DNA from: a virus
Length of the DNA stretch: 36,432 bases
Direction: 5' to 3' (one strand)
IMG/VR virus record: IMGVR_UViG_3300024518_002695
Span: 1-36,432 of that record
Shown here: positions 1 to 36,432 of the stretch, piece by piece
Layout: each line of letters begins with the position of its first letter
Position numbering within the stretch: the first letter of the stretch is position 1
The notes under the pieces: model-generated
The model's database searches: none
The model's input: only the letters and a program-made list of their open reading frames with translations
What the model was told of the DNA's origin: nothing
Made by a program: the position numbers and the translations under genes

Positions 1-126
1 GTACACCGAGAGGTATCTAAGCGTTGCAGAAAATTAGTGTTAATTAAATTCTTCGACGAGAACAAAGAGCTAGGTTTTGACCTAGCGGAAGATATTTTAG
101 AACGGTTTAACTCTGTTCATAAATAA
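1..126 (+). CDS. 3' end of DnaC-like helicase loader (partial, second copy)
   Basis: These bases are identical to 36291-36416 and encode the last 41 residues and stop codon of the helicase-loader gene at the right end. The copy is partial only because the window opens inside the gene of a circular or terminally redundant molecule. Identity stops exactly at the stop codon: the next base is A here and C at 36417, because the two ends continue into different downstream sequences (see the 577 bp insert). Confidence 0.9.
   Translation, partial: VHREVSKRCRKLVLIKFFDENKELGFDLAEDILERFNSVHK
104..126 (+). repeat. 23 bp direct repeat, left boundary of insert
   Basis: The same 23 bases occur at 104-126, 681-703 and 36394-36416. 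They encode RFNSVHK plus the stop codon, in frame, at the end of both the helicase loader and the 159-residue insert protein. The repeats bracket the 577 bp segment 127-703. Confidence 0.95.
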
Positions 127-188
127 ATACTAAATACCCCCCCCGTTAACTAGGGGAATCGCGTGACAGGGTTCGCGCATAATATGTA

Positions 189-219
189 TTGTATATCTAA
201 TATATATTGCTTACATTTG
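189..219 (+). promoter_or_regulatory. Bacteroidota-type promoter of the insert gene
   Basis: TTG at 189-191 is followed after 20 nt by TACATTTG at 212-219, an exact match to the Bacteroidota -7 element TAnnTTTG with normal spacing from a -33 TTG. Transcription would start at about 223-225, on the ATG at 224, giving a leaderless or nearly leaderless mRNA. Upstream, 127-180 holds a C8 run and short inverted repeats (CCCC/GGGG, CGCG/CGCG) of unknown role. Confidence 0.6.
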
Positions 220-223
220 ATGT

Positions 224-703
224 ATGAAAAAACAAATAGACATTGACGATTCGATAATCAAGGATTTAAAGATCGCTGCCGCTTGGAGAAACTTGGATTT
301 AAAAAACTTCATTCAAGAAGTGTTACAAGACGAAGCGGAGAAAAGCGCAATTTTTAATCAAAACATAAACGAGAGAACCGCGTGTGAATACTTAGATCCG
401 GTATTAAAAGAGTTTGAAAATATTAAGTTAAACAAATCAAAGTTGCAGTTAAAAGTATTTACAGAAGGCACTTTTGTTTATGAAATAAGTCATGACGGGT
501 GTACTCACGAAGTAAGCGTTATTAACAGCAATATGGACTTTTTTCATGAAATGACTATATCTGAAATACTATATAAAACACCTTTTTATTTTTCACATAG
601 AATATTTTACAATGATGATGAAAAAGAAAGCGAAGAAGTGTTTTGTTTTAGAATATTAGACACCAAGGATTGGAAACATAGGTTTAACTCTGTTCATAAA
701 TAA
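224..703 (+). CDS. Ribbon-helix-helix-like protein on insert
   Basis: A 159-residue protein. Residues 1-40 read like an Arc/CopG/MetJ ribbon-helix-helix domain: a short beta strand (KKQIDIDDSII) followed by two helices with the pattern KDLKIAAAWRNLDLKNFIQE. Such domains dimerise and bind tandem operator subsites. The remainder, an aromatic-rich acidic domain of about 110 residues, is not recognised. The last eight residues, HRFNSVHK, match the end of the helicase loader because the flanking repeat supplies them. It has its own promoter and is the only gene of the insert. Likely a regulator or an antitoxin-like protein; no toxin partner is visible. The domain assignment is from pattern only. 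Confidence 0.7.
   Translation: MKKQIDIDDSIIKDLKIAAAWRNLDLKNFIQEVLQDEAEKSAIFNQNINERTACEYLDPVLKEFENIKLNKSKLQLKVFTEGTFVYEISHDGCTHEVSVINSNMDFFHEMTISEILYKTPFYFSHRIFYNDDEKESEEVFCFRILDTKDWKHRFNSVHK
681..703 (+). repeat. 23 bp direct repeat, right boundary of insert
   Basis: This is the second copy of the 23 bp repeat, encoding the last residues and stop of the insert gene. The sequence right after it (704-719) also follows the third copy at 36394-36416. Confidence 0.95.
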
Positions 704-742
704 CGCTGAAACTTTGAATAAAACAGAAAATAAATTAAAAAT

Positions 743-1042
743 ATGGAATTTAAAGGAACAAAGGGAGAATGGAAGCAGTCTCACCGCCCTATTGATGAGG
801 ACGATAATTATAGAACAGAGGTCTACTCCGGAGAAACCGAGATATGTGGGATGTATTGGGCAGGGGAAAAAGAAGGTAACACAACATATTCAAGAAGAAA
901 AGAAAACGCAAAACTTATAGCTGCCGCTCCTGATTTATTAGAAGCACTCCAATACTGTTTAAATTGTTTAGGTGACGAGTTTGCTTTGCCTATCGATTGT
1001 ATAAATAATGCTGAGATAGCTATTGATAAAGCACTAAAGTAG
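743..1042 (+). CDS. Conserved small phage protein (AAAPDLLEAL family)
   Basis: A 99-residue protein. The core NAKLIAAAPDLLEALQ (around residues 55-70) belongs to a small protein family very common in phages, typically starting with a GxW segment and followed by a helical tail. No function is established that I can name. In the empty form of the insert locus it is the first gene after the helicase loader, so it would continue the early operon. The start is the ATG at 743; an overlapping +1-frame ORF is a shadow. Its stop codon lies inside a strong hairpin. Confidence 0.8.
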   Translation: MEFKGTKGEWKQSHRPIDEDDNYRTEVYSGETEICGMYWAGEKEGNTTYSRRKENAKLIAAAPDLLEALQYCLNCLGDEFALPIDCINNAEIAIDKALK

Positions 1043-1048
1043 TGCTTT
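1028..1048 (+). terminator. Perfect hairpin over the stop codon
   Basis: AAAGCACTA and TAGTGCTTT form a 9 bp stem with a 3 nt loop, overlapping the end of the 99-residue gene. No T-tract follows, so it is a terminator only in the loose sense; it could instead stabilise the mRNA 3' end. Just downstream, TTTCG and CGAAA (near 1072-1083) make a second small stem. Confidence 0.4.
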
Positions 1049-1121
1049 ATCTAAACGGTTAGTGTATGTTTTCGGACGAAATAACCTACTAATTAAATAA
1101 ACACCTTAAAACTTAAATGTT

Positions 1122-1385
1122 ATGGATACTAATAAAGAAAAAGAACCCAAGTCTGAAATATACACCTTGTTATGTGGTGTAAATTCTCACTTAACAGAAG
1201 GATTGTTGATGTGGATAAGCGAATTTTGTGGTAGTAAAGGATTTATTCATACAGATAATGGTAAGGAACTTAAATGGTACTTAAACGAAGAAGCTAAAGA
1301 ACTATATTATGGCACAGAAGACAAAAAGCTACCACTATACACCACCAAAGAAATGATGTGTAAATACTACGATTATACCACATAA
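1122..1385 (+). CDS. Small hypothetical protein
   Basis: An 87-residue acidic, Tyr-rich protein that I do not recognise. No membrane segment or metal motif is visible; the C-terminal part (TTKEMMCKYYDY) looks like a short helix. It has an A-rich leader without Shine-Dalgarno and stands alone between structured spacers. The stop codon begins the spacer TAACGTTTAGTATATGG, which resembles AACGGTTAGTGTATG after the previous gene (around 1055-1069). It therefore looks like one member of a series of gene-plus-spacer units. Confidence 0.6.
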   Translation: MDTNKEKEPKSEIYTLLCGVNSHLTEGLLMWISEFCGSKGFIHTDNGKELKWYLNEEAKELYYGTEDKKLPLYTTKEMMCKYYDYTT

Positions 1386-1447
1386 CGTTTAGTATATGGT
1401 GTGTAGCCGAACACCTGAATTATCGGTTTAAAAACAAACATTAATAG

Positions 1448-1489
1448 GCGTTTTAATGCTCGTTTTAAAATTTAAAAATAAATCATGAA
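1448..1489 (+). repeat. 42 bp leader repeat, copy 1
   Basis: These 42 bases are identical to 6545-6586. Both copies end at the start codon (ATGAA) of unrelated genes, so a ready-made upstream leader is reused. It contains GCGTTTTAATGCTCG followed by an A/T-rich stretch. It probably acts in translation initiation or as part of a promoter. Confidence 0.85.
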
Positions 1490-1892
1490 AAATTTTGCAA
1501 TGTGTTTCGGTTGTGCCGAGTTCAAAAATCTAAAGACATACGGCGCAACTCAATTTTGCAATGATTGCGCCCCCGAAACTAAAGAAGATGCCCCAATCAT
1601 AAAGAAGAGTTACAAAATGCGTACAGAGTCAAAAAAAAGGGCAAAGGAGAAGAAGATATATTTATCAAGGCGCAAAGGCTTGTTGATTTTAAACCCCAAA
1701 TGTGAACCAAATGAGGAAGGGTGTGAATTAGAATCAAACCAGATACACCACAAGAAAGGCCGAGAGGGGCCACTGCTGAATGATCAAAGGTTTTTCCTAT
1801 ATACTTGTGGCAATTGTCATAGGGTGATAGAAGACAACCCAGAATGGGCCAGAAACATGGGATATTCACTAAGCAGGACAAAAACCAAATGA
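1485..1892 (+). CDS. HNH-type endonuclease-like protein
   Basis: A 135-residue protein with two parts. The N-terminal zinc ribbon has CFGC (residues 7-10) and CNDC (about 25-28). The C-terminal domain has two Cys before IHHKKGR, then CGNCHRVIEDNP and NMGYSLSR. The HHKKGR...CxxCH arrangement is that of small phage HNH/recombination-endonuclease-like proteins, in which the His residues bind metal or DNA. The gene overlaps the methyltransferase by ATGA, which implies translational coupling. It uses the 42 bp leader repeat. Whether it cuts DNA is not shown by sequence; it might act in recombination, packaging or as a free-standing homing-type nuclease. Confidence 0.75.
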   Translation: MKNFAMCFGCAEFKNLKTYGATQFCNDCAPETKEDAPIIKKSYKMRTESKKRAKEKKIYLSRRKGLLILNPKCEPNEEGCELESNQIHHKKGREGPLLNDQRFFLYTCGNCHRVIEDNPEWARNMGYSLSRTKTK

Positions 1893-2785
1893 GGCACGGG
1901 AGTTTATTTTCAGGAATCGGAGGGTTTGACCTTGCGGCAGATTGGATGGGTTGGACTAATGAGTTTCATTGTGAATGGAATCCGTTTGGTAGAAAATTAT
2001 TAAATCATTATTGGCCTGAAGCAAAGAGTTATGAAGACATCACCAAAACAGACTTCTCTATTTGGAGAGGAAAAATCGACATCCTCACAGGAGGGTTTCC
2101 ATGCCAGCCATACAGCGCGGCTGGAAAAAGAAAGGGCAAGGAAGATGATCGACATCTCTGGCCAGAAATGCTTAGAGCAATTCGGGAAATTCAACCGACC
2201 TGGGTTGTGGGCGAAAACGTTCTCGGAATTACTAATTGGAACGGGGGCGTGGTATTCGAAGAGGTGTGCGCTGAGTTGGAAAATGAAGGGTACGAAGTAC
2301 AACCGTTTGTACTTCCAGCTGCAGGTGTCGGCGCTCCCCACAAAAGGGATCGAGTATGGTTTATTGCCCACGCCAGAAACGAGTCAAGGTGGAGCACAGA
2401 AGGACGTAAAGGTAAGCGAGAACGGAAGCTTTTACAGAGAGAACAAGAAAGGTGTGAGATTCGGGGTAAGGGTTCAGGACATAGTGGCAAGCGGTATGCT
2501 ACCGACACCGACAACAAGAGATTACAAGGGAGGCAGAACAAAGGAAGCGTTAAAGAGTTCGGGAAGGACGGAAAAAAACAGCTTGCCAGACTCATTCAGT
2601 CAGACTGGGAAGAGTTCCCAACTCAACCCCCGATTTGTATTAGATATGATGGGTTTCCCTCCAGACTGGACGGAATTACCTTTCCTAAATGGAGAAATGA
2701 ATCAATAAAAGCCGCTGGTAATGCAATAGTGCCTAAGGTAGTCTATCAAATATTCAAATCAATAATAGAATATGTGTCCATCTAA
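1889..2785 (+). CDS. C5-cytosine DNA methyltransferase
   Basis: A 298-residue protein that transfers a methyl group from S-adenosylmethionine to C5 of cytosine. Motif I is LFSGIGGFDLA (residues 6-16), motif IV GGFPCQP with catalytic Cys72, motif VI ENV (109-111), motif VIII RDRVWF (153-158) and motif X AGNAIVP (276-282). I chose the ATG at 1889, overlapping the HNH stop as ATGA and placing motif I at the N-terminus; an in-frame ATG at 1844 would add 15 unconserved residues. The target-recognition region (about 163-250) is Arg/Lys-rich and short. This is because the same DNA encodes a second conserved protein in another frame. No cognate restriction enzyme is nearby, so it is an orphan that probably protects phage DNA. 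Confidence 0.93.
   Translation: MRHGSLFSGIGGFDLAADWMGWTNEFHCEWNPFGRKLLNHYWPEAKSYEDITKTDFSIWRGKIDILTGGFPCQPYSAAGKRKGKEDDRHLWPEMLRAIREIQPTWVVGENVLGITNWNGGVVFEEVCAELENEGYEVQPFVLPAAGVGAPHKRDRVWFIAHARNESRWSTEGRKGKRERKLLQREQERCEIRGKGSGHSGKRYATDTDNKRLQGRQNKGSVKEFGKDGKKQLARLIQSDWEEFPTQPPICIRYDGFPSRLDGITFPKWRNESIKAAGNAIVPKVVYQIFKSIIEYVSI
2031..2708 (+). CDS. Conserved phage protein nested inside the methyltransferase gene
   Basis: A 225-residue ORF lying entirely within the cytosine methyltransferase gene, in the +1 frame. It is not a shadow. It starts MKTSPKQTSLFGEE and contains SGQKCLEQFGKF, SWKMKGTKYNRLYFQL, GLLPTPETS and MLPTPTTRDYKGG. It ends with NPRFVLDMMGFPPDWTELPF. I recognise these segments as recurring in proteins paired with phage cytosine methyltransferases. 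PTPT...RDYKG and NPxFVxxMMGFPxxW are the most typical. Function is unknown; a subunit or specificity partner of the methyltransferase is a reasonable guess. The start ATG at 2031 follows AAAGAGTT, a weak ribosome site. Confidence 0.75.
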   Translation: MKTSPKQTSLFGEEKSTSSQEGFHASHTARLEKERARKMIDISGQKCLEQFGKFNRPGLWAKTFSELLIGTGAWYSKRCALSWKMKGTKYNRLYFQLQVSALPTKGIEYGLLPTPETSQGGAQKDVKVSENGSFYRENKKGVRFGVRVQDIVASGMLPTPTTRDYKGGRTKEALKSSGRTEKNSLPDSFSQTGKSSQLNPRFVLDMMGFPPDWTELPFLNGEMNQ

Positions 2786-2823
2786 ATCAATAATTACCAT
2801 ACTCTCCAGCGAAAAAATATCTA

Positions 2824-2873
2824 AAAATAAATTAGATAGTTCTTGCGTAGTTCTTAAATAGTTCTTACTTTTA
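2824..2873 (+). promoter_or_regulatory. Promoter/operator repeat, copy 1
   Basis: TAGTTCTT occurs three times, at 2837, 2848 and 2859, exactly 11 bp apart. Bases 2824-2867 match 31986-32029 with two differences. The first repeat supplies TTG (2843-2845), and 20 nt later comes TACTTTTA (2866-2873), close to the Bacteroidota -7 element TAnnTTTG. A promoter covered by three in-phase protein-binding subsites is the likely reading. It faces the gene at 2896. Confidence 0.55.
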
Positions 2874-2895
2874 ATTAAACAAACACACATACAAT

Positions 2896-3234
2896 ATGAC
2901 ACCTTTTGAAGAGACAGTAAACCACCTATTAAAAAAGCTATCCAGCGCAACGGGTGTGACTTTTGAAAACAAGCAACTTGCAATTGATGTTATATCAGAG
3001 TCAATTGAAAAGATTGAAAAATCGAAATCTGATTATTTCCTTTATGATTTCAGGGTTGCAAAATTAGGGGCAGAAGGAACCGATTGCTTTTTTTATGCTG
3101 AATTTCATACACTAAAAGAAAAGGGATTGGTAAGTAAGAGCGAGTGGGTTTATCACTCTAAGAGGTTTGGAAACGTTGAAGATTGTACGCGAGCAATGGA
3201 GTCATTTGTTTCAATATATAAAGATGAAGAATAA
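2896..3234 (+). CDS. Hypothetical protein
   Basis: A 112-residue soluble protein, not recognised. It has an N-terminal helix (FEETVNHLLKKLSSAT), a Lys-rich helix (SIEKIEKSKSDYF) and alternating beta-type segments (VAKLGAEGTDCFFYAEFHT, KSEWVYHSKRFGN). It is the first gene behind the operator-repeat promoter, so it would be one of the most strongly controlled genes in this block. The leader AAACAAACACACATACAAT lacks a Shine-Dalgarno site. Confidence 0.65.
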   Translation: MTPFEETVNHLLKKLSSATGVTFENKQLAIDVISESIEKIEKSKSDYFLYDFRVAKLGAEGTDCFFYAEFHTLKEKGLVSKSEWVYHSKRFGNVEDCTRAMESFVSIYKDEE

Positions 3235-3236
3235 TT

Positions 3237-3332
3237 ATGGATCCAGGAGATAATTGCCCCGTAGATTTTCCTTATGATTTTGACGGTGAAGATATGGCCG
3301 ATGAGGATTTTTCCGACTGTTGCGAATACTAA
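3237..3332 (+). CDS. Very small acidic protein
   Basis: A 31-residue ORF, two bases after the previous stop. It is strongly acidic with three Cys (MDPGDNCPVDFPYDFDG, then DFSDCCEY). The tight spacing and consistent acidic composition argue that it is expressed, though it is too short to be sure. It overlaps the beginning of a longer out-of-frame ORF, whose true start I place downstream at 3352. Confidence 0.4.
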   Translation: MDPGDNCPVDFPYDFDGEDMADEDFSDCCEY

Positions 3333-3351
3333 ATTATTTAATGTTTATTCT

Positions 3352-3726
3352 ATGAAAAGCACGATTAAGAAACTGGTTCATGTTGTTAGCGTTTTAATGG
3401 AGGAAAGATCCAGTTCTAATAATTTGCTTGATGAAATAGTTAAGCAAGAAAAAGAACTTTCTTATAGGGAAAATCGCATCTTGTTTTTGTCGGAAAAGGT
3501 AAGCAAGCTAAACGTAAAGATTGATTATTTAGAACAAATGAAGGACCAAAAATCCAGACAAATTAGATCAAAACAATATGTAATAGTGGATTTTAGTAAA
3601 CGAATAGTACAAGAAAAATGCTACCAAAATAAAAGAGAGGCTGAGTTTTTAGCGAAAAAGCACAACCGTAATCGTGAATTTAGTTTTGAAGCAATAAAAA
3701 TAAACCTAAACCTTTCAAAGTCATGA
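3352..3726 (+). CDS. Coiled-coil hypothetical protein
   Basis: A 124-residue basic protein, predicted mostly helical. Residues about 20-70 have heptad-like spacing of hydrophobics (LLDEIVKQEKELSYRENRIL, then VSKLNVKIDYLEQMKDQ). I chose the ATG at 3352 because the 26 extra upstream codons overlap the small acidic ORF and look unlike coding sequence. Its stop overlaps the next start as ATGA. Function unknown. Confidence 0.6.
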   Translation: MKSTIKKLVHVVSVLMEERSSSNNLLDEIVKQEKELSYRENRILFLSEKVSKLNVKIDYLEQMKDQKSRQIRSKQYVIVDFSKRIVQEKCYQNKREAEFLAKKHNRNREFSFEAIKINLNLSKS

Positions 3727-3926
3727 GATTAAGCAAAACAAGCGTATTAGACGGGGCGTTTTCTGTAGTGTTTTTAATTGGCATTGCGTTAGTATTGTTG
3801 TCGCCTATAGTTTACTTGCTTGATGATCCATTAGTGTCTAGAGGGATGTTCTATGTGGGTGGTTCCATTGCGTTGGTAGGCTTTATATATAGCATGATGA
3901 AAGCTTTTATTGAATCAAATATTTAA
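3723..3926 (+). CDS. Small membrane protein, two segments
   Basis: A 67-residue protein with two hydrophobic segments: residues about 13-33 (AFSVVFLIGIALVLLSPIVY) and about 42-61 (FYVGGSIALVGFIYSM). A short polar loop with DDP lies between. It overlaps the previous gene by ATGA. It would sit in the inner membrane; a superinfection-exclusion or holin-like role is possible, but it lies far from the lysis cassette. Function unknown. Confidence 0.65.
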   Translation: MRLSKTSVLDGAFSVVFLIGIALVLLSPIVYLLDDPLVSRGMFYVGGSIALVGFIYSMMKAFIESNI

Positions 3927-4005
3927 TATTTCACTTGTAATTAAAAAGTTTTAGATTAAGAATTTCCATAGGGATGCTTCATTTTACACTTATTGGTATT
4001 AGGTA

Positions 4006-4040
4006 GGGGGGCTTGTTGCTCCCCGATGAAGCTTTTTTTT
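4006..4040 (+). terminator. Hairpin followed by T8
   Basis: GGGGGGC (4006-4012) pairs with GCTCCCC (4018-4024), with one G-U pair and a 5 nt loop. A T8 run lies 8 nt further (4033-4040). The offset makes it an atypical intrinsic terminator. The 3927-4061 interval contains no gene I can support. Confidence 0.4.
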
Positions 4041-4061
4041 AATTTTAAACCATCAATAGAC

Positions 4062-4193
4062 ATGATTACATACAAAAAAGAATGGAAAGGGCACGAGATT
4101 TTTTATAACGGAGAGTTAATAATGTACGTAGTAGGTAGCAAGAGAAACGCTATTAAGGAGGCTACAAAATGGCTAAGAGATAACGTCAAATAG
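4062..4193 (+). CDS. Very small hypothetical protein
   Basis: A 43-residue protein starting at the ATG at 4062 (MITYKKEWKGHEIFYNGELI, ending KEATKWLRDNVK). It looks like a short beta-hairpin followed by an amphipathic helix. Upstream in-frame starts at 3993 and 4026 would run through the hairpin and T-run and are unlikely. Not recognised. Confidence 0.5.
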   Translation: MITYKKEWKGHEIFYNGELIMYVVGSKRNAIKEATKWLRDNVK

Positions 4194-4199
4194 ATTAGA

Positions 4200-4249
4200 G
4201 TAACTGAATTGTGTATGGCATCGTTTTAATGTGCTATACACGTTGTTAC
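4200..4249 (+). repeat. Imperfect palindrome behind small gene
   Basis: The ends GTAAC and GTTAC are complementary. Inside, GTGTATGGCA pairs with TGCTATACAC over 10 bp (one G-U) around an 11 nt loop. It lies 6 bases after the stop of the 43-residue gene. Its architecture is like the two attC-like elements but its sequence is different. It could be a transcription-end structure or a degenerate cassette boundary. Confidence 0.5.
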
Positions 4250-4273
4250 CCTTAGTTTTAAAAAAGATTTAAT

Positions 4274-4951
4274 ATGACAGAACCAAATATAGAATTACTG
4301 AACCAAGATTGCTTGCTTTATATGAAGCAATGCGAGGATAAACAATTTGACTGGGCTATCGTAGACCCTCCTTATGGTATAGGCTTTGACGGACACCATA
4401 CAATAACAAAAGAAGGACACAAAGGCTTTAGTGCTAAAAAAGAATTACACGCAAAAAAAGACTGGGATAGTCAAAGACCGTCTGCTGAATATTTTACTGA
4501 ACTTCAAAGAATATCTAAAAATCAAATTGTGTGGGGTGGCAATTATTTTGCTGATTTATTACCACCAAAGAAAGGGTGGATTTTTTGGGATAAGAAAATA
4601 ACCAATGCAAATAATATGAACTTTAGTGATGGTGAACTTGCGTGGACAAGTAGTGATGGAATTTTAAGAAGGTTTACTTATGATTGGATAGGCTTTGGAT
4701 ATTTAAACAACCCACAAAAAGAGAAAAAAATACACCCGACACAAAAACCTGTACAGCTCTATGAATGGATATTAGATACTTATGTAAAAGAAGGAAGCAA
4801 AATAATTGACACGCATTTGGGAAGTGGAAGCATTGCGGAGGCTTGTTGGAATAGAAAATTTGATTTAGTAGGACTTGAAATTGATAAGGATTACTACACC
4901 AAAGCAAGCAAAAGACTTGAAGCCCATAAAAAACAACTAACCCTTTTTTAA
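4274..4951 (+). CDS. Amino-DNA methyltransferase (N6-adenine or N4-cytosine)
   Basis: A 225-residue protein that methylates an exocyclic amino group using S-adenosylmethionine. The catalytic motif IV is DPPY (residues 31-34). HPTQKPVQLYEW (154-165) precedes the cofactor-binding motif I, DTHLGSGS (179-186), which has the unusual H instead of the commoner PFxGSG. Order IV then I is that of the beta class. The middle (residues 40-150) would hold target recognition. An attC-like palindrome follows within ten bases. No restriction partner is present, so protection of phage DNA is likely. Confidence 0.9.
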   Translation: MTEPNIELLNQDCLLYMKQCEDKQFDWAIVDPPYGIGFDGHHTITKEGHKGFSAKKELHAKKDWDSQRPSAEYFTELQRISKNQIVWGGNYFADLLPPKKGWIFWDKKITNANNMNFSDGELAWTSSDGILRRFTYDWIGFGYLNNPQKEKKIHPTQKPVQLYEWILDTYVKEGSKIIDTHLGSGSIAEACWNRKFDLVGLEIDKDYYTKASKRLEAHKKQLTLF

Positions 4952-4960
4952 TATTAAGGG

Positions 4961-5021
4961 TAACAGGCGTATAAAATCAAGCGTTAGCGACTCGGAGAGT
5001 TGATTTTAATCGCGGTTAAGG
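4961..5021 (+). repeat. attC-like palindrome, copy A
   Basis: The 61 bases match copy B (32851-32911) with three differences. Ends TAAC and GTTAAGG resemble integron core boxes. Inside, GCG/CGC, TAAAATCAA/TTGATTTTA and ACTC/GAGT pair to make a long stem. A 9 nt bulge, GCGTTAGCG, sits on one side, as extrahelical bases do in attC sites. It lies behind the amino-methyltransferase gene. Confidence 0.7.
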
Positions 5022-5046
5022 GGTAGGGAATTAAAATTGAAGAGAC

Positions 5047-5754
5047 ATGAAACAGACAGCAGAAGAGAAGTTAAGAGACGATTTGTTTAGTGTAGCGGCA
5101 GAATGGGAGTCGGCCTGCATTGAAGGATATGAGGCCAGAGAGCAAGGGGACGAGATTATAAGAAAGTACAGGCGCGCAAAGGGAGAAGATCTAATGGTTA
5201 AGACAAACGAAAAAGGAGGAGTTTCCACGTTAATGGGGCCTTGTTACAGCGTTGATGACACAGAGGAGAGAGGGACAGACTCTGGTTTTAAAACAAAGGA
5301 GCAGATAATTGAATCAATGTCTGAAGAAATGCCTTTTAAGCTCCATGCGGGACTAGTTCCTTACATATTCGAGGCTATGAGTATTTACGCCTCCCAAGGA
5401 GAGAAAGAACAGCCTGAGTCTATAGCTGAGGTAATTGAATATATTGATGTAATAACTAAGACTCTAGCAAAGTTCGGAACAGAAAAAGTAAACCCACATC
5501 AGATAGAGGCTTGTTTGTATTCTTTAGGAGATATTAGGAGTAAGGTGAAAACGCTTAATCCAGTTGAAGGAAATGAGGAGGAGGAGTTTGAAAGTATTTG
5601 TTTTCCTGATGTAGACCTAATAGTAGTTAGTGACGAAAGCGGAAACTGTTATACAGATTGGGATTCCAATGGTGTTAAAATAGACATAACAAGTGACGGT
5701 AAGCAGATGAATGTTACAACAAAACTAAACGGGCTACAAATGCGGATTGGGTAG
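5047..5754 (+). CDS. Hypothetical acidic protein
   Basis: A 235-residue acidic protein, not recognised. Residues 1-50 are helical and charged; residues about 85-175 form another probable helical domain (IIESMSEEMPFKLHAGLVPY, IAEVIEYIDVITKTLAKF). An EEEEF linker follows, then a small beta-rich C-terminus containing DESGNCYTDWDSNG. It directly follows attC-like copy A. No membrane segment or catalytic motif is visible. Confidence 0.65.
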   Translation: MKQTAEEKLRDDLFSVAAEWESACIEGYEAREQGDEIIRKYRRAKGEDLMVKTNEKGGVSTLMGPCYSVDDTEERGTDSGFKTKEQIIESMSEEMPFKLHAGLVPYIFEAMSIYASQGEKEQPESIAEVIEYIDVITKTLAKFGTEKVNPHQIEACLYSLGDIRSKVKTLNPVEGNEEEEFESICFPDVDLIVVSDESGNCYTDWDSNGVKIDITSDGKQMNVTTKLNGLQMRIG

Positions 5755-5814
5755 AGATAAGTGAACGTGTTTATACTAGCCTTAAATATTGAGAACTTAT
5801 AAACTAATTGAGGG

Positions 5815-6114
5815 ATGAAAGAGATATTTATTAATTCACTGAAAGTTCTCTGGGAGTTTTTCGATAGAGAAGAACCTCTAATTACAGAAGCGGGCCATAG
5901 GATGTTAAGATATCAAACCGACCTCAGGGAGAAATCGAAAAGCAGAATCTATTTTCTGGATAAATACAGCCGAAACATGAGTGGTAATTTATGTCAAACG
6001 TTTGAGGAGTTACTAGACACCAATCCAGATAACGATACTATCATATCGGTAACTTATTCAGCCATGATAATGTATGCCAATCAAGAAATGAAAATAAACC
6101 AATCTAAGAAATGA
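5815..6114 (+). CDS. Hypothetical protein
   Basis: A 99-residue protein, predicted helical (ITEAGHRMLRYQTDLREKSK, ISVTYSAMIMYANQEMK). Not recognised. It is preceded by GAGGG five bases before the ATG, one of the few Shine-Dalgarno-like sites here. The stop overlaps the next start as ATGA, so the two are probably made together. Confidence 0.65.
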   Translation: MKEIFINSLKVLWEFFDREEPLITEAGHRMLRYQTDLREKSKSRIYFLDKYSRNMSGNLCQTFEELLDTNPDNDTIISVTYSAMIMYANQEMKINQSKK

Positions 6115-6482
6115 CTGAACAAGAACTAGAAGAGAAGCACGGACACTTGAAGGATAAATTCTTTGGGTTATACACGGGTCAGCCAGTAGCTTATTATTCT
6201 GACTGGCTAAAGGAATTTGTACACTATGACCCTATAGAAGTAATCCCATTATTGGGTGATGATGAAGAATCCTACCTCCAACTAAAGCCCCTATCAAGTA
6301 TTAGCGAGGAGGATAGCGATTTAACAGGATTGGATGAGTTTGTATTATCCACAAACCCTGATCTATTGGCAATAGAGGCAGACTACCTAAGAAGCAAAGG
6401 GTACGCTTTACCTTTCATGGGAATACCAGTAGAGCACCAGATAGCAATGGGGTGGTGTAAGGTTGGGAAAATGTATACATAA
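6111..6482 (+). CDS. Conserved phage protein of unknown function
   Basis: A 123-residue acidic protein, coupled by ATGA to the previous gene. The C-terminal segment LRSKGYALPFMGIPVEHQIAMGW (residues about 93-115) is a pattern I associate with uncharacterised small proteins of Bacteroidota phages and prophages. The N-terminal half carries GLYTGQPVAYYSDW and a beta-rich core. No catalytic residues stand out. Confidence 0.7.
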   Translation: MTEQELEEKHGHLKDKFFGLYTGQPVAYYSDWLKEFVHYDPIEVIPLLGDDEESYLQLKPLSSISEEDSDLTGLDEFVLSTNPDLLAIEADYLRSKGYALPFMGIPVEHQIAMGWCKVGKMYT

Positions 6483-6544
6483 TGATACAACACCAAATCA
6501 AAAAACTTTAGGCGTTAGCCATTGTTTTTGCTGACTGTTGTCGA

Positions 6545-6586
6545 GCGTTTTAATGCTCGTTTTAAAATTTAAAAATAAATCATGAA
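6545..6586 (+). repeat. 42 bp leader repeat, copy 2
   Basis: Identical to 1448-1489. Here CGAGC just upstream (6542-6546) pairs with GCTCG (6554-6558), making a small hairpin absent from copy 1. Further upstream is GGCGTTAGCC near 6512. The repeat ends in the start codon of the 81-residue gene. Confidence 0.85.
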
Positions 6587-6827
6587 TAAGGATAATTTTT
6601 GTAGAATAATAGAAACAGAAGACGGATCGCAAGTACTACTGGTTAAAGACTACGACCAAGAGGAAGAGGGTTTTGTTTTAAGGTGCTCGACCAGAGTGAA
6701 TGGGAATGAAATAGCGGCTTCTTACGGAGACAAGGAAGAGTCTAAAGTTGACGCTATTTTTGAAAAATACACACAAGACCAAGCCGATGCATTAAGAGAG
6801 TCGGCGATTGATTTACTTAAACGATAA
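6582..6827 (+). CDS. Small hypothetical protein
   Basis: An 81-residue acidic protein. Residues 5-50 look like alternating beta strands (CRIIETEDGSQVLLVKDYD, GFVLRCSTRVNG) and residues 55-80 like a helix. Not recognised. Its start lies in the 42 bp leader repeat, and the ASCH gene begins 2 bases after its stop. Confidence 0.65.
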   Translation: MNKDNFCRIIETEDGSQVLLVKDYDQEEEGFVLRCSTRVNGNEIAASYGDKEESKVDAIFEKYTQDQADALRESAIDLLKR

Positions 6828-6829
6828 TC

Positions 6830-7189
6830 ATGAAGGGACTTATAATAAAAAAAGAGTGGCTGGACAAGATATTCGACGAAGGCAAGGTGTGGGAGATGAG
6901 GACCCGAAACACATCAATTCGTGGACAGGTTGGTCTAATCGAATCAGGGAGTGGCCTTGTGATGGGAACCGCTAATATTATTCATTCTTCCTTTGTGCCT
7001 GATTACATGAGGGGGAAATTTATATACAAGCACAAGGTCGAAGATTTAAGCTTATTAGACAAGTGGAGCCATGCGTGGGTGTTAACATGTTCGAAAAGGC
7101 TTGCAGAACCTGTGCCATACAACCACCCCAAAGGGGCTGTAATATGGGTCAACTTGCCAGATGATTTAAACTTTTACTTTAATAATTGA
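6830..7189 (+). CDS. ASCH-domain protein
   Basis: A 119-residue protein with the single-domain ASCH pattern: MKGLIIKKEWLDKIFDEGK at the start, WEMRTRNTSIRGQVGLIESG, then WSHAWVL and PVPYNHPKGAVIWV. ASCH domains are PUA-like beta-barrels that bind RNA or modified nucleosides; some hydrolyse N4-acetylcytidine. The W-EMR-R and G-I segments line the expected pocket. In phages it may process RNA or modified bases; next to two DNA methyltransferases, a nucleotide-related role is attractive but inferred. The start at 6830 leaves a 2-base gap from the previous stop. Confidence 0.85.
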   Translation: MKGLIIKKEWLDKIFDEGKVWEMRTRNTSIRGQVGLIESGSGLVMGTANIIHSSFVPDYMRGKFIYKHKVEDLSLLDKWSHAWVLTCSKRLAEPVPYNHPKGAVIWVNLPDDLNFYFNN

Positions 7190-7204
7190 TTATGAATAAA
7201 TATA

Positions 7205-7300
7205 GAATAGTTGAACTCCCCATCTCAAACCATTTATACTTTTTTTGTATATTGTATTAAAGCACACTAAAAGAAACAACAATAAAGAACTGCACTGGGT
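7205..7300 (+). promoter_or_regulatory. Possible late promoter region
   Basis: This 110-base gap precedes the first packaging gene and is strongly AT-rich (TTTATACTTTTTTTGTATA at 7233-7251). A TTG at 7211-7213 and TACTTTTT at 7237-7244 resemble the -33 and -7 elements, but with a 23 nt spacer instead of 19-21. A late promoter is expected here by position; the sequence match is weak. A 22-codon ORF at 7192-7260 is not convincing. Confidence 0.3.
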
Positions 7301-7705
7301 ATGGTAGAAGAATGTAAAAGCAATGCGGGCAGGCCAAAAGTACCACTAGATTTAAAAGAGGGTTGGGGGGAATCAGTACTAAGCCTTTACAAGAAAGGAG
7401 CATCTGACGTTGAAATAAAAGCGTTTATTTATCAAGAAAGGGGCAGTTTTTCAAATGATCTATGGGATAGATGGATTAAAGATGAAGCAGAATTTTCGGA
7501 AACCATAAAAATGGGAAGAATCATTTCTCATGCATGGTGGGAAAAAAAAGGCCGTAAAGAATTAGATAATAAAGAGTTTAGCTATACTGGGTGGTACATG
7601 AATATGAAGAACAGATTTGGGTGGAAGGACAAGACCGAAACAGAGCACAGTGGAGAGATAAGACAGGTTTCGACATTCTTACTTCCTGATAACACAAGGG
7701 ACTAA
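7301..7705 (+). CDS. terS: Terminase small subunit
   Basis: A 134-residue protein with an N-terminal GRPK segment and a helix-turn-helix-like region (VLSLYKKGASDVEIKAFIYQ, residues 27-46). A conserved tail follows (FSYTGWYMNMKNRFGWKD, residues 91-108). That tail is typical of small terminases in phages that encode the large subunit next. It would bind the packaging start site and load DNA into the large terminase. Identification rests on pattern plus its position 13 bases before the large subunit. Confidence 0.8.
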   Translation: MVEECKSNAGRPKVPLDLKEGWGESVLSLYKKGASDVEIKAFIYQERGSFSNDLWDRWIKDEAEFSETIKMGRIISHAWWEKKGRKELDNKEFSYTGWYMNMKNRFGWKDKTETEHSGEIRQVSTFLLPDNTRD

Positions 7706-7718
7706 TAATAAATCTGAT

Positions 7719-9191
7719 TTGAAAGAAGTTAGGCCACAAGATGGATACCAAATGATCGCCCTAAGTTCGCCCGCTGACATCTTGATTGGTGGAGGCGCTG
7801 CGGGCGTTGGGAAAACGTTTTCTTTATTGCTTGAGCCACTTAGGCATATTCATAGAAAAGGGTTTGGGGGGGTTATATTTCGTAGGACGTCACCACAGAT
7901 AAGGGCAGAGGGAGGTCTTTGGGACGCGTCAAATAAACTTTACGGCCTAATCAACAATTCAATACCTAGAGAGACATTCCTAGAATGGAAATTTGGAAAC
8001 ACCTCAAAGCTTAAGTTCTCACACCTACAATACGAAAAAGACAAATTTGATTGGCAGGGTTCCGAAATAGCTTTTATGGGGTTTGATGAGTTGACCCACT
8101 TTACAAAATCAACATTCTTTTATATGCTATCCCGGAACCGTTCAACTTGTGGAATTCAACCATACGTAAGGGCTACGTGTAACCCAGACCCTGATAGCTG
8201 GGTTGCTGACCTTATAAGCTGGTGGATTGGAGAAGACGGTTATCCAATACCAGAAAGGCAAGGCGTTTTGCGCTACTTTATGCAGGGTAACGACAATTAT
8301 ATTTGGGGGGACACCAAAGAGGAGGTGATTGAAAAAGGATGGCATCTAATCGAAGACCTCGTTAATAAGTCGGGCATATCGGCGGATAAATTTGTTAAGT
8401 CTCTAACCTTCGTAGGTGGTTCAATATTTGACAATAGGGCACTTTTAGACGTAGACCCTGGATATTTAGCAAATCTTAACGCGCAAGACGAAGAGACAAA
8501 AAGCCAGCTTTTAGCTGGTAATTGGAAGGTTAAAATATCAGATAAAGATATTTATGATTACAACGATTTTAAAAACATATTTACAAATGAAGCATTACTT
8601 GATGAATCCGCACGAAAGTACATTACTGCTGACATAGCATTAAAGGGATCTGATAAAATGGTTGTGCTAGTTTGGCAGGGGTTCACTGTTATAGATATTC
8701 ACATATCAAGCAAGAACAACGGAAAGGAGGCGGTTGATTTCATAAACAGCATGAAGCATAAACACAAAGTAGGAAACGCTAATATAATTTTCGATAATGA
8801 CGGCGTGGGGGGTGGCATCTCTGGACAAATAGAAGGGGCGAAAGAGTTCCACAACGGGGCGAGGCCGTTAAAGTCATCAAGGGGAAAATCAATAGACAAC
8901 TACGCAAACCTAAAAACCCAATGTTTTTATTTGTCGGGTGACAATATATCAGAATGTTACATCTTAAAAAGCGTGGCGGATCAAATGTATAGTAGCAAAG
9001 AAACCGTAAGGCAAAGATTTATGAATGAACGAAAAGCAATAAAAAGGAGCCATGAAGACGATGATGGAAAGTTAAGAATAATACCCAAAAAGGAAATGAA
9101 AGTATATTTAAACGGGGAGTCTCCGGATTTAATGGATGCTTTTATGATGCGTCAATACTTCACACTTGCAAAAAAATTCTTTGTTGTATGA
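7719..9191 (+). CDS. terL: Terminase large subunit
   Basis: A 490-residue packaging motor. The ATPase domain has Walker A GGAAGVGKT (residues 25-33) and Walker B FMGFDEL (119-125). The C-terminal RNase H-like nuclease has acidic residues in TADIA (Asp305), FDNDGVGG (Asp359, Asp361) and PDLMDAF (470-474). It cuts concatemers and pumps DNA into the prohead. The start appears to be TTG at 7719, since terminases of this type begin RPQxGxQ...SPADI and the first ATG (7752) would remove part of that. Confidence 0.95.
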   Translation: MKEVRPQDGYQMIALSSPADILIGGGAAGVGKTFSLLLEPLRHIHRKGFGGVIFRRTSPQIRAEGGLWDASNKLYGLINNSIPRETFLEWKFGNTSKLKFSHLQYEKDKFDWQGSEIAFMGFDELTHFTKSTFFYMLSRNRSTCGIQPYVRATCNPDPDSWVADLISWWIGEDGYPIPERQGVLRYFMQGNDNYIWGDTKEEVIEKGWHLIEDLVNKSGISADKFVKSLTFVGGSIFDNRALLDVDPGYLANLNAQDEETKSQLLAGNWKVKISDKDIYDYNDFKNIFTNEALLDESARKYITADIALKGSDKMVVLVWQGFTVIDIHISSKNNGKEAVDFINSMKHKHKVGNANIIFDNDGVGGGISGQIEGAKEFHNGARPLKSSRGKSIDNYANLKTQCFYLSGDNISECYILKSVADQMYSSKETVRQRFMNERKAIKRSHEDDDGKLRIIPKKEMKVYLNGESPDLMDAFMMRQYFTLAKKFFVV

Positions 9192-9236
9192 CATTTTACG
9201 TCTTAAACTTACTTAGTTTAGTAATTATTTATTCTA

Positions 9237-10469
9237 ATGGGCAAATTCGGAACATTCATTAAATCAGTTTTCAATACCTCAGAACAGGCCGAAGATTCGC
9301 ACTTAGTATCAAAAGGCCCAAAATTCAAATGGTTAGGACTTAACGGGTACGGGTTTGAATCATATAACGACGAGGCGTTAATTAGGGATGGTTACGCGTC
9401 AAACTCTGATATTTATTCAATAATCACCTCTATTTCAAAGAAAGCCGCAGACCTTAACTTTATAGTTAACGACACAAAAACGGGTGAGCCTATCGAAAGT
9501 GGCATATCATTCGAGTTAGTAAACGGGGATGATGAAAAGGCGTTTTCTACTAAAATCGAGGAGGCCATGATTAATTACGGAGTAACCGGGGATGCTTTTT
9601 TCGAGTTGATCCCGTCCGTTGTGTTTAGTGGAGGATTTGCGAGAATGGACACGCTAAGGTCTTCAAGCGTAAATATCATTTGTAACGTTGAGAACGTAAT
9701 AACTAGTTACACTTATTCTGACGGCAACACAATAAGAACTATTGCGCCGGAGAACATTATACACGTAAAAGCATACAATCCATTAGAAGACGATAACGGA
9801 GGACACCGGGGGATGTCTCCGCTACAAGCAGGCAAGCGCGTAGTTGATGCGTCAAACTCTGCAGAGGTAGCCAGTGCAAACCTTTTCGAGAACCAGGGAG
9901 TTTCTGGATTAATATCCGATAATTCTGACAGCATAAGTGACGGGGATGAGGCGCAACAACTTCAAAACGCACTTGATAAGAAATTAGGAGGGGCAGACAA
10001 GGCCGGAAAATACACAGTAACAAGCGCAAATGTAAAGGTTCACCAATTGGGCCTATCTTCAAAGGACTTAGAATTAAGTAAAAGCGGACCGATTACATTA
10101 CGTAAAATGGCGGCCCTATTTGGGGTTTCTTCTAGACAATACAACGACCCACAAGGCACAACTTACAACAACGCTGAAACCGATGCTAAAAACTTTTATG
10201 TGAATGGTGTTATGCCTGTTTTGAACAAGATAACTAAAACGATATCACTAAGGTTTAACCAGATTGACGGCTCCACTGTTGTCGCTGATTATTCATCCGT
10301 GGAGGTGTTACAGTCCGACAAGAAAAAAGAGATAGAAAAGAATAAACTTGAGGCAGACGCTATATTAGACGTAATTACAAGAGAGATTGACCCAAAACAA
10401 AAATTGTTCATTCTTACAAATATTCACGGAATGATTGAGGAAGACGCTAAATTATTGGTAAATGGATAG
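9237..10469 (+). CDS. HK97-type portal protein
   Basis: A 410-residue portal, forming the dodecameric ring at the capsid vertex through which DNA passes. Family signs are the N-terminal stretch YASNSDIYSIITSISKKAAD (about residues 59-78), the central HVKAYNPLED and RGMSPL, the region ISDNSDS, and FGVSSRQYNDPQGTTYNN near residue 300. Length fits HK97-type portals. It follows the terminase, as usual, after 45 AT-rich bases, and overlaps a tiny ORF at its 3' end. Confidence 0.92.
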   Translation: MGKFGTFIKSVFNTSEQAEDSHLVSKGPKFKWLGLNGYGFESYNDEALIRDGYASNSDIYSIITSISKKAADLNFIVNDTKTGEPIESGISFELVNGDDEKAFSTKIEEAMINYGVTGDAFFELIPSVVFSGGFARMDTLRSSSVNIICNVENVITSYTYSDGNTIRTIAPENIIHVKAYNPLEDDNGGHRGMSPLQAGKRVVDASNSAEVASANLFENQGVSGLISDNSDSISDGDEAQQLQNALDKKLGGADKAGKYTVTSANVKVHQLGLSSKDLELSKSGPITLRKMAALFGVSSRQYNDPQGTTYNNAETDAKNFYVNGVMPVLNKITKTISLRFNQIDGSTVVADYSSVEVLQSDKKKEIEKNKLEADAILDVITREIDPKQKLFILTNIHGMIEEDAKLLVNG

Positions 10470-10539
10470 TGAAGAAATAAAGAAGCTTAAAAAGCTGAAA
10501 GAAAAGCAAGTTAAGAGCGGAGAAATAGTAAAAAAATGA
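10462..10539 (+). CDS. Tiny Lys-rich ORF between portal and protease
   Basis: A 25-residue ORF (starts MDSEEIKKLKKLKEKQ) overlapping both neighbours: ATG at 10462 lies within the portal's last codons, and its TGA overlaps the protease ATG as ATGA at 10536. The double overlap preserves continuous translation through the operon and argues that it is translated, at least to couple the protease. It would be a single amphipathic helix. Function unknown. Confidence 0.5.
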   Translation: MDSEEIKKLKKLKEKQVKSGEIVKK

Positions 10540-11405
10540 GAGTTAAGCTACCCGAATTTAAGACATTAAAAGATGAATTGTCATACGTAAAAGCCAACGT
10601 AAAACAGATTATAAGCCAAAAGAGAGCACTAGACATTCAGTCTGACGAATGCGTTTTAGGTTGTGAGTCTTTAGAGTTTCCAGAAAAAGCGTTTTCAAAT
10701 AAATCAGTTATAAAGGGGGCAAAGGCGATTGAAAATAAAGAGCTTTCAGAAAATCAAATTGCAATAAAGGCTTTTGCGAATACTATTGGTTGGTGTGATT
10801 CTCACATGGATGTGTTAATTAGAGACTGTGCAAAGAAGACTATCAGCGACAAAGGCGCATCTAATCAAATACTTTTCTATCACCTTAAAGATCACAACCA
10901 CAGTACAGAGGGAATCATTGGCAAAAACGCAAGGGCTACACTTGAAGACGTTAGCCTTGAAAAGTTCAACATAAAGTCGGAAATTAAAAGTACTCAGGTA
11001 ATCTTTGGGCATTCAATCGTAGATAAGGAATACGATAAAAAGGCTTATTTACTGTATTCAGACAACGAGATAAAACAGCACTCGATAGGGCTACAGTACG
11101 TAAAGATTTTTCTTTGTATAAACTCTGACGAGCCAGATGATGCCCAATTAAAGGAAAACTGGGACAAATACAGTAATCAAGTAATAAACAAAGACAAGAT
11201 TGATTCTAAGGGTTATTTTTGGGCCGTGACTGAAATTAAGTTATTGGAGTTTTCCGCTGTCCTATTTGGATCAAACGAGTTAACACCAACTGAGGAAATA
11301 AGCAAAGCCTATAAAGAGCCGTCTATCGACACTCAAAAAGACCCAATTATTCAGCCGTCTAGCGACACCGATAGGGGATTAAAGAAAAGATTGCTTAATT
11401 TGTAA
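10536..11405 (+). CDS. Prohead maturation protease
   Basis: A 289-residue serine protease of the HK97 (S78/U35-like) type. It cleaves the capsid scaffold domain during assembly. Recognisable are AFANTIGWCDSHMDVLIRDC (residues 79-98), a His in LKDHNH (His120/122), and HSIGLQYV with the likely nucleophile Ser183. KLLEFSAVLFGSNELTPT is the usual beta-strand end of the domain. The tail after residue about 250 is low in order. Its place between portal and capsid confirms the role. Confidence 0.85.
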   Translation: MRVKLPEFKTLKDELSYVKANVKQIISQKRALDIQSDECVLGCESLEFPEKAFSNKSVIKGAKAIENKELSENQIAIKAFANTIGWCDSHMDVLIRDCAKKTISDKGASNQILFYHLKDHNHSTEGIIGKNARATLEDVSLEKFNIKSEIKSTQVIFGHSIVDKEYDKKAYLLYSDNEIKQHSIGLQYVKIFLCINSDEPDDAQLKENWDKYSNQVINKDKIDSKGYFWAVTEIKLLEFSAVLFGSNELTPTEEISKAYKEPSIDTQKDPIIQPSSDTDRGLKKRLLNL

Positions 11406-11423
11406 CAACAAAATAAAATTGAA

Positions 11424-12752
11424 ATGAAAAAAGAGTGGATAAATAGCGAAGGTCTTTTCGTAAGAATCGCCATTGAAAAACAGGCCAAAATGGAAGAGGC
11501 CGTACTTAAAGAGTACAAACAAGACGAAATAAATCATTTGGATTCTGAGTTAAAAGCTCTTCGTGAGTCTGCTGATGCTTCAAAGGCAAATTCTGAAGAG
11601 ATCGTATCTCTCAGTAAAGAATTGTCTGAGTTGAAAAACAACGAACTTAAAGCATTGCTTAAAGCGGTTGAGAAAAACGGCGAGGCAGTAGCTAAAGGTC
11701 TTTCAATGACTACTAAGGACGTTGAATCTATGGCTGATCAGTTTGTCGCATCTTTCAAAGAGAAGCAAGCTTCAATTGATAAGATCAAGGGCGAAAGCGG
11801 AGCGGTAGAGATCGAATTGAAAACAGACGTTACATCTGGATCTTCTGTAGTTGATAATACTTTTTCAACAGTTGTACCGGGTATCGGAAAAATTCCAGTA
11901 CGTCCAACTTTGATGGAGGCTAGATTTAAAAAAGGTTCTTTTGGCGTTAATAGTGGCGGTAAACTTACTTATTTAGATCAAAACACCCTAAATAGAGCAG
12001 CGAATAATGTCGCTGAATGTGCTTTAATTCCAGAGTCTGAAATTGATTGGAAAGAATACGATTGCAAAGCGGAGAAAATAGGTGACTCAATTCCAATTTG
12101 CATGGAAGCACTAGAGGATTTTGCTTTCATCAAAACAGAGGTTGAAAATTTCTTGATTGAAAACATCCTTTTGAGAATGGATCAACAATTACTTTTAGGG
12201 ACGGGTACTTCTCCAGAGCTTAAAGGTATTGATTCTGTCGCGCAGACATGGGGCGTAGGTGTTGGTTCTCCAATCGAGTCACTCGCTAATAGTGTAGATA
12301 CTCCGACAACTGCAAACGTAGTATTTACGGCTGTTTCTCAGATTAAAAACTCTGGTGCTAGTAACTCATTCAGACCTAATTACGTGGATTTAAACCCACA
12401 GGATTATCAATTAATGCTTCTTGAAAAGGACGCAAACAAAAACTCTTTGAATGATGTTTTAGTCTCTATTGATGCGAACGGTCAAGTTAAAGTTGCAGGT
12501 GTTCCCGTATTCGAGAATCCTTTAGTGCCTCAAGACGTTATATATGTTGGTGACTACTCAAGGGGTGCAGTTTACAATCATAGACGTTTGACGATTACAA
12601 TTGCAACACAGCACGATACTGATTTTCTTCGTGACCGTGTGAGATTGAGAGGAACAGTAAGAAAAGCTTTGTTGATTAGAAACGTCAATGCGAATGCTTT
12701 CTTGAAAGTTACTTCAATTGCAGCGGCTAAAATAGCATTAGCTAAACCTTAA
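11424..12752 (+). CDS. HK97-type major capsid protein
   Basis: A 442-residue capsid protein. Residues about 10-130 are charged and coiled-coil (KQDEINHLDSELKALRESAD, IVSLSKELSELK), the delta/scaffold domain that the protease normally removes. The HK97 fold follows from about residue 135: VPGIGKIPVRPTLMEARFKK, then LLRMDQQLLLGTGTSPELKG (about 248-267), and near the end DFLRDRVRLRGTVRKALLI. Codons look optimised compared with neighbours (more GCT, GAA, GGT), fitting a highly expressed product. Confidence 0.93.
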   Translation: MKKEWINSEGLFVRIAIEKQAKMEEAVLKEYKQDEINHLDSELKALRESADASKANSEEIVSLSKELSELKNNELKALLKAVEKNGEAVAKGLSMTTKDVESMADQFVASFKEKQASIDKIKGESGAVEIELKTDVTSGSSVVDNTFSTVVPGIGKIPVRPTLMEARFKKGSFGVNSGGKLTYLDQNTLNRAANNVAECALIPESEIDWKEYDCKAEKIGDSIPICMEALEDFAFIKTEVENFLIENILLRMDQQLLLGTGTSPELKGIDSVAQTWGVGVGSPIESLANSVDTPTTANVVFTAVSQIKNSGASNSFRPNYVDLNPQDYQLMLLEKDANKNSLNDVLVSIDANGQVKVAGVPVFENPLVPQDVIYVGDYSRGAVYNHRRLTITIATQHDTDFLRDRVRLRGTVRKALLIRNVNANAFLKVTSIAAAKIALAKP

Positions 12753-12775
12753 TTTTCATCACTAAATTTAATATT

Positions 12776-12952
12776 ATGATAAAAGTAAAAATGTTAGAAG
12801 GAAACCCTCAAGGGTTAAAGGCTGGAACTGTTGTTAGAGTTGGCGTAGCTCCAGCTAAAGAAATGTCCAAAAAAGAGTGGGCCGAAATAGTAGAAGGTAA
12901 GGAACTTACTGAGGATGCTAAGGAATCCAAAAAAGAGGATTCTAAAAAGTAA
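12776..12952 (+). CDS. Small head-associated protein
   Basis: A 58-residue protein (MIKVKMLEGNPQGLKAGTVV start) with a beta-type N-terminus and a Lys/Glu-rich tail. It follows the capsid gene and its stop overlaps the next ATG (TAATG). The N-terminal pattern of a short strand, G-K-AGTVV turn and a strand resembles small decoration or head-completion proteins, but I cannot assign a family. Confidence 0.55.
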   Translation: MIKVKMLEGNPQGLKAGTVVRVGVAPAKEMSKKEWAEIVEGKELTEDAKESKKEDSKK

Positions 12953-13470
12953 TGGGACTACCTATTACAAATATTTCTGATTTCAGGGTGGGGCGTTATG
13001 CCCTACCCCAAAATCAGGATAGTATTAAACAATTAGATGCTTTTATTGGTGAGTATGAAAACGACTTGCTAGATGAGCTTTTAGGTTGTGAGCTTGCTTC
13101 ATTGTTTATTGCGGACCTTGACGTTGACAACGTACCAGCTTCACCGCGGTTTGTTGCGATCATGGATAAATTCTGTCAAGACATGGGGTTATGTCGGGTA
13201 CAGTTAAAAAGTTTAGGCATAAAAGAAATGTTAAAAGGGTTTGTTTATTTCTATTATGGCCGATCTCTTACGGACGTTTTAACCACTGTAGGAGCAAAAA
13301 GAGCGAGTTCGGGAAACTCAGAAAACACCCAACAGGCGGCAACGCTTTTAAGAAAAAATTACAATCTATCCGTTAATACATACAAAGCTATTCAGGAATA
13401 TATTTGTATTAACTCGGTGGATTATCCAGAGTTTAACGGAATTAACAAAGTTCATTTAACCCTTATCTAA
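12952..13470 (+). CDS. Probable head-tail connector protein
   Basis: A 172-residue mainly helical protein. The pattern ...IKQLDAFIGEYENDLLDELLG (residues 25-45), KEMLKGFVYFYYGRSLTDV (about 84-102) and NLSVNTYKAIQEYI fits the connector/adaptor proteins found after the capsid in Bacteroidota phages. It probably forms the ring beneath the portal. Overlapping start/stop TAATG joins it to both neighbours. Assignment by position and helix pattern only. Confidence 0.6.
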   Translation: MGLPITNISDFRVGRYALPQNQDSIKQLDAFIGEYENDLLDELLGCELASLFIADLDVDNVPASPRFVAIMDKFCQDMGLCRVQLKSLGIKEMLKGFVYFYYGRSLTDVLTTVGAKRASSGNSENTQQAATLLRKNYNLSVNTYKAIQEYICINSVDYPEFNGINKVHLTLI

Positions 13471-14018
13471 TGGCATTTGATATAACACTTGAGGGTAATT
13501 ACATTTACGTTACGAATAACGGCACAACGGTACTTGATAGGCCGTCTAGTGAGGTTTTCTTTGCCAAGAAGGACGAGTCGAGCACCGACTTCACTATATA
13601 TCACGATAATGATTGCGTTACGGGTTTTCAGGAAATAGAGTGGGATGAATTCACTTTAGACGGCGTTGCATTCGTAGATCAACAAGCTTTTGAAGATTGG
13701 AAAAACGAGAATACAGGAATTGGATCACAGTCTCCAGATTCTGGTGGGGTAACTCCAACACCGCCCCCACCAGCACAAGGGATAATATCAAGCACAAGAG
13801 CTACACTGGATGGTAATGTTCCAGCTGGCGCAAAGGTTGTTTCTCTAGTTTTTAGGGGTAACGACGGCACTTTAAACGGGTCTTTAGTTCCTAATGGATA
13901 CGCTAAAGAGTGGCTTTATCCTAATGGTGAGGATCTACCACAAATAGATTACACAGTCCCAACCTCAGGAGGTGGTGGCGCGGCCAATAGGGGGATTTAT
14001 ATTGATGTTTCGTTATGA
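13470..14018 (+). CDS. Hypothetical structural protein with proline linker
   Basis: A 182-residue protein. The N-terminal domain (1-75) is beta-rich; residues about 95-101 form a TPTPPPP linker; the C-terminal domain (105-160) is beta-rich and the end is glycine-rich (SGGGGAANRG). Two beta domains joined by a proline linker are common in virion decoration or fibre-attachment proteins. It overlaps both neighbours by ATGA/TAATG-type junctions. No family recognised. Confidence 0.55.
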   Translation: MAFDITLEGNYIYVTNNGTTVLDRPSSEVFFAKKDESSTDFTIYHDNDCVTGFQEIEWDEFTLDGVAFVDQQAFEDWKNENTGIGSQSPDSGGVTPTPPPPAQGIISSTRATLDGNVPAGAKVVSLVFRGNDGTLNGSLVPNGYAKEWLYPNGEDLPQIDYTVPTSGGGGAANRGIYIDVSL

Positions 14019-15205
14019 GTGTAGGTATAGTAAGCTTCTTAGATACGTCAGACAGTTCAAAGCTTTTTAAATACACTGTTTCTGTTTATTCAGATTTATC
14101 TTCTTTGGTAGATGTGAATGAAGGAGATATTGCATGGGTTCAAAGCTATAGTCTGTTAACGCCAACACGTTTTTCTGGTGCGTGGCAATACTTAGGTGGG
14201 GCATGGATTTATGGGTCTAAAGAGTTGCAAGGCCAAGTCTCTACGAACATTGCGGAAATTCAACAAAACGAAGACGCTATTGCTTTACTGCAAAGTAGCA
14301 AGACTGATAAAGGAGGTTACCCAGGAACATCTCAAGACCTAAAAGACGAAATAGACACAAACACAAGTGATGTTTCAAGTAAGCTGGACAAGGGGGCTTT
14401 TACTGGCGACGCGCAGGATTTAGAAAATTCCATAAATCAAGAATCAGTTGATCGATCAAATGCAGACATTACTTTACAAGCTGGCATAAGTACAAACGCT
14501 TCTAATATATCACAAGAGGGTTCAGATAGATCAAATGCAGATAACGCACTACAGTTACAAATATCAAACAACGATTCTGATATATCCACCCTTCAATCTT
14601 CTAAACTAGATAATGGAGGGTATGCTGGAAATGGCCAGGATCTAAAGGATGAAATTGACTCAATAGACGGTAGCGAGACCAAGATTCAAAACGGGACAAA
14701 CACGACTGTAAGTGGCACAGGAACAACGGCAGACCCTTATAAGGTGAACGCTATTGGTGGCGCGTCACAGAGGCAACACAGGCATATTTATTTCGCTACA
14801 ACTAACACCACAGACACAGTAATAAGCTCAACAAACACGCCTGTAAAAGTATTAGGATTGACGACACAGGGATTTGGCACGAGTGGTTTAATTATGAGTG
14901 GGTCTAACCGAATATTAAATGATAGCGGGGTTACATTAAGGGTAAAAGTAGAGGCTGTATTGTCTTTAGACAAAGAGCAGGGCGGGGGAAATGATAATTA
15001 TACTTTTTTCATTAATCAAACAGGCGCAAACTTGGTGGGATCTAAAAGCACCTCAGAAGGAAGAAACAACGATTTGAACACATCAAACCCAACATGGGTA
15101 GGTGACATGGCCGACGGTCAATGGTTCGAGGTTTGGGTTCAAAACATAGACTCTAGTAATAATTTAAAAGTTTCTGATTTATCTTTTATCGTTACAGAAT
15201 TATGA
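14015..15205 (+). CDS. Fibre-like structural protein with repeats
   Basis: A 396-residue protein. A globular N-terminal domain (1-80) leads into a rod with repeated units: GGYPGTSQDLKDEID, GAFTGDAQDLENSIN and GGYAGNGQDLKDEID, interspersed with coiled-coil-like stretches (SNADITLQAGISTN, SNADNALQLQISNN). A TGTTADPY turn joins a C-terminal beta-sandwich-like domain (about 255-396). Such proteins are trimeric fibres that bind receptors or surfaces. Its place among head and connector genes suggests a head or neck fibre. Confidence 0.65.
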   Translation: MSVGIVSFLDTSDSSKLFKYTVSVYSDLSSLVDVNEGDIAWVQSYSLLTPTRFSGAWQYLGGAWIYGSKELQGQVSTNIAEIQQNEDAIALLQSSKTDKGGYPGTSQDLKDEIDTNTSDVSSKLDKGAFTGDAQDLENSINQESVDRSNADITLQAGISTNASNISQEGSDRSNADNALQLQISNNDSDISTLQSSKLDNGGYAGNGQDLKDEIDSIDGSETKIQNGTNTTVSGTGTTADPYKVNAIGGASQRQHRHIYFATTNTTDTVISSTNTPVKVLGLTTQGFGTSGLIMSGSNRILNDSGVTLRVKVEAVLSLDKEQGGGNDNYTFFINQTGANLVGSKSTSEGRNNDLNTSNPTWVGDMADGQWFEVWVQNIDSSNNLKVSDLSFIVTEL

Positions 15206-15927
15206 GGATAATATTAAAAGACATACCAAGGCTGAAGGTTTTTAAAATAGAAGGACAAGATGATCTGTGGGAGCACGAAGAGAACTATGAAAAAAGGAGA
15301 GTTTCTATAGAAGAAGACTCTTACTTGTTATCTGGAGAAGATGAAGATATAACATCCACAAAAAACTGGAAAAAGTATTGTGGTGTTATAACCAAAGACT
15401 ATGTACAAACTCGATCTATGATAATCGGTGGCCTTGATTGGTCTGTGGCTGATTCAGAAGATAAGGACATAGCAATAGAGTATTTTGCATACGACAAGAG
15501 CTTGAGTGCGTTGATAAATGACACAAATAAAATCATTCACTTAATGGGAAAAGGCATTACTCAACAAGATGCGGTGGTCTTTTTACAAAATAGTTATGCA
15601 AAATACCATACCAAAGAAAAAGAGTCTTATAAGTTGCGAAATGATTCTGAAAAATTAACACAGACAGTTATTACATATCTTGGAATAGGCGATGCATCGT
15701 CTTTTGTTAAAACGGTAAAAAACTTAAGGGGGCTTTATTGGCAAGAGGGGATCGTAGGCACAAAGTACGGATTGGTCGGTGAGGGGATAATGGACTACAT
15801 CTTTAGTGAGCAAGGAACGGATTATGAGCTTTCAGGCTTGGAGGAAGAGGGGTTTGTATTAAATGTGGGTACATGGTCACAATTTAAGGAGGACTTAAAG
15901 GATGTATTTGTAAACGGGAATTATTGA
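15202..15927 (+). CDS. Hypothetical structural-module protein
   Basis: A 241-residue acidic protein, not recognised. It has a charged N-terminus, a middle containing GGLDWSVADSEDKDIAIEYF, a helical stretch from residue about 115, and TQTVITYLGIGDAS. It is joined to the previous gene by ATGA and to the next by an overlapping stop (TTATTGATGG). The context is the head-to-tail interface, so an adaptor or assembly role is plausible. Confidence 0.55.
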   Translation: MRIILKDIPRLKVFKIEGQDDLWEHEENYEKRRVSIEEDSYLLSGEDEDITSTKNWKKYCGVITKDYVQTRSMIIGGLDWSVADSEDKDIAIEYFAYDKSLSALINDTNKIIHLMGKGITQQDAVVFLQNSYAKYHTKEKESYKLRNDSEKLTQTVITYLGIGDASSFVKTVKNLRGLYWQEGIVGTKYGLVGEGIMDYIFSEQGTDYELSGLEEEGFVLNVGTWSQFKEDLKDVFVNGNY

Positions 15928-16172
15928 TGGATTTTTTTGAAGAAAAAATTTCACCCTTAGAAAGGGTTTATGAAGAGGTTTTGGTTAATGAGACAATATT
16001 GCTAGATGGTGAATGGAGAAAGATCGCGGACGTAAACTATCAAGCAGGGGTACAGAAGCTTATATTTTTATTTACTGACAATTCAACAGGGTCTTGTCAC
16101 GTAACGGATAGATTGAAGTTTAAAAGAGATGTAAATAGACCGAGAATAAAAAGCCCTAAAAGAATAAAGTGA
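15924..16172 (+). CDS. Small hypothetical protein
   Basis: An 82-residue protein with a beta-rich middle (LLDGEWRKIADVNYQAGVQK, LIFLFTDNSTGSC) and a basic tail (RPRIKSPKRIK). The initiation codon appears to be TTG at 15924; an ATG lies at 15927. It is sandwiched by overlaps in the structural operon. Not recognised. Confidence 0.55.
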   Translation: MMDFFEEKISPLERVYEEVLVNETILLDGEWRKIADVNYQAGVQKLIFLFTDNSTGSCHVTDRLKFKRDVNRPRIKSPKRIK

Positions 16173-16861
16173 TTAGAAAGTACAACATAGTAAAGATTTT
16201 AAAAAAGGTTATTTCTGAAATGATTATAACCGTTAAAGTTAATTCATTTACTGACAACTTAGACGGCACTTTTAACATAATAAGTTGCAATCCTCAGTAC
16301 CTTAATTCCTGTTCTTATTTCACTGTAGACGGGAACGATTATTTTGTACAAGAGTTTGACGGTGAAGAGTCTTTAAAGATAAAGGGGTCGCCTGTACTAG
16401 ATAATGATTTCGTTATACCTCCGCCTCTTTTTATTGCAGATACTCCAATGGGGGCCAACAACAATCTAATAGGGAAGGTTGCCGATATTTCCAGGCTTCC
16501 TTTTATATGGCTATTAGAGGACTTTCCTACTAATTACGATCTTTCAAGGTCTGTATCTGTTCAGCCTAGGATTAGATTATTCTTCATGAACACAAATAAA
16601 GAAAGTGAATGGCTAGAAGGGACGCACAGGAGCGAATGTATAGATCCAATGACGAACCTATGTAATGAGTTATTGATTAATATCAAAAAGAAAGTTTCAG
16701 GAAAACTGGACAAGTTTACTATAAAAAACAGAATTCGATTTGGTCGATATAAAGACAATAAAGGCCACGATCAAAAAATAATTGAAGAAAATCTATCTGG
16801 TGTAGAGCTTGATTTAGAAGTACCAATCAAGAAATGGGCCGTAGGTTGTGATAAGTGTTAA
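16169..16861 (+). CDS. Probable tail-completion protein
   Basis: A 230-residue protein that begins with GTG at 16169, overlapping the previous TGA. Residues 20-75 are beta strands; the middle carries PFIWLLEDFPTNYDLSRSVS (about 111-130), then helices (NLCNELLINIKKKVSGKLD). The P-W-L-DF pattern is one I associate with tail-terminator-like proteins of Bacteroidota phages placed just before the major tail protein. Position supports that role, sequence only moderately. Confidence 0.5.
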   Translation: MIRKYNIVKILKKVISEMIITVKVNSFTDNLDGTFNIISCNPQYLNSCSYFTVDGNDYFVQEFDGEESLKIKGSPVLDNDFVIPPPLFIADTPMGANNNLIGKVADISRLPFIWLLEDFPTNYDLSRSVSVQPRIRLFFMNTNKESEWLEGTHRSECIDPMTNLCNELLINIKKKVSGKLDKFTIKNRIRFGRYKDNKGHDQKIIEENLSGVELDLEVPIKKWAVGCDKC

Positions 16862-16899
16862 GTTAAATAGTTAAATTGTAAAAAAAACCAAATAAAAAA

Positions 16900-17862
16900 A
16901 TGCCATTATTATCATTTTCATGTGTGTGTGGTGCTGGGGTCGGAAACCTTGGTACTCCATCTTGCGTAAAAAACGCATCGTTATTAAATAAAGATTACTT
17001 TGTCAATGCTTTTGCCTCTGATGGCACAAGAAACAGCATTAAGGCCACGGACTTAATAAACGGTAAATTAACCGAGGGTAAAATATTAGAGTTTCTAAAT
17101 CACGCAGACCCTTCTAAAAGATGGTATCCAACACCTGACAAATATGAGGAGGTAGCAAACGCAAGAACAGACCGACAAACTCAAGAGAGTTCAACTGGTA
17201 CTGTTAAAGTTCTTAGAAACGGAGTAAAAACCCGTCAAGGAGAATTATGGGATGTTCCGGAATCATGGGGGGCAAATATAAACAAGGCTTCATGTGTTCA
17301 GATGGCTACATTCTCAGAGGGAGAAGATGGGGGGATTTCAGGAGAAGTTTCTGCTGATGGGTCAGAGCTTTATCCTTTATTGATTGAAAAAGGCACATTA
17401 AACGCTGAATCATTCGACGCCAACCCAGATAAAGACGCTTACACGGTAGTAACTTACCAATTGAGCAGAAATATCAACGAAGGTGCTTATCTTACTTTGT
17501 CAGCTGATGACATTGAGGCTGATTTAGGTTCTGCAAGGGGTTTAATTGAGGTGTCTATAGATCAAGACGTTACGCCTAATACGGCGACGGAGATTTTTGT
17601 AACTGCTAAAAATTGCTCTTACGGTACTTTCGGAGACTTTGAAAACTTAGAGGGTGCTGTTATTACGGCTCAATGGTCTGTAAAAGACTCATTAGGTGCG
17701 ACTATTTCCATTTCATCAGTGGAAGAGACAGCGACAGGTTATAAGATCACTATTGCATCGACCCCTTCTGCTGATGTTGTTGTTAGTTATTTAACTGGAA
17801 GAACTTCTGTAACTGAGTTTGGTTATGTTGGAGGGCCTAGCACTATAACTACTGGTGCTTAA
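16900..17862 (+). CDS. Probable major tail (tube) protein
   Basis: A 320-residue protein. It begins with a Cys-rich segment (SCVCGAGVGNLGTPSC, residues 7-22). It continues with KRWYPTPDKYEEVANARTDR and ends with a beta-sandwich domain (about 245-320), like the Ig-like end of many tail proteins. A 38-base leader, A-rich directly before the ATG, sets it apart from the tightly coupled genes upstream, as expected for an abundant protein. It lies two genes before the tape measure assembly genes. Confidence 0.7.
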   Translation: MPLLSFSCVCGAGVGNLGTPSCVKNASLLNKDYFVNAFASDGTRNSIKATDLINGKLTEGKILEFLNHADPSKRWYPTPDKYEEVANARTDRQTQESSTGTVKVLRNGVKTRQGELWDVPESWGANINKASCVQMATFSEGEDGGISGEVSADGSELYPLLIEKGTLNAESFDANPDKDAYTVVTYQLSRNINEGAYLTLSADDIEADLGSARGLIEVSIDQDVTPNTATEIFVTAKNCSYGTFGDFENLEGAVITAQWSVKDSLGATISISSVEETATGYKITIASTPSADVVVSYLTGRTSVTEFGYVGGPSTITTGA

Positions 17863-18023
17863 TGAAGATTAATGATAAACTTGGTATAAACCCAATAGTG
17901 TGGGGTGGTGTCAAGTGGTCGGAATTTTCAAAGACATTCAAAGGAAAGGCCGATGATGAAAAGTTAAAAGAGGTGCATAAAGAATGTGTCAAGATATACA
18001 AGGCAAACCAAAAGCCTGAGTGA
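17862..18023 (+). CDS. Small protein after major tail protein
   Basis: A 53-residue basic protein (MKINDKLGINPIVWGGVKWS start, ending KIYKANQKPE). The ATG overlaps the tail protein stop (TTAATGA). It could be a short tail chaperone, but is smaller than usual. It ends five bases before a strong terminator, closing the head/tail-tube operon. Confidence 0.6.
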   Translation: MKINDKLGINPIVWGGVKWSEFSKTFKGKADDEKLKEVHKECVKIYKANQKPE

Positions 18024-18028
18024 TAACA

Positions 18029-18060
18029 AAAAAGCCGGTCAAATTGATCGGCTTTTTTTT
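18029..18060 (+). terminator. Intrinsic terminator
   Basis: GCCGGTC and GATCGGC pair (one G-U) with A-rich upstream and a T8 run downstream; the stem can extend to AAAAAAGCC/GGCTTTTTT. It is a textbook rho-independent terminator and probably works in both directions. It separates the capsid and tail-tube genes from the tail-tip genes, so it sets the ratio between abundant and scarce structural proteins. Confidence 0.85.
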
Positions 18061-18073
18061 GTAACTTACATTA

Positions 18074-18508
18074 GTGAAAGCTGATGTAATAGAAATAGCC
18101 GAGTACTTACTTAATAATTCAGCAGAGGGTTTAATTAGTGATGCGCTAAAAATCCCCAGTGTCGAAGATCAAATAGTGAGGCTTAATCTTTCTCAACTGG
18201 CTAAGTTCCAAGACTCAGAGGGGGTTATGCTTGCTGACATTGGCGGGGAATACTCAGAACAGACACAAAAAAAGAAAGGGGCTGGTCCAAGAGATGTTAA
18301 CCTTAGGGACACGGGGGAATATTGGAGCACGTTCAGGGAAACCCCAGTAAGCGGGGGATATGAGATAGATTCTAACCCTTTAAAAGGGGATGAGAACCTA
18401 TTAGATAAATACGGAGAGGACGTTGAGGGACTACAGAAAAAGAATATAGATAAAGCGGATGGCATCATTGAAAACCAAGTCTGGAAAACGGCTGAAGAAA
18501 AGGTATAA
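18074..18508 (+). CDS. Tail assembly protein (neck/HK97 gp10-like)
   Basis: A 144-residue protein starting with GTG at 18074, just after the terminator. The signature is the middle segment NLRDTGEYWSTFRETP, then GYEIDSNPLKGDENLLDKYG, a pattern shared by HK97 gp10-like or virion-morphogenesis proteins (LRDTGxxxxSF). N-terminal helices precede it. Tail completion or neck role is the best guess; position after the tube protein is a little late for that class. Confidence 0.55.
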   Translation: MKADVIEIAEYLLNNSAEGLISDALKIPSVEDQIVRLNLSQLAKFQDSEGVMLADIGGEYSEQTQKKKGAGPRDVNLRDTGEYWSTFRETPVSGGYEIDSNPLKGDENLLDKYGEDVEGLQKKNIDKADGIIENQVWKTAEEKV

Positions 18509-18974
18509 GTCAATCCACGAATTACCGGTGTATAACTGGTTTGTGTGTAGGTCTGATCAAAAGTTTAGTTTTTTGATGAAAGACAAAGACATCCAGGGAA
18601 TAGAGAATGAAGACCTTTTCAAAATGGTTCCAGATATAGATTTTGAGGATTATTTTTTAGGGTTAATAACTGAGTTTTTCAAAGAGTTTGGAAAGCCAAA
18701 ACAATACGAAAGAGAGATTAAAATAAAATCGGAGATAATAGACCTACAGTTAAAATTCGCATCTACAGGGGATAGGATGCTTTTAAATGGAATTAAGATA
18801 CTAAAATTCAAGTTGCAAAAATTATTAATTGATAGCTTTGATGACGATAACAATGTTGACCAGAAAAAAGAGATCGCGTCAATAGGGAAAGCATCGGGCG
18901 TAATTATAGATATAAGGAAAATATCAACTTTCCAGTACTACACTCAAAGACTCTTATTATTAGAAAATGGCTAA
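18459..18974 (+). CDS. Possible tail assembly protein
   Basis: A 171-residue protein overlapping the previous gene by 50 bases and the tape measure by 8. It has a basic start (MASLKTKSGKRLKKRYKS), the motif IHELPVYNWFVC (about residues 19-30), then helices (YFLGLITEFFKEFGKP, long Lys-rich helices). Position before the tape measure suggests a tail assembly chaperone, but no frameshift pair is apparent. Function otherwise unknown. Confidence 0.55.
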   Translation: MASLKTKSGKRLKKRYKSIHELPVYNWFVCRSDQKFSFLMKDKDIQGIENEDLFKMVPDIDFEDYFLGLITEFFKEFGKPKQYEREIKIKSEIIDLQLKFASTGDRMLLNGIKILKFKLQKLLIDSFDDDNNVDQKKEIASIGKASGVIIDIRKISTFQYYTQRLLLLENG

Positions 18975-21477
18975 AAGAATAACCACACAAGAATTAAGTA
19001 AGGGGCTAAGAGATGCAAAGATAGAAGCCGAGGGGCTAATAACCGCGTATAACAAATTCCTTAAAGACGTAGAGCAAACCGCAGAATTAGTAAAGAAAAC
19101 TAAGGACGGCCTGAACTTTACAGACGCTAAGGATTTGCAAAAGCTAAACGAAACATTACAGCAAAGTAATAAATTATTAGAGCAAAGGCAGGATATTGAT
19201 AAGGGGTTAGCAGAACAGACGAAAAGAAAGCAGGCCATAGATAAAGAGCAACTAAATATATCTAAGCAAAAGGGGCAAAGAGAAAGGGACGAAATAAAAT
19301 TATTAGTAGAAAAAGAAAGGTTAGTCCAAACGAACATAAGGACTCAAGCACTAAAAAATAGAGAGCTTGAGAAGTCTCGAAAGGCTCAAGAAAGGGAAAA
19401 TAGGAGCCTGCTACAAACTACTAACGCGTACAAGAAACTTTCTGCACAAACAAACAAAGCACAAGCGGAGTTTAAACAATTAGCCGCTGAATTTGGTGTT
19501 AACTCAAAACAAGCAAGGGAGGCACTAAGAAGGTTTAACAGCTTAGACAGTTCGTTAAGAACAATAAACAATACAGCCAGAGACGGTCGCAGGGATGTTG
19601 GGCGGTACGGCATAGCTTTAAAAGGGCTAGGTGGGAACTTTTCATCTTTATCTAAAGGGTTAATAGGGGGACTAGGTGTTGTAGGTGGAGTACAAGCATT
19701 TAGCCAAGTACTACGAGAAGGATTTGAGGTTACCAGAAACTTTGGGTTAGAAATAAGTAAAGTTAGAGCCGTTACAGGTGCTACAGACGCAGAGTTTGAG
19801 AAGCTTAAAAATAACGCAATTGACTTAGGGTCATCAACAGCATTCACGGCTTCACAAGTAGCGGAATTAGAAAGCGCGTATGCTAAGTTAGGTTTTACAA
19901 CGGATGAAATATTGTCCGCAACAGAGGCCACATTAAACTTGGCAATCGCAACAGATACAGACCTGCAGAGTGCGGCAGAGGTGGCAGGAACTACATTGCG
20001 CGCTTTTGGTCTAGATGCGTCTGATACAGTAAGGGTTACCGATGTGATGGCAAAGTCTTTCACTTCAAGCGCATTGGATATTGAGAAATTCAGGGAGTCT
20101 ATAAAGTTAGTCGCCCCAATTGCAAAGGCTGCAGGTGTAAGTATAGAGGTTACAACGGCATTGCTTGGTAAGCTTGCTGATGCAGGTATCTCTGGTAGTA
20201 TTGCAGGTACATCATTAAGAAACTTATTAGGCAAACTAACAGACCCCACAAGTGAATTAACTAAAGAGTTAGGATTTGCTGTGGATAGTTCGGAGAGCTT
20301 AGTTAGTGCGTTCAAGCAATTGTCTAAAGGTAATATTGATTTAGCAAAAGCTACAGAGTTAACAGACGAGAGATCAAAAGCCGCTTTTCTAACGTTTGTT
20401 GAGGGTATTGATTCGGTCGAGGCTCTAGCGTCTGAATTAGAAAACGCTTCTGGATCTGCCTCTGAAATGGCACGAATAGTAGGTGACAATCTAGATGGTG
20501 ACATTAAAAAATTAACGTCTGCATTCGAGGGATTATTACTAAAAGGGGGCGTTTTAGATCTGGTATTTAGAGGTCTTGTAAATTCAGCTACTCTTTTTCT
20601 TGGTGTTGTTGTTGCTATACCTAGTGCTATAAGTTTGGTAGTTAACGGGTTTAATGAATTTAAGGAAGTTGTTACAGAGTCTAATTTAGCATCTAAAGAG
20701 TTCGAGGATTCTTTATCTGGTATTATTGTAGAGTCTGACATCTTGTTAGAAAGGCTAAAAGATGGCAATATAACAACGTTTGAAAGAACCCAAATAATAA
20801 GAGAGTTAAATGATAAATACGGGGACTATCTTGATAACTTAATATCTGAATCTGATTCATATACCGACATCGAAAACGCTATAAAAGGAGCGAATAACGA
20901 GTTGCTAAGGGGTTTTATAATAAAGCAGAAAGAGGAGGAGCTATCTGTGATACTTAAAAAACAATCCGAAGAGAGAGCTATCATCCTAAAGTCTTTAGTC
21001 AAAGAAACCACAGAGCTAGAAAAAAGAAGGGTGGCACTAAAGGAACTGACTAATGATTTACAAAGAAGCGGGCAATTAGAGGAGGTTACAAGAAAATCCA
21101 ATATTGAAAATCAAATAATAGAAGGTGAAATAGATAGGTTAAACCAAGGCAATAGAGAGGCGGGATTTAAAACAACGGCATTAAGTTTGACCAGACAAAA
21201 CGAGCTGTTATCTGACAATGCGGAAGAAATAAGAAAAAACACATCCTCATTAGTTGAGAGGTTTGAAAGTGCTTCGTCTGCTGTTGAGTTTTCAGAATCT
21301 TTTGTTTCTACTTTACGAAAGAATCTATCTCTGGTGACTAACATTTCTCAAGAAGAGATCTCGCAGGTAGACGCATCATATCAAAGGCTTTTAGACCTTT
21401 TCAACATAGGTCCAGAAATAAATTTAGATTTAGGGGACACTAACACAAGTACTGACACAGGGGGGGCGCCGAACTAA
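18967..21477 (+). CDS. Tape measure protein, N-terminal part (zero frame)
   Basis: An 836-residue product. A coiled-coil head (residues about 1-190, charged with Q/E/K) leads to the TP901-type core (about 215-460), with SKVRAVTGATDAEFEKLKNN, FTASQVAELESAYAKLGFTT and AGISGSIAGTSLRNLLGKLT. Hydrophobic stretches follow (about 520-560). It determines tail length and may help DNA entry. The frame stops at 21475-21477, but the -1 frame opens at 21456 and continues the coiled coil for 409 residues. The full product of about 1242 residues is thus likely. Confidence 0.92.
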   Translation: MAKRITTQELSKGLRDAKIEAEGLITAYNKFLKDVEQTAELVKKTKDGLNFTDAKDLQKLNETLQQSNKLLEQRQDIDKGLAEQTKRKQAIDKEQLNISKQKGQRERDEIKLLVEKERLVQTNIRTQALKNRELEKSRKAQERENRSLLQTTNAYKKLSAQTNKAQAEFKQLAAEFGVNSKQAREALRRFNSLDSSLRTINNTARDGRRDVGRYGIALKGLGGNFSSLSKGLIGGLGVVGGVQAFSQVLREGFEVTRNFGLEISKVRAVTGATDAEFEKLKNNAIDLGSSTAFTASQVAELESAYAKLGFTTDEILSATEATLNLAIATDTDLQSAAEVAGTTLRAFGLDASDTVRVTDVMAKSFTSSALDIEKFRESIKLVAPIAKAAGVSIEVTTALLGKLADAGISGSIAGTSLRNLLGKLTDPTSELTKELGFAVDSSESLVSAFKQLSKGNIDLAKATELTDERSKAAFLTFVEGIDSVEALASELENASGSASEMARIVGDNLDGDIKKLTSAFEGLLLKGGVLDLVFRGLVNSATLFLGVVVAIPSAISLVVNGFNEFKEVVTESNLASKEFEDSLSGIIVESDILLERLKDGNITTFERTQIIRELNDKYGDYLDNLISESDSYTDIENAIKGANNELLRGFIIKQKEEELSVILKKQSEERAIILKSLVKETTELEKRRVALKELTNDLQRSGQLEEVTRKSNIENQIIEGEIDRLNQGNREAGFKTTALSLTRQNELLSDNAEEIRKNTSSLVERFESASSAVEFSESFVSTLRKNLSLVTNISQEEISQVDASYQRLLDLFNIGPEINLDLGDTNTSTDTGGAPN

Positions 21478-22694
21478 AAGAAGACGAAAAAAGGATTCGT
21501 GAATTTAACGAACGAGTTCAACAGGCTAAATTTGAATCAAATCAAAGGCTATTAGAGCAAGAGAGGGAATTTAGAAAGCAAGTTGAAAGAATAAGAATTG
21601 AACAATTTAGATCAAATTCTGTTGAGGAAATTGAAGAGTTAGAAAGGGAGTTAAAAAAGATACAGTTAGACAGGATTGAAGATGTAGCAAATGAAGAAAT
21701 AGACCTGAATAACGAAAGAATCGAACTTGTTACAGAGTATTCAGATGTATTAGAGGATGAAGAGATAAGGCTCTTTAACCTCAGAAAGGACAATGAAGAC
21801 CAAATAAACAAGATAAAAGAGGCAAATTTTAAGGCTGATTTGAACAGAAAAAAAGAAGAATTAAAGGCAGAAAAAAAGAACGAAGAAGATTCTATCTCAT
21901 CAGACGAAAACCTAAAAAAGATTGCAGAAGAAAGGGAAAAAGCCTTAATAGATAGCTCTGTGGCCTTGACAGATGCTTTAATAAACAATAGACGTAAACT
22001 AAGCGAAGAAAGAGAACGGGAGGCAGAAGAAGACATTTCAGAAGCTCAAAACAGACAAAAAGAATTACTTACGCTAGCGAATAGTAGCAATTCGCAGGTT
22101 TCGCAAATCGCGGCTGCAAGTTTAGAGCAACAAAGAAAAATCGAGAGAGAAAAGACTTTAGAGCTAGAAGCTGAAAGGAAAAAGCAATTAAACCTTCAAA
22201 GGCTGTTAGCAGGATTGGAGGCTTTTAAGGCCAATGTGGCCAATGATACCGGAGGTGATCCGGTGGTGAAATCATTAAGCCAGATAACATCTCTAATTAC
22301 GGCATTAAGTTCTTTTGATACTGGTATTGACTCGATAGGCAGAACAGATTCACCTGTTGACAATAAAGGGGGGATGCTTGCAATTAACCACCCTGGCGAG
22401 ATGATAATTCAAGAGCCTTTGGTGAAAGCTATGGGCAATCCTAGTAGGTATGAAGTGGCTGACGTATTCAAGAGTTTCAAAGAGGGGAATCTAGTATCTA
22501 AGGTTCCTCAAAATAACTACGTGGTTACGTCTTCAAGAGACCCAGAGCTAATAAGCGAAATAAAGGGGCTTAGAAAAGACGTTAAAAACTCTGTTAGCAA
22601 AACGGAGCATTTGCCTTTTGATCATCTTAAAGGGGCTATGAGGTACAGGGAAAAGAACGGCCCCCGAGTTAATCTATATATTTATTATGTTTAG
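21456..22694 (+). CDS. Tape measure protein, C-terminal part (-1 frame)
   Basis: An open frame immediately after the zero-frame region, in the -1 frame. It has long coiled coil (ERVQQAKFESNQRLLEQERE, then ELERELKKIQLDRIEDVANE), a hydrophobic bend, and a C-terminal domain with GGMLAINHPGEMIIQEPLVK. GGM...HPGEMI is the usual end of phage tape measures. No good start codon exists near 21456 (the first candidate is TTG at 21840), so it is best read as a continuation of the tape measure. The stop overlaps the next gene. Confidence 0.8.
   Translation, partial: HRGGAELKEDEKRIREFNERVQQAKFESNQRLLEQEREFRKQVERIRIEQFRSNSVEEIEELERELKKIQLDRIEDVANEEIDLNNERIELVTEYSDVLEDEEIRLFNLRKDNEDQINKIKEANFKADLNRKKEELKAEKKNEEDSISSDENLKKIAEEREKALIDSSVALTDALINNRRKLSEEREREAEEDISEAQNRQKELLTLANSSNSQVSQIAAASLEQQRKIEREKTLELEAERKKQLNLQRLLAGLEAFKANVANDTGGDPVVKSLSQITSLITALSSFDTGIDSIGRTDSPVDNKGGMLAINHPGEMIIQEPLVKAMGNPSRYEVADVFKSFKEGNLVSKVPQNNYVVTSSRDPELISEIKGLRKDVKNSVSKTEHLPFDHLKGAMRYREKNGPRVNLYIYYV
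21460..21466 (+). other. G7 run at the tape measure frame change
   Basis: Seven G lie in the only window (21456-21477) where both tape measure frames are open. Backward slippage of a glycine tRNA from GGG to GGG gives the downstream frame. One extra G would also restore one continuous gene, so a length variant or assembly error is the alternative. No obvious stimulatory hairpin follows. Confidence 0.6.
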
Positions 22695-24345
22695 TGATTA
22701 TTCAATAGGGGGATTAAAGGTCCCAAACCCAATAGACACAAACCAACTGAGGATAAACCTATCCTATAAAGAGGGGACTATTGCAGAGGTGCAACCGGTT
22801 TTGTCTTTTGATAGGCTTAGGTTTATTAGAGAGGGGGTAAGCCAAATAACAAAGATTAGAAAAGAATTTGGTCCATACAGGCAAGTTCCTTTTGATTTTA
22901 GGTTCAATGATCGGCAAGTTTTTAATGGCTATTTAACAGATTTTAATTTTCTATTGGGATTAGATCAAATAGAGGCTAAACCGGTATCATTGGACAGTAC
23001 AGACGGCCTTGCAGAGTTGTTAAGTGCTTTAGACTTATCTGTTATAGGGGAGGATTTAGAATATAGAGACTTACTTTATAAGGTTAAAAAAGTAGATAAT
23101 AAACAAGATCTATTATACCTAAGGGGACAAATATTGGTATACTCATATATTTTGTACACTCAATTAAAGGAAATATCCAATTTCATATCAGACAACATTG
23201 GGGCAGGAATAAACGCGGCACCTCCCGGGTTTGCTTTTGGTGACATTGTTAGGCTAATACTTAGAGGCATAGCACTAGCTGCTTTTTTATCGGTCACATT
23301 GATACAATTAATAAAACAAGCAAAAGAGGCCAAAGAGTTATTGTTTCCAAAAATAAGGAAAACAAAAGTGGTTACACTTCACGAAATGCTCTCTAAGTGC
23401 CTTTCGCGTGTGGGGTATGGTCTGGAAACGGACATAGAGGACATGAAAAACGTTGGACATTGGGCCTCTGGAAAAATAGACAAAGACGACCATTTCCCTA
23501 GGTCTTCTGATCGGTGCGGAAACGCTTTGGGACTTTTTCAACTTATCCTAGACAAGTACGAGGCGAGGGTAGCCATTTCTAACGGTGTGGTTTATGTTTA
23601 TCACGCGTATAGTACTAAATTCTTTAACCCTCCAGGGTACAAATTAAAGCCTTTTGATGATCGCAACTACAAGGAGAATGTAGACGACATGATAGGTACG
23701 AGGGAGATTCTTTATTCTGTTGATGGTGAGGATCTATGGACTTATGAGGACTTTAAAGGCACTGAGTACATAATACGGGCAAACATAGACGACCCCACAA
23801 AATCAACTGTAAAGGGAATAGATCAAAGAGAATACGGGGTTGCTTTGTGCAGTGTTAATTCTGAATTTAACGCAGTAGAAAAGCTTTGGGGTGAGTTTGT
23901 TGGGTTTATTAATCAAACTATTTCGCTTTTTGGAGGGTCAAACCAAGCCCTTTCGATAGAGAATAGTATAGGAGTTGCTAAGGTTTCCAGTGATAGATTA
24001 GGCATCGCTAAACTAGTTTATCTTCAAGGCTCTAAAATCCCTTTAAACCATAGAGATCTTTTAAGTGCAAAAAGTGATGAGTTAAATTATCAATGGGTAA
24101 GGTCGCACGTAAGGAACAAGCACGCAAAGAAAAAAATATATGAGGACATTTTACAGATATACAATGATTCTTCTTTAAATTGTAATCTAAAGAGTAACTT
24201 GTGCTTTAGCCCAGAAGGTATTAGAGGCGAGATAAAAGAAATTGATTGGGAATTTAACAGGGATAACGCTTTAGTTACGTTTGAAATAGAAGACGAAAAC
24301 AGGGATACCAAGTTGATTGAAACGTTTTATGAGCCAACTAAATAA
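22687..24345 (+). CDS. Distal tail / tail-associated protein
   Basis: A 552-residue protein right after the tape measure. The N-terminal part is beta-rich (FSFDRLRF, QVFNGYLTDFNFLLGLDQ), a hydrophobic patch of two near-membrane helices lies at about residues 165-215, and the rest carries VTLHEMLSKCLSRVGYGLET. FDFRFNDRQVFNGYL recalls baseplate and Tal-like proteins. It probably forms the tail tip. Family not firm. Confidence 0.6.
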   Translation: MFSDYSIGGLKVPNPIDTNQLRINLSYKEGTIAEVQPVLSFDRLRFIREGVSQITKIRKEFGPYRQVPFDFRFNDRQVFNGYLTDFNFLLGLDQIEAKPVSLDSTDGLAELLSALDLSVIGEDLEYRDLLYKVKKVDNKQDLLYLRGQILVYSYILYTQLKEISNFISDNIGAGINAAPPGFAFGDIVRLILRGIALAAFLSVTLIQLIKQAKEAKELLFPKIRKTKVVTLHEMLSKCLSRVGYGLETDIEDMKNVGHWASGKIDKDDHFPRSSDRCGNALGLFQLILDKYEARVAISNGVVYVYHAYSTKFFNPPGYKLKPFDDRNYKENVDDMIGTREILYSVDGEDLWTYEDFKGTEYIIRANIDDPTKSTVKGIDQREYGVALCSVNSEFNAVEKLWGEFVGFINQTISLFGGSNQALSIENSIGVAKVSSDRLGIAKLVYLQGSKIPLNHRDLLSAKSDELNYQWVRSHVRNKHAKKKIYEDILQIYNDSSLNCNLKSNLCFSPEGIRGEIKEIDWEFNRDNALVTFEIEDENRDTKLIETFYEPTK

Positions 24346-24535
24346 CAAACTAAACGATCTACTAGGTGAGGCGAAAAAAGAGCTAAGGAAAGCGCACTTT
24401 GATCTAATGTCTAAAGTGCCACCAGAAAAAAGGGGCGAGGTTCAATCTATGGTTGATAATAAAATAGCTGAATCAATTGAAAATAACGGCAATAGTATTG
24501 GTAGTCAATTCATGAAGGATATTTACGGTAGATGA
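24329..24535 (+). CDS. Small helical tail-module protein
   Basis: A 68-residue protein, starting with ATG 24329 and overlapping the previous gene by 17 bases. It is charged and probably one long helix (LNDLLGEAKKELRKAHFDL, RGEVQSMVDNKIAESIE). The stop overlaps the next start by ATGA. An assembly factor or linker is possible; not recognised. Confidence 0.55.
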   Translation: MSQLNNKLNDLLGEAKKELRKAHFDLMSKVPPEKRGEVQSMVDNKIAESIENNGNSIGSQFMKDIYGR

Positions 24536-26451
24536 GCACGTTAACGCAAGTGATAGACGCCAAGTGGTTTGGTCAGGGTAAAAACGGCGATTTGTTTGAT
24601 CAAAACCTTTTAGACTTTTCAAGAAACATATTAGGCAGTGTATTTAAAAAAGTCAAGCTACAGGCAACGATCAAAACATTTACCTCTGTAACTGTAAATT
24701 CTTGGTATTTAACTACAAACTCAATATCAACAAGCTCTGGAACAGATTTATCTAATGGCATTAGTGTAGGCGACATCTGTAGATTTGTATTATCAACAGA
24801 CGACACGAAGATATTCACTTTTGAGGTTACGTCTGTTTCCCCTACCATTATTTATTTCAACCAAATATCAAACGTAGGTTTTACTTTGCCAGAGTCCGAA
24901 GAGTCAACGGACGCGCATATTATAGTAGAGTCTGATTTAACATTTCTTAGGTATAACCACGGGCTTAGATCAAGTATAGACCCGAGTCCTTTTTATAGGT
25001 CTTACTTAGATGATCAAACATTGTCTTTTGTGACTGATGGTATTGGTTCAAGGGCATTGCCTTTAGACCCGAGAGACACTAATTTTATTGATGGATTAAA
25101 GATTGCAATAAACGGACACTCCGGAAGCTTTAAGGCTAGATATGTTCAAAATTCACAAATACCTAAACAGGGATACGGATCTTTTAATTCTGCTCAAGAG
25201 TACGAAATAGAGCACATTTTTACTATACAAGATTATTCATTTAACGATGTACAGAATTATATAAATCTAACCAAGCCTAGTAACTATTTAGGCGAATCAA
25301 CTTTAGATTATAATTCAGAGTTTGAGTTTAGGACTGTTGAAACAAACCCAGACACATCAAAAAAAGACAGTTATGTATCTAGTGGAGCTATAGGGTTTTT
25401 AAATGAGAACCTAAACGGTGGTGTAAATAAATTCTCCGTATCTGGTTTAAGCATAGAGAGGTTGTCAACGGGGGAGATAATAGAAAACTTATCTGCTTTA
25501 GAGCCATGCAAAGTTTCGTTTACAATAAATTCAACCGGCAACAGCTTTTTAAATCCCCCCGTTATCGTTTTAAACCATTTCGCTATGATCAGCGACTATG
25601 AGCAAAAAAACGTTGAATTTGATTCCTTATTTAGAAACGATCTATTAAGGGTGTCGGGCGTTGGGTCTGAAAACGGGACATATATAACTCAGGGAGAAAT
25701 AATTTCTTTTACATCTAGTAGTATAGATGTAGAAATGACAGTAAACCCTTCCAGCTCAGACCTGGACGGCTTAGACTATCTTTTATCCGTTTGGGTTGGA
25801 AATCCAGATGATGACAATATATTAACTGATGAGGTTCAATTAAAAATATCAACGGGGGTTTATTCAGATCAATTTGATATAGATGGGCTAATAACAAGCC
25901 CAGACATAAAACTTTATACTAGAGATTGCGATACTTCGTTAGATCCAGGTTTTACATCTATGGAGTTAATAAGTGGGGAATTGATCAACACTAAGTTTAA
26001 TTTCTCTGTATTTGATGGCGAAATTTCATCAATAGCCTTGCAAACCATATCTTTTGGAGGTGGTGTAAACTATGTTGTTGACTCAATAGATATTGACACA
26101 TCTAATTTTCAGTTAGTGTCAGGTGTTCAAAGGATAGACGAAACATTAACAAACCCTTATAACCTCGGATTAGGGGGCTATATTAAATGGGTTTCTAACA
26201 AAGATTATGAAATAGTGTATCCTTATCGGTTGCCGTTTGATAAGCTTAATGCGGTTTCTGGTCTTAGCGACCTACTATATGACCCTACAGAGCCTAACAA
26301 TGGGCAAAACGAAAGCGTTTATTATCAACAAATTAAAGGGTTTGACATAAGTATAGCTTATTTAGTGACAATGATAAAAGACGGGAGAGAAACAGAGTAT
26401 TTATTTAAAACACCGGTGATAAACGTGGTAGATTTTGAGACATCATTATGA
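24532..26451 (+). CDS. Large tail-tip structural protein
   Basis: A 639-residue protein rich in Ser, Thr, Asn and Asp, with many alternating beta strands and few helices. The N-terminus (ITQVIDAKWFGQG-like start) contains LDFSRNILGSVFKKVKLQA; later FEFRTVETNPDTSK is typical of tail-surface beta domains. It is likely a baseplate or receptor-contact protein between the tail tip and the spike. Not assigned to a family. Confidence 0.6.
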   Translation: MSTLTQVIDAKWFGQGKNGDLFDQNLLDFSRNILGSVFKKVKLQATIKTFTSVTVNSWYLTTNSISTSSGTDLSNGISVGDICRFVLSTDDTKIFTFEVTSVSPTIIYFNQISNVGFTLPESEESTDAHIIVESDLTFLRYNHGLRSSIDPSPFYRSYLDDQTLSFVTDGIGSRALPLDPRDTNFIDGLKIAINGHSGSFKARYVQNSQIPKQGYGSFNSAQEYEIEHIFTIQDYSFNDVQNYINLTKPSNYLGESTLDYNSEFEFRTVETNPDTSKKDSYVSSGAIGFLNENLNGGVNKFSVSGLSIERLSTGEIIENLSALEPCKVSFTINSTGNSFLNPPVIVLNHFAMISDYEQKNVEFDSLFRNDLLRVSGVGSENGTYITQGEIISFTSSSIDVEMTVNPSSSDLDGLDYLLSVWVGNPDDDNILTDEVQLKISTGVYSDQFDIDGLITSPDIKLYTRDCDTSLDPGFTSMELISGELINTKFNFSVFDGEISSIALQTISFGGGVNYVVDSIDIDTSNFQLVSGVQRIDETLTNPYNLGLGGYIKWVSNKDYEIVYPYRLPFDKLNAVSGLSDLLYDPTEPNNGQNESVYYQQIKGFDISIAYLVTMIKDGRETEYLFKTPVINVVDFETSL

Positions 26452-26660
26452 CAGACTTAGAAGTAAAACAAATAATTGATCCTTTAAACTCAGGAGGTGA
26501 AAAGCCAGACGGGGTATTAGTTCTAGAGATTTGCAAAAAAACAGGCAAAGAGTACACAAAAGTATACATTAGAGGTGAGGGACTTTATGAAAAAAGACAT
26601 GGTGAATTTATTGAAATAATGGACGCGGTAGATTCTGCATTAATATACGATAATGAATAA
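26448..26660 (+). CDS. Small tail-module protein
   Basis: A 70-residue protein linked by ATGA upstream and overlapping the next gene downstream. It has NSGGEKPDGVLVLEICKKTG and YTKVYIRGEGLYEKRHGEFI, a small beta-rich fold. Possibly a chaperone for the spike that follows. Not recognised. Confidence 0.5.
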   Translation: MTDLEVKQIIDPLNSGGEKPDGVLVLEICKKTGKEYTKVYIRGEGLYEKRHGEFIEIMDAVDSALIYDNE

Positions 26661-27903
26661 TTTTGTAAAAAGAATTGATTTAATAGGGTTCCCTTTGGCT
26701 ACCGAGTTTCTGGGTAGTACCGTTGGTTTTACGGCAACAGGTAATGACGCCGATAACGGGAAGCCAGACACTCCTTTTTTAACTTTGGATGCCGTGAATT
26801 TAGGGGGCAATAACACCGCTGTAATGGGCGCAGATCAAGTATACGGGAAACTTCCAGGAACGAGCAAGGAGTATATAGGCGATGGTAGGGCTATTGTAGA
26901 TGGACAGGGCGTTGATTACATGGTGTCTGGCCTTGGATACATGACACTTGAAAGCCTTTTAGTAGTTAATTGCTTAGGGGGGACCAGCAATGCTTCTTCT
27001 GGAATAGGACAAGGCAATACCGGCTATTTTGAGGATGTTATCTTTAAAGACTCCGGAGAGATAAGAGCGACGGGATCTAATGCCCCCGTTCATAGAAACT
27101 TAGTTTTTGACAACACGCCGGCGAGGTTCTCCGGATTAATTGTACAGGAGTCAATTTTTATATCAAGTGGCGCGCAACAAACAATTGAATTATTGGGGAC
27201 TGTTGAGAGTTTTAGCTCTCATTATATCGACAATCAAAAGATAATTTGTTCTTCTACTCAAGCGGAACAAGTAGAATATTGCTATTTTAATAATTGTGAA
27301 TTTGAGGTAGACGCGGTACTATACGCGAATGCGGCGGCGGTCAGGATTGCCCATCCATCGGCTTTACCTAATGAGATTACAGGGTCTTTAGATTTTAAAG
27401 GAAGCTTTTCTAGATTAGAATACAAGGTGGTTTCTTCTTCTTCCGCTTTGTTGGGGTCTGGTAAGTTTGGGGCCAATTTGGGCGGTGTTAACATAGGCGA
27501 GAATTTTAATGAAAACCTAAGCATTAATATAGGGGCTAGTTCTAATTACCAGTTTACGGGGGGCGTTATTGAGCGACCTAACTCCTTGGTTGTTGGAATT
27601 ATTGAATTTGATGAAGTACAACTTGACAGGGTGATGTTAGACCCTTTTTTGTCTGTAAATGGATACAGTGATTATCTAAACAACATAATTAGGGTTACGA
27701 ACTTAACAAACCCGAATAAGTTAACAGTAAAGATACAGACGGCTGATAATGATAAAGTCTACAGGCCAGAGCGGATATTTAGAGAGGGTTTTAGGGTCTC
27801 TACAGAAAACGGGGGGCTTTCTTCGGGTGATAATGAATATCACGAAGACAATATAGTTCCTGAGCGTGTAAGGTGGGTTATACTTAAAATAGAAATCAAT
27901 TAA
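26653..27903 (+). CDS. Spike-like beta-helix protein
   Basis: A 416-residue protein. Short repeated turns with G, N and D and hydrophobic strands (GDGRAIVDGQGVDYMVSGLG, MTLESLLVVNCLGGT, GYFEDVIFKDSG, VHRNLVFDN) are the pattern of a right-handed parallel beta-helix, common in tail spikes that bind or degrade polysaccharide. No catalytic residues can be placed. It lies among the late tail genes, where receptor-binding proteins are expected. Confidence 0.65.
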   Translation: MNNFVKRIDLIGFPLATEFLGSTVGFTATGNDADNGKPDTPFLTLDAVNLGGNNTAVMGADQVYGKLPGTSKEYIGDGRAIVDGQGVDYMVSGLGYMTLESLLVVNCLGGTSNASSGIGQGNTGYFEDVIFKDSGEIRATGSNAPVHRNLVFDNTPARFSGLIVQESIFISSGAQQTIELLGTVESFSSHYIDNQKIICSSTQAEQVEYCYFNNCEFEVDAVLYANAAAVRIAHPSALPNEITGSLDFKGSFSRLEYKVVSSSSALLGSGKFGANLGGVNIGENFNENLSINIGASSNYQFTGGVIERPNSLVVGIIEFDEVQLDRVMLDPFLSVNGYSDYLNNIIRVTNLTNPNKLTVKIQTADNDKVYRPERIFREGFRVSTENGGLSSGDNEYHEDNIVPERVRWVILKIEIN

Positions 27904-27906
27904 GAC

Positions 27907-28554
27907 ATGAGCACTGGAGCTTCTATTTTTGGCGTTGATAATTCAGATAGGGTATATAGCAGTGCTTTATTAGGAGTAGACACTTTTGATAAATCATTCG
28001 GCTTATCTGTAAAGAGTCTAAATAATGTATATGTTTTAGTTTGTGACGATATAGGAAATCCTATAAGCGCACAAGTGGAAATTACTGGAGGTTCAGATAT
28101 TGATGGTGTTTATTCTGGTTTCTCTGAATACCCTTTCACTAGTGGTACGTATTCTAGTATAAATATAGAAGCATCTGCTTCTGGATTTGTTACTAATTCG
28201 GTGGTGTCTGATTTTTCAGAGAATGGATTTGAAGTTATAAAAATAATCTTGATTCCAGATATAACCACCTTTTTATGCTCGACAACTTTTAAAAATAAAT
28301 TTGGGGTAACTATAGATAGGCCATTAATAGACGGTTTTGTTGAAGTTATATTTTCTGGTTCTTCTAACTTTAGTAAAGATGATTATATTTTTACTTTTGA
28401 AGCTATAAGATCGGGTGGCAGTAAATACGCCTCTATAATTTTGACTAGTGAATTAACTGACGAGCAAACGGACTCTTTAACATATAAAGTGGGTACTGTT
28501 CAGGTTGAAGGGGATTATTGCTATCTATCAAACATTAGTAAAAAGTTATGTTAA
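27907..28554 (+). CDS. Structural protein, beta-rich
   Basis: A 215-residue protein rich in Ser, Thr and Gly. It has VYVLVCDDIGNPISAQVEIT followed by GFVTNSVVSDFSENG, resembling an Ig-like or carboxypeptidase-regulatory-like beta-sandwich, then a second beta domain. It follows the spike by 3 bases. It is probably part of the virion surface or tail tip. Not recognised by family. Confidence 0.55.
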   Translation: MSTGASIFGVDNSDRVYSSALLGVDTFDKSFGLSVKSLNNVYVLVCDDIGNPISAQVEITGGSDIDGVYSGFSEYPFTSGTYSSINIEASASGFVTNSVVSDFSENGFEVIKIILIPDITTFLCSTTFKNKFGVTIDRPLIDGFVEVIFSGSSNFSKDDYIFTFEAIRSGGSKYASIILTSELTDEQTDSLTYKVGTVQVEGDYCYLSNISKKLC

Positions 28555-29465
28555 TATTTGACCTTCCTAACACCTCACCGGCAAACAGAGAGGGGATAAC
28601 TTGTTACAAGTGTGATTCCACAATAAGCTTTACGCCTCCAGAAGACGCACTTTCAACCTGTTTTTGTGACTTTGAATGTGAGACTAATTTACTAGCTTTT
28701 GCGGACTCTTCTCCAAGTGCCACAGATAGAACAAAGGACTACTTTACGCTATACTATAAATCAAAAGACGAAACGGCTGTAATTTCATTTAATATAAACG
28801 GTAATGATTTGATTGACGGCGATCATGGAGTTGCTTTATTTACTGATGAAACTGAAACAGATCAAGTTGGTTTTATAGTTGACTTCACTAAGATATTCAC
28901 AACGTTTGGCGGTAATCAGTACACTCTAAACATAGTTGTGACTAATGAATTTGGGGCTACGTTTACACGGTCTTACGGAAAATTTCAAGTCTGTGAATTC
29001 TCAGAGCTTAGAGCTGACGGGACAGTTAAAATAAAATCAATACAGAACGGAAGTATCGAAAGCGGTTTTGATTACGCAAACGAGAACGTTCCCTTTTATC
29101 TGAGAATCGAAGGTTTCTTTGGCAATAAGCAAAAGATAAACGAATTCATAAAGACGCCTAACGGTTCAAGAGTAGACGTACAAGTGCATGATCGTTGGTG
29201 GTATGAGTACGAGTTTATTTTTGATTCTAACAAATATAACTTCATTGATTTGATATTAGACAACCTTTTATCTGGCGACGAGGTTTATTTTAGTGATTAC
29301 AACTTATTGAACGCGACAAGGGACGTTCCGTATAATAATATAATGGTTAGAGAGTCAGAGACAGACGCTGAACACATAACCGGTACTAATACGTCAGTTT
29401 ACACGGTAAAACTTGAGGACGCATTAAAAAACAACATAAAACATCCCTATATTGAAGATTGTTAA
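28548..29465 (+). CDS. Structural protein with Cys-rich N-terminus
   Basis: A 305-residue protein. The first 50 residues hold CYKC and CFCDFEC, which could bind zinc or form disulphides. The rest is beta-rich (YFTLYYKSKDETAVISFNI) with WWYEYEFIFDSNKYNFIDLI near residue 222. The stop precedes the lipase start by zero bases. It is the last tail-module gene; function unknown. Confidence 0.55.
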   Translation: MLIFDLPNTSPANREGITCYKCDSTISFTPPEDALSTCFCDFECETNLLAFADSSPSATDRTKDYFTLYYKSKDETAVISFNINGNDLIDGDHGVALFTDETETDQVGFIVDFTKIFTTFGGNQYTLNIVVTNEFGATFTRSYGKFQVCEFSELRADGTVKIKSIQNGSIESGFDYANENVPFYLRIEGFFGNKQKINEFIKTPNGSRVDVQVHDRWWYEYEFIFDSNKYNFIDLILDNLLSGDEVYFSDYNLLNATRDVPYNNIMVRESETDAEHITGTNTSVYTVKLEDALKNNIKHPYIEDC

Positions 29466-30365
29466 ATGAATTGGTTATTAAGATATATAAAATCAAGAGT
29501 TGCAATAGCGTTCTCTGGGGGTGCAACTAAAATAGCGTTCATGGCTGGAGCATTGTTATGTTTAATAAGTTTAGGTATAATTCCAGTTGGTTTCATTGGA
29601 ACTAGTTCAGGTGGGATACTTGCTTTCTTCTCTGCTTTAGGGAGATATGATTTAATAAAAAAGTATATGCCCATTTATACATTAGAATTAATATTTGGTA
29701 AGAATATATCTAAATTTTATAATCAGGTAATTGGGGTGTTTTCACTTTTTAGGAAAGGTAGCATGTATGAATATAAAGGATTAGAAAAACTAATTAGGGA
29801 TTTGATTTCAGAAGAAGAATTCATTGAATACCAGCAAAAAAAAGGATCCCCATTTTGTTATATACATATAGCTGATGATAAAAGTTTGGTTGAAAAACAT
29901 GTTGATTTAAAGAAGGTGTCTTATCAGGAAGCTGTCAAGTCAGTAATCGCGTCTTGTTCAATACCTATATTTGTGCCCAGGGTTAAAATATTCAACTCTA
30001 GGTGGTATGATGGTGGTGTGATGAAGCATATAGCTTCTGAATGGTTGGTTGTTAACCATAGTAATGAGTTTGACAAATTGATAAGCATATATTCAAGATC
30101 AAACAACATTAAAGACTACGTTACTTATAAATTCATATCTAATCCCATTAAAAACATAGAACGTCAACTTTTAATCAAGAATATACTTAATAGTTTTGAT
30201 AATAGGCAAGACACTGACATTGCTTGCAAAAATAAAGGAATAGAGCATGTTTGTTTTTTCGCTCCAAATAAACTGCAGGAATCAACTTTTGATACTTCAA
30301 AAGAAGGGAATATTGAAATGTTTGAAAAAGGGAAAAGGGCGGTTAAGACAAGATTAGATGATTAA
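29466..30365 (+). CDS. Patatin-like phospholipase/acyl hydrolase
   Basis: A 299-residue enzyme of the patatin family, which cleaves acyl esters of lipids using a Ser-Asp dyad. It has the glycine-rich oxyanion segment AFSGGATK (residues 15-22), the nucleophile motif GTSSG (45-49, Ser47), the ASCSIPIF segment (162-169), and YDGGV with Asp182. A hydrophobic stretch (about 23-44) is part of the fold rather than a signal. It sits directly before the holin and endolysin, which hints at a role in breaking membranes during lysis. A tail-associated role is the alternative. Base usage (more AT) differs a little from neighbours, so transfer is possible. Confidence 0.9.
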   Translation: MNWLLRYIKSRVAIAFSGGATKIAFMAGALLCLISLGIIPVGFIGTSSGGILAFFSALGRYDLIKKYMPIYTLELIFGKNISKFYNQVIGVFSLFRKGSMYEYKGLEKLIRDLISEEEFIEYQQKKGSPFCYIHIADDKSLVEKHVDLKKVSYQEAVKSVIASCSIPIFVPRVKIFNSRWYDGGVMKHIASEWLVVNHSNEFDKLISIYSRSNNIKDYVTYKFISNPIKNIERQLLIKNILNSFDNRQDTDIACKNKGIEHVCFFAPNKLQESTFDTSKEGNIEMFEKGKRAVKTRLDD

Positions 30366-30561
30366 CGAAGAAAGAAAGCAATTAGTGAGCTATTTAGTGG
30401 CTTTATTGAATGGAACGGGTTTGTTTGGGTGGTTTATAACCCACCTTGAGCATTTTAACGATGGGCTAGAATTTACCATAAAGGTTCTGTCAGCTTTGTC
30501 TCTCGCTACGGCTTTGATACTTAACGTAAGAAGGATTAAAAACAAGAATAAAGATGTATAG
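30358..30561 (+). CDS. Holin-like membrane protein
   Basis: A 67-residue protein with two hydrophobic segments (LVSYLVALLNGTGLFGWFI and VLSALSLATALILN) and a basic tail (RRIKNKNKDV). Size, topology and position before the endolysin fit a small holin that opens the inner membrane. It overlaps the lipase by 8 bases and the endolysin by 8. Family not certain. Confidence 0.65.
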   Translation: MINEERKQLVSYLVALLNGTGLFGWFITHLEHFNDGLEFTIKVLSALSLATALILNVRRIKNKNKDV

Positions 30562-31006
30562 ATTAAGCTTTAAAAGTTTAGAGAGGTTGGACGGGTTAGC
30601 GCCTAAAATAATGTCTATTTTAATAAAGGGCATAACTAACAGCCCGTTTGATTTTGGAATTCCTAAAGATGGGGGATTAAGAACAGATAAAAGGCAAAGG
30701 GAATTGTATGCAAAAGGAAGAACGACAAAAGAGCTAATAGAAAAAGGGATTCTGGGCATAGAAGGCAGGCCAGAAGAAAGGGTGGTAACTTGGACCCTTG
30801 ACTCTCTACACAAACCAGATGAGGAGGGCTTAGGCAATGCTTTTGACATTTTCGCCTACGTAGATGGTCGGGCGAGTTGGGACATGGAGCATTTAGAGCC
30901 GATAGCAAGGCATTTGCAAAAAATAGCATTAGAGGATTTCGGAGTTAAACTATATTGGGGGTATGATCTTTGGAAAAAGGACGGTGCGCACTTCCAAATC
31001 AAGTAA
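30554..31006 (+). CDS. M15-family peptidase endolysin
   Basis: A 150-residue peptidase cleaving peptidoglycan cross-links (L-Ala-D-Glu or D-Ala-D-Ala type). Zinc ligands are in the pattern SLH...GNAFD (His86, Asp98) and DGAHFQ (His146). The GGLRTDKRQ segment (40-48) is the family's substrate-binding turn. An insertion (KPDEEGL) widens the usual SxHxxGxAxD motif. There is no signal peptide, so it depends on the holin for export. Confidence 0.9.
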   Translation: MYRLSFKSLERLDGLAPKIMSILIKGITNSPFDFGIPKDGGLRTDKRQRELYAKGRTTKELIEKGILGIEGRPEERVVTWTLDSLHKPDEEGLGNAFDIFAYVDGRASWDMEHLEPIARHLQKIALEDFGVKLYWGYDLWKKDGAHFQIK

Positions 31007-31008
31007 AA

Positions 31009-31389
31009 ATGAATATCTGGGAAAAAATAACACGGCTACAATCTAAGTATGTACTAATACTTTTCTTGGTTTCTATATTTGAAGGTGGATTTATAACTTA
31101 TGATAAACTAACAGAGGACAAAAACGGGATTAGGCTTGACAACATAGAGAGGGTTTTATCTATTTGCTCATATATTGCACAGGCAGAATCAGACATAAAC
31201 ACAAAGATCCTTCATGATAACGGTATCGAGCTTTACCACTGCAATAAGGATAGGGACGGACGCCCTAAGTATAGCTTTGTATTTTATAAAGGTGTTATAT
31301 ACTCAGCAAGGAAAAAGACGTCTAATGGGATATGGGAGTTTAAAGACTTAGACGGTCAGTGGTTCCCTATAGTTGAAATAAAAAAGTAA
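31009..31389 (+). CDS. Membrane-anchored lysis-module protein
   Basis: A 126-residue protein starting at ATG 31009 (an earlier in-frame start lies inside the endolysin). It has one N-terminal hydrophobic segment (KYVLILFLVSIFEGGFI, residues about 11-27), then a soluble domain with CSYIAQAESDINTKIL and YHCNKDRDG. A single-pass protein after the endolysin could act as an inner-membrane spanin-like component, but no lipoprotein partner is seen. Unassigned. Confidence 0.55.
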   Translation: MNIWEKITRLQSKYVLILFLVSIFEGGFITYDKLTEDKNGIRLDNIERVLSICSYIAQAESDINTKILHDNGIELYHCNKDRDGRPKYSFVFYKGVIYSARKKTSNGIWEFKDLDGQWFPIVEIKK

Positions 31390-31392
31390 AAG

Positions 31393-31761
31393 ATGTTAGG
31401 TAATTTATTAGGTAAAAAACAAGTAAGCGAGACAATCGGGATTGTTGATAAAATGATAACCGATAAGGACGAAAAAAACGCCCTTGTTAAAGACATCATT
31501 GATTCTGAGAATAAAAGCGGATCGGCCTATACGCGCAACGCAAGGCCCACCATTTTATATTTCGGGCTGTTGGTCATATTTTCTGAGATATTCGGCCTAC
31601 GCTACTTCTTTTTAACTAAGATAGATGTTGGCATGGAAGTAATATCCGAATCTACGTCGATGGTTAGGTATTTTATATTTACATGGGGTGGACTTTCTGC
31701 CGTTTATAATGTTGGCCGTAGTTTTGAGAAAAAGAAAATGAAGTTTTTCAACAAGGAATAG
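31393..31761 (+). CDS. Holin-like protein (3TM-type)
   Basis: A 122-residue protein. A charged N-terminus (IVDKMITDKDEKNALVKDII) is followed by TRNARPTILYFGLLVIFSEI, and a second hydrophobic stretch (VRYFIFTWGGLSAVYNVG) with a basic end. The pattern NARPTxLY before membrane segments is that of 3TM-type phage holins. With the small membrane protein at 30358 this gives two candidate holins, or a holin/antiholin pair. It is the last gene of the late operon. Confidence 0.7.
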   Translation: MLGNLLGKKQVSETIGIVDKMITDKDEKNALVKDIIDSENKSGSAYTRNARPTILYFGLLVIFSEIFGLRYFFLTKIDVGMEVISESTSMVRYFIFTWGGLSAVYNVGRSFEKKKMKFFNKE

Positions 31762-31772
31762 AAATATATTTC

Positions 31773-31780
31773 TAAATTTG
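31773..31780 (+). promoter_or_regulatory. TAnnTTTG element near end of lysis operon
   Basis: TAAATTTG matches the -7 element exactly, 12 bases after the last lysis gene. No good -33 TTG lies 20 nt upstream. Transcription from it would run only to the terminator at 31831, giving an RNA of about 80 nt. Confidence 0.25.
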
Positions 31781-31830
31781 AAACACCATATTACAAATAA
31801 AGAAATCCGTTTCGGGTTTAACATATTACA

Positions 31831-31864
31831 AAACCACTCCAGTATATACGGGGTGGTTTTTTTA
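31831..31864 (+). terminator. Strong intrinsic terminator
   Basis: AAACCACTCC pairs with GGGGTGGTTT (10 bp, one G-U) around a 9 nt loop, followed by T7. It ends the late operon. Confidence 0.85.
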
Positions 31865-31904
31865 TTACCTAAAGATTTTAAAATAAAGAGGTGCCTAAAA
31901 CAAA

Positions 31905-31932
31905 AAGGGGGCCGATATGACGCAGCCCCCTT
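31905..31932 (+). terminator. GC-rich hairpin, possible second terminator
   Basis: AAGGGGGC and GCCCCCTT form an 8 bp stem with a 12 nt loop in an otherwise AT-rich spacer. No T-run follows on this strand; a short A-run precedes it, so it could end transcription from the opposite strand. The 495 bases between 31762 and 32256 contain no supported gene. Confidence 0.4.
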
Positions 31933-31985
31933 AAACACACAGCCCAAGCCCGTTGACAAACGATTTAAACTAATCGCAAGTTACG

Positions 31986-32035
31986 AAAATAAATTAGATA
32001 GTTCTTGCGTGGTTCTTAGATAGTTCTTATCATTG
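31986..32035 (+). promoter_or_regulatory. Promoter/operator repeat, copy 2 (early promoter)
   Basis: Three TAGTTCTT-like units (31999; 32010 with one change; 32021) are spaced 11 bp apart. TTG at 32005-32007 and TATCATTG at 32028-32035 are separated by 20 nt, close to the Bacteroidota consensus. The 44 bp core matches the copy at 2824-2867 with two differences. Transcription from here would enter the tRNA-like element and the replication block. Confidence 0.6.
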
Positions 32036-32049
32036 TTTAACGAATTAGT

Positions 32050-32177
32050 TTATGGGTAGCTCAGAGGGAGAGCGGTAACGGTTACAGAGAAAAATATGAT
32101 TATCATTGATTTGCAATAAATGATAAAAGTTGATTATTTCGCCTTACAGGTCAGGGGTTCGAGTCCCCTCCCTAATA
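32050..32177 (+). tRNA. tRNA-like element with ~50 nt insertion
   Basis: The D arm (TAGCTCAGAGGGAGAGCG, from 32057) and the T arm (AGGGG TTCGAGT CCCCT, 32153-32169) match tRNA consensus perfectly. Between them are 79 nt instead of the usual ~28. Two TTACAG copies (32082 and 32144) frame a central hairpin, TTATCATT/AATGATAA (32100-32126). GTAA (32075-32078) can pair with the TTAC of either copy. The acceptor ends pair poorly (GGG/CCC only), though TTAGT (32045-32049) and ACTAA (32177-32181) outside are complementary. I cannot place an anticodon. It is a disrupted tRNA, an intron-containing one, or a tRNA mimic. Confidence 0.5.
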
Positions 32178-32256
32178 CTAAACATTAACAATTTAACAAA
32201 GACCCTGAGGCAATTAAATTTACCCATTGTTGTACGGATTATTAAATTTTAAAATT

Positions 32257-32544
32257 ATGAGTAAAATTGATCTGACGCAAGAACAAAAACAAGAATGGCA
32301 GGATTGGCTTAATGAAAGGCCTGAAAATGTTAGAAAAGTAGCCGAAAAGATATTGCCGTGGAAGGAGTACAGAGACATTAGAGCTCGTGATATTGGTAAT
32401 AGATACAGTCCTATTTCTTATGAGGATAAATCGGATGGAACGGTTACTATTCCTTGCCTAAAATCAAATGAAGAAATGCCAGGATTGGGCGGTTATTGCG
32501 TTTTTGGGATGAGTGCAGAGAACTTAATAGAAGCAGACCGATAG
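32257..32544 (+). CDS. Conserved small phage protein
   Basis: A 95-residue protein. The segment LNERPENVRKVAEKILPWKEYRD and the later DGTVTI...VFGMSAENLIEAD pattern match a small protein family common in phages, without a known role. The start at 32257 is preferred; an upstream TTG at 32227 adds ten poor codons. It is the first gene of the early block. Confidence 0.75.
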   Translation: MSKIDLTQEQKQEWQDWLNERPENVRKVAEKILPWKEYRDIRARDIGNRYSPISYEDKSDGTVTIPCLKSNEEMPGLGGYCVFGMSAENLIEADR

Positions 32545-32580
32545 CATTACGCACAACGTTTAATGTAAAACATGTTGATT

Positions 32581-32853
32581 ATGAAAAAGACACTTTATAG
32601 AATAGCAAATCACTTCCTTAATAAGCAATTGGTTTCACATATTGTTATGCGCTTTCTAAGCGAGGAAAAGCGTGAGAAGATAGCAATAGAATCTATTAGG
32701 TCAAACTTTATGTTATTCGGGCATGATTGCCATGATATGACAGACGAGGAAATAAAAGAGGGCGTGAAGAACGTAGCTAAAAATATAGGAAGTTTTGGGT
32801 CTACAACAGAAGAGGCTGCAAAAGCATTTCGTTTGTTGGGAGATTGCGCCTAA
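32581..32853 (+). CDS. Small hypothetical protein
   Basis: A 90-residue basic, helical protein; an ATG at 32572 would add three residues. It ends with FGSTTEEAAKAFRLLGDCA, a tail I have seen in small Bacteroidota phage proteins of unknown function. The stop codon (TAA at 32851) is also the first base triplet of the attC-like palindrome, as in integron cassettes. Confidence 0.65.
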   Translation: MKKTLYRIANHFLNKQLVSHIVMRFLSEEKREKIAIESIRSNFMLFGHDCHDMTDEEIKEGVKNVAKNIGSFGSTTEEAAKAFRLLGDCA

Positions 32854-32911
32854 CAGGCGTATAAAATCAAGCGTTAGCGACTCGAAGAGTTGATTTTAAG
32901 CGCAGTTAAGG
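32851..32911 (+). repeat. attC-like palindrome, copy B
   Basis: The element matches copy A (4961-5021) with three differences. GCCTAAC at its left edge fits the integron core RYYYAAC and includes the stop of the upstream gene; GTTAAGG at the right differs from GTTRRRY only at the last base. Paired arms and a one-sided bulge are kept. Confidence 0.7.
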
Positions 32912-32935
32912 AATTCACACACAATAACCAACAAT

Positions 32936-33289
32936 ATGACAACAGAAAAACAAGGCCCAGGACTTTCTAGATCAACCGATTTTAAAAATTCATCTATTGA
33001 TTTAGTAAGCGCTCACAAAACCGTTGTAACGGTGGATCATGTGTGTTACAATACAGATCTTATTTTATTGCATTCATCCCCTTTTGGGCTTCACGTAGGG
33101 CAAAGGGACTTCGCTATGTGGCTAAAGAAGAAAAACAGAAAAGACTTTAAGAGGGGTATTTATTCAGGATCAAATAATCTAAATGATTGGTACGCTGGTC
33201 AGTTCATAGACTCATGTTCTATGATAACCGTTCAGGATTACCTAAAGGAGTATATAGAAGAGAATTCTAAATTTATAATCAAATACTAA
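32936..33289 (+). CDS. Hypothetical protein
   Basis: A 117-residue protein, not recognised. It contains HKTVVTVDHVCYNTDLILLH and QRDFAMWLKKKNRKDFKRGI. Mixed helix and strand with basic patches fits a small DNA-associated early protein, but nothing is specific. It stands directly behind the attC-like element and before the recombination genes. Confidence 0.6.
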   Translation: MTTEKQGPGLSRSTDFKNSSIDLVSAHKTVVTVDHVCYNTDLILLHSSPFGLHVGQRDFAMWLKKKNRKDFKRGIYSGSNNLNDWYAGQFIDSCSMITVQDYLKEYIEENSKFIIKY

Positions 33290-33290
33290 T

Positions 33291-33635
33291 ATGACAGTAA
33301 AAAAAACACACTGGAAGAAGTTAACAAACCCTAACTATATAGGGGCGCATGATCTATATAATGACAAAGGCGAGAAGGTGACTTTTGATGTAGTTATTAA
33401 GTCCGTAGTTCAAGAGGTGGTTAAAACTCAGGACGGTAAGGAGGAAGAATGCGTTGTTTGTTATTTTGATTCGGCAAAAAAACCGATGATTCTAAATAAG
33501 ACAAACATGAAAATAATAGCCAACAAATTAAAGACCCCAATCATTGAAGAGTGGTATGGGAACAGGGTTACAATTTATATTGCAAACGTTCGGGCGTTTG
33601 GTTCAACTGTGGAAGCATTAAGAATAAAAGCATAA
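33291..33635 (+). CDS. Conserved protein next to exonuclease
   Basis: A 114-residue protein. Strand-rich with a conserved-looking segment, KPMILNKTNMKIIANKLKTP (about residues 65-84), and EEWYGNRVTIYIANVRAFGS (about 86-105). I associate this pattern with small proteins next to phage exonuclease or single-strand-annealing genes. A ssDNA-binding or recombination accessory role is plausible. Four bases separate it from the exonuclease. Confidence 0.65.
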   Translation: MTVKKTHWKKLTNPNYIGAHDLYNDKGEKVTFDVVIKSVVQEVVKTQDGKEEECVVCYFDSAKKPMILNKTNMKIIANKLKTPIIEEWYGNRVTIYIANVRAFGSTVEALRIKA

Positions 33636-33639
33636 TATT

Positions 33640-34257
33640 ATGGGAAATTTAAGCGAAAAAAGATTTGGAATGATTACGGGGTCAGAATGTCACGTTCTTT
33701 TTCCTAAAATATCAGCGAAAGTTGGGGTAACTACTTATGCTAAGAAGCTAGCAAAAGAGATTGTTTTTGGATGGCGTGACGAGGTTAATACGTGGCAAAT
33801 GGACCACGGTCACATGGGGGAGTCAGTAGCGCGTGAGTGGTTTATCAAAAATATAGATCCGGATTGTTTCCAGCCAGATTTTATTCAGTCTGGTAACTTT
33901 GGGGCTAGTGGGGATTTATTAACCTCTTTTGATTATGGGGTTGATTTTAAATGTCCTACTTCAATGGAAAAATGGCTTGAATATTTAACTGAGGGAATTA
34001 GCAACCAGCAATACTGCCAGGCTCAAATGTACATGCACCTTTACGGGTATGAAAAATGGAAAGTTTGTGCCTTTTTAGAGGAAACAAGCTTTATGAGTAA
34101 TAATGGGTTGGTTTACCCTATTGAGGAAAAAAATAGATGTATTCATGTTGATGTAGAAAAAGAAAAAGGATGGGGGGATTTATTAGAAGATAGGTCCATT
34201 GATTTAATTAGACAAAGAGATGAGTATGTGAAAATATACCAAGAAATCTCAAAATAA
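33640..34257 (+). CDS. YqaJ/lambda-exonuclease-type nuclease
   Basis: A 205-residue PD-(D/E)XK nuclease that would degrade one strand of double-stranded ends in recombination. Recognised are RFGMITGSECHVLFPK at the start, HGHMGESVAREWF (Glu61), FGASGDLLTSFDYGVDFKCP with Asp92, Asp102 and Lys104 as catalytic residues, and ISNQQYCQAQMYMHLYGYEK. No separate annealing protein is evident unless it is the previous gene. Confidence 0.88.
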   Translation: MGNLSEKRFGMITGSECHVLFPKISAKVGVTTYAKKLAKEIVFGWRDEVNTWQMDHGHMGESVAREWFIKNIDPDCFQPDFIQSGNFGASGDLLTSFDYGVDFKCPTSMEKWLEYLTEGISNQQYCQAQMYMHLYGYEKWKVCAFLEETSFMSNNGLVYPIEEKNRCIHVDVEKEKGWGDLLEDRSIDLIRQRDEYVKIYQEISK

Positions 34258-34716
34258 ATGGATAGCGTTTACTATAGATATGTAAGAATGTGCCTTCACG
34301 TAGAAGGTTATATTTCTACAGATCGAATAGAGAATATGTTTCCCTCAATGTATAAGCGTCCGAACTTCTTAATTTCAATAGTTGAAACAATAAGAAAGGA
34401 AGGGCAAAGGATAAACACAAAAAACACAGTAAGTAAGTTTTTTAAACGACATACAACAATTTATTACACAATGGTAAAAAGCAAATTTAAAATAAACGTA
34501 GCCGGGATGTCTGGATACAGAATAGGAGATGATGGGGCACTGTACAAACTAGGATACAAGGATTCAAGGGGGCACTATAGAGGCACAAGAAAAATGAAGA
34601 TTGACCGGAATAATAATTGTTATCAAATAGACGGTGGACGCATTAGTGATAATGAGATACAAGACAACTTAACAAAAGACAGGAGCCAGAAAATATTGGT
34701 TCGGTCTACTAAATAA
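34258..34716 (+). CDS. Hypothetical early protein
   Basis: A 152-residue basic protein starting right after the exonuclease stop. The N-terminal half resembles a winged-helix-like fold (RPNFLISIVETIRKEGQRI). The C-terminal half, GYRIGDDGALYKLGYKDSRG and QIDGGRISDNEIQDNL, has the look of NUMOD or small DNA-binding repeats. A DNA-binding role in replication or regulation is inferred. Confidence 0.6.
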   Translation: MDSVYYRYVRMCLHVEGYISTDRIENMFPSMYKRPNFLISIVETIRKEGQRINTKNTVSKFFKRHTTIYYTMVKSKFKINVAGMSGYRIGDDGALYKLGYKDSRGHYRGTRKMKIDRNNNCYQIDGGRISDNEIQDNLTKDRSQKILVRSTK

Positions 34717-34723
34717 GATATAT

Positions 34724-35395
34724 ATGACAGAAGGGAAAAAAAGCTTCATTCTGTATTCCGACCTAATACACACCTTTTCATATTTGACAAACGAGGACGC
34801 TGGTGCTGTTTTTAAATGGATTCTGGACTATGTTAACGAAAAAGGCCCAAGTCCCCTTGAAGGGCTACTACAAGCCGTGGCAGAGCCTATAAGGCAACAG
34901 CTCAATAGGGATCTTGCGAAGTATGACAAGTACATCGATAAACAAAAGGCAAACGGGGCAAAAGGAGGGAGGCCAAGAAAGAGCAAGGAAAAACCCAATA
35001 AACCCAAGCCTTTATTAAATAACCCAAGCGAACCCAAAAAAGCTGATAATGTTAATGATAATGATAATGTTAATGATAATGTTAATGATATAAAAAAGAA
35101 AGAGACCGTTTATCCTTTTGAATTATTTTGGAATGACTATGAGAAAAAAGTTGGTCGTGAGAAGTGCTTTACTAAATGGAAAAATATTTCAGAAAAAGAA
35201 AAGGTCTCGATAAAAGAAAATGTTTCGAAGTATGTAAAATCAACGCCTGATGTGAAATTCAGGAAAGACCCCGCAACCTACTTAAACGGGAAACATTGGA
35301 ACGATGAAATAATTACATCAACACCAGCGAGGGCACAAGTAAGAACCACGCCAAGGAATACAGGCGGGGATAAAGTATTTGAGGATCAACTATAG
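34724..35395 (+). CDS. Replication protein (DUF6291-like/initiator)
   Basis: A 223-residue protein. The N-terminal domain (1-75) has SFILYSDLIHTFSYLTNEDA and AGAVFKWILDYVNEKGPSP, typical of DUF6291-type replication proteins. The linker KANGAKGGRPRK leads to a repeated Asn/Asp/Val stretch (DNVNDNDNVNDNVND). The C-terminal domain has FELFWNDYEKKVGREKCFTK and DPATYLNGKHWND, as in phage initiators. It probably opens the origin and brings in the helicase loader encoded next; the two genes are adjacent. Confidence 0.8.
   Translation: MTEGKKSFILYSDLIHTFSYLTNEDAGAVFKWILDYVNEKGPSPLEGLLQAVAEPIRQQLNRDLAKYDKYIDKQKANGAKGGRPRKSKEKPNKPKPLLNNPSEPKKADNVNDNDNVNDNVNDIKKKETVYPFELFWNDYEKKVGREKCFTKWKNISEKEKVSIKENVSKYVKSTPDVKFRKDPATYLNGKHWNDEIITSTPARAQVRTTPRNTGGDKVFEDQL
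35044..35091 (+). repeat. GATAATGTTAAT tandem repeat, possible origin
   Basis: Within the replication gene, units of 6 bp (GATAAT or GTTAAT) are repeated about seven times. The DNA is extremely AT-rich and the protein becomes an Asn/Asp linker. Origins placed inside initiator genes with direct repeats are known (lambda O), so a replication origin here is a fair inference; no experimental sign is present. Confidence 0.45.
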
Positions 35396-35399
35396 AGTT

Positions 35400-36416
35400 A
35401 TGGATTACAAAGGATTTAAACAATTTGTGCAGTCGTATACCGAAGGTTTTGTTTTTGAGAACGAGGCGTTTTTATCCGATCTAGTGAATTATTTTTCAGA
35501 CGGCGATTCAACACACGATAAGAATAAAGGAATATTACTAAGAGGATCTGTTGGTGTTGGTAAAACATCAATGTTAAAGCTGATTCAGACATGGTTGCCA
35601 GCGGAAAGGAAATTCATGTATAATCCCGCTAATGAATTAGTAAGCCTTTTTAATTCGGAAGGTGATGCGGCGCTTAATGTTTACAAGAATACAAAGAGCC
35701 GCTTGTTTGATGATATAGGCGCGGAGGATCTAGGTAGGCATTATGGCAATAGTGTTGAGGTGGTTCAGAAAGTTATCTATGCTAGGTATGATTTATACAG
35801 GTCGCAAGGGATAAGGACACACTTTACAACGAACTTAGGAAATAAGGAACTAAAAAACCTATACGGGGATCGTGCTTATGACCGAATCAAAGAGATGGTA
35901 AACGTTGTTAATTGGGTGGGCTCAGAGTCAAAGCGTGGGGTTCATGATTTTTCAATTCGGCAACTTGGGGACCTTCCAAAAGTCGTAACAAAAGAAGAGA
36001 TTGAGAAGCTGAAACTATACGAGGTTAAACTTATCTGCGAAATATTTTACAGGATCAGGGGGTACTTTGATACGGCAGATTACAACATGATAAATATATT
36101 CTATGACACTTTGAAGGGGTTAGGGTATGTCCTCGGTGAATCAAGGGAGTTGCGAATGATTTACATGGAGCAAAGAGCTATCGAGATTGATAAGCACGGA
36201 TATTGGAGAACCAGAAATAAACGGGCTTTTTTAGATTACAAAGATAAAAAATTCATGAGCGTGAACAGGGACGCAATGAATCGGAACACAGTACACCGAG
36301 AGGTATCTAAGCGTTGCAGAAAATTAGTGTTAATTAAATTCTTCGACGAGAACAAAGAGCTAGGTTTTGACCTAGCGGAAGATATTTTAGAACGGTTTAA
36401 CTCTGTTCATAAATAA
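35400..36416 (+). CDS. DnaC-like helicase loader ATPase
   Basis: A 338-residue AAA+ ATPase. Walker A GSVGVGKTS (residues 49-57), Walker B LFDDIGAED (102-110) and the sensor/arginine-finger region with HFTTNLGNKEL and YGDRAYDRIKEM are present. It would load the host or a phage helicase at the origin. ATG 35400 is chosen over TTG 35379, which lies within the previous gene. The C-terminal 41 residues recur at 1-126. The stop codon is followed by two different sequences in the two copies. Confidence 0.9.
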   Translation: MDYKGFKQFVQSYTEGFVFENEAFLSDLVNYFSDGDSTHDKNKGILLRGSVGVGKTSMLKLIQTWLPAERKFMYNPANELVSLFNSEGDAALNVYKNTKSRLFDDIGAEDLGRHYGNSVEVVQKVIYARYDLYRSQGIRTHFTTNLGNKELKNLYGDRAYDRIKEMVNVVNWVGSESKRGVHDFSIRQLGDLPKVVTKEEIEKLKLYEVKLICEIFYRIRGYFDTADYNMINIFYDTLKGLGYVLGESRELRMIYMEQRAIEIDKHGYWRTRNKRAFLDYKDKKFMSVNRDAMNRNTVHREVSKRCRKLVLIKFFDENKELGFDLAEDILERFNSVHK

Positions 36417-36432
36417 CGCTGAAACTTTGAAT
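36291..36432 (+). repeat. Terminal redundancy and insert-free junction
   Basis: 36291-36416 equals 1-126 exactly. The last 39 bases, 36394-36432, equal 681-719. The right end therefore shows the helicase-loader 3' end fused directly to the sequence after the 577 bp insert. Confidence 0.9.
36394..36416 (+). repeat. 23 bp direct repeat at insert-free junction
   Basis: Third copy of the 23 bp repeat. On its left it is joined to the helicase-loader gene, as at 104-126; on its right to the sequence seen after 703. It represents the empty site. Confidence 0.95.

Follow-up and report, generated by a model that had tools for sequence, protein, structure and literature searches.

The window analysed here, an IMG/VR virus record, is 36,432 bases long; it covers a circle of 36,290 bases once and runs on for another 142 bases. 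Bases 1-126 are an exact duplicate of 36291-36416 at the opposite end of the contig; the record is thus a circle cut at the site of an insert, the left end of the contig showing that site occupied and the right end showing it empty. A physical terminal repeat of the phage was ruled out, because the 16 bases 3' of the repeat are not alike at the two ends. The virus, 36 kb in size, is a tailed phage of a Flavobacteria-like bacterium and has genes for terminase, portal, capsid, tape measure, endolysin and holin. The terminase is 53-60% identical to full-length homologues in IMG/VR and 51% identical to one in a Flavobacteriales MAG. All genes and repeat copies placed below by strand lie on the plus strand.

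The insert is bounded by a 23-bp direct repeat, GGTTTAACTCTGTTCATAAATAA, of which the contig holds three copies: the left copy at 104-126, the right copy at 681-703, and one at 36394-36416. No further copy was found in the contig with up to three mismatches allowed. The repeat unit is 577 bp and may be drawn as 127-703 or equally as 104-680; drawn in the first way, the optional segment consists of 554 bp of unique sequence and the right repeat copy, is present between 126 and 704, and is absent at 36416/36417. At the empty-site junction (36394-36432) the repeat is followed by the sequence of 704-719, giving a 39-bp exact match to 681-719, and this form is visible for only 16 bases beyond the repeat, at the extreme end of the contig. 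An occupied site at 104-703 and an empty site at 36394-36432 had both been reported by the first-pass annotation of this record, and the coordinates proved exact. The length of the repeat is far beyond chance: among direct repeats with copies no more than 1 kb apart the longest observed is 23 bp, against a maximum of 16 bp in 60 simulated first-order Markov sequences searched for direct repeats within 1 kb.

Two genes end in this repeat. The left copy forms the end of a DnaC-like helicase loader, an ATPase gene (35379-36416; phrog_50, E = 8e-20) whose 3' end is also read as 1-126, while the right copy supplies the C-terminus and stop of an ORF inside the insert (224-703). Both copies read RFNSVHK-stop in frame, and both genes are therefore intact, the loader in occupied and empty forms alike, as had been claimed from its last seven residues and stop. 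That the repeat lies over the last codons of the loader gene thus stands; the accompanying view that only one gene ends there does not, since the insert ORF takes the right copy as its own C-terminus. The next gene downstream in either form lies at 743-1042 (phrog_1273 by PHROGs match). The loader is approximately 30% identical to Flavobacterium phage ATPases, and at that distance the insertion site is not comparable across relatives. Neither form was found in any relative of the phage, and there is thus no second, independent instance of the empty or the occupied site; DNA similarity of the site to phages was limited to short A+T matches.

TTTG/TAnnTTTG is the established promoter consensus of Bacteroidota. 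A match to the pattern TTG-N20-TAnnTTTG, here TTG-N20-TACATTTG, lies at 189-219 and stops four bases 5' of the ATG of the insert ORF; the genome has six matches to the pattern, and no other of them is both intergenic and located 5' of an ORF. This predicted promoter agrees with the earlier claim that the insert has a promoter of its own, and the four-base spacing would give a leaderless or near-leaderless message. A dyad with a 12-bp stem overlaps the promoter and is a possible candidate operator; the fold of the whole insert leader is unexceptional (z = -1.46), and no terminator-like site was found on the plus strand of positions 1-1500.

The insert ORF encodes an orphan product of 159 aa. 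Searches of IMG/VR, GTDB genomes, phage and plasmid records and the PDB yielded no relatives, Pfam, PHROGs, NCBIfam and PADLOC gave no match, and the five matches returned by 395 genomes from a single bacterial class were at chance level. Its description as a ribbon-helix-helix (RHH) gene received no support from Pfam, NCBIfam, PHROGs, hhalign or AlphaFold2. The sequence pattern of the N-terminal 40 residues and the helix spacing make the label plausible: AlphaFold2 modelled the full-length product with a pLDDT of 41 and predicted helices at 9-21 and 26-39, a single sequence being a weak test. However, a second, shorter model is one long helix and hhalign returned 0.1% against a weak three-sequence RHH profile, and the label is for these reasons unproven. 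The insert has a GC content of 32%, compared with 37.6% for the genome, and this lies within the range spanned by the phage's other accessory genes; composition is thus uninformative as to foreign origin.

We propose, at slightly better than even confidence, that the insert represents a moron-like accessory gene which some members of the population carry and which recombination between the 23-bp repeats removes. The record itself shows the repeat, the two junctions, the undisturbed frames, the promoter match and the break of the contig at the insert, and we infer recombination between the repeats as the route. Under this proposal, some but not all of the phages sampled would possess the 577-bp segment with its own host-type promoter, and the two 23-bp copies would recombine during replication, by strand annealing (single-strand annealing) or RecA-type exchange. 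Recombination would remove the segment precisely without damage to the helicase loader or the gene that follows, and the assembler, having met both forms, would have broken the circular genome at the insert site. Loss is probably commoner than gain. Deletion alone does not account for the repeat at the end of the insert, and this counts against the proposal; a gene-end crossover during acquisition is one possible origin for the copy of the loader end that the insert carries.

Enzymes of the lambda-exonuclease/YqaJ type feed single-strand annealing, and the phage encodes a recombination nuclease assigned to this type at 33640-34257 (phrog_149, E = 1.5e-17), with a YqaJ score of 21.7 bits against a cut-off of 22 and the lambda-exonuclease family well under its cut-off. 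As judged from these matches, this nuclease could plausibly bring about annealing at short repeats and might assist the proposed loss of the segment; no annealing protein was identified in the phage.

The proposal requires that both forms existed in the sample, and the position of the contig ends bears on this. The cut in the contig lies no more than 142 bp from the insert site, an interval that makes up 0.4% of the circle, so that a random cut would fall there with a probability of 0.4%. In a graph of 127-mers the two forms would fork at the first base of the contig, and in a graph of 39-mers the empty form would rejoin the downstream path at the contig end, 36432. The k-mer arithmetic did not identify the assembler, as k = 127 accounts for the start and k = 39 for the end, and no single setting gives both. 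A 23-bp repeat does not by itself break an assembly at k >23, and a second form in the data is therefore the simplest cause of the break. It is possible, nonetheless, that all phages were occupied and that the empty junction is an artefact, produced by template switching during amplification or by a misjoin of the assembler. The empty form consists of just 16 bases at the extreme end of the contig, where the coincidence of 36432 with the 39-mer rejoin point would allow the contig end to be a low-k product; short direct repeats are classic chimera sites, and a C8 run and a hairpin lie 3' of the left repeat. Yet ordinary read lengths resolve a 23-bp repeat, and assemblers usually trim a lone chimera away as a tip, after which the occupied path would have closed the circle, whereas this contig breaks. 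We consequently regard an artefact as unlikely, although deserving of weight. Both junctions probably represent real DNA in the sample, and a true mixture of occupied and empty forms has, overall, a good probability, most of which falls to simple recombination and small shares to an att-type cassette and to phase variation.

The same anatomy could be read as that of a passive mobile cassette, in which the repeat, lying over the last codons of the loader, serves as att core and a tyrosine recombinase is supplied by the host or another element. A direct repeat that overlies a gene's 3' end with the frame restored, a precise single-copy empty site, 23-bp identity and an own promoter are all compatible with such a cassette. 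The first-pass annotation had suggested it as one of two readings, likening the site to att sites at gene ends, but this likeness has position alone in its favour: there is no att-like structure, the repeat itself closes the insert ORF, and there are no terminal inverted repeats. As had been stated, the insert holds no recombinase, the orphan ORF being its only content, and no recombinase or integrase was found among the approximately 42 main ORFs scanned, which comprise all but a few short ones. The repeat was not found in other IMG/VR contigs, nor the insert protein elsewhere in IMG/VR, phage and plasmid records and genomes, collections from which near-identical records may be left out; a second occurrence of insert or repeat was thus seen in none of the collections searched. 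Ordinary short-repeat recombination explains the same anatomy, and we consider a passive cassette improbable. Slightly more improbable still is its narrowest version, a minimal recombinase-free one-gene cassette of 577 bp that uses the loader 3' end as attachment site, with an integrase acting in trans and both frames restored in every state. A transposon was also considered and rejected, as comparison of the edges by eye revealed no inverted repeat and the orphan ORF lies alone inside, with no transposase.

Phase variation, with the insert moving reversibly in and out and so switching a regulator or the downstream genes, would gain something from the insert promoter, from which transcription could also extend into the gene at 743. 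Once excised, however, the DNA is not replicated, and re-insertion through 23 bp of homology would be rare; neither an invertase nor an integrase was found, and the RHH identity is unconfirmed. The idea of a phase-variable regulator, raised when the locus was first described, needs a reversible re-insertion for which we found no evidence, and we hold it to be very improbable.

Recombination between direct repeats may not be confined to this site. A 42-bp exact repeat occurs at 1448-1489 and 6545-6586, in each case over the leader and first codons of a different gene, and its two copies bracket 5,097 bp of accessory genes that include an HNH gene and two methyltransferases. Recombination between these copies would drop the 5.1-kb block, and a complete gene start would remain. 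This second pair supports the view that homology-flanked cargo, which needs no dedicated enzyme, is a general feature of the phage.

The genome also contains a 61-nt element, present at 4961-5021 and 32851-32911 with 95% identity, directly after or overlapping a gene stop. Both copies fold as bulged attC-like hairpins of the arrangement TAAC..GCG..UCS-like..stem..CGC.GTTA (z = -4.0 and -2.4). Together with a hairpin at approximately 4200-4250, the first copy would frame an adenine-methyltransferase-like gene (4274-4951) as an integron-like cassette; the best phage matches of this gene include Polaribacter phage P12002S and Tetrasphaera phage TJE1. Clusters of attC sites without an integrase have been reported in phages TJE1 and P12002L (PMC9892861), the latter a similarly named companion of P12002S. 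A motif like AACGTNNTTGTATATGG-TAGTG recurs in intergenic positions 3' of gene stops (1055-1075 and 1384-1410) and is also found in Polaribacter and Tenacibaculum phages (L040, 1350-1375; L041, 718-745 and 1495-1520); such motifs are possibly decayed attC-type or transcription-end elements.

Given that the phage carries attC-like hairpins elsewhere, we considered whether the 577-bp segment is an integron gene cassette at a secondary site. Besides the two 61-nt hairpins after gene stops, the start of the 23-bp repeat, GTTTAAC, fits the RYYYAAC box. Neither edge of the insert folds as an attC-like hairpin, however (z = -0.58 to 0.96), the second core box is absent, and integron insertion creates no 23-bp repeat. 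We disfavour this origin and assign it a negligible probability.

Several other features of the genome were recorded. A patatin-like phospholipase gene lies in the tail/lysis region at 29466-30365 (Pfam, E = 1e-19). A tRNA-like sequence at 32050-32177 matches Rfam RF00005 at 30.6 bits, barely above threshold; it has an interruption of approximately 55 nt near the anticodon loop, and ARAGORN calls no tRNA there. Directly 5' of it lies one copy (31986-32040) of a 55-nt intergenic repeat with three AGTTCTT-like units, the other copy of which (2824-2878, 87% identical) lies 5' of a gene. Tandem TGATAATGTTAA-type repeats at 35044-35091, within a replication-initiation-like gene (34724-35395), possibly mark an origin with iterons.

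If both forms are real, the gain or loss of an orphan gene in a natural phage population has been caught at base-pair resolution, and short repeats over gene ends are the evident route of turnover. Recombination-driven loss of a moron-like gene would then make the locus a concrete case of phage accessory-gene turnover without dedicated enzymes, rather than a new class of element, and the repeat-flanked design recurs in the same genome around the 5.1-kb methyltransferase block. The locus shares with islands inserted by tyrosine integrases at the 3' ends of genes a direct repeat over the 3' end and the restoration of the gene, but has no integrase, is tiny, and is without known relatives. As in phage morons, one gene accompanied by a host-type promoter of its own sits between two neighbours that are adjacent when the site is empty; morons, however, are usually found by genome comparison, whereas here both states occur in one assembly and the edges are a 23-bp exact repeat. 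Cyanophage S-PM2 likewise has coexisting forms with and without ORFan genes (PMC4503421), and is thus also a phage population mixed for the presence of orphan genes. In that case a spontaneous deletion removed 9.5 kb and 33 ORFs, which its authors attribute to mispackaging (PMC4503421), in contrast to the 577 bp, single ORF and flanking repeats found here. For repeats that favour gene shuffling, the nearest precedent is provided by the PeSL cassettes of T4-like phages, which consist of a promoter and a stem-loop between genes (Arbiol 2010 and Comeau 2014, as cited in PMC4503421). As they are described there, short repeated sequences serve as homology sites for gene shuffling in those phages as well; the repeat of the present locus differs from them in being coding sequence at the ends of genes, without a promoter.
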